Positions 1 through 64,000 of a stretch of 64,000 nt of DNA are shown one piece after another. This DNA is from Chthonomonas calidirosea T49 (GTDB lineage Bacteria; Armatimonadota; Chthonomonadetes; Chthonomonadales; Chthonomonadaceae). Within the stretch, counting starts at the first letter, position 1; every line of letters starts with the position of its first letter. Where the stretch lies: contig NC_021487.1 in NCBI RefSeq assembly GCF_000427095.1, positions 310,001-374,000 on the forward strand. The letters are read 5' to 3'. Both the position numbers and the translations under genes were made by a program. The notes beneath the pieces were generated by a model, which worked only from the letters and a program-made list of their open reading frames with translations, did not search any database and was not told the origin of the DNA.

Positions 1-734
1 CGGCGAAGGGCGGCGATATACTCTCCCCAGCGGATGACCCCTAAGCCAGGGATCACGTAACGCCACCAACCATGACCAAGAATCCCCACTTCACGTTTCA
101 CGTGCTCTTTGATTTCAGTGTCTTTTCCATGCGTATGGAAAATACGGTCAGCGAAGCGATCTACGGCTTCAATGTAGTCTATGCCTTGCCAGACGAGGTG
201 GGAGGGATCGAAGTTTAGACCGAAATTCTTGTTAGGAATAAGCTCAAAGAGCCGCTTCCAGTGCGCGAGGTTCTGAATATTCGTGGCCGTCCAGTTTTCG
301 AGAGCAAGCTTCACCCCGTTCTTTTCCGCATGTTCCAGCAGAGGGGGAAACACCACCGTGCAGTCCTCCTCGATGGTTTTCATGCGATCTTTACCGTTGG
401 GCGGCAAACCAGCCATAGTGCACACCACATCTACACCCAGCATTTTCGCGATACTAATGGCGTTGTAGACAGTTTGAATATTTGTACGGCGTCGTTCCGG
501 GTCTGCTGCGGTGAGGTCGGTATAGGCGGCAAGAGAGGAGATGCGCAGGTTGCGTTTTTCCATGAGGGTAAGTACCTCTTTCGCCCTTTCTGGAGTGAAG
601 TTATTGGTATCTATATGTTTGCTGCCTGGCCCGGCAACAATTTCGAGACTACCGAAGCGATGCTCTCCGGCGAAAGCGGCCACTACCTCGAGGGGTTCAC
701 CTGAGAAGGGGGCGGTGAGAATGCCAACAAACAT
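1..734 (-). CDS. Sugar phosphate isomerase/epimerase (C-terminus cut by window edge)
   Basis: About 245 residues are visible, open from the ATG at 732-734 to the window edge; the C-terminus lies outside. An AGGAGG ribosome site at 741-746 fixes the start. The protein is a xylose-isomerase-like TIM barrel (AP endonuclease family 2 fold). It has the metal-site landmarks of that family: an acidic residue in 'LALENW', 'NFDPSHLVW', and a His-rich 'FHTHGKD' strand. Family members interconvert sugars or inositols or act in sugar catabolism; the substrate cannot be read from sequence. It is the last visible gene of the rimO-gltX transcription unit and starts 50 bases after the neighbouring amidohydrolase-like gene stops. 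Confidence 0.85.
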   Translation of the reverse strand, partial: MFVGILTAPFSGEPLEVVAAFAGEHRFGSLEIVAGPGSKHIDTNNFTPERAKEVLTLMEKRNLRISSLAAYTDLTAADPERRRTNIQTVYNAISIAKMLGVDVVCTMAGLPPNGKDRMKTIEEDCTVVFPPLLEHAEKNGVKLALENWTATNIQNLAHWKRLFELIPNKNFGLNFDPSHLVWQGIDYIEAVDRFADRIFHTHGKDTEIKEHVKREVGILGHGWWRYVIPGLGVIRWGEYIAALR

Positions 735-784
735 GAGAAACCTCCTAAAAAAGATTTACTCCTATGGAGAGGAGTTTGCATTTT

Positions 785-1522
785 TTACGCACCTAGTTCC
801 AGCTGGAAAAGTTTTTCTGCATTCTCCGAAAGAATGCGGCGGCGATTGGAGGGGCTGATCTCGGCGTCTTCGAGAAGCCCTATGATCGCTGCGGGGTCAA
901 GATTGGGCAGGCCGCTGCCAAACAGTAGACGATGAGAGCCGACAGCCTCGATGGCCGCCGGGATGCGGCCTAGATCGAGCATACCCGAAATTTCGAGAAA
1001 TATGTTGGAGGCCTGTTGGGCCGCCATGATAGCGGTTCTCCAGTCGGGGCCTCCCATTCCCAGCAGCACGAAACGATGCATATGGTAGCGTTTGGCAAGT
1101 TCTAGACCAACCTCCACACAGAGCCGATTAGGGGCATGAAGGTAGATCGGCTTTTGAAAGCGGCGACAGGCATTAAGAATCTCGTCTGCACTTAGGGGAT
1201 GGAGCGGCTCTTCCGGATCATCGCCGGTAAGCAGTACCCCGAGGAAGCGGCGGTGGCCGAGAAGATCGCGCACGGCATTAATAGAGGACTCCTGGTTGCG
1301 GACGTGGGTAGCGAGACAGCCGTACAAACCGTTGGTTTGCTCCAGCATATTTTTGAGAATGGTGTTCCCAGAAAGCGGATCGAGCCTGGCAGCACGCGTA
1401 GAGATAACGATGGCCTGATCGATCCCTCTTCCCGCAAGAAGCTCTGCGAGGGTCTTAGCCGTTTGGTTGGTCGAAGGTATCGGGCTACCTTCTATATAGA
1501 CATGGCAGTCAATAACAGACAT
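785..1522 (-). CDS. Amidohydrolase-family TIM-barrel protein, incomplete metal site
   Basis: 245 residues. The N-terminal 'IDCH', a central 'YLHAP' and a C-terminal 'LLFGSGLP' followed by an acidic helical tail match the amidohydrolase-2 (ACMSD-like) layout, and the 'NAEKLFQL' ending is typical of that family. The usual HxGG histidine appears as 'LGMGG', and the Asp of the common GSDxP motif is Gly, so metal binding may be altered or lost. The gene begins six bases after the stop of a related gene (1529-2251); the two look like diverged tandem copies that probably act together. Function unknown beyond fold. Confidence 0.7.
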   Translation of the reverse strand: MSVIDCHVYIEGSPIPSTNQTAKTLAELLAGRGIDQAIVISTRAARLDPLSGNTILKNMLEQTNGLYGCLATHVRNQESSINAVRDLLGHRRFLGVLLTGDDPEEPLHPLSADEILNACRRFQKPIYLHAPNRLCVEVGLELAKRYHMHRFVLLGMGGPDWRTAIMAAQQASNIFLEISGMLDLGRIPAAIEAVGSHRLLFGSGLPNLDPAAIIGLLEDAEISPSNRRRILSENAEKLFQLELGA

Positions 1523-1528
1523 AGTGCC

Positions 1529-2251
1529 TCACAGTGAAAAGATACGTTCTGCATTACGATGCAGAATCAGTTCTAGCTCCTGAGTGGAGAGCTCGGCAAA
1601 TTCCAGAGTGCGTAGGACTGAGGCGATGGGCCGCTGGGGGGCTTCTGTCCCGAACAAGACTCTTTCGGCCCCCACATGGTTAGCCACCAGTCGAACCGCT
1701 CCTGGAGCGAGCAGATGGGAGGTTTCTAGATACCAGTTGGGCTGTTCTTTAAGAACGGCAATAGCCTCCGCTACAGTACTACTGTCCACGTCGGAAAGGA
1801 TGATAGTGGCAGGGTAATCGTTGAGCAGGGATTGCAGGAGAGTACAATCTCCCATACGTCGAATCTGGAACATTAAAGGAAGAGCGAGGGGGCGCAGCGC
1901 CCGTAGGAGAGCGCGGAATGAGGCCAGATTCACTGGCCAGCCCTGCGAAAAGGGGAAGAACCGGATAAGGCGAAACCCATCCTCCTTCAACTGATGCAGC
2001 TCGTGTTCATCTCCGAAATAGTGTGTCGGATTGAGGGAGGCCGCGGGTAAGAGCGCGGGCGTATCCAAGCACGTTGCGCGTGTAATGGCATTGCCGATTT
2101 GGTGGGAGAGTCTGATTCCGACGGTAGAGCATACAAAAGCACGTCCTATCTCATGTTTTGCCATGAGTTCGAGAAGATGCTCTACCGAGAGATCGGCTCC
2201 GGCAGAGGGCAGTGGCCCAACGATGGTATTAACATCCGTAATGTCAGGCAT
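1529..2251 (-). CDS. Divergent amidohydrolase-like protein
   Basis: 240 residues, paralogous in layout to the next gene downstream (785-1522). The ends match: 'VLFGTEAP' near the C-terminus and 'NAERIFSL' at the end. The metal-ligand positions are poorly kept: the N-terminal HxH/DxH is 'DVN', the central His motif is replaced by 'FQIRR', and GSDxP is 'GTEAP'. It may be a non-catalytic partner of its neighbour or a hydrolase with different chemistry. It lies 24 bases downstream of gltX on the same strand. Confidence 0.6.
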   Translation of the reverse strand: MPDITDVNTIVGPLPSAGADLSVEHLLELMAKHEIGRAFVCSTVGIRLSHQIGNAITRATCLDTPALLPAASLNPTHYFGDEHELHQLKEDGFRLIRFFPFSQGWPVNLASFRALLRALRPLALPLMFQIRRMGDCTLLQSLLNDYPATIILSDVDSSTVAEAIAVLKEQPNWYLETSHLLAPGAVRLVANHVGAERVLFGTEAPQRPIASVLRTLEFAELSTQELELILHRNAERIFSL

Positions 2252-2275
2252 TTTGTTTCTCTGAGAGAAGAGCGC

Positions 2276-3763
2276 TTACACTCTTTGTAGCACCCGACGT
2301 AGGCGCATAAGAGTACGTTCACGCCCTAGGCCCCATAGCGTATCGAACAGCCCAGGGCCTACGGTACGACCGGTTGTAGCGACGCGAGTAGGATGAACCA
2401 CCTGAGCAAAGGGCACTTGAAGCCGCTCGGCAACCTCTCTTGTGGCTTTTTCAAGGCTCTCTTGCTTCCATTCTGGTAGAGCTTCATAGGCTTCGATCTC
2501 CATTTCAAGCATCGGTTTAAGATGAGGAACCCCAAACCATTTTGCCACCGCTTTTTCCTCATAGCCATGTGGGTAGTCAAGCGGTTGAAAGAAGAAGCCG
2601 ACGAGATCGGTGACTTCAGATAGAACTTTCATACGTTCCATTTCAAGAGGGATGACACGTCGCGCCATCTCTAACTCGTCTGGTTTGGGTGGATCGGAGA
2701 TAAGGCCGGACTTTATGAGGTAGGGCAGGCACATCCCGACGATACGACCTGGTTCGCTGTGACGAATGTAGTAACCGTTCATCCAGCGCAGTTTGTCGTA
2801 GTCGAAAACGGCAGGATGTTCCGAAAGTCCTTCAAGAGAGAAGCGTTCGATGATTTCGGGGATGCTCATGATCTCGCGATTCTCCTCTCCGGCAGACCAT
2901 CCGAGGAGCACGAGAAAGTTGAAGAGGGCTTCAGGTAGGTAGCCTTCGCGTACAAACTCCATGAATTGTGTGGCACCGTGACGCTTGCTGAGTTTTTTTC
3001 GATCGGGCCCGAGTATGAGAGGAGGATGCACCAGTTTTGGGGGTTCCCAACCGAAAGCTTGTATCACGGCCATAAATTTGGCGGCGCTAGAGAGCCAGTC
3101 ATCCCCGCGGATAACGTGGGTTACCCCCATGAGATGATCGTCCACGACGCAGGCGAGAAAGTAGGTGGGATAGCCGTCTGACTTCAGAAGAATCTGGTCA
3201 TCTTGTGAGCGGTTTTCGTAGACGATCTCGCCCCGCACGAGGTCGTGCACAACCGTTTGGCCTTCGAGCGGCATGGCCAAGCGAATCACGGGGGTTGGTT
3301 CAACGCCCTCTTCACTTAGGCGCTTCAGACGCATCTGCTCACGACGTTGAGGGTCGCGGCAGTGCCGGTCGTAACCGGTGGGGACGCCGCGTGCTTGTTG
3401 CTCTTTACGCATCGCTTCCAGGCGTTCCTTGCTGCAGTAGCAGTAGTAGGCCTTTCCTTCGGCCACGAGCTTTTCTGCATACTCTTTATAGATGTCGAGC
3501 CGTTGGCTTTGTATGTAAGGACCTTTAGGACCGCCGGTGACCCACCATTCGTCAGGAACGATGCCGAGGTAGCGTAGGCTCTCTTCGATCTCCCACACGC
3601 CTTCAGGAACGTAACGTTCGGGGGTGCGATCGGTGTCTTCCAGGCGAGCGATGAACTGCCCCCCCTCTTTTTTGGCGAGCAACCAGTTGTATATCGCGGT
3701 GCGCAGATTGCCCACATGAGGTGAGCCCGTGGGGCTTGGCGCGTAGCGGACGCGAACCGGCAT
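2276..3763 (-). CDS. gltX: Glutamate--tRNA ligase
   Basis: 495 residues, the usual length for a class I glutamyl-tRNA synthetase, which charges tRNA-Glu in the cytoplasm. The HIGH-type signature is at residues 9-20 ('PSPTGSPHVGNL') and the KMSKS-type loop at 257-261 ('KLSKR'). A zinc-finger-like C108-x-C110 with C135 has the spacing seen in E. coli GltX. It lies 9 bases after an unknown gene and ahead of the amidohydrolase pair, so it is probably co-transcribed with rimO. Whether it is discriminating or non-discriminating cannot be read directly; no amidotransferase genes are in the window. Confidence 0.97.
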   Translation of the reverse strand: MPVRVRYAPSPTGSPHVGNLRTAIYNWLLAKKEGGQFIARLEDTDRTPERYVPEGVWEIEESLRYLGIVPDEWWVTGGPKGPYIQSQRLDIYKEYAEKLVAEGKAYYCYCSKERLEAMRKEQQARGVPTGYDRHCRDPQRREQMRLKRLSEEGVEPTPVIRLAMPLEGQTVVHDLVRGEIVYENRSQDDQILLKSDGYPTYFLACVVDDHLMGVTHVIRGDDWLSSAAKFMAVIQAFGWEPPKLVHPPLILGPDRKKLSKRHGATQFMEFVREGYLPEALFNFLVLLGWSAGEENREIMSIPEIIERFSLEGLSEHPAVFDYDKLRWMNGYYIRHSEPGRIVGMCLPYLIKSGLISDPPKPDELEMARRVIPLEMERMKVLSEVTDLVGFFFQPLDYPHGYEEKAVAKWFGVPHLKPMLEMEIEAYEALPEWKQESLEKATREVAERLQVPFAQVVHPTRVATTGRTVGPGLFDTLWGLGRERTLMRLRRVLQRV

Positions 3764-3772
3764 AAATTCTCC

Positions 3773-5671
3773 TTAGTGGATTATGTATTTGCGTTTAGAA
3801 CGGTCGAAGCCCTGAGAAAGCTTGCGGGCATCAAAGACCCATACGCCGCCTCGTTGGAAAAAGCAGTGATAGCCGGAGAGAATCGAGGCAACCATTCGGC
3901 GTTTCATACGGCGTACCACGTTTGCTTCGGTAAGCAGGGTAAGGTACTCGATGCCTTTTCGATAGTGCTCCATGATGTGTCGCAAAATCTCAAAGTTGGG
4001 GAGTTGCTCGTTTTCTGCGCGTTGTTGAAGCTCAAGCAACTCATTGATGCGGTTGCGGCTAATGAACATAATTGGTTCACTTTCATCGTTATAGTTAACG
4101 ACGTAGCGATCCGGAGCTTGGCGTTCGAGGGTAAAGGTGGCTCCTGAATCGATTGGAATTGTCGAGAACCAGTCGAAAAGGCCATAAAGAAGGCGCGTTT
4201 CGTTGTTGACCCAGATCTGCGCTGTATGCCCCCCTGGCAGCATGAATTCGGTTTCCAGGATAGTAGGCTTTGGTGGGAAAAAGCCTGGTGGAAACTGACA
4301 GAGCGGCATGGTTCCGATCTGTTTGTGATGATATTTAATCACCGCTCGGGCCGTTGTGGGCGGGTTAGGGTCCGGTTCAGGAAGGGGTTCTTCCTCATCG
4401 AGTACGTCTTGGGCGAGTGGGTTAAGGATCTCCTGGCGGAGATTGCCGTCGAAGCCTTCATCTTCGAGTAGGACATCTATGGGGTTGCCATCGGCATCGA
4501 AGTAAGTCTCTTGTGGATAGTGGAGAATAGAAGGAACCGTATAGACGTATGGCGGAAGGGAGCCTTGCGGGCGAAACCTCAAGCTACCCACCCACAGCAC
4601 TCTGGGGTCCTCTTTGAGCGCTTCGGTAACGGTTTGCAGATCTTGTTGGTATGTCGGGTAAGAGGGTGGTATTTCGAAGTGCTCTTCAAGAAGTTTGTTG
4701 GCAAAAGTTGTTCCTTCAGACTGAAGCACCTTTTGCACGAGGATTTCTTTGTCTTCATCGGTGAGCTCGAGGGGTAGAATCTCCTGTTCCTTCTGTAGTT
4801 CAACCTCATCGCCCACCTCTTGTTCAGCTAGTATGGGGAAGAGCGCTCGCAGGCGAGTCTCAGTTTTCGACCCTATCCATAGATTGCCCTGAAGCGGAAA
4901 AGCACCGCTGCGGTAGATGGCTGTATAGAATTTGCGGGCGTCGAAATTTTCTGGATCGAGATGGTAGGCGAGAAACTGCAGTACTTTACCATTTACCGGT
5001 TCATCTACCCTATCGAGAAAAAGAGGAATTTTCTCTATGGGGTTTGACAACAGTTTTAGCTCTTCGGCAAGAGGCAGATAGCGGCCGACCTCTTCAGGGG
5101 TTAAGAAGTTATCGAAGAGGATCTCCTCTTCGCGCTCCTGCTGCGTTTTGCTGAAGATGGCTTCAAGGCTAGCTTCCGTTTCGAGAAGCCAGCTCGTAAG
5201 GGCGATGGTAGTATTTTCAACATGGAAGTAGCGTTTTCCATCTATGACGTAGCGCCGGATAATGTCGTCATAGACCTCTTGGGGGCGATGGTAGATCGCG
5301 CTCATTTCTCGTGCAAGAACTTCGATACGGAGTGGACGGCCAGCTTCCAAAAGAATGCGCTGCAGATTCCGGTCGAAGGAATGCGAGGTATCCATATACC
5401 GCAGCCAAAGTGTCCATCGCCGTTCGCGTGGTGCCACACGCTGATTATTCTGAGTTGGGTCAAGGGTAAACCGCTCACGATGGGTTATCAGGATGACGCG
5501 TGCTAGTTTCGCATCGAACTCGGGCAGGGCGATGTCACGAGCGATATCTATGGTGCGTAGCGCTGTTCCGGCCTGCAGCAATGTGTTGCAGATGAGGTCG
5601 GCAGCATAGAGCGAGGCCAGAGTGAGATCTTTGTTTTGTTCTTCCGGTTTTTGTGGTGCGGCAGTGGCCAC
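3773..5671 (-). CDS. Unknown 632-residue protein with HARE-HTH-like N-terminal repeats
   Basis: I do not recognise a named family over the full length. The first 170 residues hold two similar helical modules (around 30-70 and 105-150) with patterns such as 'LRTIDIARDI' and 'LRIEVLAREM'. The second ends in 'GKRYFHVE', reminiscent of winged-helix HARE-HTH modules that accompany RNA polymerase delta and nucleic-acid enzymes. The middle is acidic and Glu-rich; the C-terminal part is mixed alpha/beta and ends with a basic segment ('SKRKYIIH'). There is no signal peptide or membrane segment. It sits 22 bases after rimO and 9 bases before gltX, so it is embedded in a translation-related operon. DNA or RNA binding is an inference. 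Confidence 0.75.
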   Translation of the reverse strand: MATAAPQKPEEQNKDLTLASLYAADLICNTLLQAGTALRTIDIARDIALPEFDAKLARVILITHRERFTLDPTQNNQRVAPRERRWTLWLRYMDTSHSFDRNLQRILLEAGRPLRIEVLAREMSAIYHRPQEVYDDIIRRYVIDGKRYFHVENTTIALTSWLLETEASLEAIFSKTQQEREEEILFDNFLTPEEVGRYLPLAEELKLLSNPIEKIPLFLDRVDEPVNGKVLQFLAYHLDPENFDARKFYTAIYRSGAFPLQGNLWIGSKTETRLRALFPILAEQEVGDEVELQKEQEILPLELTDEDKEILVQKVLQSEGTTFANKLLEEHFEIPPSYPTYQQDLQTVTEALKEDPRVLWVGSLRFRPQGSLPPYVYTVPSILHYPQETYFDADGNPIDVLLEDEGFDGNLRQEILNPLAQDVLDEEEPLPEPDPNPPTTARAVIKYHHKQIGTMPLCQFPPGFFPPKPTILETEFMLPGGHTAQIWVNNETRLLYGLFDWFSTIPIDSGATFTLERQAPDRYVVNYNDESEPIMFISRNRINELLELQQRAENEQLPNFEILRHIMEHYRKGIEYLTLLTEANVVRRMKRRMVASILSGYHCFFQRGGVWVFDARKLSQGFDRSKRKYIIH

Positions 5672-5693
5672 GTTTATATTCCCCCTTGCTAGC

Positions 5694-7139
5694 TCAGCTA
5701 GCTATAGAATGTTTCGCTGTAGATAGCAGTGATGTATGTGTTAACGTTGTTGTAGGTGACTCAAGAGGCTCGCCGATCAGATCGTAAGTGCGAGCTTCCG
5801 TTATTCGGGCTGTAACGAAGGTACCGGGCTGGGCGAAACAGCGTTTCACGTAGACTTTGCCGTCAACCTCAGGACCATCACGGAAGGAACGCCCCACCGC
5901 AATCGTTGGATCGAGAGGTGAGCGTCCTTCGATAAGTACCTCTAGAGTTCGTCCGATCCACTGACGATTACGCTCATAAGAGATGGTCTGTTGGAGCGCC
6001 ATAAGCCGTTCTCGTCGTTGAAGTTTGACTCGTTCAGAGACCTTTGGGCGCATGGTGGCGGCCGGTGTGCCTTCTTCGAGCGAGTAGGTGAAGACCCCGA
6101 CTCTATCGAATTGGGCTTCTTCAAGGAAACGTTCCAGGGTTGCAAAGTGCGCCTCGGTTTCACCAGGAAAGCCCACAATGAAGGTTGTGCGAATGGCGGC
6201 ATCCGGCATAGCATGACGGAATTTCCGAAGAAGTTCCATATAGCCCTGATAACTCATGGGACGACGCATTTTGCGCAGGATGGCGTCGTCGGCATGTTGG
6301 AGAGGCATATCAATATAGTGACATATCTTCGATGTCGTTGCCAGCGTTTCAATAAGTTCGTCGTTAACGCGCGATGGATAGCAATAGAAGAGCCGAATCC
6401 AGTGCAGCTCATCCACCTCTGAAAGGGCTCTAAGTAGTTCGGGCAGTCGGGGGCGCTGATAAAGGTCGTAACCGTACTGCGTTGAATCTTGGGCGATCAG
6501 GTTCAGCTCGCGTACTCCTTGAGCCGCTAACCAGCTCGCCTCTTCGATGATTTTTTCAAAGGGCTTACTGACATGGCGACCACGGAAAGAGGGGATGGCG
6601 CAAAAAGTGCAGGCGTGGTCGCAGCCTTCGGAGATTTTAAGATAGGCCGACCAAGGCGTGCCCCATCGCACCCTTGTTGGCATGTTGACCCAGCGGTGGT
6701 GTGGTTTAGAGACGGTTTCCACAAGTTGGTTAGGGCGAATAAGTACCTGTTGGGTGATCTTTGGAATGCGCTCGATCTGTCCAGTACCTAGGAAAGCATC
6801 CACTTCAGGAATGGCTTCGGCCAGTTCTTGAGGGTATCTTTGCGCAAGGCAGCCGACCACAACAACTTTCTTGACATTTCCCTGTTGTTTTTGAGCAACC
6901 GCTTCGAGGATGGTATTGATCGACTCTTCGCGTGCCGATTCGATGAATGCACAGGTGTTGATGATAACCACATCGGCGGCGATAGAGGCCAGCTCCTTGG
7001 GGGAGCGAATGAAACGCACGGTGTGGCCTTCCTCTTTTAGAAGGCCTAGCATCTCCTCGCTATCTACCTGGTTTTTGGCACAGCCTAGGTTAATAAGACC
7101 TATGGTGCGTTTGTCTACTGTTATTTGGGTTTGAGACAT
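5694..7139 (-). CDS. rimO: Ribosomal protein uS12 methylthiotransferase
   Basis: 481 residues. RimO is a radical-SAM enzyme that adds a methylthio group to an Asp of ribosomal protein S12. The N-terminal MTTase domain carries three conserved cysteines (C20 in 'LGCAKNQVDSE', C63 in 'NTCAF', C97 in 'GCLAQR'). The radical-SAM cluster motif CxxxCxxC is C173, C177, C180. A C-terminal TRAM-like segment follows. The 'GLINLGCAKNQVDSE' start favours RimO over MiaB. It is the first gene of the minus-strand unit, with a 251-base divergent intergenic region towards ribE. The last ~25 residues are Ser/Thr-rich and extend past the TRAM domain. Confidence 0.95.
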   Translation of the reverse strand: MSQTQITVDKRTIGLINLGCAKNQVDSEEMLGLLKEEGHTVRFIRSPKELASIAADVVIINTCAFIESAREESINTILEAVAQKQQGNVKKVVVVGCLAQRYPQELAEAIPEVDAFLGTGQIERIPKITQQVLIRPNQLVETVSKPHHRWVNMPTRVRWGTPWSAYLKISEGCDHACTFCAIPSFRGRHVSKPFEKIIEEASWLAAQGVRELNLIAQDSTQYGYDLYQRPRLPELLRALSEVDELHWIRLFYCYPSRVNDELIETLATTSKICHYIDMPLQHADDAILRKMRRPMSYQGYMELLRKFRHAMPDAAIRTTFIVGFPGETEAHFATLERFLEEAQFDRVGVFTYSLEEGTPAATMRPKVSERVKLQRRERLMALQQTISYERNRQWIGRTLEVLIEGRSPLDPTIAVGRSFRDGPEVDGKVYVKRCFAQPGTFVTARITEARTYDLIGEPLESPTTTLTHTSLLSTAKHSIAS

Positions 7140-7333
7140 GGCGACTGCCGCGATATGGATTCGTTCGAGTTATTTTATCTACGCTCTGGATTGACCAGCA
7201 AGATGCCGGCGATCCCAAATAATGCTGCAATGTTGATTCGAGCTATTAAGTATACCCCAAACGCGAGATGGCGTGTCCGGTGCTCTGCTGCACCACATCG
7301 TAGCAACACGGAGCCCTCCGACGACTGGATAGG

Positions 7334-7360
7334 TTGAAACGAATGGGGATACGGTATTAT
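7334..7360 (+). promoter_or_regulatory. Possible sigma-70-like promoter of the ribE unit
   Basis: TTGAAA (7334-7339) and TATTAT (7355-7360) are separated by 15 bases, shorter than the ideal 17, and lie about 30 bases before the ribE start. A GAGGAGGT ribosome site follows at 7371-7378. The rest of the 251-base region between rimO and ribE shows small hairpins (for example GGTGC/GCACC at 7279-7294) but no recognisable FMN riboswitch core. Confidence 0.3.
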
Positions 7361-7390
7361 GTTTAGGAAAGAGGAGGTGGGTGGTATTGT

Positions 7391-8044
7391 ATGTTCACGG
7401 GCATTGTTGAAGAGATCGGAACGGTCGTTTCTGTGCAGAGCAGGGAGCGATCGGCTATAATCGAGATAGAGGTCTCGAAAACAGGCCAAGGCACGGACGT
7501 GGGAGATAGCCTAGCGGTAAACGGCTGCTGTCTTACCGTTGTGGGCAGAGAGGAGATAAGCCGGGACGCACATGTTGGAGGTGTGATTCTCCGTTTCGAT
7601 GTTGTTCCTGAGACGATGGTCAGAACGAATTTAGGCGACCTACGGGACGGCGATCCAGTGAATTTGGAGCGTCCGCTGAAGGCGGATGGGCGCTTCGGCG
7701 GCCATATTGTGCAGGGACATGTGGATGGAGTAGGGCGTATTAGAGAGGTCAAAGATGCCGAAAACGCTCGGATCATGGAAATAACCTTCCCATCTGCATT
7801 GCGGCGTTATATTGTTGAGAAAGGCTCCATCTGCGTAGATGGTGTCAGTTTGACCGTTGCCTCGGTAGCGCCCGATTCATTTACGGTTTGGCTCATCCCG
7901 CACACTTGTGAGGCGACGACGTTAGGAAAAGGTCAGCCAGGGCATAGGGTGAATTTGGAGTGCGATCTCATTGGAAAGTATGTAGAGAGGCTTTTAATGG
8001 ATGTCTTGCCTGACTACGTGAAGTCCTTTGAGAAGGGGTGCTGA
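7391..8044 (+). CDS. ribE: Riboflavin synthase, alpha chain
   Basis: 217 residues. It catalyses dismutation of two 6,7-dimethyl-8-ribityllumazine molecules to riboflavin. The canonical N-terminus 'MFTGIVEEIGTV' and the two tandem lumazine-binding barrels are visible: 'NGCCLTVV' in the first half and 'DGVSLTVA' in the second. The N-terminal half also shows 'GGHIVQGHVDG' at the barrel junction. It is the first gene of a plus-strand run with a good GAGGAGGT ribosome site. No other riboflavin genes are adjacent, so the pathway is dispersed in this genome. Confidence 0.96.
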   Translation: MFTGIVEEIGTVVSVQSRERSAIIEIEVSKTGQGTDVGDSLAVNGCCLTVVGREEISRDAHVGGVILRFDVVPETMVRTNLGDLRDGDPVNLERPLKADGRFGGHIVQGHVDGVGRIREVKDAENARIMEITFPSALRRYIVEKGSICVDGVSLTVASVAPDSFTVWLIPHTCEATTLGKGQPGHRVNLECDLIGKYVERLLMDVLPDYVKSFEKGC

Positions 8045-8051
8045 GAGACAG

Positions 8052-8897
8052 ATGGCGCGTGAGGCCTCTGCACTGCAGGTACGTCCTCTGGTTGCAGCGG
8101 ACGCGGAGGCCTGTGCGCGCCTTTTTGATACCGATGTAAACCGCTTCCTTACCTCTCGCGTTAACCTAGAGGTTTACGGATACCAAAATGGAGCGTTACC
8201 TTCGTGGGGAGCCTTTGACGAAGGGAGGTTGGAGGGGGTACTGTTTCGCTATGCAAATATGGTGGTCGTTGTAGACAGAGACGGACGCACGGCGGCAAGT
8301 TTCGCTTCTATTATAGACGGTCAGGAGGGACTATTAGGCGCAAGGGGGTCTCTAGAGACGATCTATGGTTTGCGGGCTGCTTTGCGGCGCTACCGCGTTG
8401 TAGGGTTGGAGGTGAGTCCGTTTATGCGTTTGGACAGCCCACCACAGTGTGAGGAGTCGCTTCTGAGGCTAGCACGTCGAGCGACGATAGCTGACCTCGA
8501 TAAGTTAGCCGATCTCTATGCTGGGGCGGGCAACATGTATCGGAGCCGTCCAAACGTTATGAGTAAGCTCTCCAGCGGTCGGGTGTTTGTGGTGGAGGAG
8601 CAGATGGGTCAACCCTCCGCAACGCGGATTGTTTCTTGTGCCCTGCTAAACGTGGAAAGTCAACATGTTGGGCTTATCGGAGGTGTCTATACGCGGCCCG
8701 AGTCGCGTGGTCATGGCTATGCGGCGGCGTGTACGGCGGCGTTGGCTTTAGATCTCCAAAAAGACGGCAAGTTGCCCTGTCTGTTTTACGAGAACCCCGT
8801 GGCTGGCAGATTGTACCGGCGATTAGGTTTTAGAGAGGTCTCGATGTGGGGCCTACTCTATTTGGAGGATACGCAGGAGGCATCGGGTCGTAAATAG
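8052..8897 (+). CDS. GNAT-family N-acetyltransferase
   Basis: 281 residues. The C-terminal half carries the acetyl-CoA pyrophosphate loop ('SRGHGYAAA', following 'GGVYTRPE') and the last GNAT strand ('VAGRLYRRLGF'). The N-terminal ~130 residues resemble the degenerate first domain seen in two-domain GNAT proteins. The ATG at 8052 is preferred because the upstream TTG at 8028 lies inside ribE. Only 7 bases separate it from ribE, implying translational coupling. Acceptor substrate unknown. Confidence 0.85.
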   Translation: MAREASALQVRPLVAADAEACARLFDTDVNRFLTSRVNLEVYGYQNGALPSWGAFDEGRLEGVLFRYANMVVVVDRDGRTAASFASIIDGQEGLLGARGSLETIYGLRAALRRYRVVGLEVSPFMRLDSPPQCEESLLRLARRATIADLDKLADLYAGAGNMYRSRPNVMSKLSSGRVFVVEEQMGQPSATRIVSCALLNVESQHVGLIGGVYTRPESRGHGYAAACTAALALDLQKDGKLPCLFYENPVAGRLYRRLGFREVSMWGLLYLEDTQEASGRK

Positions 8898-8955
8898 GGC
8901 AGAAAAAGTGTAGAATGTATCGGTTTTGTGTCAAGAAATCGAAGGTGGAGGTCCT

Positions 8956-9840
8956 ATGTTTGTCTCTATTCGAGATGAGATCGTTTTCGCTGCGGGGTAC
9001 AAGCAGCTTGGAGAAGGGTTAAAGGATTTAGGCTATCAAGCCGTAGAGCTGTTGGTGCTTCGCGATGACACGGTGCCGGCGCTCTTACCGGTAGAGGGTA
9101 AGGAGCGTCTTCGGGTTTCCAGCGCGGAGGAGCTAGCAGAGCTGAAGCGCCAGGCAGAAAGCCTGAACGTGCAGGTTTGCGCTCTCTGTATGGGCAACAA
9201 CTTCAACGCCGCGGATAGAGAAGCTGAGGTCTCTTGGGCGGTACGCACCGTGGAGGCTGCTGCTCAGTTGGGCATACCAGTCGTTCGGATTGACCCGCTT
9301 TTGAAAGGGGAGCCCCATCGAGCTGCTGAGGAAGCCCAAACCCTTGTTGTTAGCGCTTTAAACGAGATACTACAGCGTACGGCTGGCATCGGAGTGGATT
9401 TAGGAATCGAGAACCACGGAAGTGTTGGCAACGACCCGGATTTTCTGGGCTATGTGCTCTCCGCTGTCCATTCGCCTCGTTTAGGGTTAACATTGGATTC
9501 GGGCAACTTCTACTGGCGCGGTTGGCCTCTGTCTAAGGTCTATGCCATTTTTGAGCGTTTCGCTGGTGATGTGAAGCATACGCATATTAAAAACATTGCC
9601 TATCCGGAAGAGATCCGAGAAAGCGAACGCTCCATTGGCTATGAGTATGGGCGCTATGTCTCGCCAATAGACGAGGGGGATATTGACCTAAGCCGCTATG
9701 TACGTTTGTTGAAGCAGGCAGGATATTCTCGCGATCTCTGTGTGGAGGACGAGTCGTTGGGGCGCTATACTGAGGCGGAAAGACGAGCGAATTTACGCAA
9801 AGGACGCCAGTTTTTGGAGAGGCTTATTCAGATCGCGTGA
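8956..9840 (+). CDS. Sugar phosphate isomerase/epimerase family protein
   Basis: 294 residues from the ATG at 8956, which is preceded by a purine-rich GGTGGAGGT. TIM-barrel landmarks include 'GIENHGS' (acidic ligand), 'GLTLDSGNFYWRG' (Asp ligand), 'VKHTHIKN' (His ligand) and a late 'CVEDES' strand. Family members epimerise or isomerise sugars and keto-sugars with a divalent metal. The next gene, an aldo/keto reductase, begins 54 bases downstream, suggesting a small sugar-oxidation or isomerisation pair. Confidence 0.85.
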   Translation: MFVSIRDEIVFAAGYKQLGEGLKDLGYQAVELLVLRDDTVPALLPVEGKERLRVSSAEELAELKRQAESLNVQVCALCMGNNFNAADREAEVSWAVRTVEAAAQLGIPVVRIDPLLKGEPHRAAEEAQTLVVSALNEILQRTAGIGVDLGIENHGSVGNDPDFLGYVLSAVHSPRLGLTLDSGNFYWRGWPLSKVYAIFERFAGDVKHTHIKNIAYPEEIRESERSIGYEYGRYVSPIDEGDIDLSRYVRLLKQAGYSRDLCVEDESLGRYTEAERRANLRKGRQFLERLIQIA

Positions 9841-9893
9841 GGTGTGGCCTCTCGATTGGAAGGACAATTTCGCCGAGAAAGGAGAGAACGGAT

Positions 9894-10799
9894 ATGGAAA
9901 GAAGAGTTTTAGGAAAGACCGGTTTAGAGGTCAGTGTGCTTGGGTTTGGTGGCGCGGAGATAGGCTACCTCGGAGCAGAAGCTTCCATTGTGGAACGTCT
10001 GCTCAACAGTGCCTTGGATGCCGGCCTGAACGTAATTGATACGGCTGAGTGCTACTCCAATGGCCAAGTTTCAAGCGAAGAGCTTATCGGTGCGGCGATT
10101 GCACATCGGCGATCCGAGTGCTATCTGTTCACCAAGTGTGGCCATGCTTCCGGGCTAGACTACCCTGACTGGAGCCCGACCTTGCTAGAGAGGTCTATAG
10201 AGAGGAGTTTGAGGCGCTTACGCACGGATTATCTGGATCTTATTCAGCTTCATACATGCTCGCTCGAGATTTTACAACGCGGAGAGGTCATCGAGGTGCT
10301 GCAACGGGCGCGGGATGCTGGCAAGGCGCGCTTTATCGGTTACAGTGGAGATAATGAGGCCGCACTCTACGCGCTTGAATGTGGTGCTTTCGATACTTTA
10401 CAAACCTCGATTAATATTGCCGACCAGCGTGGCATCGATCTCCTGCTACCGGTGGCCCAGAAGAATAACATCGGCGTTATTGTAAAGCGGCCCATAGCGA
10501 ATGCAGTATGGCTTTATAAAGAGCGGCCTTCAAACGGCTATATCGCGCCTTACTGGGAGCGTCTGCAGAAACTTCAGTACAGTTTTTTGGACGATCCTGA
10601 AGAGGCAGCAGCAACGGCACTTCGTTTCGTGATCGGGTTACCGGGGGTTCATACGGCAATTGTCGGCACAACGAAGCCGGAGCGCTGGCAACAGAATGCC
10701 AAACTACTGGAGGCAGGGGGGTTAGAACCAGAGCAGATTGAGGCGATACGTAGGCGCTGGAAGGAGGTGGCCGAAGCCGACTGGGTATCCCTTAGTTAG
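9894..10799 (+). CDS. Aldo/keto reductase
   Basis: 301 residues from the ATG at 9894, with GGAGAG upstream; a longer in-frame start at 9837 overlaps the previous gene and is less likely. The start 'RRVLGKTGLEVSVLGFGGAEIG' is typical of AKR NAD(P)H oxidoreductases. The catalytic Asp/Tyr region is 'DTAECYSNG', and 'DYLDLIQLHTC' and a late 'GLPGVHTAIVGTTKPE' cofactor loop follow. The substrate is probably a sugar or sugar-derived aldehyde given the isomerase upstream; this is inference. Confidence 0.92.
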   Translation: MERRVLGKTGLEVSVLGFGGAEIGYLGAEASIVERLLNSALDAGLNVIDTAECYSNGQVSSEELIGAAIAHRRSECYLFTKCGHASGLDYPDWSPTLLERSIERSLRRLRTDYLDLIQLHTCSLEILQRGEVIEVLQRARDAGKARFIGYSGDNEAALYALECGAFDTLQTSINIADQRGIDLLLPVAQKNNIGVIVKRPIANAVWLYKERPSNGYIAPYWERLQKLQYSFLDDPEEAAATALRFVIGLPGVHTAIVGTTKPERWQQNAKLLEAGGLEPEQIEAIRRRWKEVAEADWVSLS

Positions 10800-10805
10800 C
10801 GACAT

Positions 10806-11741
10806 ATGCGAATAACGTTTCTTGGGACGAGCTCTGGGGCTCCGACTCGCAATCGCAATGTAAGCAGCGTGGCTCTACAGCTTCCGGAGCAGGGTGTCCT
10901 ATGGCTGTTCGATTGTGGGGAGGGGACACAACACCAGATTTTACGCTCTCCATTGCGATTGAGTCATCTCGAGCGCATTTTCATTACTCATCTCCACGGC
11001 GATCATCTGTTTGGACTACCCGGGCTGCTAGCAAGCCGAGCAATGCAAAACGGTGGCACCACACCCGTTACCTTGTATGGGCCGGTCGGGTTAGAGGAGT
11101 ATGTTCGGCTATCGTTGGATATCAGCCGTTCGCGGCCAAACTACCCCATTGCCGTACAAACGGTTCGCCCCGGCTTGATTTATGAAGATAAGCGGTTTGA
11201 AGTTTGGGCAGCCCCCATGCGGCATCGAATAGAGTGTTACGGCTATGCGGTAATAGAGAAGCCGTTGCCGGGGCGTTTTGATGTGGAGCGCGCGAGGGCC
11301 CTTGGAATACCCGAGGGCCCCCTCTATGGACGGCTAAAAGCAGGGGAGGTGATTCGGCTAGAGGATGGCCGCATTATTGATGGCAAAACTCTTGTTGGAC
11401 CACCGCGTCCAGGGCGCAAGGTGGTTTATTGTGGAGACACCATCTACACACCCAAAGCTGTAGAGTTAGCCAAAGGAGCCGATCTGTTAATTCATGAGGC
11501 AACCTATACAAATGAGGAGTTAGAGCATGCCAAACGCGGCATGCACTCCACCGCTGAGATGGCGGCACGGACAGCGGCCGAGGCCGAGGTGCGATGCTTG
11601 ATCTTGACCCACTTTAGTGCGCGCTACGAAACCGGTGATAAGATGAATACGCTGTTGCAGGAAGCGCAGGCGGTTTTCCCCAACACCCTTGTGGCCTATG
11701 ACTTTATGGTTTATGAGGTGCCTCGTCGTGAGCCGCAATGA
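10806..11741 (+). CDS. rnz: Ribonuclease Z (tRNA 3'-processing endonuclease)
   Basis: 311 residues, matching the short bacterial RNase Z. A metallo-beta-lactamase fold is shown by '[14 protein letters not shown]', the zinc motif '[15 protein letters not shown]' and the later ligands in 'VYCGDT' and '[10 protein letters not shown]'. The enzyme trims the 3' trailer of tRNA precursors. It starts six bases after the aldo/keto reductase and is followed by the separate clpB promoter region. Confidence 0.96.
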
Positions 11742-11768
11742 GCTTGGAGGCGATATCGGGCAGGAACT

Positions 11769-11798
11769 TTATAATATCACACTAATGTAGTATTATAA
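11769..11798. promoter_or_regulatory. Inverted repeat in the clpB promoter region, candidate heat-shock operator
   Basis: A 12-6-12 inverted repeat: the left arm at 11769-11780 (TTATAATATCAC) and the right arm at 11787-11798 pair at 10 of 12 positions around a six-base spacer. It overlaps TATAAT- and TATTAT-like elements 40-65 bases before the clpB start. It is neither the CIRCE (HrcA) nor the HAIR (HspR) consensus. Its position suggests binding by an unidentified repressor. Confidence 0.45.
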
Positions 11799-11834
11799 CG
11801 AGACGCTAACTTTGAAGAGTGTGAGGGATGCCCT

Positions 11835-14462
11835 ATGCGCATGGATAAATTGACCATCAAAGCTCAAGAGGCGGTGCAGGACGCCCAGCAACAGGCTGTG
11901 ACACATCAGAACGTGCAGATTGACGTTGAGCATCTGCTTGCCGCTTTGCTTCAACAGACGGATGGTGTAACTCAACCTATTCTTCAGAAACTCGGAGTGA
12001 ACGTGCCGGTGCTGGAACGTCAACTTGAAGCGGAGATTGAGAAGCTACCTAAAGTTTCCGGCTCGGCGGAGCATGGATCAACGATATCCCCGCGCCTTCG
12101 CAACGTTTTTAACATCGCGTTTTCAGAGGCCGAGAGGATGCAGGATGAGTACGTAAGCACAGAGCATTTGTTACTCGGTATCGTTGCGGACGGCCAGAGC
12201 GGTGCGGCGAGGCTTCTTAAAGCGCAGGGAGTAACGCAGGACAACTTATTGCAGGCATTACGCGACGTGCGCGGGAATCAGCGGATTGTTGACCCCAACC
12301 CCGAAGAGAAATACCAAGCTTTGGAGAGGTATGGTCGTGATCTAACCGAAGAGGCACGCAAGCAGAAGTTAGACCCGGTGATCGGGCGTGATGAAGAGAT
12401 ACGCCGTGTTATTCAGGTGCTCTCACGGCGTACAAAGAACAACCCGGTTTTAATTGGAGAACCTGGAGTCGGGAAGACGGCTATTGTAGAGGGTTTGGCA
12501 CAGCGCATTGTGGAAGGAGACGTGCCTGAGGGATTACGTAATAAGCGCATCATCGCGCTTGATCTCGGCTCTTTAATTGCAGGCACGAAATATCGTGGCG
12601 AGTTTGAGGAGCGCCTAAAGGCTGTTCTCAAAGAGATCGCGCGTGCTGAAGGCTCCATCATTCTGTTTATAGATGAGATCCACACCATTGTTGGAGCAGG
12701 TGCAGCCGAGGGCGCCATGGATGCCTCCAATATGCTGAAGCCGATGTTGGCACGCGGTGAACTGCGCTGCATCGGTGCCACCACGCTCGATGAGTACCGA
12801 AAACACATCGAGAAAGATGCCGCTCTTGAGCGACGCTTCCAACCGATCTACGTTGGCGAGCCATCTGTAGAGGACACAATCGCCATTTTGCGAGGTTTGA
12901 AGGAGCGCTATGAGGTTCATCATGGCGTGCGCATCACCGACAGCGCTCTGGTGGCAGCAGCGGTGCTTTCGCATCGCTACATATCCGACCGATTTTTGCC
13001 AGACAAGGCCATAGATCTAGTGGATGAAGCTGCCTCACGTCTGCGTATCGAGATCGACTCGATGCCGGCAGAGATTGATGCGGTGGAGCGCAGGATACGC
13101 CAGTTAGAGATCGAGCGTATGGCGTTGTCGAAGGAGACCGATGAAGCCGGCAAAGAGCGTCTTGCAAAGATCGAGCAGGAGTTAAGCGAACTGCGCGAGC
13201 AGTCGGCACAACTGAAGGCTCGTTGGGAGAATGAGAAGCGGGTGATCCAAAAGATCAGCAAGACGAAGCAGGAGATCGAGCAGACTCGGTTGCAGGCGGA
13301 GGCTGCAGAGAGAGAGGGCGACTTAGCGAAAGCCGCTGAGCTTCGGTACGGGGTAATGCACGCGCTGAACAAGCGCTTAGAGCAGGAACAAGCCGAACTT
13401 CGGGAGGTGCAGCAGGGTGGTCAGGCCCTGTTGAAAGAGGAGGTAACAGCGGACGATATCGCCGAGATCGTCAGCAAATGGACGGGCATTCCCGTGAGCC
13501 GCATGTTGGAGGGTGAGATGCAGAAGCTGCTCCACATGGAGGAGCGACTTCGCCAGCGTGTGGTCGGTCAAGATGAGGCGATTACGGCGGTGGCTAACGC
13601 TGTACGGCGTTCACGCTCCGGTTTGGCCGATCCGAACCGACCCATCGGCAGCTTCATGTTTCTCGGCCCGACCGGTGTGGGTAAAACGGAGTTGGCACGT
13701 GCGTTGGCCGAGTTCCTCTTTGACGACGAGCGCGCCATGGTGCGCATTGACATGAGCGAATATATGGAGAAGCACTCGGTGGCGCGACTGATCGGTGCCC
13801 CGCCGGGATATGTGGGCTATGAGGAGGGAGGTCAGCTGACGGAAGCGGTACGGCGCCGGCCCTACTCGGTGATTCTCTTTGATGAGATCGAAAAGGCGCA
13901 TCCGGATGTTTTCAACGTGTTGCTGCAGCTTTTGGATGATGGCCGATTGACCGATGGACAGGGTCGCACGGTGGACTTCCGGAACACCGTGGTCATCATG
14001 ACCTCGAATATCGGAAGTCACATTATCCAGGAACTTGCGCTCACCGACCCGGCTCTCATGCGCCAGCGGGTCATGGAGGCGGTCCAAGCTCACTTCAGGC
14101 CGGAGTTTCTAAACCGCATTGACGAGATCATCCTCTTCAAGAGCTTGACGATGGAAGAGATTCGAGAGATTGTAGAGATACAACTCGGGCTTTTACGCAA
14201 ACGCTTGGCCGAAAAGAAGATCACCCTAACACTTACGCCCAAGGCACGCGAGGCGGTTGCTCTGGCGGGTTACGACCCGGTATATGGGGCGCGACCGCTT
14301 AAACGGGCAATCCAACGGTTGATCGCCGACCCATTGGCTCAGAAACTATTGGCCGGCGAGTTCCGTGAAGGTGACCATATTCTTGTAGACGCAAACGCAG
14401 AAGGGGTCCTCTCCTTCCAGCGTGCGCCGGAGGTCATTGAGACAACGGTCGTGGGAAGTTAA
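11835..14462 (+). CDS. clpB: ATP-dependent chaperone ClpB
   Basis: 875 residues, normal for the Hsp100 disaggregase that works with DnaK. It has an N-terminal Clp repeat domain (about 1-145), a first AAA+ module with Walker A 'GEPGVGKT', a coiled-coil middle domain rich in Arg/Glu/Gln (about 400-540), a second AAA+ module with 'GPTGVGKT', and a C-terminal D2-small domain. The ATG at 11835 is spaced best from the GAGGGA site; the ATG six bases later is an alternative. It is monocistronic, with its own operator-like repeat upstream and two terminators downstream. Confidence 0.98.
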
Positions 14463-14476
14463 AGGGAGCAACAGCG

Positions 14477-14515
14477 AGGGGAAGCGGGGCTATTACCGCT
14501 TCCCCTTTCTTTTTA
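14477..14515 (+). terminator. Intrinsic terminator of clpB
   Basis: An 11-base-pair perfect stem (14477-14487 with 14496-14506), an eight-base loop and then TTCTTTTTA. It begins 15 bases after the clpB stop codon. Confidence 0.9.
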
Positions 14516-14535
14516 GCGGTAAACGAAACGATGGA

Positions 14536-14557
14536 TGCCCAAAGGGCAACTATTTTT
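14536..14557 (+). terminator. Second, weaker terminator after clpB
   Basis: A short stem TGCCC/GGGCA (14536-14548) followed by ACTATTTTT. It lies in tandem with the stronger terminator and between the convergent ends of clpB and the first NHL gene. Confidence 0.5.
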
Positions 14558-14567
14558 AAGGACTGCA

Positions 14568-15545
14568 TTAATGGAGGGCAATGCCGAATGGGCTGCTAAA
14601 GTTGCCCACTCCATGACCTCCTGAGCCGTAGCTTATCCATCCTGTACCTGTCATATCGTTGAAGCGTACAATACGGTTGTTGCCGTTATCTACCACATAG
14701 ATGCGGTTTTGGCTATCAATGGCGATACCCGTGGGGCCGGTAAACTGGTTAATGCCATTGCCTTGAGTCCCAAAGGCGGTCCAGTTGGTACCGTTCATGT
14801 CGCTCACGCGCACAATGCGATGGTTAAGCGTATCAGCGATGTAGATGTTGCCTTTACTGTCGAGGGCGATGTTGCTCGGGAGGTTGAACTGGTTTTGTCC
14901 GTAGCCTGCAACGCCATAAGTTATCCAGCCGGCTCCCGTCATGTCGTTGACGCGGACAATGCGATTATTATTGGAATCCACGATATAGATGCGCCCGGAG
15001 GAATCGATGGTTACCGCAGTGGGATTGTTAAATTGGCCTTGGTTCGTGCCGGCCTGTTTGTAGGTTCCCAGATAGAGCGCACCGGCACCCGTTATGTCGT
15101 TGACTCGAATGATACGTTGTCCGCCAAAGTCGGCAATATAGAGGAGACCGCTGCTATCTATCGCCACACCGTAGGGGCCGACCAAAGAGATAGCGGAGCT
15201 GAGAACTGTCCATCCTGTGCCGCTCATATCGTTGAAAGAGACAACACGTGCGTTGGTATAGTCCGCCACATAGATATGTCCTTGCTTATCTACGGTGATG
15301 CCTCCAAGCAGACCGAACTGCCCAGTGCCACTACCGCGTGAGCCATAGGTTGTCCATCCTGTGCCGATAAAGTCGTTGAATCGAACAACGCGATTATTGC
15401 CTTGATCGGTCACATACATGGTCGGACCGGGACCGCCACTATTGCCGCCACTGCCCGATGCAGGGGAGCCGTTTCCTCCTCCACAGCCCGCCAGCAGAAC
15501 AAATGGGGTAAGCATCCCGACCTGAAGAAACTTACGTCGCTCCAT
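14568..15545 (-). CDS. NHL-repeat beta-propeller lipoprotein, copy 1
   Basis: 325 residues from the ATG at 15545; the ATG at 15551 abuts the AAGGGA ribosome site (15552-15557) too closely. The N-terminus 'ERRKFLQ' plus a hydrophobic stretch ending 'LLAGC' is a twin-arginine lipoprotein signal, so the protein is probably exported folded and lipid-anchored. A Gly/Ser linker leads into six NHL-like blades of about 48 residues, each with an 'IYVxD..NxRIVR.NDMTGxGW' pattern, expected to form a six-bladed propeller. No catalytic residues are evident; binding of protein or glycan is the likely role. It is the most diverged of three tandem paralogues. Confidence 0.8.
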   Translation of the reverse strand: MERRKFLQVGMLTPFVLLAGCGGGNGSPASGSGGNSGGPGPTMYVTDQGNNRVVRFNDFIGTGWTTYGSRGSGTGQFGLLGGITVDKQGHIYVADYTNARVVSFNDMSGTGWTVLSSAISLVGPYGVAIDSSGLLYIADFGGQRIIRVNDITGAGALYLGTYKQAGTNQGQFNNPTAVTIDSSGRIYIVDSNNNRIVRVNDMTGAGWITYGVAGYGQNQFNLPSNIALDSKGNIYIADTLNHRIVRVSDMNGTNWTAFGTQGNGINQFTGPTGIAIDSQNRIYVVDNGNNRIVRFNDMTGTGWISYGSGGHGVGNFSSPFGIALH

Positions 15546-15674
15546 TCCCATTCCCTTCGTTGTATCTTTGACTTCTACTTCTCCCTAGTAGGAACCACGT
15601 TTAGTATAACCGATTTTGCGGCGTGGAACTTGCTAGGGAGTGGGCGCCCCGTTGGTGAAGCGTATCAAGGAGCG

Positions 15675-15717
15675 GCAAGAAAAGAGGGCGGGCAGCCCTG
15701 GAGGGTGGATGCCCGCC
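15675..15717 (-). terminator. Terminator of NHL copy 2
   Basis: On the minus strand, TGCCCGCC (15710-15717) pairs with GGCGGGCA (15687-15694) and is followed by CTCTTTTCTT. It lies 22 bases after the stop codon, and an almost identical element follows copy 3. Confidence 0.75.
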
Positions 15718-15738
15718 ACATAGTTCATTGGGGGGTGG

Positions 15739-16746
15739 TTAGTGAAGTGCGATACCGTATGGGCCAGCAAAGTTGCCAACACCGCTGCCCTGGGAGCCGT
15801 AAGTAATCCAGCCTGTTCCGTTCATATCATCGATACGTACGATGCGATTGTTATCAGTATCAACCACATAGATGCGATTTTGCGAGTCGATGGCGATTCC
15901 GTAGGGATATTGAAATTGGTTGGTCCCAGTACCTTTGGTTCCAAAGGTCGTCCAGCCGGCACCCGTCATGTCGTTGATGCGAACAATGCGATTGTTGAGG
16001 GTATCGGAGATGTAGATACGGCCGCTGCTATCCAGCGCTATGCCGCCGGGCTGATTAAACTGTCCTTGGCCGTTTCCTTGGGAGCCATAGGTTGTCCAGT
16101 TGAGCCCACTGATGTTGTCAACACGAACGATGCGGTGGTTAAAGCAGTCGATGACATAGATATGCCCGGTAGGATCCACAACAGCCGCGTAAGGACCGTA
16201 GAAGTGACCTTTCCCAGAGCCAGGCTGTTTTAGCTGCCCCAGTGCCACTGGGTTTGTTCCGTTCATGTCATCGACACGAATAATGCGATCACCACCAGAG
16301 TCAACAATGTAGATGTGGCCAGAGCTATCGAATGTTACATCATTGGGAGCTTGTAGGGAAAGCGTGTTACCGAGAGCAACCCATCCGGCACCGGTCATAT
16401 CGTTGATGCGCACGAGGCGGGCGTTCTGGTAATCTGCGATGTAGATACGCCCTTGAGGATCCACGCTAAGTCCACGTGGCAGCATGAATTGGCCTTGTGA
16501 ACTACCCATAGATCCATAGGTCGTCCAACCTGTTCCCGTGAAGTCGTTGAATTTGACGACGCGTCCATTATTCCGGTCAGTAACATAAATAGTCGGCCCT
16601 GAAGAGCTTCCTCCAGAGCCAGCCGATCCGCTTTCTCCAGAGCCTCTTCCTGGTGAAGAGCTAGGGCTCCTACCGCATCCACTGCAGCCTGCCAAAAGAG
16701 CGAACGGGGCGAGAAGGCCAAGTTGCAAAAACTGACGTCTGTCCAT
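15739..16746 (-). CDS. NHL-repeat beta-propeller lipoprotein, copy 2
   Basis: 335 residues from the ATG at 16746, with GGGAGG six bases upstream (16753-16758). The longer frame upstream lacks a ribosome site. The signal 'MDRRQFLQLGLLAPFALLAGC' class (twin Arg plus lipobox) precedes a Ser/Gly/Glu linker and six NHL blades. Compared with copy 3 the protein is nearly identical in blade cores but differs at matching loop positions in successive blades. For example, the residues before each 'xxxxD' strand and within 'D..N.R' change. It carries extra cysteines (two in the linker, one in 'IDCFN'). Confidence 0.82.
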   Translation of the reverse strand: MDRRQFLQLGLLAPFALLAGCSGCGRSPSSSPGRGSGESGSAGSGGSSSGPTIYVTDRNNGRVVKFNDFTGTGWTTYGSMGSSQGQFMLPRGLSVDPQGRIYIADYQNARLVRINDMTGAGWVALGNTLSLQAPNDVTFDSSGHIYIVDSGGDRIIRVDDMNGTNPVALGQLKQPGSGKGHFYGPYAAVVDPTGHIYVIDCFNHRIVRVDNISGLNWTTYGSQGNGQGQFNQPGGIALDSSGRIYISDTLNNRIVRINDMTGAGWTTFGTKGTGTNQFQYPYGIAIDSQNRIYVVDTDNNRIVRIDDMNGTGWITYGSQGSGVGNFAGPYGIALH

Positions 16747-16973
16747 GCATATCCTCCCGAAGTTAGAGATTTTTGAAGAACGTTGGATTGGGTTTATTAC
16801 GTGTGATCGGCGTGTATAAACACACACCCTTTATTTTAACACATTTCCATAGGGAGTTTGTGACACGCGAAAATTTGCTTGAAATTCTTCGAATAGTTTT
16901 TTGACAGAGTGAGAGAAGCCTTGCATCCTGCTAGGGAGTGGTCGCCCCGTTGGTGAAGCGTATCAAGGAGCGG

Positions 16974-17015
16974 CAAGAAAAGAGGGCGGGCAGCCCTGGA
17001 GGGTGGACGCCCGCC
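16974..17015 (-). terminator. Terminator of NHL copy 3
   Basis: GCCCGCC (17009-17015) pairs with GGCGGGC (16985-16991) and is followed on the minus strand by CTCTTTTCTT. It is homologous to the terminator of copy 2, with one stem base changed. Confidence 0.75.
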
Positions 17016-17035
17016 ACACAGTTCATTGGGGGTGG

Positions 17036-18058
17036 TTAGTGAAGTGCGATACCGAATGGGCTAATAAAGTTGCCAACACCGCTGCCCTGGGAGCCGTAGC
17101 TAACCCAGCCTGTTCCGGTCATATCATTGATACGCACGATGCGATTGTTGCCATTGTCAGCCACATAGATGCGATTTTGCGAGTCGATGGCAATTCCGAC
17201 GGGAGCTTGAAATTGGTTGACCCCAGTACCTGGGGTTCCAAAGACCGTCCATCCGGCACCCGTCATGTCGTTGATGCGAACAATGCGATTGTTGAGGGTA
17301 TCGGAGATGTAGATACGGCCGCTGCTATCCAGCGCTATGCCGCCGGGCTGATTAAACTGTCCTTGGCCATTTCCTTGGGAGCCATAGGTCGTCCAGTTGA
17401 GCCCACTGATGTTGTCAACACGGACAATGCGGTGGTTATTGGAGTCGACGACATAGATATGCCCGGTAGAATCCACAACAGCCGCTACAGGACCGTGGAA
17501 TTGACCTACAGCAGAGCCAGGATTATTTAGCTGCCCCAGTGCCACTGCGCCTGTTCCGTTCATGTCATAGACACGGACGATGCGTTGACCACCAAAGTCA
17601 ACAATGTAGATGTAGCCAGAGCTATCGAGAGTTACATTATAGGGACCTACTAGGGAAAGCGTGCTACCGAGAGCAACCCATCCGGCACCGGTCATATCGT
17701 TGATGCGCACGAGGCGGGCGTTCTGGTAATCTGAGATGTAGATACGCCCTTGAGTATCCACGCTAAGTCCGCCTGGCAGATTGAATTGGCCTTGTGAACT
17801 ACCTGTAGATCCATAGGTCGTCCAACCTGTTCCCGTGAAGTCGTTGAATTTGACGACGCGTCCATTCCCCTGGTCAGTAACATAAATAGTCGGCCCTGAA
17901 GAGCTTCCACCGGAGCCACCACTGCCAGAACCACCGGAACCGCTTCCTGAAGAGCCTCCTCCTGGTGAAGAGCTAGGGCTACCACCGCCTCCACCGCAGC
18001 CTGCCAAAAGAGCGAACGGGGCGAGAAGGCCAAGTTGCAAAAACTGACGTCTATCCAT
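17036..18058 (-). CDS. NHL-repeat beta-propeller lipoprotein, copy 3
   Basis: 340 residues. It begins with the same twin-arginine lipoprotein signal as copy 2 ('DRRQFLQ' ... 'LLAGC'), then a longer Ser/Gly linker made of GSG-type repeats. Six NHL blades follow and end 'SPFGIALH', which matches copy 1 rather than copy 2. Blade five is identical to copy 2, consistent with recent duplication or gene conversion. The protein is likely displayed on the cell surface or in the periplasm. No enzyme motif is visible. Confidence 0.82.
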   Translation of the reverse strand: MDRRQFLQLGLLAPFALLAGCGGGGGSPSSSPGGGSSGSGSGGSGSGGSGGSSSGPTIYVTDQGNGRVVKFNDFTGTGWTTYGSTGSSQGQFNLPGGLSVDTQGRIYISDYQNARLVRINDMTGAGWVALGSTLSLVGPYNVTLDSSGYIYIVDFGGQRIVRVYDMNGTGAVALGQLNNPGSAVGQFHGPVAAVVDSTGHIYVVDSNNHRIVRVDNISGLNWTTYGSQGNGQGQFNQPGGIALDSSGRIYISDTLNNRIVRINDMTGAGWTVFGTPGTGVNQFQAPVGIAIDSQNRIYVADNGNNRIVRINDMTGTGWVSYGSQGSGVGNFISPFGIALH

Positions 18059-18121
18059 ACATATTCCCCCCGAAGTTAGAGATTTTCGAAGAACGTTGGA
18101 TTGGGTTTATTACGTGTGATC

Positions 18122-18141
18122 GGCGTGTATAAACGCACGCC
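18122..18141. promoter_or_regulatory. Inverted repeat upstream of NHL copy 3
   Basis: GGCGTG (18122-18127) and CACGCC (18136-18141) flank TATAAACG, about 65 bases upstream of the start codon. The equivalent site in unit A (near 16810-16829) retains GGCGTG but has CACACC on the other side, so the symmetry is reduced there. A regulator site or a 5' leader hairpin is possible. Confidence 0.3.
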
Positions 18142-18261
18142 CTTTATTTTGACACTTTCCCCTACAGAATCCTGCATGGAGTTTGTGACACACGAAAATT
18201 CGCTTGAAATTCTTCGAATAGTTTTTTGACAGAGTGAGAAAGGTCGCAGGTTCCCTCACAA

Positions 18262-20892
18262 TCAACTGCTAGAGGCCTCTACATGAAGCTTATCACCTGC
18301 TTTCAGAGCTAGAGTAGGGCTCAGATGAAGCCTCGCATCCTGATAGACGACAGGTACCTGCTGTTTTTGAAGGCAAACTGTCGTGTTTTGCCCGAAGATG
18401 GGCGGTAAACATAAGTCGGTAAGTGCAAAAGAGCCCCAGAGCACTTCCAATTCTAAAACTCCTTCCCTATCTAAATGCACGATGCCCCAGGCGGTACCGG
18501 CGGTGAAGAGGCATCGGAACGGATCGGCAGACCACCTGGGAAGGATTTCTAGGCGGTTCGCAGGAGCCGAGTAGCGAATGCCGCTTAGTGCAAGCAGTAG
18601 GCCCCAGGAAGAGAGCGCACGGGCATAATGATGCCCACATTCAAACTCATTCCATGGGTTACGGCGTACCCCATCATGACGATTCCGAACGCCACGCACG
18701 ATGGCAAGGCCTTCTTCGAGTTTTCCTTCATAGATTAAGTGGCTGGCTACCTGATATTCGATACCTGTCCACACCTCATCGGCGTAGGGAAACGGGTAGC
18801 GTGGACGCCTGCCGTGCGGCCAAGTGCACAAAAGAAGGCCCGATTCGTCGTTAAGTGCATAACAACGTTGCACGCTGGCATGTTGTGACAGATCGGGCTT
18901 CCAGTTGTAACGGAAGACGGATCCTATGGCTTTTTTAACAAGCTCGGGCGGCAGTAGGTAGCCGAGGCCAATAACATGGGCCATCCACTGACCTAGGAGT
19001 TGGTCGGAAAGGCAGCCTGCCCCAAACTGGTGGAGCGGCTCCGGTTCGAGTGGGAGCTGGTTAGGCGACTGTTGTTGCACTGCACCGGAGTTTGTTGTCG
19101 TAACGATTTGACGGAAAAACTCCCCATTCCACAAAAGCTCCACAAGACGGGTGCGGCCTTGTTCGTAGCGATTCCGATATTCGCTGGCCTTCTCATAAAA
19201 TCCCAGCTCTCTAGCCATCTCTTCGGCAGCCCGGAGGGCACCGAGATAGAGAACGCTGCAAAGGGGATTTGGGCCGTAGAATTCAATGTCGTAGGTATTG
19301 TGCTGTTCTCCTTCCATGACGCCGTCTTGATCGGAATCCCAAGAACCTGGCTGCCAGGCAAATTCGAGAGCGCGCTGGACGCCTGGCCAGATGGTTTGGA
19401 GAAACTTTCTATCTCCACACTGTGTCCATTCACGGTAAGCGCGGAGGATTGTGCCCATTTGACCATCGGCGGCTGGTTTAAACTGCCATAGGGTTGAGCT
19501 AAGAGGCAGCAGGGTTCGAAACGCCATATGTCCATTAGGACGAGTATTGTGGCAAAAATCGGTGAGGCGCACGCTGCGCTCAAGTGAGGGAAAGAGAAAA
19601 GCGGCGGACATCGCATAGTTCCAGACATGTGTGCAGTTCATCGGACAGCAGCCTCCTCGATCGCCACATCCTTCAAATGCGTTCATGCGTCCATCGGCAG
19701 TATACAAAACCGTAGGCGATCGAAGAATAGAAATATTCGCTCCTACGGCATCGAGGACAAAAGGTGGCAATGTGGAGCGATAGAGGGCATGATGAAAAGC
19801 GCGCGTTGTCTTTTCAAGGCTAGCAAGGTTCTCGAAAGTGTAGCGAGCAGCCTCCCATGAGGATTGAAAACGGGTGGCATAGTGGTTGCCGATATGTTTT
19901 CCATGCACCTCCGGTTCCGAGTTCCAGTAGTTAACAAGGTTGGGGAAACGCCAGGCAATGAGGAAAGGTAGCTCAACATGGCTTTTGGGTGCAAGATGCG
20001 CGTGGAGTGCGAGAGTGGCGACGTCGGTTTGATGATCGGGAGAGGGGGAAGCTTGAGGATCGCTGGATAAGTGTCCTTTAGAGGACACGAAATCGTCCCA
20101 AAAGTTTTGGGCATCGTCCCACCAACCTGCACGTTCCCAGCGTAGGCGGTAGCTAACGTTGTACCAGTCGGTCATTAAGGTTATATCGCCGTGGTGAGGG
20201 TCGGAGGGTTGGGGTTTTCCACCGGTCATAAAGATGCCATGTAAAGCGTTTTCTTCTTGCCAGGTATTGAGATTTCTCCCAAGCTGTTGATGATAGCGGC
20301 TACCAGGAAGTTCGTGGCCGGTGAGGCCAATGGGATTTAAAAGGCACAGGGCGATGGTGGCAGATAGGGCATGTTCTGTAGGGTTGCGCACCCTCCACCG
20401 GAAAAAAGCGACCGGGAGCGACGAGCTTTCCACATCCATGGGAATAAGGGGATTGAACGCTTCAAGAGAGAGTTGAACGGGCAGAAGGTCGTCATGAAAA
20501 TGAAGCCATGCGAAGGGATATTCTCCGCGAAAGGTGTTAGAATGAAGTCGAGGGAGGCCCGGAACCCTGCCCGTTGGCAGGCCGGATGCACCGCTGTAGG
20601 GCGGAGGGATACGGCTTTCAAGTACGCGAGCAACACCTTTGTCATTTTCGCTCTCGAAGTAGCCGAGAAAGAAGGTAAAGGGTAGGTGAAAGCCCTTACC
20701 GGGATGATTGAATATCTCCCAGTCTCTCAGGTCGCCGCGGCCACCCAGTGATATCGTGCCGGTGCCAATGCCACCGAGTGGAAAGGCGATCTCACATAGC
20801 CTACTCCCGCGATAGATATGGCGGTATGGAGTAGATTGCTTTGGCATAGACCTCCTAGACCAAGTGGGTAATTTAAACGGGTTATTCGCCAT
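18262..20892 (-). CDS. GH116-family beta-glycosidase (GBA2-like)
   Basis: 876 residues from the ATG at 20892 ('MANNPFKL'); a TTG start 117 bases upstream is less likely. The N-terminal beta domain (GBA2_N, about 30-310) starts with 'AFPLGGIGTGTISLGGRGDLRDWEIFN' class residues. The C-terminal (alpha/alpha)6 domain contains the conserved 'EGEQHNTYDIEFYG' block around 527-540 and 'DEVWTGIEY' with Asp705, the position of the family acid/base. GH116 enzymes include retaining beta-glucosidases and beta-xylosidases. There is no signal peptide, so a cytoplasmic role on imported glycosides is likely. Confidence 0.93.
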   Translation of the reverse strand: MANNPFKLPTWSRRSMPKQSTPYRHIYRGSRLCEIAFPLGGIGTGTISLGGRGDLRDWEIFNHPGKGFHLPFTFFLGYFESENDKGVARVLESRIPPPYSGASGLPTGRVPGLPRLHSNTFRGEYPFAWLHFHDDLLPVQLSLEAFNPLIPMDVESSSLPVAFFRWRVRNPTEHALSATIALCLLNPIGLTGHELPGSRYHQQLGRNLNTWQEENALHGIFMTGGKPQPSDPHHGDITLMTDWYNVSYRLRWERAGWWDDAQNFWDDFVSSKGHLSSDPQASPSPDHQTDVATLALHAHLAPKSHVELPFLIAWRFPNLVNYWNSEPEVHGKHIGNHYATRFQSSWEAARYTFENLASLEKTTRAFHHALYRSTLPPFVLDAVGANISILRSPTVLYTADGRMNAFEGCGDRGGCCPMNCTHVWNYAMSAAFLFPSLERSVRLTDFCHNTRPNGHMAFRTLLPLSSTLWQFKPAADGQMGTILRAYREWTQCGDRKFLQTIWPGVQRALEFAWQPGSWDSDQDGVMEGEQHNTYDIEFYGPNPLCSVLYLGALRAAEEMARELGFYEKASEYRNRYEQGRTRLVELLWNGEFFRQIVTTTNSGAVQQQSPNQLPLEPEPLHQFGAGCLSDQLLGQWMAHVIGLGYLLPPELVKKAIGSVFRYNWKPDLSQHASVQRCYALNDESGLLLCTWPHGRRPRYPFPYADEVWTGIEYQVASHLIYEGKLEEGLAIVRGVRNRHDGVRRNPWNEFECGHHYARALSSWGLLLALSGIRYSAPANRLEILPRWSADPFRCLFTAGTAWGIVHLDREGVLELEVLWGSFALTDLCLPPIFGQNTTVCLQKQQVPVVYQDARLHLSPTLALKAGDKLHVEASSS

Positions 20893-21033
20893 TTGTTTCC
20901 CCGACTCCTGTTTTAATAGAATAAGGGGGCAAGAAACTCTTAGTGGCTTGCCCACAGGGATAGATTGTTCATCGTCGTCAATCAACTTTACCTGAACCAA
21001 ATTTAGCAAGAGTTTCAGCGGTCAAGTGGTGAA

Positions 21034-21049
21034 GGTGAGCCGGTTCACC
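21034..21049. promoter_or_regulatory. Near-palindromic operator candidate between GH116 gene and tsaD
   Basis: GGTGAGCCGGTTCACC is a 16-base near-palindrome with central CCGG, 142 bases before the GH116 start and 135 bases before tsaD. Its shape (TGA.CCGG.TCA) resembles sites bound by LacI-type regulators. No regulator gene lies next to it. Confidence 0.35.
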
Positions 21050-21183
21050 CACTCAGCGAATCCCCATGATTAGGGGGATGTGTGGGATTTAGAACTTTCT
21101 GATGGGTAAGGAAAAGGGCGGTGAAGGTTCACGAAAAAAGTGAAGATTCGGTGCAGGGCAGTCTTGACGGCGGTAGAGGTATA

Positions 21184-22209
21184 ATGGCGGCTAAGATGAG
21201 AGTTTTAGGCATAGAGACAAGTTGCGACGAGACATCGGTAGCCATTGTGGAAGAGGGGGAGCGAGTTCTTTCGAACATTGTGGCTAGCCAGGTGGACCTC
21301 CATGCGCGGTATGGTGGGATCGTGCCAGAGGTCGCTTCACGGCATCATGTTGAGCGATTTATACCGGTAATGTGCGAAGCGTTGGCAAGTGCCAAGACAA
21401 CATTAGATGATGTGGGACTTATCGCCGTAACAAATAGGCCTGGGTTATTGGGCGCTCTGTTGGTGGGTGTTTCGGCGGCGAAAGCACTGGCCATGGCTTT
21501 GAGGCGGCCCATTGTGGCTGTGCACCATTTAGAGGGGCATCTTTATTCGGCTTTTCTTGCAGATAACACGCTTTATGAGAGGCTACCGCTCGTTGCGCTG
21601 ATCGTTTCCGGAGGGCATACGCAACTGGTTTGGATGGAAGGATATGGGCGTTACGCCCTGTTGGGCGCTACTCGTGATGATGCGGCCGGTGAGGCTTTTG
21701 ATAAGGGAGCTAGGTTGCTTGGTCTACCCTATCCTGGGGGGCCTAACCTCTCGAAACTGGCGGAGGGCGGAGATCCAAGTCGTATTTCTTTCCCGCGAGG
21801 CATGATCTCTGAGGGGTTGGATTTTAGCTTCAGCGGGCTCAAAACGGCTTTGCGTACCTTTCTAGAAAAAGACCAAGGTGCCACTTCATTGGCGGACATA
21901 GCAGCCTCGTATGAGGCCGCTATTGTAGACGTGCTAGTGGCAAAGTTACGTCGTGCCTTGCAAGCGACGGGAGCAAAGACCGCCTGTGTTGTGGGAGGGG
22001 TGGCAGCCAATCGGCTGCTGCAGCGTCGGATGCGAGCGATGGCCGTTGAGGAGGGCCTTCATTTGGTGATGCCTGAACCGACGCTCTGCACCGATAACGC
22101 GGCTATGATCGCTGCCGCCGGTTACTGGCGATACCGCACCTGTGGAGCAGATGCCCTGAGTTTTGACACGCTGGCAACGGCTCCGCTTGCCACATTCCAA
22201 CTTGCTTAA
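21184..22209 (+). CDS. tsaD: tRNA N6-threonylcarbamoyladenosine transferase component TsaD
   Basis: 341 residues from the ATG at 21184; the ATG at 21196 ('MRVLGIETSCDET') is an alternative. A TATAAT at 21180-21185 overlaps the first of these, so a short leader is possible. TsaD transfers the threonylcarbamoyl group to A37 of ANN-decoding tRNAs. The family signature 'GIETSCDETS' opens the protein, the metal-binding 'HHLEGH' follows at about residue 115, and 'LIVSGGHTQLV' and 'CTDNAAMIA' complete the ASKHA-type fold. It is followed 10 bases later by an RNA methyltransferase gene. Confidence 0.96.
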   Translation: MAAKMRVLGIETSCDETSVAIVEEGERVLSNIVASQVDLHARYGGIVPEVASRHHVERFIPVMCEALASAKTTLDDVGLIAVTNRPGLLGALLVGVSAAKALAMALRRPIVAVHHLEGHLYSAFLADNTLYERLPLVALIVSGGHTQLVWMEGYGRYALLGATRDDAAGEAFDKGARLLGLPYPGGPNLSKLAEGGDPSRISFPRGMISEGLDFSFSGLKTALRTFLEKDQGATSLADIAASYEAAIVDVLVAKLRRALQATGAKTACVVGGVAANRLLQRRMRAMAVEEGLHLVMPEPTLCTDNAAMIAAAGYWRYRTCGADALSFDTLATAPLATFQLA

Positions 22210-22219
22210 GAGGGAAACG

Positions 22220-23488
22220 GTGGAACTGTTAGGAATTTTAAAGGAGTCACCTGCCCTAAAGACGCTGTTCGAGGATTGCATGGCAGGGCGGTCGGGCTTC
22301 ACTGCTGACCATTTCGATGCTCAAGTTCGCAAATGGATCGGCCTTTCTAGCTCTACAGCGCTTCGATGGATTACCTATAGGGGCCTTGGTGGCGAAATGG
22401 ACGGTGTAATGGCTTTAGGTATGAGCGATGAGGCGTGCAAGGCCTTTCTGATGTATGCTTGCGGTGAGCGGGCCGTGCGAGAGCTTCTTTTGAGGCTACC
22501 TAGGGATCATTGGGTTGAATTGAAATACGTGGCCGAGTGGATGCGTAACGGGATTACTGAGTTGATAGACGTGCAGGAAGAAAACAAGGAGAACGAGACT
22601 GTTTACAAGGTAACAGGGCGAAGGCGTGGCAGGCGTTCTGTGATAGAGCACATGGTGGATGGGAGTAAGGACGGTGTTCTGGCTGAAGTTCGCTCTCTTT
22701 TGCGCGAAACATCTTGCAGAACTCGAAGATACTTTGCCATTGAAGGAGATTTGTTATGTCTGCGTGCCGTTGAGGATGGACTAGCGATTCACTGGTTGCT
22801 TTACACTCCGGAGTTAAAGAGCGATCCCCTAGGTTACCAACTGTACGAACAGGCCTGCTTACAAGAGGTGCCTAGGGCGTGTCTGAGTGGAGGTTTAATG
22901 GCTAAGCTCACCACAACACGGCCGGTTCCACGTGTGATAGCGGTCGTTGAGACAGGAGTGCGTTCGCTGACTCATTTTCAGCTAGGCTCGCGGTCTGTCC
23001 TGCTCATAGCCGAAAATATTGCCAATCCCGATAACCTTGGAATGATATTGAGGACTGCCGATGCGGCTGGAGCAGAGGGAGTTATGGTGGTAGGAGAAGG
23101 GTCGGATCCGTTCCATAAAAACTGCATTCGGGCGGCACGAGGAGCGATAGGACGATTGCCGCTATTGTATTGCGATAATTTGCGGACTGCCCTGCATGCC
23201 TTTGTGGCAAAGGGTACTCAGGTGATAGGCGCGACCGGTTCGGCGCAGGAGACTCTCTGGCAGCTAGATTTTCGACCTCCTTTGCTCTTGCTGGTAGGCA
23301 ATGAGCAAAACGGCCTAACAAAAGAGGTGCTTGAGGTATGCACCCATCAGGTTCGGATTCCTATGGTAGCAGGCCAGGATTCGCTAAACGTTGGGGTTGC
23401 CGCGGGCATTCTGCTCTACGAAATACAGCGGCGACTATACGCCGAGTGCTCTCGTAGAGATATGAGGGTGAATTCCATAGTAAAATAG
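22220..23488 (+). CDS. TrmH/SpoU-family RNA 2'-O-methyltransferase with extra N-terminal domain
   Basis: 422 residues from a GTG at 22220 with AAGAGGG just upstream. The longer frame reading back into tsaD is rejected. The C-terminal SPOUT knot carries the three TrmH motifs: 'ENIANPDNLGMILRTADAAG', 'LLLVGNEQNGL' and 'IPMVAGQDSLNVGVAAGI'. Ahead of it is a substrate-binding module ('FAIEGDLLCLRAVEDG', about 165-240). Residues 1-150 form an additional domain I cannot place. It methylates a ribose in rRNA or tRNA; which nucleotide is unknown. Confidence 0.88.
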   Translation: MELLGILKESPALKTLFEDCMAGRSGFTADHFDAQVRKWIGLSSSTALRWITYRGLGGEMDGVMALGMSDEACKAFLMYACGERAVRELLLRLPRDHWVELKYVAEWMRNGITELIDVQEENKENETVYKVTGRRRGRRSVIEHMVDGSKDGVLAEVRSLLRETSCRTRRYFAIEGDLLCLRAVEDGLAIHWLLYTPELKSDPLGYQLYEQACLQEVPRACLSGGLMAKLTTTRPVPRVIAVVETGVRSLTHFQLGSRSVLLIAENIANPDNLGMILRTADAAGAEGVMVVGEGSDPFHKNCIRAARGAIGRLPLLYCDNLRTALHAFVAKGTQVIGATGSAQETLWQLDFRPPLLLLVGNEQNGLTKEVLEVCTHQVRIPMVAGQDSLNVGVAAGILLYEIQRRLYAECSRRDMRVNSIVK

Positions 23489-23530
23489 AGGTAGCATAGC
23501 GTCTGCTTCCTGCTGGGAAGTCGCATGCTG

Positions 23531-23608
23531 GAGGGTAGCCTGCAGGTTGCTATCCTCTCTCCACGTATCAGCAAGAATGGCAAGTTGGCTTGCCCAATTT
23601 CGTTTTTC
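23531..23608 (+). terminator. Terminator region after the RNA methyltransferase gene
   Basis: Two hairpins. The first (23531-23539 with 23549-23557, one G-U pair) has no T-tail. The second has a GGCAAG/CTTGCC stem (23579-23584 and 23589-23594) followed by CAATTTCGTTTTTCT and looks like the functional terminator. Confidence 0.65.
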
Positions 23609-23619
23609 TATTGAAGGTG

Positions 23620-23887
23620 TCGGTAGGGAGGAGAAAGCTTAGCGTGGCGTTTGGAAGCGCGTCGCCAAAGCGCCTTAAACAGGGGGTTAGGACTGCATGG
23701 GGATGGGTTGGAGTATGGTACAACAATGGAGTGCGCATGAAATTAAGATGTGCTCCGATGTAGCCGGATGACATCGGAGGAATAGCAGTTCACTTGCCGC
23801 CTTTTCTGTGGAACAACGATACCGCTCGAGGCGGTGGTGAGCTTCGCAAATTTTTCCTGATAAGAAAACAGGAAAGGAGTAAACAGA
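23620..23887 (+). promoter_or_regulatory. Structured 5' leader of the transaldolase gene, candidate regulatory RNA
   Basis: This 268-base stretch contains no convincing gene. It holds four stems: 23646-23654 with 23665-23674 (one bulge), a perfect 9-base-pair stem 23753-23761 with 23771-23779, ACCGC/GCGGT at 23821-23835, and TTTCCTG/CAGGAAA at 23853-23875. The last abuts the ribosome site (GGAG at 23876-23879). It does not match a riboswitch class that I recognise. Promoter position unknown. Confidence 0.4.
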
Positions 23888-25159
23888 ATGGCAACGATTT
23901 CTCTGTCGGATATGACGCGGCGTGAGGCTCTTGTCGCCGAATTGGCGACCCAAGTGAAGAACCCACCCGCAAGGGTGGGTGACGTGGCTAGTGATCCCGC
24001 GTTGGCAAAATTGCGCCAATTGGGCACACAGCTCTGGATGGATACAGGGGATTTAGAGGCTGCGCGTAAGCTGTGGAGACAGGAGTTCTCGGCTCTAACC
24101 ACCAACAACACCTTAGCTAACCAGGTGGTTCAGACGGGGATTATGGATGAAGATATTAAAGAGGCGGCTCGACGGATTCGGGATGTCGAGCCGGGTGTCG
24201 CCCCGGACGATTTGGTGATGGACATCGGGTTCGTTATTAACTGTCACATCGCTCTTCGGCTTGTGAGCGCGTTCGATGCTTTCGTTAGCGTGGAGTTGCA
24301 TCCCTCAATTGCTCATGACATCGAGAAGACGGTGCGTTATGCGCAAAGATACTATGCGGTTCATCCCGAGCGCTTCATTGTAAAGATCCCTATGACTCCA
24401 GAAGGGTTTTGTGCCGTGGCTCGTGCTCGTGCCGAGGGCATTCCCATCAACTACACGCTTGGCTTCTCTGCCCGACAGAACTATTTGGCCACTTTGCTCT
24501 CGAAGCCGAACTACTGTAATGTGTTTCTAGGAAGATTAAACTCGGTGGTGGCCGATAATCATCTGGGTGATGGCAGGTTCGTTGGTGAGAAGGCGACGCT
24601 GGCTTCGCAGAGAGTGGTACGGGAGTTACGTGAGCACCACCCAGATATTCCAACGCGCCAAATTGCCGCTTCGATGCGGAGTGGAGAGCAGCTATTAACG
24701 CTGGCCGGAGTGGATGTGTATACGGCCCCTCCGAAGGCGGTAGAGGAGTTCTACGCTGCTCACCCGAGGCCGGAGAGCATCGAATCGTGTCTGAACAAGG
24801 ATTATGAGGTGCATTTGAACCCTGGTGCCGATGCTGAAACCCATCGGCAGCTTGAGCTCCTTTGGACGGTAGATGATGCGTTCAAAGCTTTTGCAAAAGA
24901 GCTTGCTGCGCGAGGTGGCGTGCACTTAACAGGGAACGACCTTCGGCAGGCAGATCGAGACCATGGAACCCGCTTGTTTAGCAACTTCACATCGGAGGAA
25001 CAGCAGGCGATTCGCGAGAAAGGTAAAATACCCGATTTTGCTCGATGGAAGGGGCGAGCCTCTCTTGACGACCTCATGACCGAAGCGGCACTGCAGTCGT
25101 TCATTGTTGACCAGGAAGCACTAGATGCTCGCATCCGTAAACTGATCGCGGAAGCCTAA
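23888..25159 (+). CDS. Transaldolase-like protein
   Basis: 423 residues, longer than the classic ~320-residue enzymes. The TIM-barrel signatures are 'VSVELHP' (like VSxEVxP) and 'FIVKIPMTPEG' with the expected Schiff-base Lys166; 'IPINYTLGFSARQ' corresponds to the later barrel strand. Transaldolase transfers dihydroxyacetone units in the pentose phosphate pathway. An N-terminal extension (1-60) and a C-terminal helical region (about 300-423) are additional. An AGGAAAGGAG site precedes the ATG. Because of the length a related aldolase activity cannot be excluded. Confidence 0.85.
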   Translation: MATISLSDMTRREALVAELATQVKNPPARVGDVASDPALAKLRQLGTQLWMDTGDLEAARKLWRQEFSALTTNNTLANQVVQTGIMDEDIKEAARRIRDVEPGVAPDDLVMDIGFVINCHIALRLVSAFDAFVSVELHPSIAHDIEKTVRYAQRYYAVHPERFIVKIPMTPEGFCAVARARAEGIPINYTLGFSARQNYLATLLSKPNYCNVFLGRLNSVVADNHLGDGRFVGEKATLASQRVVRELREHHPDIPTRQIAASMRSGEQLLTLAGVDVYTAPPKAVEEFYAAHPRPESIESCLNKDYEVHLNPGADAETHRQLELLWTVDDAFKAFAKELAARGGVHLTGNDLRQADRDHGTRLFSNFTSEEQQAIREKGKIPDFARWKGRASLDDLMTEAALQSFIVDQEALDARIRKLIAEA

Positions 25160-25261
25160 GGACAACCAGCCGTAGAACGGTAAAGTTGAGGGAGGGCTGT
25201 GCTCTCCCTCTTGACTTGTAGGCAGCAGGATTTCCGCGGTGCTTTCGCGAAATGAAAACAT

Positions 25262-26530
25262 GTGACAGTCGAAGGTTTGCTTGCTTTACTACGCGACATC
25301 GTTGGGGATGATGGCGTCCTCTCCGCTGACGATTTCCCTTGGCCAAGATGGTGGCAATCGCCTCCTCTTGCTGCATTGTGTCCGAAGGAGAAGTCTCAGC
25401 TTGCTCCATTGATATGTGCTCTAGAAGAGGCTGATGTTGGCATTGTACCGGTAGGCGGGGGCACGCGACTACATACCGGCTACAGCCCGAGCAAGCCTGT
25501 GGTTTTGGTGAGTAGTGTTCACCTTAATTCTCTGTTAGACTATCAACCCGATGACCTAACGGTAACTGTTGAGCCCGGAATGACGCTTGCCGATTTGCAG
25601 GGTATTTTAGCGAAACGTCATCAGCGTTTAGCGCTCGATGTGCCTCTGCCTGATAGGGCCACGCTAGGAGGCATTGTGGCCAGTGCGCAAAGCGGTTTTT
25701 GGCGGACAGCTTATGGAACACCTCGCGATATTTTGATCGGCGTTCGTGCGATGATGTCGGGAGGTGTTGAGGTTCGCGGTGGTGGCAAGGTTGTGAAAAA
25801 CGTAGCTGGTTACGATATTAGCAAACTCTTTACCGGATCGTGGGGAACGTTAGGCTTTCTTACCGAGTTAACGTTCAAAGTCCATACGGCACCAGCATTT
25901 CAGCGCACTCTCGTTTGGGAAGTCGCTGATCTTGCTACGGGAGCAAGGATCGCATTTGAGCTTTATCAAGCGCAACTTGCCGCTGTAGGTTACTGGGTCA
26001 CGAATGAGGTCGCCTCACGTCCTCAGGTCGTCTTATTTTTGCAGGGTACTCGCAGACGCGTGGATTGGCAAACAGACGCGTATACCGATCTTGCGAGAAA
26101 GCTTGGTGTTTCGATGGCACCTGAAGAGCTATCCCAGGAGAGGCAGCAGGAATGGCAAAATCGCCTTGCACGGTTATCCGATGCGACACCTTTAGCTGTG
26201 CGCATCTCTTGTTTGCCGACCGAAGTCGCGTCGCTTTTAGAGCGCATTGGCGATGCACCAGACCTGCAAGTAACAGCAGATTGTGCCTGCGGGATCGTAG
26301 AGATCGCTGCAGCGGCACCTGAGCTACTTTCGCCAAAGCGTGTCCGTGAACTTTTGCCGTCGCCGCGAACCCGTTTGATTTGGACACGGTTAGACCCCAT
26401 CACTCCTGAACTTGAAGATACCGAGCGATGGGGCCATTTGGGAGCGGATTTTCCGTTGCAAAAACTTCTCAAACAGTCACTCGATCCGCACAACACCTTC
26501 AGCCCTGGCCGTTTTATCGGGCATTTATAG
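25262..26530 (+). CDS. FAD-binding oxidase subunit, GlcE-like
   Basis: 422 residues, GTG start with no strong ribosome site. The PP-loop FAD-binding type 4 domain is clear: 'VPVGGGTRLHTGYSP', 'VTVEPGMTLADLQGIL', 'LGGIVASAQSGFWRTAYG' and 'VVKNVAGYDISKLFTGSWGTLG'. The C-terminus 'DPHNTFSPGRF' resembles glycolate oxidase GlcE/GlcD. The size fits the GlcE subunit, but no GlcD or GlcF partner is in the window. Its last 17 bases overlap the convergent C45 gene. Confidence 0.85.
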   Translation: MTVEGLLALLRDIVGDDGVLSADDFPWPRWWQSPPLAALCPKEKSQLAPLICALEEADVGIVPVGGGTRLHTGYSPSKPVVLVSSVHLNSLLDYQPDDLTVTVEPGMTLADLQGILAKRHQRLALDVPLPDRATLGGIVASAQSGFWRTAYGTPRDILIGVRAMMSGGVEVRGGGKVVKNVAGYDISKLFTGSWGTLGFLTELTFKVHTAPAFQRTLVWEVADLATGARIAFELYQAQLAAVGYWVTNEVASRPQVVLFLQGTRRRVDWQTDAYTDLARKLGVSMAPEELSQERQQEWQNRLARLSDATPLAVRISCLPTEVASLLERIGDAPDLQVTADCACGIVEIAAAAPELLSPKRVRELLPSPRTRLIWTRLDPITPELEDTERWGHLGADFPLQKLLKQSLDPHNTFSPGRFIGHL

Positions 26531-27710
26531 GGACTTGAGAGGTTTTCTGCGCTGTAGAAGTAGGCATTGGTTGCTTGAAGAAGGGATCAGACAGCGCCTT
26601 AAACAGGTTGAAATGGAGAAACGGCCTATCGTAAGCCATTTGGTGTGCTGTGGCGTTGGCCACCCAGAGGTCGCCTGTGGCCGGTTTGAAGACCACCGCG
26701 TGCAAACTACCGGTTTTCAGCTGGTGCATGATCTGCTCTGCGACCGGGACGGTAATGTGCCCATAGTCTTGAAGGAGCACATGACCAAGCTTGGCGTTCC
26801 AGTCGCTATGCATCCCCATTGACATATAGACCATGCCAGGCTTGGTAGGGAACGGCAGATCGGTCGAATTATACACGTAGCACTTATCGTGACTTGTTTG
26901 TAGGGCAGCCATCTGCCCTGTTTTACCCCACGAAAGGCAGTAGAGGATGGAGAGCGTTCGAGGGTAGTCGCGCACCTGATGGATCGCCTCTTGAAGCGTT
27001 GTACCGAACTGAACGGCATCGCGCATGACATAGGTAAGGGGGCGTCCATCGAAGTTATTCGTTTGTTTGTCCCAGTCGTCACCTATTTCAGACATGGCGA
27101 TGGTATCAGCATTCAGCGCGGTAACCACTCCGGCGAATCCCAGCCAACCGACACTTACAAAAGGCACTCCATGGTCTGGGGCGTAGACGATGAGGGCCGG
27201 ATACTTTTGAATACCAGCATCGGTGGTATAGTCGAGCGCTCGGATTTGGATAAGATCACCGTGTTCCGTTGCTTTCCCATCAGCAGCGAAGAAAGAGCAG
27301 CTCCATTGAGAGATGTCGGGTATGGCCGATAGTCGTTCGATATCTCTTAGAGGAACGCCAGAACCATCGGCTAGCCCCTTCAGCTCTTCCAGATAGTCGG
27401 GGCGTAGGTGCTTCGCATAGAGCTTCCAGATGGCATCTACACGAGAAGGAGAGCACCCCATCCCCAGCATCATCATCGGGGCCACCTGCTCTGCAAGATA
27501 GCGTACCTCTTTTGCGCAAAGTTTCCCGTGCGCATAGCCCATTTCATAGGGTGTACCCCTCAGGTAGAGCACGGTTAGGCGATTGTCTCCGGCTCCAATA
27601 GTAAAGCGTTTCCCATGTAAAGCCACATTTACACGGGGTTGTGCTGCATGCAGTGGGCAGATGCCAATGGTAAGCATCAGCAAGGCAAGAGCATAACGAA
27701 TGATGCGCAT
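26514..27710 (-). CDS. Secreted C45-family autoproteolytic acyltransferase/hydrolase
   Basis: 398 residues. A signal peptide spans about 1-22 ('YALALLMLTIGICPLHAA'). The Ntn-hydrolase pattern is present: 'GTPYEMGYAHGKLC', 'YLEELKGLADGSGVPLRDI', and a nucleophile-like Cys138 in 'QWSCSFFAADGKAT' followed by 'IQIRALDYTTDAG', as in penicillin acyltransferase and acid-ceramidase relatives. Such proteins self-cleave before the Cys. The acyl-amide substrate is unknown. AAAGGAG precedes the ATG. It converges with the upstream FAD oxidase gene. Confidence 0.85.
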   Translation of the reverse strand: MRIIRYALALLMLTIGICPLHAAQPRVNVALHGKRFTIGAGDNRLTVLYLRGTPYEMGYAHGKLCAKEVRYLAEQVAPMMMLGMGCSPSRVDAIWKLYAKHLRPDYLEELKGLADGSGVPLRDIERLSAIPDISQWSCSFFAADGKATEHGDLIQIRALDYTTDAGIQKYPALIVYAPDHGVPFVSVGWLGFAGVVTALNADTIAMSEIGDDWDKQTNNFDGRPLTYVMRDAVQFGTTLQEAIHQVRDYPRTLSILYCLSWGKTGQMAALQTSHDKCYVYNSTDLPFPTKPGMVYMSMGMHSDWNAKLGHVLLQDYGHITVPVAEQIMHQLKTGSLHAVVFKPATGDLWVANATAHQMAYDRPFLHFNLFKALSDPFFKQPMPTSTAQKTSQVPINAR

Positions 27711-27785
27711 AGCCAGACTCCTTTTTGTAGCTTAAAAATACTAATTCGCCATTTTTTTCCGTGATTCCTGCAGGTTGCTATGCCG

Positions 27786-28958
27786 TTAGTCCAGACGGTG
27801 TGGGCGAGAGTTGAAGTGAGAGATGATCAGGAATTCAAGGACGTTCTCTTGGTTCAGCATGCCGATGAGCTTCGGCGAGTCGGTGGGCGTTTGAGGTGGC
27901 TCCATAACAAGAATGGGTTTATTGGGTGTGAACGCCTGAAGTACCTGTTCGAGATCGGTATTGGGATAGACGTAGGTAAAGTCACGTTGCATGACACCGG
28001 CGACGTAGGCATCGGGTCCCTCCTGTGCTAGGCCACGCAGCAGGTCGGCACGTGTCAACACCCCTTGTACCTCCTCACCGAAGACAACAGGAAAATCGTG
28101 TTGGCTGCCCGAGAGCAGTTTTTCGGCAGCAGTGCGCAGCGTGTCGCCAACGCTCAGGGTATGAAAATCGCGCAGCATGGCTTCACGTACGGTGTGACCC
28201 GTGGCCAGCAGATGCGTCTGGTAGGCGTTCGCCTCCTGGCCGGCAGCCACAAAGACAAAAACGGCGATGAGAAGAAGAAGCGGATTGAGGGTGAAGAGGG
28301 ACCAAAGTCCCAAAAGCAGCGCCAGCCCCTGGCCGATGCTGGCGGCGATTCGAGTAGCCACCAACACATCCAGATATTTTGCAAGAAACGAGCGCAGAAC
28401 ACGTCCCCCATCCATCGGAAATGCGGGCAGCATGTTGAAGGCGAAGAGAGCGATATTAGACCAAAAGAGATCGACTACGAGGCGTGGTAAGGGGGCAGGT
28501 ATTTGCGAGGGATCGAAGGGAACACCTGCTGCGGCGATCGCGATGCCAAGCAGAGCTGCAAGAACGACATTGACTGCAGGACCAGCCAGGGCAATCCAGA
28601 GCTCCGACTTCACATCCGGCAGGTTTTGTAGCCTTGCTACGCCCCCGATAGGATAAAGGACGATGTCGTAGGTTCGGATGCCGTAACGCCTGGCGGTAAG
28701 AGCATGACCGAGTTCATGGAGCACTACGCAAGCGAACAGCAGGATCACATAGATAACGCTGATCAGGCTATGACCCTGATTGCCTCCGATCCCTGTTGCG
28801 GCAACGAGGACGAGGAGCAGTAAGAAGGTGAAGTGAATGCGTATCGGGATACCCGCGATCACCGCTAAAAGAAAGGAGCCGGAATCGAACGGATTTTGGG
28901 GCCTTCGGAATGGCGACGCCGACTGATGTTCTGGTGGTTGTGGTGGGATGGGTGTCAT
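27786..28958 (-). CDS. Site-2 protease family (M50) membrane metalloprotease with CBS domains
   Basis: 390 residues with about six membrane segments. The zinc site is HELGH (residues 81-85 inside a membrane helix), with the third ligand in 'NMLPAFPMDGGRVLRS'. Two C-terminal CBS modules (from about 245) read '...VREAMLRDFHTLSVGDTLRTAA' and 'MQRDFTYVYPNTDLEQVLQAF'. This is the Rip3-like architecture, thought to cleave membrane-bound substrates in response to ligand binding by CBS domains. AAAGGAG lies upstream of the ATG. No anti-sigma factor substrate is adjacent. Confidence 0.93.
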   Translation of the reverse strand: MTPIPPQPPEHQSASPFRRPQNPFDSGSFLLAVIAGIPIRIHFTFLLLLVLVAATGIGGNQGHSLISVIYVILLFACVVLHELGHALTARRYGIRTYDIVLYPIGGVARLQNLPDVKSELWIALAGPAVNVVLAALLGIAIAAAGVPFDPSQIPAPLPRLVVDLFWSNIALFAFNMLPAFPMDGGRVLRSFLAKYLDVLVATRIAASIGQGLALLLGLWSLFTLNPLLLLIAVFVFVAAGQEANAYQTHLLATGHTVREAMLRDFHTLSVGDTLRTAAEKLLSGSQHDFPVVFGEEVQGVLTRADLLRGLAQEGPDAYVAGVMQRDFTYVYPNTDLEQVLQAFTPNKPILVMEPPQTPTDSPKLIGMLNQENVLEFLIISHFNSRPHRLD

Positions 28959-29238
28959 ACAAAACTCCTTTCCGCTTTCTTTTGATCTACGCAGAGATAC
29001 TCGATAGATACGCCTGTTATTATGACGAGGGGACAGATTCCCTATGCCCTATATACATACCTTATTCAGCTCAATTATCTTCCTTTTTAACAAAAAGGTG
29101 GTGCAGTGGTCAGAGAATGGTATTTTGAAGAAGATTTTGTGGCCGCTAAGGTTTTGCGCCTTTCTTGATGATGCTTAAGCTCGACCACGCACTCTTTGGA
29201 GAGATAGAAAACGGTGATGCTAATGCGAAAGGATGTGT

Positions 29239-31068
29239 TTAGGATTTTGCGCCGATAGGGGCTTTCTCTAAGCGACGGCGAAGGTTAGAGTCGAGGATGC
29301 GTTTTCGCATACGAACGGATTTCGGGGTGACTTCCACAAGCTCGTCCGGACCAATATATTCTAAAGCCTGATCGAGGCTTAGGATGGCAGGAGGAGTGAG
29401 TCGCACCGCGATCTCAGAAGTTGAAGAGCGGATGTTAGTGAGGTGCTTTGTCTTACACACATTCACTTCGAGATCGCTATCTCGCTGGTGTTTCCCGACG
29501 ATCATACCCGGATAGACCTCGGTTCCCGGCTCGATAAAGAGGATGCCTCTTTCTTCTGCATTGGAGAGGCCGAAGTGAGTCGCTGTACCCATTTCGGTGG
29601 CGAGGAGGGAGCCGCGACTAGCGCGACTAATGTCGCCGGCGTAAGGGTAATAGCCCGCGAACAGGCTATTGATGACAGCGGTACCTCGGGTGGCCGTGAG
29701 CAGTTCGTTGCGAAGGCCAAGCAGACCTCGTGTAGGCACGAGATAGATGAAATGAGCATTACCGCTCTCTTGCCACATGTTTTGCAATTCGCCCCGACGA
29801 CGCCCCATCTGCTCGATGACGATGCCTCGATAGGTTTCTGCAACCTCAATTTGTACCTGTTCATAGGGTTCAAGCTGCTGTCCATCGGCATCTTGATGAA
29901 AAATCACCTCCGGCTGAGAGACTTGGAACTCGAAGCCCTCACGCCGCATGGTTTCAATGAGGATGGCCAGGTGAAGCTCGCCTCGCCCGCTGACAAGGAA
30001 CACGTCTGGGCTTTCGGTCTCTTCCACTCTAAGGCTCACATTTGTTTCTAGCTCTCGGAAAAGACGTTCACGCAGTTTTCTGCTGGTAACGTGCTGCCCT
30101 TCTCTACCGGCAAGGGGGCTGGTGTTGACTCCAAAGCTCATGCGGAGGGTTGGCTCTTCGACTTGAATAGGTGGAATAGGTTGTGGGGTGTCACGCGAGG
30201 TTACGGTTTCACCAATAGCGACATCTTCGAGGCCGGAGAGAATCACGATCTCTCCGGCTTGAGCTTGAGCTCTCGGCACTTTTTTAAGCCCTTCAAAAAC
30301 GAATACGCTAACGACTTTTCCGGGTCGAAGCTGACCATCTCGACTAATGATGGCGATATTGTCGTTTGGATGGACGGTGCCGGCGAAGATTTTGCCCACC
30401 GCCAGGCGTCCGCGATAGTCGTCGTAAGTGAGATTAGATACGAGCATTTGGAAGGGGGCAGTGGGGTCACCTTGCGGGGCAGGAATGTGAGCAAGGATGG
30501 TTTCAAAGAGGGGTTGGAGATCACGACCAGGTTGGGAGAGATCGAGTGTAGCGGTGCCGGCCTTGGCACAGGTATAGACGATAGGAAAATCGAGTTGAGC
30601 GTCGTTAGCCCCTAGCTCCACGAGAAGGTCGAAGGTTTGGTCAACGACCCAGTCGGGTCTGGCATCTGGTCGGTCAATTTTATTGACCACGAGGATTACC
30701 TTATGCCCCATTGCAAGGGCTTTGGCAGTTACAAAGCGGGTTTGTGGCATGGGGCCATCTACTGCATCCACGAGGAGCAAAACACCATCTACCATGCTCA
30801 TCACACGCTCGACTTCCCCACCAAAGTCGGCGTGACCAGGAGTGTCCACAATGTTGATGAAGGTATCCCTGTAGAAGACGGAGGTGTTCTTGCTAACAAT
30901 GGTAATGCCGCGCTCTCTTTCCAAGTCGTTACTATCGAGGATGCGTTCCCCTAAATCTTGGTTTGCCCGGAAGACGTTTCCCTGACGCAGCAGTCCATCT
31001 ACAAGGGTCGTTTTGCCATGATCTACATGAGCGATGATAGCGATATTACGAACGGTATTCAGATACAT
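29239..31068 (-). CDS. typA: Ribosome-associated translational GTPase BipA/TypA
   Basis: 609 residues, standard length. GTPase motifs are G1 'AHVDHGKT', 'RGITI' and 'DTPGHADF', with 'NKIDRPDAR' for guanine specificity. EF-G-like domains III and V and the BipA-specific C-terminal domain follow ('[11 protein letters not shown]', '[16 protein letters not shown]'). It assists ribosome assembly and adaptation to cold or stress. It appears monocistronic, with a 280-base region downstream towards the site-2 protease start that shows no gene. Confidence 0.98.
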
Positions 31069-31260
31069 ATTGAAAATCTATCTAACTCTTGAATGATCAG
31101 AAATCAGCGTGCAAATTATGGACAGTTGACGCATTTTCAATAGAAAGAATACCCTATTTTGCTTCAAAAGCGAAGCGATGTCAAAAAAGAATGAGAGGAG
31201 GCAGGATTTTTGGACGTTTGAGCAGAAGAAACTACTCAGTAAGGCTGCAGGGAGGAGATA

Positions 31261-32385
31261 ATGAGAGATCCACGGTATGAGAAACTAGCCAAACTATTGG
31301 TGACCCACTCAATGAAAGTGAAGTCGGGAGATAAGGTGCTGATTGAGGCTTTCGATATTCCTGTGGACTTTACGGTCACGTTGATACGAGCCGTAGCGGA
31401 GGCAGGTGGTGAACCTCTCGTGAGCACCTATCATCAACAGGTTTTGAGAGCGCTTTTTCAGGTGGCTACGGAAGACCAGATGTGCACGATAGGCTCGGTA
31501 GAGCGCGCCCGTATGGAGGCGGTACAGTGCTATGTAGGGGTACGAGGGAGCCACAACATCACGGAGCTATCGGATGTACCATCGGAGAAGATGGCGCTTT
31601 ATGAGAAGTTTTGGTGGCATTATGTACATTCCGAGGTGCGTGTTCCCAAGACGCGTTGGGTCGTGCTTCGATGGCCTCATCCCAGTATGGCGCAGGCTGC
31701 CGGTATGAGCACAGAGGCTTTCGAGGATTTTTATTTCCGTGTCTGTACGGAAGTAGATTATGCAAAAATGGCGCAGGCAATGGAGCCGTTGCGAGAGCTG
31801 ATGGAAAGCACCGATAGGGTGCGAATTGTTGGGCCAGGCACCGAACTTACTTTTAGCATTCAGGGTATTCCTGCTGTGGGATGCGCCGGAGAGCGTAATA
31901 TACCGGATGGAGAGCTATTTACCTGCCCCGTGAGAGATTCGGTGGAGGGTACCATTCAGTTTAACTGTGAGACGCTCTACCGGGGAACGCTGTTTCAGAA
32001 CATTCGTCTTACCTTCAAGAGAGGGCGCATTGTGGAGGCAACGGCCCAGGCCGAGACTGAAAAGCTCAACGCCATTCTTGATACAGACGAGGGGGCGCGC
32101 TACATCGGCGAGTGGTCTCTAGCCTTCAATCCCTGGATTCTAAAGCCAATGAAGGACATTCTTTTTGATGAGAAGATCGCAGGCAGCTTTCATCTTACCC
32201 CTGGTCAGGCCTATGAAGAGGCGGATAACGGAAACCGATCGCAGATACATTGGGATATGGTCTGCATACAGCGGCCCGAATATGGAGGAGGCGAGATCTA
32301 CTTTGATGATAAACTTATACGTAAAGATGGGCTGTTCGTTTTAGAGGAGCTCGCAGGTCTAAACCCAGATAGGCTCGTTATGTAG
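31261..32385 (+). CDS. M29-family aminopeptidase
   Basis: 374 residues. Thermophilic aminopeptidase T-type features are 'GERNIPDGELFTCPV' (metal-binding Glu), the stretch 'SFHLTPGQAYEEADNGNRSQIHWDM' with its His and Asp ligands, and 'LDTDEGARYIGEWSLAFN'. Family members have broad N-terminal exopeptidase activity with cobalt or zinc and are cytoplasmic. Slightly shorter than the ~410-residue type enzymes. A GGGAGGAG site precedes the ATG. It reads divergently from typA. Confidence 0.93.
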   Translation: MRDPRYEKLAKLLVTHSMKVKSGDKVLIEAFDIPVDFTVTLIRAVAEAGGEPLVSTYHQQVLRALFQVATEDQMCTIGSVERARMEAVQCYVGVRGSHNITELSDVPSEKMALYEKFWWHYVHSEVRVPKTRWVVLRWPHPSMAQAAGMSTEAFEDFYFRVCTEVDYAKMAQAMEPLRELMESTDRVRIVGPGTELTFSIQGIPAVGCAGERNIPDGELFTCPVRDSVEGTIQFNCETLYRGTLFQNIRLTFKRGRIVEATAQAETEKLNAILDTDEGARYIGEWSLAFNPWILKPMKDILFDEKIAGSFHLTPGQAYEEADNGNRSQIHWDMVCIQRPEYGGGEIYFDDKLIRKDGLFVLEELAGLNPDRLVM

Positions 32386-32395
32386 CTGAGCGATC

Positions 32396-32423
32396 GTGCC
32401 TAGGAGCGCGCGCTCCTAGGCAC
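32396..32423. repeat. Perfect 28-base palindrome between convergent genes
   Basis: GTGCCTAGGAGCG and its reverse complement flank a central CG with no mismatch. It sits between the aminopeptidase stop (32385) and the clostripain-like gene stop (32437). As RNA it would fold into a 12-base-pair hairpin in either direction, but no T-run follows on either strand. Bidirectional termination is the simplest reading. Confidence 0.7.
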
Positions 32424-32436
32424 TTAACGCAAGGGA

Positions 32437-33885
32437 TCACTTTTGTTGATTTTGGAGGAACTGCGGCCAGTTTGGGGCATCTTGTGCGAGCGCCAGGCCG
32501 CTGTAGACAGGGTCATAACCTACTGCATAGTCTACCGAGCTTGGTTCTTGGGGCCCGGGTAGATAGATGGACATGCCGCTGGCTTTGGCCTCGTTGGAAG
32601 AGCCGTGTCCAAAGGCGAGGATAGCACCCGAAGGGCCGTATAGGGCGTTTTCAACGTTGTAGGCTGCCTGAGCGAGGTCGGAAGGAACCCCAGGTGAGGT
32701 GCGGACGAGGTCGGCAAAATCGTAGAGGTCTTTATATTCGGGGAATTCAAAGTATTGGGCGTTATAGCGCGCGTTGTAGATAAGATTGGCCTGGTCGTTT
32801 ACGTGCTGCAGCAGGCTGCCTCCGAAGGCGTTAATGGTCTGTGCCACATTGCCCATTTGTGAAAGGTCTACCATGGCTTGTGTGATGTCGGTATAGCTGG
32901 GGCTGGCGTAGGTGGAGAGGGTGTCTTGAATAAGAATATTGCCCATATCGCACGGATTGGTGCCACCACCGTTCTTAATGGCTTGTAACCAGGTATCATA
33001 GGGGTAACCAGTGCCCGGAGGGCTCTCTTCGCTCGCCACCATGACGCGCGCCACATTGCGGACTTGGTAGGCCACCTCCGCAGTGCATTGCAGCGAGGCG
33101 TCTATGATGAGATCGTCAATGGGACGAGGGGAGGCGGCAAGTGCCTGTGCAAGTTGCTGGGTTGTGATCTGATTGCCTGTATTTGCATCTTGAGAGACCG
33201 CCCGCGTGACGGCCTGACGCCCAGCGGAACGATTCAGCACCGGTAACGCGCCGGAGCCGTGATCCCAAATCACAACGGCGAGGTGGTCGGAGGGATAGTT
33301 TGTGGCACCCCATTGGATGAAGTTGGCAAGAACGTGCCAATCTCCCATATCCGAAGTGCCGTTGACATTGGTAGAAGGATCGGGAAGGCGCTCTTGAGGG
33401 TCTTCCAGAGAAGAGGTATCGCCGTTTTCTATGGCAGCCACGTCCGCCGCAGAGTGGTGCAGAATGTAGTAGCGGTGGGTTCCAACAAAAGAGGGGTTGC
33501 CACAGTTGTTGACAGAAGAGAAGTAGGGGCAGTTATTCGCCTGTTTCCATTGGATAACAATGTTGAGGTTTGTGCCATCGGAGCCGACAGAGGCCATCTG
33601 GCCCACATTCAGTAGGCTATCTGGTTGGAGATTGTTGGCGGCGTTGATGTAGACAAGTACTGTCCAACGCGCTCTTCCAGATTGGTGTGGATTCGGCTGG
33701 CAGGCCGCAGCCGTGGCCTGGCGAGAACTGGTGTAGGGACTGGTGCCAGGGGCCGGCAACCCAGAAGGAACGGGGCCTCCACCACCGCTGGAACTTCCTC
33801 CACCGCAACCAGAAAGCGAGGCACTGACTAGCCCTAAAACACCCACAAGCATGCTAAGACGAGAGAACTTGAAACGGATATTCAT
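32437..33885 (-). CDS. Clostripain-like (C11) lipoprotein with substituted catalytic Cys
   Basis: 482 residues. The lipoprotein signal ends at Cys27 ('ASLSGCGGG') and is followed by a Ser/Gly/Pro linker. The C11 peptidase fold is shown by 'WTVLVYINAANNL', the catalytic His209 in 'VVIWDHGSG', and 'DDLIIDASLQCTAEVAYQ'. In active C11 proteases the last motif has Cys after 'DA' (DACLM); here Ser264 occupies it and Cys267 comes three residues later. Activity is therefore uncertain: it may be a pseudoprotease, a Ser nucleophile or a shifted Cys. Located outside the membrane by its lipobox. Confidence 0.85.
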   Translation of the reverse strand: MNIRFKFSRLSMLVGVLGLVSASLSGCGGGSSSGGGGPVPSGLPAPGTSPYTSSRQATAAACQPNPHQSGRARWTVLVYINAANNLQPDSLLNVGQMASVGSDGTNLNIVIQWKQANNCPYFSSVNNCGNPSFVGTHRYYILHHSAADVAAIENGDTSSLEDPQERLPDPSTNVNGTSDMGDWHVLANFIQWGATNYPSDHLAVVIWDHGSGALPVLNRSAGRQAVTRAVSQDANTGNQITTQQLAQALAASPRPIDDLIIDASLQCTAEVAYQVRNVARVMVASEESPPGTGYPYDTWLQAIKNGGGTNPCDMGNILIQDTLSTYASPSYTDITQAMVDLSQMGNVAQTINAFGGSLLQHVNDQANLIYNARYNAQYFEFPEYKDLYDFADLVRTSPGVPSDLAQAAYNVENALYGPSGAILAFGHGSSNEAKASGMSIYLPGPQEPSSVDYAVGYDPVYSGLALAQDAPNWPQFLQNQQK

Positions 33886-33989
33886 TGTTCACTTTTTTCC
33901 TATTGCCTAAATTGTGATTCTTGGCCGCGCTATGAACAAGGGGGTGGGGGATACGAGTATTTTAACATAGATTTGACGATAACGTGACA

Positions 33990-34013
33990 GGTCGCTCTTA
34001 GCGAAGAGAGACC
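33990..34013. other. Hairpin in the gap between the ABC operon end and the clostripain-like gene
   Basis: Ten-base arms with one mismatch (33990-33999 and 34004-34013) enclose an AGCG loop. A T-run follows only in the plus direction (34022-34028), yet neighbouring genes are minus-strand, so its role is unclear. Confidence 0.35.
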
Positions 34014-34056
34014 GAAGGCACTTTTTTAGACTGGACTAGGACTAAAGAAGTTTTCT

Positions 34057-34965
34057 CTAATTTTCATCGAGGGTACGGCCTAAGGAGGCTGGGGGTACGA
34101 TGCGTCCAACCACACTAAGCAGAGCGGCCACCGTCATAAGATAGGGTAGGGTATCGAGAATATAGGGATTGCTCCAGTCCACACCAAGGAAAGTAAGATG
34201 GATATTACTGATTTGGAGTTGGGTTTGGAGGGCATAGAAGAAGCCAAAGAAGAGTGCACCGAGGGCAGCTCCGATGGGATTCCATTTGCCAAAGATCACT
34301 GCGGCAAGAGCCACATAGCCTTTTCCAGCCGACATGTCGGTGGAGAAACTGTGGGCATCTGCCATGGAGAGGTATGCACCACCAAGTGCACCTAGGACGC
34401 CTGAAAGTGTAACGGCAGCATAGCGAATGGGAATAGGCTTCATACCGCTAAGAATCGCGTTTTCAGGGTTTTCACCGGAGGCTCGTAGGCGCAATCCGAA
34501 GCGGGTGCGGTAGAGAAGCCCGAAGATGAAGAGGGGCAGCGGCACTGCTAGATAGAGGAAGGAGGCTCTTGATAGGCCTGTTACCATTACTCCATTTGGA
34601 TAGAGCGTGAGATAGGCATAGTGGGTTGCTCCTGCAGCAAGCAGATTGATGCCAAGGCCGCTTACCACGTGGTCCATCTTGGTATGCTGCGTGAAAAATG
34701 CATGCAAAAGACCGAGTAGGGCTCCAACGGCGACGACAAGGAGGATGCCTAGGAGGCTCGCAGCAAGAGCATGGAAGCCGTGATGCTCGGCGGCGGATTC
34801 GCCCCATATGCCTACAAAGGCACCGATGAGCATAAAGCCCTCAAGAGCGATATTAACGACACCAGAGCGTTCGGATAGCACACCGCCCATAGCGGCCAAG
34901 ATGAGTGGAACAGCACTATAGAGCGTTGCGACGAGAAGCGCCTGGAGGCTTGATAAGGAGGTCAT
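34057..34965 (-). CDS. ABC transporter permease, nucleoside/simple-sugar type (YufQ-like)
   Basis: 302 residues with about eight or nine hydrophobic segments. 'MGGVLSERSGVVNIALEGFMLIGAF' class residues open the BPD_transp_2 domain of importers for nucleosides and simple sugars. It overlaps the start of the upstream permease by four bases (ATGA), so the two are translationally coupled. With 34962-36098 it would form a heterodimeric channel. In Bacillus and Streptococcus this pairing imports purine nucleosides; the substrate here is inferred only. Confidence 0.9.
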   Translation of the reverse strand: MTSLSSLQALLVATLYSAVPLILAAMGGVLSERSGVVNIALEGFMLIGAFVGIWGESAAEHHGFHALAASLLGILLVVAVGALLGLLHAFFTQHTKMDHVVSGLGINLLAAGATHYAYLTLYPNGVMVTGLSRASFLYLAVPLPLFIFGLLYRTRFGLRLRASGENPENAILSGMKPIPIRYAAVTLSGVLGALGGAYLSMADAHSFSTDMSAGKGYVALAAVIFGKWNPIGAALGALFFGFFYALQTQLQISNIHLTFLGVDWSNPYILDTLPYLMTVAALLSVVGRIVPPASLGRTLDEN

Positions 34966-36098
34966 AGAGCTGTGGAATCCTGAACTGGCATCGTTTCGGA
35001 ATGAGTTAGCGTCTGCTTTCTTTTGCGTTGATAAAGCAAGAAGCGCATACCAACGAAAAGAATGATGATAGCCTGGATGATGCGGCCTAAAGAGTCAGGG
35101 ATATTTGTTTGGTCTTGCAGGTAGCCTGCCCCACCGGCAAGAGCGCCGAAAAAGAGGGCGCTATAAAACACGGAGGTACTATCAATGCCGGCCAGGAGAG
35201 CGACCGCAATACCATCGAACCCATAGGTGCCCGCTAGGTTCGGGAAGTAGCGATGTTGTGCCCCAAGTACCTGGATGGTACCTGCTAGGCCTGCCAGGGC
35301 GCCAGAGAGAGCCATGGTGATGACGATGGTATGCTTTACAGGAACCCCAGCGACGCGTGCGGCTTTTGCGTTTCGCCCTACCGCTCGAATTCGGAAGCCC
35401 AGCGCCGTGCGCTGGACAAGGAGGCCGAGCACGGGCACGGCAAGCAAGGCGAGGAAGAGCCCGGTAGAGAGGTTTGTATGCCTCACAAGAATCGGCAAGG
35501 TAGCACTTGGCGATACGGCGGCTGTTTGTGGAGCCTGATTGTGAGGGTCTTTGAGGCTATGCGTGATGAGGTAGTTCGCGATGTTGTCTGCCACGTAGTT
35601 GAGCATGATGGTAGAGACCACTTCGTTTACTTGGCGCCATGCTTTAAGAAGGCCGGCAAGCCCTCCCCAAACGGCACCGGCGAGCGTTCCGGTAAGCAGG
35701 GCAAGAGGGAGATGGAAAAACGAGGGCAGGGTAGGCCATGCGACGCCCACGGCGGCGGCAGTAACAGCACCCGCGATAAATTGGCCCTGACCGCCAATAT
35801 TAAAAAGGCCGGCTTGCAGACCTACGGCGACAGCTAGGCCGCAAAGCAGTAGGGGGATAAACTGGGTAAGGGTTTGGGCGAGCTGGAAGAGATCGAGATG
35901 AAAAGACCCTAACGGAACCTGTTGGCTTCCATGAGCAGGCCCGGCAATAATACCGGTTGCTCCGCTCCAGAGGGTACCGAACGCCATAGCGACGTTATAG
36001 CCGGACAGTCCGAGAAGCAAAGCGGCCAGGAGTAGAGCGGCTGCAACACTTATAAGAGAGCGAAGGAGTCCAGGACGTGAGATAACTGTTGGAACCAT
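34962..36098 (-). CDS. ABC transporter permease, nucleoside/simple-sugar type (YufP-like)
   Basis: 378 residues, multiple membrane segments. 'LQAGLFNIGGQGQFIAGAV' is the family signature, and 'NEVVSTIMLNYVADNIANYL' is the coupling-loop region found in nucleoside importers (YufP, RnsC). The hydrophilic C-terminal tail is short. It begins two bases after the ATPase stop and overlaps the second permease, an ordered ATPase-permease-permease operon. Confidence 0.9.
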   Translation of the reverse strand: MVPTVISRPGLLRSLISVAAALLLAALLLGLSGYNVAMAFGTLWSGATGIIAGPAHGSQQVPLGSFHLDLFQLAQTLTQFIPLLLCGLAVAVGLQAGLFNIGGQGQFIAGAVTAAAVGVAWPTLPSFFHLPLALLTGTLAGAVWGGLAGLLKAWRQVNEVVSTIMLNYVADNIANYLITHSLKDPHNQAPQTAAVSPSATLPILVRHTNLSTGLFLALLAVPVLGLLVQRTALGFRIRAVGRNAKAARVAGVPVKHTIVITMALSGALAGLAGTIQVLGAQHRYFPNLAGTYGFDGIAVALLAGIDSTSVFYSALFFGALAGGAGYLQDQTNIPDSLGRIIQAIIILFVGMRFLLYQRKRKQTLTHSETMPVQDSTAL

Positions 36099-36100
36099 AT

Positions 36101-37714
36101 TTATGTGTTGCTTCCTGTCATGAGATGACCTATGCGTTCCACGCTAGCGTCGGAACGAGGTAGGATGCCAGCGATGTGCCCGTTGTAAAGCACGACGATT
36201 CGATGGGCGAGAAGCAGTATCTCATCCAAATCCAGGGAAAACAGGAGAATGGCCGCTCCTTTGGAGGCCGCTTCTTGCAGTGCGTTGTGGACAAATCGAG
36301 TAGCCCCTATGTCGAGGCCGCGCGTTGGTTGATAGGCAATGAGGAGACATGGTCGGCTTTCCAAAGCCCTAGCAATAACGATTTTCTGTTGATTGCCACC
36401 TGAAAGCGTTCTAACGGGGGCTTGTACACCCTGGCTCCCGAGACGAACATCGTAGCGGTTAGCGATATCGGTAGCTTGTTGATGAAGCACCTTGTAATTG
36501 AGAAAGTATCCTCCGCCCCACTGCGTTTGAAGCTCGTGCCCTAAGAGCAGATTCTCGGCCACACTGAAATCGAGTACTAAACCCTCTTGATGGCGATCCT
36601 CCGGGATGTAGGCGATGCCTCTGTTCCGTCTGCTTGCAACGGTCTGGCATGTGATCTCTTCGTTGTCGAGAAAGATACGCCCAGATTCCACGTCTCGTAG
36701 TCCAACAATGGCCTCCGCAAGTTCCTTCTGACCGCTGCCATCCACTCCGGCAACACCTACGATCTCTGCAGGAAAGAGTTGCAAAGAGATATCTTGGAGG
36801 CTTAAAGCGCCGTGATCGTTACGCACTGAGATATGTTCAAGCTTTAGCAGCGGGGGAAGAGCGCTGTCGGATGCGGTTGATTGAGGGGTAGTAACGGTAG
36901 AGACTGTTGCTCCAGAAAGGAGACGAGATTGGATGTCGCTTTCTGAGGAGCCCAGCATGGCTGCAAGAAGCTGCTCTGGTTGAACATGGCTCGTTTGAAA
37001 GTCACCGGCGTTCCGACCACGCCGTAGTACGGTGATATATTCGCTATGAGCCATGACCTCCCGCAGCTTATGAGTAACGAAAATGACCGTAGTTCCGGTT
37101 TCAACGAGCCGATGAAGGAGGCTAAAAAGCGCCTCGACTTCGGCAGGAGCGAGCGTAGCAGTAGGTTCGTCTAGGAGCAATATTTTGGCGTTGCGATAGA
37201 GCGCTTTCAGAATTTCGACCTTTTGCAGGGTAGCCAGCGAGAGCTGCTCAACGCGTTGTTTCAGAACTACTGGGGACAGACCGAGCTGCACGGCCAATTC
37301 TTGAATGTGTTCGAGTGCTTGAGACGGAGCAAGTAGGCCTCCGGCGAGGATTGGCTCAACACCTAGCAAGATGTTTTCGAGCACGGTAAGCGCCGGTATC
37401 AGCGCATGGTGTTGGCTAACGAGACCGATTCCGAGACGAATCGCATCAGCTGGAGAGCGAAGTTCTTGCGTTACATCGCGTTCATAGAGAAAGATGCGGC
37501 CCTCATCCGGCAGAATACGACCATACAGAATGCCAAGAAGGGTAGACTTGCCCGCGCCATTCTCCCCAATGAGAGCATGAAAAGTGGCTCTTTTAACGTA
37601 GAGATGCACGTCATCGTTTGCGATGACACCGGGGAAACGGCGAGTAATATGTTCCATTCTCACGATATAGTCAGAGTGGGAGCTTGGCTTTAGTTCAGGC
37701 GATGAAAGCACCAT
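36101..37714 (-). CDS. ABC transporter ATPase, duplicated RbsA/YufO type
   Basis: 537 residues with two nucleotide-binding domains. The first has Walker A 'GENGAGKST', signature 'LSLATLQKVEILKAL' and Walker B 'ILLLDEPTA'. The second lacks a normal Walker A ('GVDGSGQKELAEAI') but keeps 'LSGGNQQKIVIARAL' and 'YQPTRGLDIG'. This asymmetry is standard for sugar/nucleoside importers. It is the first gene of a three-gene operon. No basic membrane protein (substrate-binding lipoprotein) gene lies within the operon or just upstream. Confidence 0.95.
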   Translation of the reverse strand: MVLSSPELKPSSHSDYIVRMEHITRRFPGVIANDDVHLYVKRATFHALIGENGAGKSTLLGILYGRILPDEGRIFLYERDVTQELRSPADAIRLGIGLVSQHHALIPALTVLENILLGVEPILAGGLLAPSQALEHIQELAVQLGLSPVVLKQRVEQLSLATLQKVEILKALYRNAKILLLDEPTATLAPAEVEALFSLLHRLVETGTTVIFVTHKLREVMAHSEYITVLRRGRNAGDFQTSHVQPEQLLAAMLGSSESDIQSRLLSGATVSTVTTPQSTASDSALPPLLKLEHISVRNDHGALSLQDISLQLFPAEIVGVAGVDGSGQKELAEAIVGLRDVESGRIFLDNEEITCQTVASRRNRGIAYIPEDRHQEGLVLDFSVAENLLLGHELQTQWGGGYFLNYKVLHQQATDIANRYDVRLGSQGVQAPVRTLSGGNQQKIVIARALESRPCLLIAYQPTRGLDIGATRFVHNALQEAASKGAAILLFSLDLDEILLLAHRIVVLYNGHIAGILPRSDASVERIGHLMTGSNT

Positions 37715-37883
37715 GGCAGATATTTTAGCGGAGCGAGGAAATCGAAGTCAATTGGAGTGGCAGAGACGGTGACACCTCCCTGTCACAGTCCCTGACAATT
37801 AGTTTGAATTGTTACTCCTCCCCCGGTGCTATCCAGGGGAGGAGTATGCGTCCTACCCAATCTCTGAAAATTGAGTTGGGCTG

Positions 37884-38552
37884 TTACGGCTGAAACTGCT
37901 CGTTGCCCGATGGATAGGGGGGAATGGTGGCCGGGCCGATGGCGTTTGGATTGTAGGTGCTTGCCCAAAAGTCGGGAGGCCCTTGGCTTGCCGGCACCTG
38001 ATTGCTGACGGCCTTGATGCCGTGGTGGATATAAGCGACGATAGACCACAGATCATCATCGCTCAGGTGGCGGAACGAAGGCCAGGGCATGGGCGGGGCG
38101 AGGTAGTGCGGTGTGGACGGGAAGTTGCCTTGCCCAGGAGTTGTGGAGGTAATGACGACATCGGGTGTAAACATGGGATCAAGGCCATATTTGAGAGCAT
38201 TGTAGATTTGTCGGTCGGTGAAGTTGCCTAGACCGGTGTTCGTATCCGGGGTGATGTTGGCGGCGTAAGTGGTGAAGGGACCAATCTGAAATTGGGCGGT
38301 AGGGCGTGAGCTCGTGTAGCCCGCAAGCCACTGAGGATCACTAGGATCGTCTTTTCCGCCGTTATGGCAGTCGGTGCAGCCATGTGAGGTAACAAGGTAT
38401 TGACCGCGTGTGACCTGCGCTAAGGTCGTAGAGCCGCCTGGAAGACCACCGGAAGAGCTGCCTCCGCATCCAGCTGCAAGAAGCAGACCGACGATGGCGG
38501 GCCCCCAAAAAGGGAGGCCTACCAGTGCTGCATGTAGACGAGCAGATTTCAT
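37884..38552 (-). CDS. Mono-heme c-type cytochrome lipoprotein
   Basis: 222 residues. A hydrophobic signal ends in 'LLAAGCGGS', so it is probably lipid-anchored outside the membrane. One heme-binding CxxCH ('CTDCH') lies near residue 60, and an axial Met candidate is in 'APPMPWPSF', followed by 'LSDDDLWSIVAYIHHG', the last helix of cytochrome c domains. It resembles the electron-transfer domains of dehydrogenases, but no dehydrogenase partner is adjacent. AGGAGG precedes the ATG. Confidence 0.9.
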   Translation of the reverse strand: MKSARLHAALVGLPFWGPAIVGLLLAAGCGGSSSGGLPGGSTTLAQVTRGQYLVTSHGCTDCHNGGKDDPSDPQWLAGYTSSRPTAQFQIGPFTTYAANITPDTNTGLGNFTDRQIYNALKYGLDPMFTPDVVITSTTPGQGNFPSTPHYLAPPMPWPSFRHLSDDDLWSIVAYIHHGIKAVSNQVPASQGPPDFWASTYNPNAIGPATIPPYPSGNEQFQP

Positions 38553-38572
38553 GGTTGTTTCCTCCTAATGGC

Positions 38573-38756
38573 AAGTTTATTATATAATTGGAAAATAACC
38601 ATTGATTTAAATTCCTCAGGGAAAGCTATGAGTTACTTTTGAGTATAGTACCATTGAATATTGTATCATACTCTTATAACGGTGTCAAGCGAAAGGATGG
38701 TCTTGTATGTTTGAGGTTCGACGTACAGGGCATTTCTGAGGTATTCTTTGAGGCAT
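38573..38756. other. AT-rich divergent intergenic region
   Basis: About 180 bases, far richer in A and T than the coding regions, between the cytochrome gene (minus) and the deacetylase fusion (plus). TATAAT-like sequences occur on both strands (for example within 38580-38590 and near 38673), so divergent promoters are likely, but no unambiguous -35/-10 pair is seen. Confidence 0.4.
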
Positions 38757-40580
38757 ATGAGACGCCAGCAACCAATGAGAACCTCACAATCTAGAAGGGG
38801 ACGCACCCTACATCGGCTCCTATTTGCTAGCTTTCTGGTCTGTTTTGCGTTTGGATGTGGAGCGCTTGGCACTCTACTTGGATGGCACTATTGGATGCAT
38901 CGTCGTCCACCTTCAATTCCCGGTATCGTACAAAGTGTTTCTGCTGCAACTTCCAACGTGCTTTCAAGTCTGGGCACGAACCCGAGCTCCGACACTCCAG
39001 GGCTGTTGACGTCTGGAACCCAGCCCATTCCGGTGATTATGTATCATGATGTGGTGCCCCGCAAGCAGGTTTGGTTCGATCTGACGACAGAGGAGTTTGC
39101 CCGTCAGATGCAGGAGTTAGCGGAAGCTGGGGCGCATCCGATAACGATTCAGCAGTTTTATGATCATCTCAGTGCAGGTAAACCCCTGCCCACGCATCCG
39201 ATTCTGCTTACCTTTGACGATTGCACATTGGGGCAGTTTACGCAGGCACTACCGATTCTCGAAAAGTACCGTTTCCCCGCCGTCTTTTTTGTGCAGACCG
39301 GGTCGGTGGGAGTTACCACGGTAAAGCCCCATATGACGTGGGAGCAGCTGAAGGAGGCAGAAAGTACCGGATTGATCACCGTCGAATCTCATACCGTGAC
39401 ACATCCTGAAGATCTCACTAAGATCTCCGATCATCAACTTGAAGAGGAGATGGAGGTGTCCAAGCACTCAATCGAGTACCATTTGGGGCATCCGGCACTC
39501 TTTTTAGCTTATCCGAGTGGAAACTGTGATGCACGTGTGGCCTTGGCGGCCCAGCAGGCAGGTTATCTCGCTGCTTTTACCATGAACAGGGGGTGGGCTG
39601 CTAGCCCTGCTCCGCGCTATTTTCTACCGCGTTTGACACCGAAGCGCATAGAGGATGTATTGGCGGTTTGGCGAGGTCAACAGGCAATTGCACCGCCCTT
39701 ACCGCGTCTGATGACTATTCGAGCGAGTCCTTTAGAGCGAGGCACCTTTACAGGAGGTACTTATCCTGTAGACTGGATTGCAGGGGGTAGCCTAACTACG
39801 GAAACGCTCGATCATCGCGACACCGTAGGAGATATGGCTCAGCAGGTGGGGGCGATAGCCGCCTTGAACGGCACTTTCTTTGCGGATGCCCGTATCGCAA
39901 GCAATGCAGGCGGGATGATCGGGCCTTGTCTGAGCAGCGTAAACGGTACCTACCAGCCTTCTGATCCTTCAGATGATCCGCGGCTGGAGGGGCGACCGCT
40001 TATCCTATTTAGCCCCACCCACTGTTTAGTGGTGCCTTATGCGGCCTGTTTTGGTAGCTCACAAGCCGTTCTGCAACAGCTCTTACCAGATGTCACCGAT
40101 GCTTTTTTGGCAGGAGGCTGGATCGTTCACTATGGAAAGGCACTGCCGCCTGAAGAGATGCGACGTTGGTCCTCCTCTGATCTCAACGATCCGCGGCATC
40201 GTGCTTTTGTTGGGATTGATGCGCAGGGCCGTTATATGTTAGGTGCGACGCGAGATAGCATTAGTACAGAGGTGTTATCGCATCTGTTGGAGAAGATGGG
40301 GGTTCAGGAGGCTTGGCTCCTCGATTCGGGGTTTAGCACTAGCCTTATCTGGCAGAATCATGTACTGGTTTCTGGACATTCAGAGCCTGGAGTTCCAAGC
40401 CGTCCTGTACCGCATGCGCTGTTCCTCATCGGGAACGCCGCCCCGGACGCCCCACCGCCTCCGCCGGATACGCCGCTTGCAGCAGGAGAAGGGGCCGCGA
40501 CCCTGCAGGATGCCCTTTCTGCCGATAGCACCGCTGGAGCAGCTAACTACTATCGGCGACATCGTAGACGACATAGGTAG
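38757..40580 (+). CDS. Membrane-anchored polysaccharide deacetylase fused to phosphodiester glycosidase domain
   Basis: 607 residues. One membrane segment (about 20-46) suggests an exported, anchored protein. A NodB/CE4 domain (about 90-305) has 'TFDD' at 152-155 and the metal His pair in 'SHTVTHPED' (H212, H216). A second domain (about 318-580) resembles the phosphodiester glycosidase (NAGPA) family: 'AALNGTFFAD', then 'AWLLDSGFSTSLIW' in place of the usual LDGGGS, and 'RPVPHALFL'. NAGPA-type enzymes remove GlcNAc caps from phosphodiesters. A glycan-modifying role is likely. The start is uncertain; ATG 38775 is an alternative. A tyrosine phosphatase gene follows after 20 bases. Confidence 0.85.
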   Translation: MRRQQPMRTSQSRRGRTLHRLLFASFLVCFAFGCGALGTLLGWHYWMHRRPPSIPGIVQSVSAATSNVLSSLGTNPSSDTPGLLTSGTQPIPVIMYHDVVPRKQVWFDLTTEEFARQMQELAEAGAHPITIQQFYDHLSAGKPLPTHPILLTFDDCTLGQFTQALPILEKYRFPAVFFVQTGSVGVTTVKPHMTWEQLKEAESTGLITVESHTVTHPEDLTKISDHQLEEEMEVSKHSIEYHLGHPALFLAYPSGNCDARVALAAQQAGYLAAFTMNRGWAASPAPRYFLPRLTPKRIEDVLAVWRGQQAIAPPLPRLMTIRASPLERGTFTGGTYPVDWIAGGSLTTETLDHRDTVGDMAQQVGAIAALNGTFFADARIASNAGGMIGPCLSSVNGTYQPSDPSDDPRLEGRPLILFSPTHCLVVPYAACFGSSQAVLQQLLPDVTDAFLAGGWIVHYGKALPPEEMRRWSSSDLNDPRHRAFVGIDAQGRYMLGATRDSISTEVLSHLLEKMGVQEAWLLDSGFSTSLIWQNHVLVSGHSEPGVPSRPVPHALFLIGNAAPDAPPPPPDTPLAAGEGAATLQDALSADSTAGAANYYRRHRRRHR

Positions 40581-40600
40581 AAGCTTTAGGGAGAAGTAAC

Positions 40601-41320
40601 TTGCGACACAGCAGAGTCTGGTTGGCTTGCAGCCTCTTAGTTCTTTACGTGCTTGGGGCCTGTGATAATACAGAACAAGGAGCCAAAAAGGGCACAAACG
40701 TTCGTGCGCCCACTAGCGAAGTGACAAGTGCCGAGAATGCTTCGGGTTTACGGCCTGCCCTACCTCATGCTACAAAACCGACGGATTTGAATATGGGTGC
40801 GCTCAAAGAGGCTCAGCATACCATCGCGAACGTGCATGTCGTAGAACCGTTTCTCTTGCGGGGTGCTGCGCCAACAGCAAAAGGTGTTGCGTGTTTGAAG
40901 GCATTAGGGATAAGAACCGTAATAGATTTACGGATCGCTCCAAAACATGTGGCGGCAGAGCGCAAACTGGTGGAGTCTGCTGGAATGCACTACGTGAATC
41001 TGCCCATGAGCGCTGAACCACCGACGCAGAAAGAGATTGACACGTTTTTGACGATAGTGCGCGATCCTAACAAAGAGCCGGTCTATGTGCACTGTCAGTA
41101 CGGAGCCGATCGAACAGGGTGTATGGTCGGCCTTTACCGAGAGATCTATGAGGGCTGGAACTACCAAAAAACCTACTCTGAGATGCGGCGATATGGCTTT
41201 AAACCCTATCTGCACAAGCTTGCTGCGACGGTGCAAAAGTACCAACCAGGTTCACCGGAGGCAAAGTCAGAAAGAGCGAAAGTGGACGCTCTGTTGGAGC
41301 ATGAAACCATAAAACCTTAG
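40601..41320 (+). CDS. Lipoprotein tyrosine/dual-specificity phosphatase
   Basis: 239 residues, TTG start with GGGAGAAG upstream. The lipoprotein signal ends 'VLGAC' (Cys21), so the enzyme would sit outside the cytoplasmic membrane, unusual for this class. The phosphatase loop is HCQYGADRTG (H164, C165, R171), with 'LGIRTVIDLR' earlier, as in DSP/PTP-like and Tps1-type phosphatases. Possible substrates are exported phosphoproteins, phospho-lipids or phospho-sugars; sequence does not decide. It lies between two deacetylase paralogues, 20 bases after one and 17 bases before the other, likely as one transcript. Confidence 0.88.
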   Translation: MRHSRVWLACSLLVLYVLGACDNTEQGAKKGTNVRAPTSEVTSAENASGLRPALPHATKPTDLNMGALKEAQHTIANVHVVEPFLLRGAAPTAKGVACLKALGIRTVIDLRIAPKHVAAERKLVESAGMHYVNLPMSAEPPTQKEIDTFLTIVRDPNKEPVYVHCQYGADRTGCMVGLYREIYEGWNYQKTYSEMRRYGFKPYLHKLAATVQKYQPGSPEAKSERAKVDALLEHETIKP

Positions 41321-41337
41321 CAAATTGGGGTTGGCTT

Positions 41338-42198
41338 ATGCGCGCTTTTCGATATGCAGTACTTTGGGCAAGCATCTGTTGCCTGTTCGTAGGGCTCTGG
41401 CTTGAAGTTGGCGCGGTTAGGGGTGAGCTTCATCACGGTGTCCATCGGCGTGAGCTGGTCCAAAAGAAGACACCCTTACTCTCTGAGGGAATGTTGCCGA
41501 AGCCGGTACCAGGGGCAGCGAAACAGTTCGCTGCCGTATTGGTTTGGCATGATATCGTACCAAAAACCAAGCAGGTCTGGTTCGACACAACTTTATCTAC
41601 CTTTCGTAGGCAGCTCGAGTTGATCCATCGAGGGGGTTTTCATGTCATTACGCTGCGTCAGTTATATGATCATCTCACGAAAGGTACACCACTTCCTCCG
41701 AAACCTATTGCGCTGACGTTTGACGATAACAATCAGGGCATCTACTACTATGCATTTCCGCTCCTACGTCGCTATGGCTATCCTGCGACCCTATTTGTGC
41801 ATACTGGCTATGTGGGGGTAACGACTGACAAGCGTCATAACACTTGGGATATGCTTCGCACCATGGTGCAGAGCGGTCTGATTGATGTGCAGAGTTTAAC
41901 CCAAAGCCACCCTGAAAACATTCTATTGCTATCGGACAAGCAGATCGTCAAAGAGTTAGTGAACTCTAGACGCTCTATTGAACTGCATCTAGGAATACCG
42001 GTTTACGCCTTTGTTTATCCTTGTGACAAACACGATCTGCGAGTTGCGGAAGACGTCTATCGTACAGGGTACGAGATCGCTTTCACGGAGGATAGGGGCA
42101 ATGCTTGTGCCTCACCAAATCTCTACTTGGTACACCGATATGCTGCCATTCTCTGCTTTGACCAGGCGCTATCCGATGTCGCTCATGCCTGGCACTGA
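41338..42198 (+). CDS. Polysaccharide deacetylase-like protein with altered metal site
   Basis: 286 residues, with an N-terminal signal or anchor (about 8-28). It is a clear paralogue of the CE4 domain at 38757-40580, sharing the block 'VGVTT.K...TW' and the order of motifs. 'TFDD' is kept (127-130), but the first metal His is Leu187 ('QSLTQSHPE'), while H191 remains; the later 'AYPSG' becomes 'VYPCD'. It may be catalytically weak or inactive, perhaps a glycan-binding or regulatory relative. It begins 17 bases after the phosphatase gene. Confidence 0.82.
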   Translation: MRAFRYAVLWASICCLFVGLWLEVGAVRGELHHGVHRRELVQKKTPLLSEGMLPKPVPGAAKQFAAVLVWHDIVPKTKQVWFDTTLSTFRRQLELIHRGGFHVITLRQLYDHLTKGTPLPPKPIALTFDDNNQGIYYYAFPLLRRYGYPATLFVHTGYVGVTTDKRHNTWDMLRTMVQSGLIDVQSLTQSHPENILLLSDKQIVKELVNSRRSIELHLGIPVYAFVYPCDKHDLRVAEDVYRTGYEIAFTEDRGNACASPNLYLVHRYAAILCFDQALSDVAHAWH

Positions 42199-42328
42199 GT
42201 ACAGGCAACGGGTAGGAGGCATCGCTCGTGCCTGTTTCTTTGCGAATTAGTTTAATTTTGCCAGCTTGAGCGTAGATCTTACTACTTAATAGTACATCAT
42301 CGAAAAGAAGCATCTTTGGGGGATAGAA

Positions 42329-42784
42329 ATGAACGAAGAGCGACATCTGTTTACTCTACATGGGGTTTGGAATGGAAACTCTGATGGCGACGGGATGCTT
42401 ACCGCCCCACGGGGAACCAATCTGCCTTTTGGCGTGCCGGAGGCATTCGGGGGAAAGCCAGGGCGCACCAACCCGGAAGAGCTACTGTTAGGAGCTGTGA
42501 TCGCTTGTTATAGCATTACGCTGTCTATCTTAGCAGAAAAGCGGCGTCTTCCGCTTGAACGCATCGTGGTGGATGCGGAGGGTGAGGTAATACGACAACC
42601 CAACCGAGTGCTAAAGTTTTCGGCGATCCGATTACATACGAAACTGTTCCTTGTAAATGCAGACGAGGCTCAACAGCAAACGGCGATCGAATGTGCGCAC
42701 AAGGCAGAGGAGTATTGTATGATATCTTGTGCCTTGCGCGGCAATGTGGCGATAAGCGTAGAACCCGAGATCGTCAACGCTTAA
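42329..42784 (+). CDS. OsmC/Ohr-family peroxide-related protein
   Basis: 151 residues, typical of OsmC proteins that reduce organic hydroperoxides with a Cys pair. The first Cys is in 'GAVIACYSITLS' and the second in 'EEYCMISCAL'; 'TNPEELLLGA' is the family hallmark just before the first. Cytoplasmic. It has its own start region (130 bases upstream) and a strong terminator after it, so it is probably transcribed alone. Confidence 0.93.
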   Translation: MNEERHLFTLHGVWNGNSDGDGMLTAPRGTNLPFGVPEAFGGKPGRTNPEELLLGAVIACYSITLSILAEKRRLPLERIVVDAEGEVIRQPNRVLKFSAIRLHTKLFLVNADEAQQQTAIECAHKAEEYCMISCALRGNVAISVEPEIVNA

Positions 42785-42820
42785 AGTGGCGATGGAGTGC
42801 AGGTAGGTAAAGGAGACGCG

Positions 42821-42849
42821 AGTTAGGGCTTTGCGCCCTAACTTTTTTG
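42821..42849 (+). terminator. Intrinsic terminator of the osmC-like gene
   Basis: A 9-base-pair stem (42821-42829 with 42835-42843), loop TTTGC, then TTTTTG. It starts 37 bases after the stop codon. Confidence 0.9.
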
Positions 42850-42924
42850 TGCCTCGCGGGAAATCTGACATTTAGTGGAACCATTGAATATTCTCCGGTG
42901 TATTATTTACCGGTGAATAATTTC

Positions 42925-43824
42925 ATGGTGCAAGCACAATCTTTTCTCCCAACTTGGCATCGAGGTATCAGTCATTATCAAGTGAAGCTAGGCATTGTGA
43001 TGGGGCTGCTTGGCTTGCATCTATTCCCCGCCAAAGTGTGTTGGGCGGAGGAGGGATACTTCAATTCGGATGGGGTTCAAATACATTATGTTCAGGCGGG
43101 TTCTGGTCAGGCCGTTGTACTGATACATGGATGGATGGCAAGTGCCAAAATGTGGGGCACGGAACAAAGAGGTAACTCTATTTTCTGGAGCCTTTCAAAA
43201 AATTTTCATGTTATCGCTATGGATGGTCGGGGGCATGGTCTCAGTGACAAGCCACACGATCCTAAAGCTTATGGCTGTGCAATGCCCTTAGATGTTGTGA
43301 GGCTGCTAGATCACTTGCATATTCAACAAGCCTATCTTATCGGCTATTCTATGGGAGCGATTCTCACCGGGAAGATCGTCGCCTCTTATCCTCAACGTGT
43401 GCTTGGGGCGATCTTTGGAGGTGGTGCCCCAGTGGTTCGTTGGGGGCCTGAGGATTTAAAACAGAACGACGCCTTTTTAGAGAAATGGCAAAAAGATAGA
43501 GGACTTCAGGAATTGTCCGCTTTACTGTTTGGGGTACCGGATCGTACTGCTCTTGTCATGGCAAATCAAAGCCTTCGCGAGATTACTGTGAAAGAATCGG
43601 AATTGAGACGCTTTAAGGGGCCTATTTTATTCCTATACGGTGATAGGGACTCGGAGGCCACTAGGCACTATGTAGAGGCCGCTCGTCAAGCTTTTGGTCA
43701 TGGGGATATCCGCGTCGTTCCTGGAGCGGATCATTTTAACACACCAATGAAACCCGAGTTTCTCAGGATGATTCTCAGTTTCCTTGATCGGGTGGAAACA
43801 CCGAGCAAAGATCGCAATTATTAA
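42925..43824 (+). CDS. Alpha/beta hydrolase, probably exported
   Basis: 299 residues from the ATG at 42925; a TTG start 78 bases upstream overlaps the terminator region and is unlikely. A hydrophobic segment near residues 22-40 ending 'KVCWAEEG' suggests a signal peptide. The fold motifs are 'VVLIHGWMASAKMW' (oxyanion), nucleophile Ser in 'LIGYSMGAIL', acid in 'YGDRDSE' and His in 'VPGADHFN'. Substrate unknown; lipase or ester hydrolase activity is possible. Confidence 0.85.
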   Translation: MVQAQSFLPTWHRGISHYQVKLGIVMGLLGLHLFPAKVCWAEEGYFNSDGVQIHYVQAGSGQAVVLIHGWMASAKMWGTEQRGNSIFWSLSKNFHVIAMDGRGHGLSDKPHDPKAYGCAMPLDVVRLLDHLHIQQAYLIGYSMGAILTGKIVASYPQRVLGAIFGGGAPVVRWGPEDLKQNDAFLEKWQKDRGLQELSALLFGVPDRTALVMANQSLREITVKESELRRFKGPILFLYGDRDSEATRHYVEAARQAFGHGDIRVVPGADHFNTPMKPEFLRMILSFLDRVETPSKDRNY

Positions 43825-43871
43825 AACACTATCTAATTTGTCCGAGAAATAGATGTAACAAAAACAAGGCA

Positions 43872-44456
43872 ATGAGAAGCATGAAAACAAAGAGAAACCT
43901 TTTGCGGGACGAGGATCTTGCTCGTTCCATTCGCGAGCGCATGGAGGAAGATGATCTGTGCACACTCTTAGCTATCGAAAACCTTGTGCACCTGTTAAGA
44001 GCACACAAGGTGATCTATGAAGCGCTCGCCGCACGTTTGGTGGAATGGGAGCTTTCCCCAGCGCACTATAACTTTCTCGTCGTGCTTTACAAGGCGCCCG
44101 ATAAGCAGCGCCAGATGTCGGATATTGGCGAACATATGAATGTTGCCGTCTCTCCATCCAATATCACGAAGCTGGCGGATGCGCTCGAGCGTCGCGGTCT
44201 GATTCGACGAAAGGCATGTGCACATGATCGTCGCGTGGTGCTTGCAGAGCTTACGGAGGAAGGGGAAGCGCTTATAAAGACGCTCATGCCAGAACAGTAT
44301 CGTTGGATTCGGCATCTTTGGCGCGAACTGTCGGAAGAGGAACGACGGATGTTAACGCATCTTCTGCTCAAGTTACGTCAGAGCGTTGAAAAGACCCTAT
44401 TGGAAACGGGCATCGAGAGGTCATTACCGATTTGTGAGGTGAGAACGGAGGAGTAA
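43872..44456 (+). CDS. MarR-family transcriptional regulator
   Basis: 194 residues. A winged helix is shown by 'MSDIGEHMNVAVSPSNITKLADALERRGLIRRKACAHDRRVV' class residues (about 90-130), with dimerising helices at both ends. Members repress efflux genes and respond to phenolic or drug ligands. The next gene, an EmrA-like membrane fusion protein, begins five bases downstream, so it probably controls that operon. The start could also be the ATG at 43881. Confidence 0.93.
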   Translation: MRSMKTKRNLLRDEDLARSIRERMEEDDLCTLLAIENLVHLLRAHKVIYEALAARLVEWELSPAHYNFLVVLYKAPDKQRQMSDIGEHMNVAVSPSNITKLADALERRGLIRRKACAHDRRVVLAELTEEGEALIKTLMPEQYRWIRHLWRELSEEERRMLTHLLLKLRQSVEKTLLETGIERSLPICEVRTEE

Positions 44457-44461
44457 AGAAA

Positions 44462-46084
44462 ATGAGTGACGAGAACCGCGATAGTCGCGTTTTGCTTGAG
44501 CCAGAGCAGAAAGTAGAGACCCCCTCAACCGTTTCCGATGGATTGGGGGCAGAAGAGGGAGAAGCACCAAAGCGAAAAGCCACGATAAAAGTTGTAGGTT
44601 TAGTGCTCCTGTTCTTTGCCCTCATCATTGGGGGCATCGTAGGCTATTCCTACTGGCGTTATGCCTCGACCCATGTCTCTACCGACGACGCCTATCTCAC
44701 GACGGATGTCGTTCAGATAACGCCGCAAGTAAGCGGTAGTGTCGCAAAGGTTTATGTAACTGATAACCAGCATGTGCAAGCTGGACAATTGCTTGTTATG
44801 TTAGATGATTCGACCTACCGGGCGGCTGTAGAACAGGCGAAGGCAAATTTAAAGGCAGCTATTGCCGCCGCTCAAGGGGCATCTACTGGGGTTGGTCTGA
44901 CCCAACAGACGACTCTGGCCCAGATTACGCAGGCAGAGGCAGGGGTGACCCAAGCACAGACCGGAGTTGAGACGGCCTCTGCAGACGTCAGCCGAGCTGA
45001 GGCTGCTTACGCAGCAGCACAAACGGGGGTGCAGACAGCTCTGCAGACTGCGAAGACCGCACAGGCAGGTGTTGTAGCGGCCGAAGCCGCTTATAGAAAG
45101 GCTTTGCAGGGTGTGCAGGCGGCTAAACAGAGACTCGCCGACGCAGAGGCTACCCTACAATCGGCGAAGGCCAATGTCGTAGCTGCTCAGGCCAAAGCAA
45201 AACAGGCGGCCACGGATGCCAAGCGTTATGATCAACTCTATCAAGAGGATGCCGTGAGTGCCCAGACGAGAGATGCCGCGGATACAGCGGCTATTGCTGC
45301 TCAAGCTGCTCTCGAAAGTGCTCAACAAGCTGTTAGCCAGGCGCAGGCTTTGGTGGGAGAGCAGCAGGCGGCCTTGAATTCTGCCCAACAAGAGGTGACA
45401 ACCGCTCAGGCCAATTTACAGCAGGCTCGTGCACAGTACGCAGCAGCCCTCTATGGCATTAAGGTGGCAAAAGACAGCGCGAAGCAAGCCCAAGCCCAGT
45501 ACTTAGCTGCTCAGAAGGGTGTAAACGCAGCGCGTGCGCGTGTTCAACAGGCTGAAGCTCAACTTCAGCAAGCAGAGACCGCCCCTGCCCAAGTAGCTGT
45601 GCAAAAATCAAACGCTCATACAGCTGCAGCACGTATCGCACAGGCGGCTGCTGCTTTGCATGAGGCGGAAATTCATCTGCAGGATACCCGTATCTATGCG
45701 CCAGTAACCGGCCGAGTCAATGCCAAGACCGTAGAGATCGGTGAGCAGGTTGCCCCCGGTCAGGCTCTTATGGCCGTTGTGCCAGATGATGACATCTGGG
45801 TTGTAGCGAACTTTAAAGAGACTCAAATCACCAATATGAGGCCTGGCCAACCCGCGGAGATCCACGTGGATGCGTTTCCTGGTATAACCTATCACGGACA
45901 TGTGGACTCGTTAGCATCGGGTACGGGAGCGGTGTTTACCTTGCTACCACCCGATAATGCGACAGGGAATTTTACCAAGGTTGTGCAGCGAGTACCTGTA
46001 AAGATCGTATTCGATCCGAAACAACCAGGATTGGACAAGTTGCGTGCAGGACTTTCTGTAGAAGTTAGCGTGAAGGTAAAGTAG
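44462..46084 (+). CDS. HlyD/EmrA-type membrane fusion protein with unusually long coiled-coil hairpin
   Basis: 540 residues, against about 390 for EmrA. A cytoplasmic tail leads to a membrane helix (about 43-63). The biotinyl-lipoyl half-motifs are at about 82-118 and 424-460 ('VNAKTVEIGEQVAPGQALM'), with a beta-barrel to the end. The ~300 residues in between are a very Ala/Gln-rich coiled-coil hairpin. Such proteins link an inner-membrane exporter to the periplasm. It follows a MarR regulator, yet no exporter gene follows; a DHA2 transporter lies at 57674-59302 on the other strand. Confidence 0.93.
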   Translation: MSDENRDSRVLLEPEQKVETPSTVSDGLGAEEGEAPKRKATIKVVGLVLLFFALIIGGIVGYSYWRYASTHVSTDDAYLTTDVVQITPQVSGSVAKVYVTDNQHVQAGQLLVMLDDSTYRAAVEQAKANLKAAIAAAQGASTGVGLTQQTTLAQITQAEAGVTQAQTGVETASADVSRAEAAYAAAQTGVQTALQTAKTAQAGVVAAEAAYRKALQGVQAAKQRLADAEATLQSAKANVVAAQAKAKQAATDAKRYDQLYQEDAVSAQTRDAADTAAIAAQAALESAQQAVSQAQALVGEQQAALNSAQQEVTTAQANLQQARAQYAAALYGIKVAKDSAKQAQAQYLAAQKGVNAARARVQQAEAQLQQAETAPAQVAVQKSNAHTAAARIAQAAAALHEAEIHLQDTRIYAPVTGRVNAKTVEIGEQVAPGQALMAVVPDDDIWVVANFKETQITNMRPGQPAEIHVDAFPGITYHGHVDSLASGTGAVFTLLPPDNATGNFTKVVQRVPVKIVFDPKQPGLDKLRAGLSVEVSVKVK

Positions 46085-46114
46085 GGCTTCTCATTTATTT
46101 ATAGGATCTGCTGG

Positions 46115-46150
46115 GGCGGGTTCGTGCTAAGAACCCGCCTTTGTGCTCTG
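46115..46150 (+). terminator. Intrinsic terminator of the marR-HlyD operon
   Basis: A 9-base-pair stem GGCGGGTTC/GAACCCGCC (46115-46123 with 46131-46139), loop GTGCTAA, then TTTGTGCTCT. It starts 30 bases after the fusion-protein stop. The T-tail is modest. Confidence 0.75.
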
Positions 46151-46236
46151 TGGATGAAACGATAGGAACACTGGAAGTGGTGGCAGGGTATTATGAATCA
46201 GTAAGTATATTGAGGAAAGGAAACAAATTCTTCTTG

Positions 46237-46740
46237 ATGAGAGTCCGCACAGCAATAGGAATGGGGAGTTTATTAGTCGTGCTTGCTGGGTGCCAAAGCG
46301 TTAATACGGCTCCGGCAAACAGTGGTTCAGCATCACGTGGCAATACACCTGATGCGTTTGCTGGAACGAACGTGGCTACGTCTCCTGCCGCTCCTTCTGA
46401 GGAAAAGAAGCCCACGCTATCTCAAGCACTCGCCGAGGCCCCGATGGACGATCCCTCTTTAAAGCCTTTGGCGCAGAAGTATGCGCAGGCAGAGGCTGCT
46501 CTTAAGGCACATCCCAATGACGCGAATGCAAAGAAAGCCTATGTCAATGCAGCCTATAACTACGCGCATACTATCGAGTATGTAAGCGACAAACTTGAGC
46601 CGGTGATCAAGTATCGTGCTGCGCTATTACTCTATCGCAAGGCACTTGCCGTAGACCCAAATAACGCGCCCTGCGAGCGGGAGAAAGACCAGATCGAGGC
46701 CATCTACCGCACTATGCCTGGGGGTGTTCCTCAGGAGTAA
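46237..46740 (+). CDS. Lipoprotein with tetratricopeptide-like helices
   Basis: 167 residues from the ATG at 46237; a TTG at 46234 is equally close to the AGGAAAGG site. The lipoprotein signal ends 'VVLAGC'. After a low-complexity Ser/Ala/Pro linker, helices carry TPR-like spacing: 'KPLAQKYAQAEAALKAHPNDANAKKAYVNA' class residues and 'LLYRKALAVDPNNAPC'. A protein-interaction scaffold is likely. It ends 11 bases before a secreted BsuPI-domain protein, probably co-expressed. Confidence 0.75.
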   Translation: MRVRTAIGMGSLLVVLAGCQSVNTAPANSGSASRGNTPDAFAGTNVATSPAAPSEEKKPTLSQALAEAPMDDPSLKPLAQKYAQAEAALKAHPNDANAKKAYVNAAYNYAHTIEYVSDKLEPVIKYRAALLLYRKALAVDPNNAPCEREKDQIEAIYRTMPGGVPQE

Positions 46741-46751
46741 GGAGGCCGAGC

Positions 46752-47270
46752 ATGAGGTTTTGGCAAAAAATATTTGGCATAAGCCTCTTTGTTCTTTTTG
46801 GGTTTGTTGGGAGCTGTACTCTTGGATTCGCTCAGGGAGACGGAAATGAGACGCCGATGCCTATGCCCTCAAACCCTTTGAAGCTAACATTGAAACTCGA
46901 CAAACAGACCTATAGTCCCGATGAACCGATCGTGGTACAGTTTCGGGTAACCAACGTCTCTAAAACCTCACAGCGGCTGGCTTTTGCCACAACTCAGCAT
47001 TACGATTTTGAGATTCATGCTGGAGATGTAAAAGGTCCTGTGATCTGGCGATGGTCGAAGGGAAGGTTGTTTGGGCAGGTGGTTCTACAGCAAACACTTG
47101 CGCCTGGACAGGAGATCCTCTACAAAGAGACGATCTATCCTCAAGATGCGAAACATCCGGAGGGCATTCCGCCTCTCAAACCAGGAAAATACACACTGTT
47201 GGCCATTCTGACAACGATGCCGCGCACGGCGCGCCCATCGGTTTCTTGCACGTTTGAGGTGAAAAAATAG
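46752..47270 (+). CDS. Secreted BsuPI-domain protein
   Basis: 172 residues. A signal peptide covers about 1-27 ('FGISLFVLFGFVGSCTLGFAQG'). The mature part is an Ig-like beta domain of the BsuPI type (intracellular proteinase inhibitor family): 'LKLDKQTYSPDEPIVVQFRVTN', then 'LAPGQEILYKETI' and 'LKPGKYTLLAIL'. In most bacteria such domains have unknown roles. A GGAGG site precedes the ATG. It converges with the glycosyltransferase gene, four bases apart. Confidence 0.82.
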   Translation: MRFWQKIFGISLFVLFGFVGSCTLGFAQGDGNETPMPMPSNPLKLTLKLDKQTYSPDEPIVVQFRVTNVSKTSQRLAFATTQHYDFEIHAGDVKGPVIWRWSKGRLFGQVVLQQTLAPGQEILYKETIYPQDAKHPEGIPPLKPGKYTLLAILTTMPRTARPSVSCTFEVKK

Positions 47271-47274
47271 TAGG

Positions 47275-48828
47275 CTATCCGCCCCGCGCCCAGCGGAGAC
47301 CGGTGTAGAGGCGATATCCATAGCATTTTGCAAGATAGATCGTCGCAATAGGGTGCCTATAGAGTGGGCGTCGGTAGAGATGGACGGGCGGTAACCACTG
47401 AACCCGTGCAAAAACCTTATGCAGATCGGCATCGTTCGCTTTGCCCGCATTGATGAAGATCGAGTTTTCACCGATATGTCGTTTCAGTTGTTGGACGTAG
47501 GCCGCATACATATCGAGCCGATAGTGGAGGAAGAGATCGTAAGTGGGCGGATGGTCGGGCAAATAGAAGGCCATGAGGGCGATATATTGATAGCCATTGC
47601 CTGAAATGAAAACCTTATGCCCCTGCATCTCCATCTCCGAGCGAATTTGCTGTACTTTTTTGGCAAGCGTGCGCCATCCAAAAGCTGTATTTGTAATGTC
47701 GGACTTAGGTGGAATGTGGATGCCAACGGCCAGGCGCAGTCGAGGAAAGAAAAGAAGCAGCGTGAGAAATGCCGTGGAGATAGCAGCAAGGCTAAACCAA
47801 AAGATATTGGTGAACGGTTTGCGCTGCTTTTCAACGGAGAGGTAACGGCCGACCCAAAGAAGACAAAGAGAGGGATAGGCAAAAGGAACCCAGTTAGCCT
47901 GCACTTTGGTTTTGAAGGCCAGAAGGCAAAACAGGAGCAAGGAAGGCAGACCCATGAAGGCCAGAAATCGGTGTGGTAACGGCGCCTTTGTACACAAAGC
48001 AGAGAGGCTCGCACCGAAGCTACCCAAAAAAATAACTGGTCCTATAAACAGGGCTTGAGAGGCTAGAAAATCCCCAAAACGATGCAGTGGATTTCCTCCA
48101 TGATGGTGGACTAAGAAAAAGAGATGCAAGAAGGTCCACCAATGATGCTGCGCGTTCCACCATAGGACGCCGCTATACATGACCAACATAATACCAAGGG
48201 CAGCGTAAGGTTCCCAGCGCCTTAACCAGAAACGCTGGGGCGGTGTAAGGAGAAGGTAGAGCAGAAGGCTTCCGGGCAGAAGAAGCAGGGTGTGTTTGCT
48301 TAGCAGTCCAAACCCGCAGAAGATGCCTGCGATGAGCCATGCTCGACGTTGTTGAGCGGAATAGGGGCTGTAGACAAAGAGGGCTTTTGCTATCTGAAGA
48401 AGGGTAAGTGTCCAGAAAAAAACAAGAGGAGGGTCGTAGGTGGCAATTTGACTGCCGACCGCAACTAGGGGAGATAGGGCTAATAAGACGAGGGTGAGGA
48501 AACCGACTTGTGGCGAGAAGAAAAGAAGGGCGAGCTGATAAACGCAGAGAAGCGTCCCAGCCGTTAGCAGGCAAACGCCAATACGAACGCCAAATTCATT
48601 TGTACCAAAGATCGCCGTGGTAAGGCGAATAAGATAGGCGATGAAGGGGCCCTGATCGTAGTAACCAAGTGCCAAATGTCGTGACCAATCCCAGTAGTAA
48701 GCCTCGTCGGGAACGAGATCAATGGCTTTAAGGAGGGGGAGGCGTAGCAGGGTGGTAATAAGCAGAAAGAGAAGCGCAGCAAGATGAATTTTTTTTGTTT
48801 GTAGTGGGCGATAGGAGGGGGTTTGCAT
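47275..48828 (-). CDS. GT39-type membrane glycosyltransferase (ArnT/PMT-like)
   Basis: 517 residues from the ATG at 48828; a TTG at 48834 would overlap the previous stop. Around ten membrane segments are visible. The first loop carries the family's 'PDEAYYWDWSRHLALGYYDQGP', the catalytic Asp/Glu region of lipid-phosphate-sugar-dependent transferases such as ArnT. The C-terminal soluble part (about 380-517) is short. It transfers sugar from polyprenyl phosphate to a protein or lipid on the outer face; the acceptor is unknown. It starts two bases after the previous gene stops. Confidence 0.9.
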   Translation of the reverse strand: MQTPSYRPLQTKKIHLAALLFLLITTLLRLPLLKAIDLVPDEAYYWDWSRHLALGYYDQGPFIAYLIRLTTAIFGTNEFGVRIGVCLLTAGTLLCVYQLALLFFSPQVGFLTLVLLALSPLVAVGSQIATYDPPLVFFWTLTLLQIAKALFVYSPYSAQQRRAWLIAGIFCGFGLLSKHTLLLLPGSLLLYLLLTPPQRFWLRRWEPYAALGIMLVMYSGVLWWNAQHHWWTFLHLFFLVHHHGGNPLHRFGDFLASQALFIGPVIFLGSFGASLSALCTKAPLPHRFLAFMGLPSLLLFCLLAFKTKVQANWVPFAYPSLCLLWVGRYLSVEKQRKPFTNIFWFSLAAISTAFLTLLLFFPRLRLAVGIHIPPKSDITNTAFGWRTLAKKVQQIRSEMEMQGHKVFISGNGYQYIALMAFYLPDHPPTYDLFLHYRLDMYAAYVQQLKRHIGENSIFINAGKANDADLHKVFARVQWLPPVHLYRRPLYRHPIATIYLAKCYGYRLYTGLRWARGG

Positions 48829-48830
48829 TC

Positions 48831-49655
48831 TCAATTACCTGTAGCGAACAGTTCGTCGCTAAGCGGCTCGTCCACGCGAATTTTCTCAAGTTCCGTATCG
48901 GCTGCGATGTTGCCTTCAGCGTCGCGAACTTGAATGTGTGTAGGTATCCAGAGAGAAGGGGCCACTTGGCGCGGCATAAGATAGCAAAACGCTGCCTTTA
49001 GCTTGCCATCTGCCGAGTACCATTCTCGTTTGACGACAAAGTGTTTTTCCGGATCGAGCCAAATACGGTAGAAGGTACTATTGGGATGATGGATATAGTG
49101 CAATTCGAAGACAAGGAGCTGATGACCCTGCTTGTCATCTGTCTGAACAAAATGCGCTTGCATAAAATCTAATGTCTCGGAAGTGATCAATCCTACATAT
49201 TCAAGAAGCGACTGACGCTGAACGGGGTGATCTGTTAGGTCCTCCTTTTTTCTTAGATGCAGTTTAGGCACGGCGTAGAAGCGGTAGGGGCCGTTATAGA
49301 TCAGTACCGCATCTCCAAAGGCTGTGGATTGTCCGTCGAGTCGCAGCTTATCAGGCGCTTTGTAGAGTAAGAGCAGTTTATGAATAGCATAGTTGCGTGC
49401 AAAATCAGGGCCGATATGTGCTAACACCTCAGAATTGCTAGAGGTGATATGCAGGATCGCTTCGAGAGATTTAAGATCGGTAAGTTGGGAGACGAGGTCA
49501 GGGTCGTTAGGTGCTTTGCGAGTTATGATATGCTGTGCGCGCAGGGAAGAGCCAACAAAGCATAGGAACAGAATAAAGCACAGGAACGGCCATGGGGAGA
49601 CATCTCCTTTCCGAGACTGCAGAGTGGCCCTCCTAGAGCCTGCTGAGATATGCAA
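48831..49655 (-). CDS. Secreted LolA/MucB-like lipoprotein-sorting-type protein
   Basis: 274 residues, TTG start with GGAG nine bases upstream; no other Met lies near the N-terminus. A hydrophobic signal ('FLCFILFLCFVGSSLRA') precedes a half-barrel beta fold. Features shared with LolA-like proteins are 'LLLLYKAPDKLRLDG', 'NGPYRFYAVPK', 'RIWLDPEKHFVVKREWYSADGKLKAAF' class strands and 'IPTHIQVRDAEGN'. It could bind acyl chains or cell-envelope lipids. It is immediately upstream of the GT39 gene, so the pair may share an envelope lipid-sugar function. Confidence 0.7.
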   Translation of the reverse strand: MHISAGSRRATLQSRKGDVSPWPFLCFILFLCFVGSSLRAQHIITRKAPNDPDLVSQLTDLKSLEAILHITSSNSEVLAHIGPDFARNYAIHKLLLLYKAPDKLRLDGQSTAFGDAVLIYNGPYRFYAVPKLHLRKKEDLTDHPVQRQSLLEYVGLITSETLDFMQAHFVQTDDKQGHQLLVFELHYIHHPNSTFYRIWLDPEKHFVVKREWYSADGKLKAAFCYLMPRQVAPSLWIPTHIQVRDAEGNIAADTELEKIRVDEPLSDELFATGN

Positions 49656-49823
49656 CTGTCCTATCTCCTGAATATAGAATCGTGTCTATTTAACGTATAA
49701 TTACAGGCACAAGGATTTTCAGTAGACAGCCTGTTCATCGTTAGTATAGCCTTTAGAGAGGCGGAATGTCAAAACAGTATTCGGAGGACTGGGGTGCGTC
49801 GTAATAATAAAGAAAGGGTGAGA

Positions 49824-50669
49824 ATGAAGCAGACATCAAATTGGCGATATTGTTGGTGGTTATTCATCTCTCTATTTATTCTTGTAGCCTATGGGGCAGC
49901 CTATGGGGAGGATATGCGCCATGTTGCTACGAGCGGCCTGTTCGCTCATGGGGTGGACCCCTGGCTCTTGCCCTCTAAACCGCATACTTTATGGGAAGGC
50001 AACCATCTCATCGCTATTGTGCGAGGAAATCCACAAAGAAAAGAGATCGCACTAACCTTTGATGACGGTCCTCATCCACTGTTCACACTACGCCTCTTGG
50101 CGTTGCTCAAGATGCTTCATGTGCGCGCCACTTTTTTTGTGGTTGGATGGAAGGTCGATCAGGCACCATGGGTGCTACAGAGAATGCTTGAGGATGGGAA
50201 CGAGATCGGCGACCACACCTATCATCACTTCGATCTGAAGTCAGGGCCGCCAGAGTTGACAGCAGCTGAGATCGAGATGTGTAACGATGCCATCTATCGG
50301 GCTTGTGGCTATACGCCGCTCTTTTTTAGGCCCTCTGGAGGGCAGTTCGATCCTGCTGTGATCCATGAAGCGGCGGCGCACCACATGATCACGGTGTTGT
50401 GGACAGACGACCCGGCCGACTATGAGAGTCCCCCTGCCGATGTCATCGAAGACAGGCTGCTTCATCATGTAAGTCCTGGAGCTATCATCCTATTGCATGA
50501 TGGTATTGAGCAGACCTATGAGATGCTCCCTGATTTTATCGAGCGTATGCGCCGTGCGGGCTATACATTTGTTACCCTTCGTGAAATGATTGAACATTTG
50601 GATAACACTCCCCATGCCGAGAGAGTTCAACTTGCCTCCTTCCGAAGATTCAACACCAGAACCAAATAG
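49824..50669 (+). CDS. Polysaccharide deacetylase (NodB/CE4), exported
   Basis: 281 residues from the ATG at 49824 with AAAGGGTGAG upstream; a GTG at 49794 is possible but has no such site. The signal or anchor is at about 8-28. All canonical CE4 motifs are intact: 'LTFDDGPHP' (Asp80, Asp81), 'GDHTYHH' (H131, H135), 'FFRPSGGQFDP' and the late 'IILLHDG'. It would deacetylate GlcNAc residues in peptidoglycan or an exopolysaccharide. Its 3' end overlaps the next gene's start, so the two are likely co-translated. Confidence 0.93.
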   Translation: MKQTSNWRYCWWLFISLFILVAYGAAYGEDMRHVATSGLFAHGVDPWLLPSKPHTLWEGNHLIAIVRGNPQRKEIALTFDDGPHPLFTLRLLALLKMLHVRATFFVVGWKVDQAPWVLQRMLEDGNEIGDHTYHHFDLKSGPPELTAAEIEMCNDAIYRACGYTPLFFRPSGGQFDPAVIHEAAAHHMITVLWTDDPADYESPPADVIEDRLLHHVSPGAIILLHDGIEQTYEMLPDFIERMRRAGYTFVTLREMIEHLDNTPHAERVQLASFRRFNTRTK

Positions 50670-53600
50670 ACCGGAACTCGATACCGTTAATTGGGATGAG
50701 CCAAGGCAGCAACCCGTCTTCTATGATGCGGGACAGCGGCGTTGGCGAGTGGTGCGTCGCGTGCTGTTTCTGACATTCGGAGCAGTTTTTGCAGGTTTTG
50801 TTGTACTGGTAGTAAGCCTGTTTGCTAGGCCTTTAGTACCTTATACAGCTTTACCTAAGTTAGCACCCGTGCGCGATGTGGGAAATTTAGATCCTATTGC
50901 CACAGAGCATGCTGTCTTTAAACGACACGAGCTCGACGTGAAGTTGCAGCGAGACAAGCAAGCTTTACTGGCCATCCAGAAGGAACGGCGCATGTTGCGG
51001 TTGAGGCGTCATGAACGAGCTCAAGCCTATCTTCGTCTGTTGGCAGCGCAGGCACCGAGGATGTTAGACCGAGGTGGGCCTGTGGTCGCCGGTTTTTATG
51101 TGGATTGGGAGCATACTTCGATTGTCTCTGCTGAGCAGCACATAGATAATTTAACTCATCTCATTCCAGAATGGTTGCATCTGAAGCCCTCCGGCTTCGA
51201 TTATGCGGATCCATCACAGGTTCCTTTTGTAGATGCGCGACCGAAATCGGATGGAGCCTTAATTCAGCTGGCGCGTGCACACCATGTAGCGATTCTTCCT
51301 CTCATTAACAATTATACGAGTAGGCCTGGACAAGAGCTAGGCGATGGGCAATGGGACACCAATGCCGTGGATGCATTGGTGACCGATGCGGACGCGCGGG
51401 CGAATTTTATCTCTCAATTGCGCCTTTGGCTGCTCGACCATCACATGCAAGGGATAAATATTGACTTTGAGCAAATAGATGTTGATGATCGAGAGGCGCT
51501 TGTCGAGTTCATGCGCGAGCTGTATCGTGCTCTACATCCTTATGGTCTCTTGGTTACACAGGAGGTAGAGCTAGAGAATCAAGCTTATGATATTCCAGCA
51601 CTTGCGCGATGGTGCGATTGGATTGTGCCGATGTTCTATGACGAACATGCTGGAGGCACTTCTCCGGGGCCGATTGCCGGGATAGATTGGACACGGCATG
51701 ATCTAAAGCTGTTGTTAGAGAAGGTCCCGCCGCAAAAGGTTGTGATGGGCATTGGGAACTATGCCTACAATTGGGTGGACGAGCCAGGGCAGACCGATGC
51801 GGTGTCGTTAAGTTATCAAGAGGCTGTCGAGACCGCGCGTGAAAGCCAGCCTGATGCTGTGGTACATCTCGATCCAAAGAGCTTAAACCCTGTATTTTCC
51901 TACTGGGAAGATGCTGTGGATGCCTCTGGCAATCGGTTTGCTCAGAAGCACGTGGTTTGGATGCTTGATGCGGTTAGCGCCTATGACCAACTCGTTATTG
52001 GACGAAAATACCATGTGCGCGGGGGCGCGCTATGGGTTTTAGGCGACGAAGACCCAACTATCTGGAGTTTCTATCACAAGGCGTTATGGCATGGCAATTG
52101 GGAACAGATCCTTGCAAAGGGTGCCCTAGACCGAATCGTTTTTGCCGGTGCAGGCTTAGTGGATTTTGATGGTGAGGGGGCTTTACTACAACCAAAGGCA
52201 GAACCGCATGTTGGTGAGAGGACAGTAACTCTGGATACACAAACGGGGCTAGCGGTAGCGGAGGCCTATCGCAAGGATGCGCAAGGGCACTTTCTTTTTC
52301 CTACATCGTATCTTATCCGGCGCTATGGAGGGGCCGACAATTTGCGACACAAAGAGGTGCTTCTCACTTTCGACGACGGTCCCGATCCCGAATGGACTCC
52401 CAAGATCTTAGATATTCTGAAGCGGTACCGGGTACCAGCGGTCTTTTTTGTTTGTGGTCGGAATGCGGAAGCATTTCCCTATCTCATAAAGCGAGAGTGG
52501 GAAGAGGGGCATTTAATAGGCAACCATACCTGGGATCATCCCGAACTTGACGAATTGCCTGCGGCGCAACAAATTGTGGAGTTAAACGCAACACAGCGTG
52601 TGATACAGGCGATCACGGGGCACTCTACAGTCCTTTTTCGACCTCCTTATGGAGGAGACGTTGAACCTACCACGGGAAGTGAAATACGCCCTCTGGTGCT
52701 GGCGGGAAAGCTTAACTATATCACGGTGGGAGAGATGGATGACCCGCAGGACTGGCGTTTATATGATCTAAAGCCGGGTACGGGCACTCCTGATCCCTCC
52801 CGGCCGCGCTCCGTTGAGTCCATAGTCAACGATGTTCTGAACCAGATCGGTTCAGGAAGTGTTGTGTTGCTTCACGATGCTGGAGGGGATAGAAGTCGAA
52901 CGGTGGCAGCTTTGCCTCAAATTATCACCCGTCTGCGAGCACGTGGTTACCGATTTGTCGATCTTCCCCATCTTGTTTCTATTCCCCGAACACGACTTAT
53001 GCCACCGGTTACAGGAAAAGATGTTGTCCTAGCTGGAACCGATCACTATGTCTTTTTGTTCTCTTACATCTTTCAACGCGTGCTCACCACACTGTTTCTG
53101 CTCTCCATCGTACTTGGAATAAGTCGCGTTCTGATTCTCATGCTTTTAGCTATTCCGCAGTACTTCAAAGAGAAAAGGCGGGTATTTCCTACGAGGTATC
53201 AGCCTACGGTCTCTGTGGTGATCGCTGCTTACAACGAGGAGAAAGTGATTTGCAAGACGGTGGAGGCATTGTTAGCTAGCGACTACCCAAATCTCGAGAT
53301 CGTGGTCGTAGATGATGGTAGTAAAGATAAAACGGCAGCACTTGTACAAGAGCGTTTTGCCGGTGTGCCGAATGTGAAACTGATCCGTAAGCCGAATGGA
53401 GGCAAAGCTTCCGCCTTAAATCGGGGAATTCGAGAGGCATGTGGAGAGATTATCGTTTCGCTTGACGCGGATACATTGTTCGCGCCTGACACGATTTGGA
53501 GATTGGTTCGCCATTTTGCCGACCCACAGGTAGGAGCCGTTTCAGGAAACGTTCGGGTTGGCAACGCGCGAAATCTCATCACGAAGTGGCAATCCTTAGA

Positions 53601-54345
53601 GTACATAACAAGCCAGAATTTCGATAGACGTGCCTATGATCTTCTCAACTGCATTACTGTGGTGCCTGGTGCTGCTGGTGCGATAAGGCGATCTGCTTTA
53701 GTGGAGGTTGGCGGGTATACATCGGATACTTTAGCCGAAGATACCGACCTAACTTGGAAGTTGCGTCGAGCCGGTTGGCGTATTCGGAATGACAGCTCTG
53801 CGTGGGCCTACACAGAAGCTCCCGAGCATTTAAATGCTCTAGCAAGGCAGCGCTTTCGATGGGCTTTCGGTACCCTTCAGTGTCTATGGAAACATCGCCA
53901 CGCGTTGTTCGAGGAAGGCACCTTTGGTTGGGTCGCACTGCCAAGCTTATGGGTCTATCAAATTCTCTTTCCCGCCGTATCACCCTTCATGGACATTGGA
54001 ATTCTGTATGCGTTGATAGAACATAACTTTATCGCCTTCGGATCGCTTTTTGCGTTAATGACGGGCATTGAGATGCTAGCAGCTTGGATAGCGCTGTGCA
54101 TGGATCATGGCAATCGGCGCTTGCTTTGGTACTTACCTCTGCAACGCTTTGTTTATCGTCAATTGATGTATTACGTGGTCTTGAAGTCGCTTTGGGTAGC
54201 CACGCGCGGTTCGGCTGTGGGGTGGAACAAGCTAGAGCGAAGCGGCACGGCTCAGTTGGGCATAAAAAAGCCTTTGCCTGTACCTGGGGTCAAAGAGACG
54301 GTTACGCCAGAGCTGATCGAACCACCAAAGGCCGGCAAGTTGTGA
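50614..54345 (+). CDS. GH18-CE4-GT2 multidomain membrane protein
   Basis: 1243 residues from the ATG at 50614, overlapping the previous gene by 56 bases. The order is: cytoplasmic N-terminus, membrane helix (about 49-71), coiled segment, GH18-like barrel (about 155-500, 'GINIDFEQ' with catalytic Glu286), and CE4 domain (about 575-790; 'TFDDGPD' from 585, 'NHTWDH', 'FRPPYGG', 'LLHDAGG'). Membrane segments near 812-850 lead to a GT2 domain ('VVDDGSKD', 'SLDADT', 'EDTDLTWKLRR', 'RQRFRW') with C-terminal membrane helices. The GT2 resembles NodC/PgaC-type GlcNAc polymerases. The protein may make, deacetylate and cut an amino-sugar polymer. Confidence 0.93.
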   Translation: MPREFNLPPSEDSTPEPNRPELDTVNWDEPRQQPVFYDAGQRRWRVVRRVLFLTFGAVFAGFVVLVVSLFARPLVPYTALPKLAPVRDVGNLDPIATEHAVFKRHELDVKLQRDKQALLAIQKERRMLRLRRHERAQAYLRLLAAQAPRMLDRGGPVVAGFYVDWEHTSIVSAEQHIDNLTHLIPEWLHLKPSGFDYADPSQVPFVDARPKSDGALIQLARAHHVAILPLINNYTSRPGQELGDGQWDTNAVDALVTDADARANFISQLRLWLLDHHMQGINIDFEQIDVDDREALVEFMRELYRALHPYGLLVTQEVELENQAYDIPALARWCDWIVPMFYDEHAGGTSPGPIAGIDWTRHDLKLLLEKVPPQKVVMGIGNYAYNWVDEPGQTDAVSLSYQEAVETARESQPDAVVHLDPKSLNPVFSYWEDAVDASGNRFAQKHVVWMLDAVSAYDQLVIGRKYHVRGGALWVLGDEDPTIWSFYHKALWHGNWEQILAKGALDRIVFAGAGLVDFDGEGALLQPKAEPHVGERTVTLDTQTGLAVAEAYRKDAQGHFLFPTSYLIRRYGGADNLRHKEVLLTFDDGPDPEWTPKILDILKRYRVPAVFFVCGRNAEAFPYLIKREWEEGHLIGNHTWDHPELDELPAAQQIVELNATQRVIQAITGHSTVLFRPPYGGDVEPTTGSEIRPLVLAGKLNYITVGEMDDPQDWRLYDLKPGTGTPDPSRPRSVESIVNDVLNQIGSGSVVLLHDAGGDRSRTVAALPQIITRLRARGYRFVDLPHLVSIPRTRLMPPVTGKDVVLAGTDHYVFLFSYIFQRVLTTLFLLSIVLGISRVLILMLLAIPQYFKEKRRVFPTRYQPTVSVVIAAYNEEKVICKTVEALLASDYPNLEIVVVDDGSKDKTAALVQERFAGVPNVKLIRKPNGGKASALNRGIREACGEIIVSLDADTLFAPDTIWRLVRHFADPQVGAVSGNVRVGNARNLITKWQSLEYITSQNFDRRAYDLLNCITVVPGAAGAIRRSALVEVGGYTSDTLAEDTDLTWKLRRAGWRIRNDSSAWAYTEAPEHLNALARQRFRWAFGTLQCLWKHRHALFEEGTFGWVALPSLWVYQILFPAVSPFMDIGILYALIEHNFIAFGSLFALMTGIEMLAAWIALCMDHGNRRLLWYLPLQRFVYRQLMYYVVLKSLWVATRGSAVGWNKLERSGTAQLGIKKPLPVPGVKETVTPELIEPPKAGKL

Positions 54346-54371
54346 GAGCTAGCAATGGGCTAACCACTTAA

Positions 54372-55277
54372 TTAGCAGATGACGGGTCGAAGCGCTGCCC
54401 CGCCATGTCCCATAGGGTGTTCTCCCACCCAGCGTTCATCTACCGGCTCTGAGGCGAGTTGGTAACGTGAGTCGGTAGACAGACGAATGCGCTTTGAGCG
54501 ATTATCGAGGCTTGCATGCACGAGATACACGTTAAAAGCAAGGAGGTCGCCCATACGGAAGAGAGGCGACGTAAGCCAACGCCCTCCTAGATGGTCTCGA
54601 AGGCGCGATGGGTTCTTGGAAAGCATTCCAAAGGCGCCAGTGCCCGGCCTCTTATCGGGGCGGTTTTCACACCAGGTATCCACATCTTTTTGGCAATAGA
54701 CCTCTCTAAGGCGGGAGTGTTTGTGGGAGTTTTCCAGTATCATAAGGCCGCCTTCCATAAGGTCTATATCGTCTATAGGTGTCCAGGAAGTAAAGAGGTT
54801 ATGGGTGCCTCGTCCCATATAGACGATATCGCAATGAGGGGGTGTAGAGTTTCCAGGGCTTACGGCGCGGACCCAGGTGTAGTCGAAGTGACGGACTTCA
54901 CCGCCAAGAAGTTGCTCGTAAAACTTCATCATGCGCCCCGAGTAGAGAACCTGCCAGAGCGAAGGGTTATCATGAGCTAGTTCTGGCATGAAGCCAACGT
55001 TGATGCCCTCTTTGGCAATGGCTTCCATTGGGTCGGTGTCCGGCTGAAGCAGTCCTTTTTCTGCAAGGCGTTTCGTTAGTTCACGGCGTGCTTCTATCAC
55101 CTGTTGGCGATCAAGGTAGCCGGGGAGATAGAGATAGCCCTCTTCTGCCATACGCTGGCGCAATGCTTCTGGGTCGTCGGCGATATCCGAAGAGTCGCGA
55201 AGCCAGCCAAATTTGTGAGGCGAGGTATCTATCGGTTTGTGTAGGCATGTGAGCGCAGGAAGCGATGCAGTAGACAT
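54372..55277 (-). CDS. Phytanoyl-CoA dioxygenase (PhyH) family protein
   Basis: 301 residues. It is an Fe(II)/2-oxoglutarate-dependent oxygenase, as shown by the HxD pair 'PPHCDIVYMG', the distal His in 'YLVHASLDN', and the 2-oxoglutarate-binding Arg in 'RIRLSTDSRYQ'. Bacterial members hydroxylate diverse small molecules; the substrate is unknown. A GGAGG site precedes the ATG. It converges with the GH18-CE4-GT2 gene, 26 bases apart, and is followed on the minus strand by nothing in the window, so it is the end of this run. Confidence 0.9.
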   Translation of the reverse strand: MSTASLPALTCLHKPIDTSPHKFGWLRDSSDIADDPEALRQRMAEEGYLYLPGYLDRQQVIEARRELTKRLAEKGLLQPDTDPMEAIAKEGINVGFMPELAHDNPSLWQVLYSGRMMKFYEQLLGGEVRHFDYTWVRAVSPGNSTPPHCDIVYMGRGTHNLFTSWTPIDDIDLMEGGLMILENSHKHSRLREVYCQKDVDTWCENRPDKRPGTGAFGMLSKNPSRLRDHLGGRWLTSPLFRMGDLLAFNVYLVHASLDNRSKRIRLSTDSRYQLASEPVDERWVGEHPMGHGGAALRPVIC

Positions 55278-55294
55278 TTTTATCCTCCGTACTA

Positions 55295-55525
55295 TTACTG
55301 ATCGTTATCCTCTGCTGTATTGGAAGAATCGTCGTCAGTGTCCTGACTAGGGGCTGCAGGTTGAGCTGAAGCTTGGTCGGTAGCTGCGTCAGGATTATCT
55401 GCCTTAGGTTTTAGTCCAAAGTAGCTAAGGGCTTGGTCAGCTAACTCTTTCGCCTTATCACCAAAATGCGATTCGGCCTCGGTTTCAACTTCGTCAGCGA
55501 GAAGCTTTTTAATTTCGTCGTCCAT
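55295..55525 (-). CDS. Small acidic protein of unknown function
   Basis: 76 residues, rich in Asp and Glu, with a helical first half ('KKLLADEVETEAESHFG' region) and a disordered-looking tail of Ala, Pro, Ser and Asp ending 'TAEDNDQ'. There is no signal peptide, cysteine or membrane segment. It is translated between the inositol-phosphatase-like gene and phyH, with short gaps on both sides, so it is likely part of that transcript. It resembles small stress or chaperone-like acidic proteins only in composition. Confidence 0.65.
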   Translation of the reverse strand: MDDEIKKLLADEVETEAESHFGDKAKELADQALSYFGLKPKADNPDAATDQASAQPAAPSQDTDDDSSNTAEDNDQ

Positions 55526-55545
55526 AGCGAACTCCTCTCGGTATG

Positions 55546-56340
55546 TTATACCTCTTTTGAGTCTTGTAAGTTATCTATTGCTAGTTCAGCTCGTACAAGT
55601 TCATAGGTATTTGGTGGGGCGATAATGAAGGGTTCTCGTGTTTTGCCTTGCGTGAGAAGGGGTTTAAGTTCAACCGGCTGACCGGAAAAGTAGCGAGCTA
55701 CGCATCCTGCTTCCTTCGCCACAAGGAGAGCTGCTGCCATATCGTAAGCGCCTTCGCTCCATCCAACGAGGCAGGCGAGGCTGCCGCGCCCCACATAGGC
55801 GATATCAGCAGCGATGGAGCCGAGACAGCGTATCCGGCCATGGAGCGCTTTCGTGCGAAGGTTTTTGGCTGCCGCACTAGTGAATCCGATGGTATCTTCA
55901 AGATGGAGCACTGTACGATCTGGGGAATGAAGGCGTATGCCATTGCAGTAGCTGCCTTGCCCCAATTGCGCATAGAAGAGTTCATCGAGGCGAGGGATGT
56001 AGAACACACCGGCGACGGGCTCACCGTCAAGAAGTAAGGCAATAGAGACCCCCCAAATGGGGATATTGTAGACCATGTTTGTGGTACCGTCAATAGGGTC
56101 TACAGCCCAAAGAGGCCCGTCGGTAGAGCCATGCCAGCCCGTTTCTTCTCCAAGAAAGGCAAAATGTGGGTATCGGTTTTTGAGTTGCTCATAAAGGAAC
56201 CGTTCGATCTCACGGTCTACGCGAGTGACAAAGGTTTGATCGGGCTTAAGTTCGGCATGGAGGTTTTCTGCCATATCAAGGGCGTGACTGCCGGCTTCAC
56301 GGGCGAGGGCGCATAAAAAATCGCTATCTATGTCTACCAC
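55546..56340 (-). CDS. Inositol monophosphatase-family phosphatase
   Basis: 264 residues, GTG start with GAGGAA upstream. Metal-binding motifs are 'FLGEETGW' and 'WAVDPIDGTTNM', followed by 'GSIAADIAYVGRGSLACLVG', and the C-terminal Asp is in 'SEGAYDMAAALLVAKEAG', where the usual W-D signature is altered to Y-D. Members act on inositol phosphate, fructose 1,6-bisphosphate or 3'-phosphoadenosine-5'-phosphate. The substrate cannot be set by sequence alone. Confidence 0.92.
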   Translation of the reverse strand: MVDIDSDFLCALAREAGSHALDMAENLHAELKPDQTFVTRVDREIERFLYEQLKNRYPHFAFLGEETGWHGSTDGPLWAVDPIDGTTNMVYNIPIWGVSIALLLDGEPVAGVFYIPRLDELFYAQLGQGSYCNGIRLHSPDRTVLHLEDTIGFTSAAAKNLRTKALHGRIRCLGSIAADIAYVGRGSLACLVGWSEGAYDMAAALLVAKEAGCVARYFSGQPVELKPLLTQGKTREPFIIAPPNTYELVRAELAIDNLQDSKEV

Positions 56341-56399
56341 TGGACAAGGTTCCTCTCGTTTTAAGATACGGAATCATCTTACCAGGATCCCGCAATTAG

Positions 56400-57668
56400 C
56401 TAGGTAAGTTCCGGATTCGGGAGGTTCGAACGGTTATCTACATGGCGAAAAAGCAGGAAGTAGAGCACGAGGTAAAAGCCTTGAAGGCACGCAGCACAGT
56501 AGAAGGGAAGGGCGAGCTCGTCGGCTTGGAGCATCCATCCGCTGAGAGAGGGGCCCACTGCGGATGGGAAGCTAGAGGAGATATTGTTGATGCTGATACC
56601 TAGCGCCCTCCAACGCTCCGGAATCAGACCGATAGCTACGGCTTGGCGGGCACCGACGGTGCCGCGATTGAAGGCAGAGCGGAGAATGTAGAGAAGAGCG
56701 GCGAGTGGATAGGTAGGTGCCAACGGTAGAAGCACTAGCAAGAGAAGGCCTATGCTGCGGGGGATAACGACGGAGCGTATGAGCCCAACCCGTTGGGTAA
56801 GGTGTCCTGTGAGTAAGGCGGAGATGCCGGTCAGAAGAAAAGTAAATAGAAAAGCCGAACCGATGCGTTCAGGCCCAACATGATAGCGAACAGCAAACCA
56901 ATAAGAGATAAGGGGGCTTGTCATCCCGATGGCAAAGCCGTTGAAGGCGTTCGTAAGAGAGAGCAAAATCAGCATGCGAAAGTCGCGTAGCCCCTCTTGT
57001 ATGCGGATGCGGATAGAGGGACTTGTGGAGTGAGGAGATTGGATGGGCGGTTTGGGCGCGATATCGGGCACGGTAGAGAGCACACCAACGGCGAAGATGG
57101 CGGCGAGGATAGGAAGCAGGAAGAGCGGTCGAAACGCACTATCCCCATGAAACAAGGGTTGCCATAGAGGTTGGAGAGCAGCTAGGAGCGAGCCCACAGC
57201 CATGCCAAAAAAGCCGGCAGCGGAGTTTAAACTGAAGGCGTTTCCGCGCTCTTGGGAGTGTAAGAAACCGGCGAGCCAGGCTGTCTCTACGGCCGAAAAC
57301 GGTCCGGCTGCTCCGTTTTGTCCACGCCCTAGATTCCCCACAAAGGCTGCAACGGTAATGAGAAAGCGGCCGGAATAGAACAGCATCGGGAGTAGAATGA
57401 GGCCGACGAGCGACTGGTGGAGAAGAAGCAACCGTTTTGGCCCCATTTTATCGCCGAGGGCACCGAAGAAAAGGCTAAGCGCGGCGTTAATAAGGCCAAT
57501 TGCACTTAGCAGCAGCCCAATAGCGGCAGCGCTCCAGCCTAGCTCACGTAGATAAAGGGTAAAGGAGACGATCATAGCTCCTTGTCCAACAGCTCTTACC
57601 CCACGCACGAGAATGAGACGTCGCGCATAAGGGGAAGAAGGACAAAAAGCTTGCAGCGCGCCAAGCAT
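56400..57668 (-). CDS. Major facilitator superfamily transporter, 12-helix
   Basis: 422 residues with about 12 hydrophobic segments. An MFS loop motif between helices 2 and 3 is present ('FFGALGDKMGPKRLLL') and repeats weakly in the second half ('LTGHLTQRVGLIRSV'). 'NRGTVGARQAVAIGLIPE' lies near helix 10. It begins five bases after the DHA2 transporter stop with AAAGG as ribosome site, so the two are co-transcribed. Substrate unknown; sugar or drug export are both plausible. Confidence 0.9.
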   Translation of the reverse strand: MLGALQAFCPSSPYARRLILVRGVRAVGQGAMIVSFTLYLRELGWSAAAIGLLLSAIGLINAALSLFFGALGDKMGPKRLLLLHQSLVGLILLPMLFYSGRFLITVAAFVGNLGRGQNGAAGPFSAVETAWLAGFLHSQERGNAFSLNSAAGFFGMAVGSLLAALQPLWQPLFHGDSAFRPLFLLPILAAIFAVGVLSTVPDIAPKPPIQSPHSTSPSIRIRIQEGLRDFRMLILLSLTNAFNGFAIGMTSPLISYWFAVRYHVGPERIGSAFLFTFLLTGISALLTGHLTQRVGLIRSVVIPRSIGLLLLVLLPLAPTYPLAALLYILRSAFNRGTVGARQAVAIGLIPERWRALGISINNISSSFPSAVGPSLSGWMLQADELALPFYCAACLQGFYLVLYFLLFRHVDNRSNLPNPELT

Positions 57669-57673
57669 TGCCT

Positions 57674-59302
57674 TTAGTGCATGGCCTCCGCCGCCGCGTT
57701 GGTGGAGGGCTTACGGCGCACGCGCATGATCAGCACGAGTGGTGAGACGCATAGAGTAGAGATCCCGATGAGGAGGAAGGCGTTGTTGAAAGCCATAGTG
57801 GCCGCCTGACTTTGGACCGTGTAGGAGATAAGCGCCAAGGCCATTTTGTGGGCTTGGACGGCGTCATGCCCTCGTGTCATGAGATAGTGTTGTAGCATGG
57901 TAAGGCGGCTTTGAAAGTAAGGATTTTCGGGATAGAGGTGGGTACTTAGCATCGTGGCATGGAAGCGTTCCATGTTATCAAGATAGGTGCTTAGGATAGC
58001 GATCCCGAACGAGCCGCCGAGCTGACGGCACAGGTTCAGAAGGGAGGCGCCTTGGGCGATCTCCACTCCTTTAAGGCTGTTGAAGGCCACGAGGTTAATA
58101 GGAGTAAACAGGAGGCCTAGCCCAAGCCCACGAATAATAAGGGCGAGACGTACGGCCGGCTCACCACTTTGGGGGGTAAGGTGGGCTAGGGACCACATCG
58201 AGTAGATAAATAGGGTAAGACCAGTCCAAATGAAGATGCGTGGGTCAGCCCGCATCACTTTTCCGTTTAGCATTCTGCCACAGAACATAGCGGCGATACC
58301 GGTTGCGATGCCACCGGGCATAAGCACCAAACCTGTAAGGGTCGCCGTAAAGCCGAGAACGTTTTGTGCGAAAAGGGGATAGAGGAAAACACCCCCATAA
58401 AGGCCAAAACCAAGGATAAGAAAGAGAATGAGCGCGGCGCTGAGATCGCGATTTCGGGTGACACGAAAGTTAACAACAGGCGATGTATTACGCGGTGAAA
58501 GCTCCCATATGACCATAGCGATGAGAGCTATGGCCGAAAGAATCGTTAGTCGCGTGATAACGGGATCATCAAACCAGTTGTTACGATTGCCCTCTTCCAG
58601 AACATATTGCAGTGAGCCAAGCCCAACCGCTAAAAGACTTATGCCGAGCCAGTCCACCTTTTCGATCTGCATTTTATGCTTGGCTTCTGTTAGGAAGAGT
58701 CCTATGATGAGGGCCGCTACAATTCCGATAGGAACGTTAACAAAGAATATCCACGGCCAGGTGTAGTTGTCGGTAATCCAGCCTCCGATGGTGGGGCCGA
58801 GAGTTGGAGCGATGATGACTCCCATTACGTAGATGGCCTGCACGGTGCCCTGTTGTTCTCGAGGAAATATCTCACGAATGGTGGCCTGAACGGTCGAAAT
58901 GAACGCCGCTCCGCCGGCTCCTTGAACGATTCGCCACAAGACGATCTCTCCGAGAGTGCGTGAGGTGCCGCACATAAAGGAGGCAGAGATGAAGAGGATA
59001 ATAGAGCTGACAAGATAGCGCTTTCGCCCAAAGCGTGAGGCAAGCCAAGCGGTAAGCGGAAGGACGATCACGTTAGAGAGGATATATCCGGTAGCGACCC
59101 AGCTGATCTCCTCTGTCGTTGCCCCCACGTTTCCGGCCATTTGCGGCAGAGAGACGTTAACGATGGTGGTATCCAAAACCTCGAGAATGGCTGTAGTGAT
59201 CAGCCCCACGAGAATAATCCAGCGATACGGCGACAGCTCTTCACCCGTATCGGTCAAAACAACACGACGCCCGTTCTTAGCAGCAAGGTTAGAGGCTGTC
59301 AT
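57674..59302 (-). CDS. DHA2-family (EmrB/QacA-like) multidrug exporter
   Basis: 542 residues with about 14 membrane segments. 'LDTTIVNVSLPQMAGNVGATTEEISWVATGY' class residues and 'WLASRFGRKRYL' are the classic DHA2 opening; 'VQATIREIFPREQQGTVQAIY' and 'GPTIGGWITDNYTWPWIFFVNVPIG' complete motif C. In Gram-negatives EmrB pairs with EmrA. A candidate EmrA-like fusion protein is in this window at 44462-46084, on the opposite strand and with its own MarR gene. It is upstream of and coupled to the MFS gene. Confidence 0.94.
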   Translation of the reverse strand: MTASNLAAKNGRRVVLTDTGEELSPYRWIILVGLITTAILEVLDTTIVNVSLPQMAGNVGATTEEISWVATGYILSNVIVLPLTAWLASRFGRKRYLVSSIILFISASFMCGTSRTLGEIVLWRIVQGAGGAAFISTVQATIREIFPREQQGTVQAIYVMGVIIAPTLGPTIGGWITDNYTWPWIFFVNVPIGIVAALIIGLFLTEAKHKMQIEKVDWLGISLLAVGLGSLQYVLEEGNRNNWFDDPVITRLTILSAIALIAMVIWELSPRNTSPVVNFRVTRNRDLSAALILFLILGFGLYGGVFLYPLFAQNVLGFTATLTGLVLMPGGIATGIAAMFCGRMLNGKVMRADPRIFIWTGLTLFIYSMWSLAHLTPQSGEPAVRLALIIRGLGLGLLFTPINLVAFNSLKGVEIAQGASLLNLCRQLGGSFGIAILSTYLDNMERFHATMLSTHLYPENPYFQSRLTMLQHYLMTRGHDAVQAHKMALALISYTVQSQAATMAFNNAFLLIGISTLCVSPLVLIMRVRRKPSTNAAAEAMH

Positions 59303-59494
59303 AGGTGATTAACTTTCTCATTTTTGGCATATTTTGAGGTATTTCCCTAAGGATATACGAAGGAGTTAACCAAGTTGCTGCTTTATCCGCTTACGAAAGG
59401 CATAAACAGATGAGGTTCTTCTGAGGCTGCGTCGAGCAGGATCGAAAAGAGACGAGTGTGAAACGTAGTTTTGAGCAGAGACGGAGGTAAGCGT

Positions 59495-60271
59495 ATGAGC
59501 GTCGGGAGAGTGGAAGAGCGCACCTACTATTCTCAAGCGTTAAAGCGCACTCAACCTTTTAGTGTCTACTTGCCGGAGCTGAATAGAAATGAACAGCTGC
59601 CCTTGCTCATCCTACTGCATGGAAGGGGTGGGAGCCACAGAGATTGGTTCGAGCAGACCCGTGCGATTCGATATTTGGCCGGTTACTACCTCTGTGTGGT
59701 TTGTCCTCAAGGGGACGATGGGTGGTATACGGATGCATTCGATGGTTCAGGGGCTTATGAGACCGACCTGATCGCCTGTCTGATACCTCATTTGCAGGCC
59801 ACACTTCCAATAGCCCCGCCTGGGAAGGCTTGGGCGATTGAGGGGTTGTCGATGGGCGGATATGGGGCCATTAAGCTTGCATTGAGGCACTACAAGCTCT
59901 TTGGTACTGCTGTGAGTCATAGTGGCGCTTTCGACATTACACAAAGTACTCACCCTCACCCGGTTTTCGGCGATCTGCAGACATGTAGACGCTTTCGTCG
60001 GCAGCACAACGTCTATGCTTTAGCTGAAGAGGCTCTTTGTCGTTACCCCTACGAACGGGCAGCTCTTTGGATCGATTGTGGCTTGCAGGATGAGTTGTTA
60101 GCAAGCACACGACGTTTTCATAACCATCTCCATTTCATCGGTTATGGGCATGAGTATAAGGAAGAGCCTGGTTATCATACCTGGCCTTACTGGGACCGAG
60201 CCTTTCGTGCGGCATTACCGTGGGTTGCGCAGCGTGTGGGGGCAAAATCGGTTGGTGGGCGCTTTAAGTAG
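59495..60271 (+). CDS. Esterase (S-formylglutathione hydrolase/tributyrin esterase-like)
   Basis: 258 residues from the ATG at 59495 with GGAGGT six bases upstream. Alpha/beta hydrolase of the esterase-D class: 'LLILLHGRGGSHRDW' (oxyanion), Ser in 'IEGLSMGGYGAIKLAL', acid near 'DCGLQDELL', His in 'PGYHTWPYWDR'. No signal peptide, so cytoplasmic. Family members hydrolyse short acyl esters, including acetylated sugars. Position just ahead of a GH29 fucosidase would fit removal of acetyl groups from glycans, but that is inference. Confidence 0.88.
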   Translation: MSVGRVEERTYYSQALKRTQPFSVYLPELNRNEQLPLLILLHGRGGSHRDWFEQTRAIRYLAGYYLCVVCPQGDDGWYTDAFDGSGAYETDLIACLIPHLQATLPIAPPGKAWAIEGLSMGGYGAIKLALRHYKLFGTAVSHSGAFDITQSTHPHPVFGDLQTCRRFRRQHNVYALAEEALCRYPYERAALWIDCGLQDELLASTRRFHNHLHFIGYGHEYKEEPGYHTWPYWDRAFRAALPWVAQRVGAKSVGGRFK

Positions 60272-60335
60272 GAGAATCATGCTAGAAGGTCGAAGTTAAT
60301 AAAATAATACGACAGGATGGAGGAGTTCGGAGGCC

Positions 60336-62153
60336 ATGTGGAGCAAGAGGACAAAGCGACTTGTTTTTTGTGCTGTAACGGGAGCTTGCATAACTATTGG
60401 CTCGCGACTGCTGGCACAATCGTGGCCTGATCTCATGGTGAATCCTGAGACTCATGAGACAAAGGCACAGTTTGCTAAGCGAACGGCCTGGTGGCGGGAG
60501 GCCAAATTTGGGATGTTCATTCACTGGGGCATCTACGCCGTTCCTGCCGATTCCTCGCAAGGTGCGGCGGAATGGTATTTCTCCAATCACACCACAATTG
60601 ACCCAGCAACCGGCAAGCCGAGGCATCTGCAAGTTGCGGAGTACGAAAAGTTTGCAAAACAGTTCGACCCAGTGAAATTCAACGCAGAACAGTGGGTTTC
60701 TATCGCAAAACGGGCTGGTATGAGATATATCGTCATTACGAGCAAGCATCATGATGGATTCTGTATGTTTCGTACGCGCTTAACTTCCTACAATATCGTG
60801 GATGCCACTCCCTATCACCATGATCCGATGGCCGACTTGGCTCGCGCATGTCGGGAACAAGGTCTGCATTTTGGGTTTTACTACTCCTTTATGGATTGGC
60901 ATGCTCCAGACTATCTTCCGCGTCGTCCATGGGATACGCGCCCGACGGAGGGAGCAAGTTTGGAGCGTTACGTGGAGTATGTAAAAGGACAGCTTCGTGA
61001 GCTGTTAACGCAATACGGCCCCATTAGCGTTTTGTGGTTTGATGGCGGTTGGGAGCATACGGCGCAGGAAGAGCACGCTCTCGAGATCGTCCAACTTATC
61101 CGCTCTCTTCAGCCTAACATCATTATCAACGATCGTTTGAATTTGCCGGAGGATTACTCTACCCCGGAACAGACCATTCCATCGGCACCGCTCCCTAACG
61201 GTAGGTTATGGGAAACTTGTATGACGATCAACAACACATGGGGCTACTCGAAGAACGACACGGATTTCAAATCGGCGACACAACTAATTCGCGATCTTTG
61301 CTTGATCGTGGGAAGGGGCGGCAATTTTCTCCTAAACGTAGGGCCGACGGCGGAGGGCATCATTCCCCAACCAGAGGTGGATCGCCTCCTCGCCATAGGG
61401 GATTGGCTGCGTGTGAATGGAGCTTCTATTTATGGCACCGAGGCTGGGCCGTTTCGTCGTCTACCGTTTGATGGAAGCTGCACGAAAAAAGGCAACAGAC
61501 TCTATTTGCAAGTATTTAACTGGCCACAGGATGGGATGCTACGCCTGCCAGGCCTCAAAACAAGGGTTTTGGAGGCGAGATGCCTGTTGAATAACCAGCG
61601 ACTTCCGGTGACGACAGGCGCAGATGGTGTTATGATCGGCAAACCGGATAGGCTTGATCCTGCAGCGACCGTTATTGCCCTTAAGCTTGCAGGAGCACCG
61701 GAAGTAGAGAACGTACCCATCGTGGAAAAGCCTGGTGGGGATGGTCGTTTTTGGCTACCGGCGACAGATGCCGATATTCATGGCGAGCACGCTCAGCTGG
61801 AGACTAAGGGAGGCCAACCGAACATCGGATATTGGACGGATGTGCATGATACGGTGAGTTGGCTTTTGAAGGTTCCTCAGAGCGGGGACTACGAGGTACG
61901 GCTTATCTATGCTTGTGAGCCAGCAAGCGCAGGTAGCACATTTCAAGTGGTAGTCGCATCAAAAGACGCGCCGGAGTCTCGACTAAGTGGAGAGGTCACA
62001 GCGACGGGAGGATGGGATGATTTCCGTTCAATGGCGCTAGAGGGGCATCTGCACCTGCAGGCTGGTGTCGTTACCTTGAAGGTAATACCCATAACGATGC
62101 CTCATGGAGCAGTGATGAATCTGCGTGCTATAGAGCTGATCCCTCAGTCTTAA
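60336..62153 (+). CDS. Alpha-L-fucosidase, GH29, with C-terminal accessory domain
   Basis: 605 residues. A signal peptide spans about 1-28, ending 'SRLLAQS', so it is exported. The GH29 barrel (about 35-365) has 'REAKFGMFIHWGIYAVPA', 'TSKHHDGFCMF' and the nucleophile Asp236 in 'VLWFDGGWEH'. Beta-sandwich regions follow; the last (about 455-605) resembles the carbohydrate-binding module found after many fucosidases. It releases terminal alpha-L-fucose from plant or microbial glycans. A GGAGG site precedes the ATG; the gene follows the esterase by 64 bases. Confidence 0.95.
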   Translation: MWSKRTKRLVFCAVTGACITIGSRLLAQSWPDLMVNPETHETKAQFAKRTAWWREAKFGMFIHWGIYAVPADSSQGAAEWYFSNHTTIDPATGKPRHLQVAEYEKFAKQFDPVKFNAEQWVSIAKRAGMRYIVITSKHHDGFCMFRTRLTSYNIVDATPYHHDPMADLARACREQGLHFGFYYSFMDWHAPDYLPRRPWDTRPTEGASLERYVEYVKGQLRELLTQYGPISVLWFDGGWEHTAQEEHALEIVQLIRSLQPNIIINDRLNLPEDYSTPEQTIPSAPLPNGRLWETCMTINNTWGYSKNDTDFKSATQLIRDLCLIVGRGGNFLLNVGPTAEGIIPQPEVDRLLAIGDWLRVNGASIYGTEAGPFRRLPFDGSCTKKGNRLYLQVFNWPQDGMLRLPGLKTRVLEARCLLNNQRLPVTTGADGVMIGKPDRLDPAATVIALKLAGAPEVENVPIVEKPGGDGRFWLPATDADIHGEHAQLETKGGQPNIGYWTDVHDTVSWLLKVPQSGDYEVRLIYACEPASAGSTFQVVVASKDAPESRLSGEVTATGGWDDFRSMALEGHLHLQAGVVTLKVIPITMPHGAVMNLRAIELIPQS

Positions 62154-62251
62154 GCCTCTACAAGCCGTAGCCGATAATCAGGAGACACATCTTGAGAGGG
62201 TTGGGAGGCCGTAACGGTTTGTGTGAGGTGTGCGAAGGAGAAGAGAGATTT

Positions 62252-62770
62252 ATGTCGGCAGAAAGAATCCCACGGATGACCGATTCAGGGCAGCCTAGCA
62301 GCAGCGCAGCGTCGTTTGTCCATCGGTTTCGGAACGGACTATATGAACTTCAGTTAAGCCCAGGGATATTTCGGCGTATTGAAGGGTTGCTAGAAGAGTT
62401 TGCACAATCGCATCCGAATCTGCGCGGTTCCTATCTTTCCCATGAGGTAGATCCGAGCTATTTCAGCGACGGGTCGTATGGATGGGAGGCGGTGCATCGT
62501 CCACACTTACAAGGGTTGGCAATAGAGGGAGAGACGCTTTTCGAGTTTTTAGCCTTTGCAAACGGTTTTCGCATGCACTCCACCCCTCTAGAGAGTATTG
62601 TGAACATTGAGGAGCTGTGGATGGAACTGGCTTCTGATAAGCCTTTCATTTTGCGAGTTTGCATTTACCACAGCTTTCCGGCAGCAACCCTGCTCTATGC
62701 ACCCACTGGCGAGACGCAAGAGGCTGCGGCCGCTTTTGTATCTCGTCTGAAGTACTTACGAGGATTTTAG
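62252..62770 (+). CDS. Unknown protein, 172 residues
   Basis: Start at the ATG 62252 with AAGGAG eleven bases upstream; a TTG 60 bases earlier is possible. No recognised family. The sequence has a helical N-terminal half ('IFRRIEGLLEEFAQ'), Tyr/Ser-rich loops ('GSYLSHEVDPSYFSDGSYG') and a mixed C-terminal half. There is no signal peptide or membrane helix. It is followed two bases later by a coiled-coil membrane protein gene, implying co-translation. Confidence 0.7.
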   Translation: MSAERIPRMTDSGQPSSSAASFVHRFRNGLYELQLSPGIFRRIEGLLEEFAQSHPNLRGSYLSHEVDPSYFSDGSYGWEAVHRPHLQGLAIEGETLFEFLAFANGFRMHSTPLESIVNIEELWMELASDKPFILRVCIYHSFPAATLLYAPTGETQEAAAAFVSRLKYLRGF

Positions 62771-62772
62771 GC

Positions 62773-63042
62773 ATGCCAAAACCAATGGCGCCTCTCCGCA
62801 ACGGGCTCGTTGTGCCGAATTGGCGTCCTTATTCCTCTACAAGTGCTGCGGAGAGTGAAAAGGCCTCTTTAGAGGCGTTATTGCAGGAGAATGAGCGGTT
62901 GCGGGCTGAAAACGAACGTCTGCGCGCCATGCGCCGGTTATCGAAACCGTTGTGGGAGTCGCATCTTCTGGCATGGGGCGCGATTCTGCTGTGTTTGGCC
63001 GCGCTCGCTTTTGCTGGGCTAGCTCTCTATCTTCGTGGCTAA
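62773..63042 (+). CDS. Small coiled-coil single-span membrane protein
   Basis: 89 residues from the ATG at 62773 (the longer frame reads back through the previous gene). A short N-terminal region is followed by a heptad-like Leu/Glu/Arg segment ('LLQENERLRAENERLRAM', about 38-55) and a C-terminal membrane helix (about 67-86, 'WGAILLCLAALAFAGLALYL'). It has the layout of a membrane-tethered coiled coil that could dimerise or anchor a partner. The glycosyltransferase gene begins 75 bases later. Confidence 0.75.
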   Translation: MPKPMAPLRNGLVVPNWRPYSSTSAAESEKASLEALLQENERLRAENERLRAMRRLSKPLWESHLLAWGAILLCLAALAFAGLALYLRG

Positions 63043-63117
63043 GTAGAGACAAAACGGTAGAGCGCTCGATGTGTTATACTTCCCTAAACTACGTATAGCA
63101 GATAGGGATGGGCGCCT

Positions 63118-64000
63118 ATGAAAATCGGGATGTACACCACCGTTGGCGATCGCTGTGGCATCGCAGCCTATACACAAGCTTTGGTCAATGCGTTGCGTTT
63201 GTTGCCTGAAACGGAAGTAGAAATTGTGCCCATTACCGAGGGAAAGCAGTCGAGGGGGCACTATTTAGCGATTGCGGAGCGGCTTAACGCGGACGATATT
63301 GATGTGGTACATGTGCAGCACGAGCACAGTTTTTGGGGCGGGATTTTGCCTGGGCATTCGGCATATTGGGAGTTTCGGTATCTCATCACGAAGCCGATCG
63401 TGCTGACGGCCCATACGACCTACACTGCAGAGGAGATGCTGCGTTACCGCACGGAGCGGCGCCTATTGAAAAAGCTGGCGAAGTGGGTTCTACTACGTAA
63501 TCATGCATGGGTAGATAGTGTACAGGTAGCCCCCTTTGTCACAGCGGTTACCATCGTTCACACGGAAGAGGCCAAGCAGCAGCTAGTGGGGCGAGGGGCC
63601 GATCCGAAGTTCATACACGTCTTGCCGGCAGGTGTGCCGGAAGTTGTTGCGGCCACTACGGGTGGCGAAGCTTTTCGACGCCGTTTTGGGCTGGAGGGCT
63701 ATCGTTTGATCACCATTTTTGGTTATACAGCTCCTAATAAGGGCTATGAGTTGACATTAAAGCTGCTCCCCTCTTTACCGGAGGACGTTAAGCTTGTTAT
63801 TGCCGGTGGGCCTCGAAACGCTGCGATGGAACCCTATTTCGCCCAGTTGGTAAGGGCTATAGAGTCATCGGGGGAACGGCATAGGGTGATCGTAACAGGT
63901 TATCTACCGGATGAGGAAGTGGCTGAGGCGATGGCAGCAAGCACGGTGGTGCTGGCTCCTCATACCGAAGCAACCGGTTCTTACTCCGTCACAATTCCGT
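63118..64000 (+). CDS. GT4-type glycosyltransferase (C-terminus cut by window edge)
   Basis: 294 residues visible from the ATG at 63118, open to the window edge. The N-terminal domain has 'MYTTVGDRCGIAAYTQAL' and 'VVHVQHEHSFWGG', the loops that bind acceptor in GT-B enzymes. The C-terminal domain begins near 'RLITIFGYTAPNKGYEL' and reads 'VIAGGP' and 'VTGYLPDEEVAEAMAAS', as in family 4 transferases. The nucleotide-binding ExxxxxE motif would lie just beyond the edge. It likely adds a sugar in envelope or exopolysaccharide synthesis. Confidence 0.9.
   Translation, partial: MKIGMYTTVGDRCGIAAYTQALVNALRLLPETEVEIVPITEGKQSRGHYLAIAERLNADDIDVVHVQHEHSFWGGILPGHSAYWEFRYLITKPIVLTAHTTYTAEEMLRYRTERRLLKKLAKWVLLRNHAWVDSVQVAPFVTAVTIVHTEEAKQQLVGRGADPKFIHVLPAGVPEVVAATTGGEAFRRRFGLEGYRLITIFGYTAPNKGYELTLKLLPSLPEDVKLVIAGGPRNAAMEPYFAQLVRAIESSGERHRVIVTGYLPDEEVAEAMAASTVVLAPHTEATGSYSVTIP

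Follow-up and report, generated by a model that had tools for sequence, protein, structure and literature searches.

A predicted one-chain poly-N-acetylglucosamine synthase with GH18, CE4 and GT2 domains in Chthonomonas calidirosea T49

The genome of Chthonomonas calidirosea T49 consists of one contig of 3,437,861 bases (3.44 Mb), of which positions 310001–374000 form the window, i.e., the whole 64,000-nucleotide stretch of DNA analysed here. The features of interest are listed in Table 1. Between an ATG at 50614 and a stop codon ending at 54345, the plus strand carries a reading frame free of internal stops; a mechanically generated list of open reading frames places the start 8 codons upstream, at TTG 50590. 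The encoded protein matches the Pfam models Glyco_hydro_18 (aa 158–426, 1.9e-15, 57.8 bits vs a cut-off of 29.6), Polysacc_deac_1 (aa 576–681, 4.9e-36) and Glycos_transf_2 (aa 867–1030, 7e-37), all above their gathering scores, confirming an initial sequence-only reading according to which a GH18 hydrolase, a CE4 deacetylase and a GT2 glycosyltransferase are joined in a single polypeptide. The fusion is not an assembly artefact, since the genome is a single contig and 28 other relatives from the phylum align with the protein from end to end.

Table 1. Features of the fusion gene and its neighbours; positions refer to the window
Feature	Position	Strand	Description and evidence
Fusion gene	50614..54345	+	TM1 - GH18 - CE4 - TM2 - GT2 - C-terminal TM segments, 1243 aa; intact ORF and Pfam
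TM1, aa 48-72	50755..50829	+	N-terminus predicted inside; KD19 peak 2.58; hydrophobic segment ahead of GH18 in 35/35 aligned fusions
GH18 hydrolase domain, aa 154-490	51073..52083	+	Catalytic D284 and E286; Pfam, solved relatives, alignment
CE4 (NodB) deacetylase domain, aa 576-795	52339..52998	+	Pfam and alignment
TM2 stretch, aa 812-850	53047..53163	+	Predicted to lead back across to the cytoplasm; hydropathy; followed by KEKRR-type positive stretch
GT2 polymerase domain (predicted), aa 864-1086	53203..53871	+	Pfam PF13641 1e-35; PgaC_IcaA model; alignment
C-terminal hydrophobic region, aa 1101-1195	53914..54198	+	Interfacial or TM helices; hydropathy
Separate CE4 gene	49794..50669	+	56-nt overlap with fusion start; Pfam 1.1e-30; homologue beside fusion in 6/26 loci
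LolA-like gene, divergent	48831..49655	-	Pfam LolA_like 4.7e-8; 4/26 loci
PMT_2/ArnT-like membrane glycosyltransferase gene, divergent	47275..48834	-	Pfam PMT_2 2e-29; 4/26 loci

Each domain carries the signature residues of its family. The GH18 domain combines the profile match with the Asp-x-Glu of the catalytic motif, the catalytic glutamate being Glu286 at the end of QGINIDFE (aa 279–286). NodB motifs 1–5 of the CE4 domain (TFDDGP, HTWDHP, RPPYG, DPQDW and LLHDAGG) occur in canonical order, and the GT2 domain contains the motifs DD, DAD, ED and QRFRW, assigning it to the processive type (DD, DxD, ED, QxxRW), with processivity as a prediction. The hydrolase glutamate, the complete NodB site and QxxRW were thus located in the alignment just where they had first been read. 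This alignment comprised 35 rows, namely the window protein and those of 28 loci of its phylum and six plasmid loci, chosen among the best matches and not as a census; L001/L002 (self), L009/L010 (the same proteins as L015/L014) and the fragments L013, L024 and L038 were dropped. Because L014 and L015 are nearly identical, the following counts are not independent. D284 is present in 35/35 and E286 in 34/35 fusions. The residue four positions before the catalytic glutamate, which is Asp in the textbook GH18 motif DxxDxDxE, is Asn in 28/35. D587, D588, H638, H642, D713, H754 and D755 of the CE4 domain are invariant, as are D901, D951, D953, E1042, D1043 and the Q, R and W of QxxRW in the GT2 domain (35/35 each); D900 is replaced by Asn in L049. 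Mean identity of the 28 phylum members to the window protein amounts to 66% for GT2, 51% for CE4, 43% for GH18, 20% for TM1 and 17% for the linker following TM1, and to 49% for aa 1101–1215. The active-site counts and domain identities indicate that all three enzymes are kept, the hydrolase least strictly. It is not kept in every fusion, since the Sulfitobacter protein L029 has lost both E286 and D710.

Sulfitobacter plasmid copies (L029 4554–8003 and L053 3425–6838) appear to be decaying or changing: besides the first, which lacks the two residues, the second is broken up, with CE4 and GT2 encoded by different genes.

The gene overlapping the fusion start encodes a further CE4 protein, which by eye shows an apparent signal peptide when begun at an internal ATG; in one of the six loci that have a homologue, it runs in the opposite direction. 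The sequence-only reading had sought the novelty of the fusion in its local context. This view is not borne out, as the upstream CE4 gene recurs in six and the divergent LolA-like/PMT-type pair in four of the 26 loci, the latter all within the family of the window. The only other neighbours shared by at least three loci are an MprF-type gene (4/26) and one further family (3/26). The conserved context is therefore limited to close relatives and is a family-level habit, not a source of novelty. The MprF-type gene, which codes for a lysyl-phosphatidylglycerol synthase, lies near the fusion in four loci, three from sphingomonads and one from the phylum of the window (L025 8841–11441, L026 10971–13039, L052 and L085), possibly as part of a shared cationic-surface programme; VirJ/AcvB-type genes also occur in L025 and L026. 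Within the window, two more CE4 proteins are encoded at 38748–42198, 8–12 kb upstream of the fusion; in one of them CE4 is joined to a NAGPA phosphodiester glycosidase domain, and a dual-specificity phosphatase gene lies between them. An alpha-L-fucosidase gene is found at 60336–62153, 6 kb downstream.

Membrane topology was assigned from hydropathy. Apart from TM1 and the TM2 stretch, the window protein shows hydrophobic segments around aa 1105–1160, and segments of transmembrane strength ahead of GH18 and between CE4 and GT2 are found in 35/35 fusions. Four Lys and Arg residues precede TM1 and five follow TM2, as compared to three and one on the opposite sides. The positions of the segments and the excess of positive charge on the inner sides predict that GH18 and CE4 are exposed outside and GT2 faces the cytoplasm, in agreement with the arrangement originally proposed. 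AlphaFold2 models based on three-row alignments had mean pLDDT values of 44.5 (aa 805–1220) and 42.8 (aa 75–810), too low for use.

The genome encodes no GH18 other than that of the fusion; the solved chains nearest to this domain are those of a probable chitinase (5jh8), YdhD (3cz8) and YaaH (4s3k). The CE4 domain is canonical, with PgdA, PdaB and NodB as nearest models. On account of the same three predicted activities, the fusion could be regarded as PgaC joined to PgaB by common descent, as the comparison with the poly-N-acetylglucosamine system in the first reading might suggest. However, E. coli PgaB did not match the GH18 domain and matched the CE4 domain over 43 residues only (E=0.001). 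PF14883, the model of the PgaB-type hydrolase, found no match in the genome, so that the hydrolase is not of the PgaB GHL13 type, and the accessible text of a study on PgaB describes its hydrolase domain as devoid of GH18 motifs (PMC5933820). Descent from PgaC and PgaB is thus highly improbable. What stands of the proposed PgaC/PgaB-like one-protein machine is its functional side, which the three complete sites and the topology make plausible.

For the GT2 domain, the closest NCBIfam model is PgaC_IcaA (TIGR03937), with 203.7 bits vs a cut-off of 422.3; the score on the NodC model is 108.4 bits vs 550. No second protein of the genome comes near the PgaC model, the next-best scoring 75.5 bits. 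E. coli PgaC itself reaches 648 bits, and the CE4-GT2 proteins of Kocuria and Streptomyces plasmids, MatB-like proteins which served in place of MatB itself, reach 205.3 and 180.1 bits, respectively. Pairwise identity of the window GT2 is 46% to the Streptomyces and 41% to the Kocuria CE4-GT2 protein, 36% to PgaC (244 residues) and 30% to NodC. In a tree of 48 GT2 sequences, the 29 phylum rows including the window form one group (support 83/94), near which the remaining three-domain rows and the Streptomyces CE4-GT2 protein attach without resolved order, while the Kocuria protein stands on the side of PgaC/IcaA, NodC and an archaeal GT2 (87/95). PgaC/IcaA and NodC do not fall within the group of three-domain proteins; their branches are long, and the finer order there is unsafe. 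Scores, identities and tree together indicate that the domain resembles MatB at least as much as PgaC and is no PgaC equivalog. Among characterised proteins, MatB of Streptomyces is the closest relative; this CE4-GT2 fusion is required for poly-beta-1,6-GlcNAc. According to the accessible text of the report on it, the polymer that depends on MatB binds an anti-PNAG antibody and is susceptible to degradation by dispersin B; the CE4 domain of MatB is described much as we find it here, i.e., as of the PgdA/NodB kind (PMC5972031). Among the scanned neighbour genes of the window fusion, judged by their names, no MatA or IcaC-like name occurs.

Processive GT2 enzymes are recognised by QxxRW and by transmembrane helices that follow the glycosyltransferase domain. 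We consider it likely that the fusion is a self-contained inner-membrane synthase for beta-linked poly-N-acetylglucosamine; its substrate, polymerisation, translocation, deacetylation, cleavage and biological role are inferred. The cytoplasmic GT2 would use UDP-GlcNAc to build a GlcNAc chain, which its C-terminal helices would pass outward; there, on the outer face, the tethered CE4 may remove part of the acetyl groups. GH18 would cut the chain at acetylated stretches, limiting its length or freeing stalled chains, and the upstream overlapping gene might add a second, probably secreted deacetylase. In favour of such a synthase, the active sites are kept in 34–35 of 35 fusions, domain order and the two membrane segments in all 35, and the gene is solitary in most loci, as would be expected of a self-sufficient enzyme. 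Against it count the GT2 score, less than half of the PgaC cut-off, and the tree, in which PgaC/IcaA and NodC branch apart from the three-domain proteins. No PgaA-type exporter above the cut-off was detected in the genome (best protein, a generic TPR match, 50.9 bits vs 366.65); since the same model also gave matches in 12 of 14 control genomes, it is uninformative on export. Alternatively, the GT2 might not be a polymerase at all, transferring a sugar, be it GlcNAc or a different one, onto a lipid, peptidoglycan or protein acceptor, with CE4 and GH18 editing the glycan, for example in cell-wall remodelling. A match of the mycofactocin glycosyltransferase model (114 bits), the spore wall enzymes among the nearest GH18 structures and the PdaB type of the overlapping CE4 gene would fit this role, but the invariance of QxxRW (35/35) and the conserved C-terminal region argue for a polymerase and render it improbable.

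For the favoured synthase, the evidence on the linkage of the product is divided, the type of GH18 leaning toward 1,4 and the GT2 toward 1,6 bonds. By analogy with MatB, a 1,6-linked product appears somewhat more probable. Known GH18 enzymes cleave 1,4 links, and a 1,6-linked product agrees badly with such a hydrolase. If the product were 1,4-linked, the protein would be a one-chain chitin/chitosan synthase, in which a GT2 functioning like NodC makes chitin, CE4 converts it to chitosan and a GH18 chitinase sets its length. This possibility, which we regard as clearly the less probable of the two, would be consistent with the chitinase and spore glycosylases among the nearest GH18 structures and with the closeness of the CE4 domain to PgdA, NodB and PdaB types, which in the accessible text act on 1,4-linked substrates (PMC5972031). 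A Paenibacillus plasmid furthermore carries a NodC-like PilZ-GT2 gene adjacent to two CE4 genes and a GH18 gene. However, the GT2 scores on PgaC_IcaA and NodC (see above) point the other way. The CE4 type does not settle the question, since that of MatB likewise looks 1,4-specific although its polymer, as far as described in the same source, is PNAG-like, dispersin-sensitive and 1,6-linked (PMC5972031). The broader proposal that the three-domain proteins are widespread one-chain chitosan makers, combining synthesis, deacetylation and length control of a 1,4-linked, partly deacetylated chitin, seems rather unlikely to us.

Split arrangements on plasmids speak for a functional connection between the hydrolase, deacetylase and glycosyltransferase activities. 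In Kocuria, the CE4-GT2 gene adjoins a gene annotated as 'chitinase', whose GH18 match stays below the gathering score (22.9 vs 29.6 bits). The Paenibacillus plasmid (L030 3122–10752) contains CE4, PilZ-GT2, a second CE4 and GH18 genes in a row, with the PilZ-GT2 protein scoring 193 bits on the NodC model, and this cluster is perhaps a c-di-GMP-controlled locus for a chitin-like polymer.

Related fusions, whose existence in some bacteria had been anticipated, were found in phylum genomes, plasmids and two printed listings. Across the phylum, matches at E<=1e-100 occur in 48 of 291 genomes, a count that includes split or partial matches (e.g., G009, G059 and G105, two contigs each); the proportions are 39/194 among good-quality genomes and 28/156 among genera, the genomes without a match including incomplete ones. 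Some match was obtained in 1654 plasmid records, 18 of which align with 80% or more of the query at a single site. These 18, from the Alphaproteobacteria Sphingobium, Novosphingobium, Sphingomonas and Sulfitobacter and from Deinococcus and Prevotella, show 33–41% identity, and the annotated copies examined are labelled only 'glycosyltransferase' or 'glycosyl transferase family 2'. Pfam detected all three domains in the fusions from Prevotella and Deinococcus; in that of Sphingobium it detected CE4 and GT2 and no GH18 at 0.001, yet the protein aligns to the GH18 region with D284 and E286 kept. A search of viral contigs for phage or viral carriage gave no stretch matching the query patterns. In print, 'GH18-CE4-GT2' was tabulated in 2012 for Acetivibrio cellulolyticus (ZP_09465738; PMC3413522) and 'CE4-GH18-GT2' in 2020 for Sphingobacterium multivorum w15 (PMC7065263), and the text seen of the two papers gives no function for either protein. 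The architecture is hence already known in print and across several bacterial groups, and the window protein is a further member. Experimental work on the three-domain form was not found in the open-access literature searched, as far as its text was accessible, so that this widespread family is without an experimentally tested three-domain member there. If the one-gene synthase is real, it would be a simple system for studying the control of polymer length and charge, and defined glucosamine polymers could perhaps be produced from a single gene.

With PgaBCD of Escherichia coli, the fusion shares synthase, deacetylase and hydrolase activities, as predicted, around a GlcNAc polymer; however, the E. 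coli activities reside in separate proteins, the hydrolase belongs to another GH family, and PgaD and PgaA act as partners. NodBC of rhizobia make short 1,4 oligomers. They likewise pair a CE4 enzyme, NodB being 38% identical to the window CE4, with a GT2 working on GlcNAc chains, but as separate proteins and without a hydrolase. The listed proteins of A. cellulolyticus (PMC3413522) and S. multivorum w15 (PMC7065263), likened here by their listings, share the same three CAZy modules, the former also in the same order. MatB of the Streptomyces MatAB system differs in having two domains, without GH18. As far as the available text of the two MatAB reports goes, it agrees with the window protein in the PgaC-like affinity of its GT2, in a CE4 of the PgdA/NodB kind, and in the layout of a single chain whose outside CE4 and inside GT2 are connected by a transmembrane segment (PMC5972031, PMC4391728), a layout that hydropathy predicts for the window protein as well.
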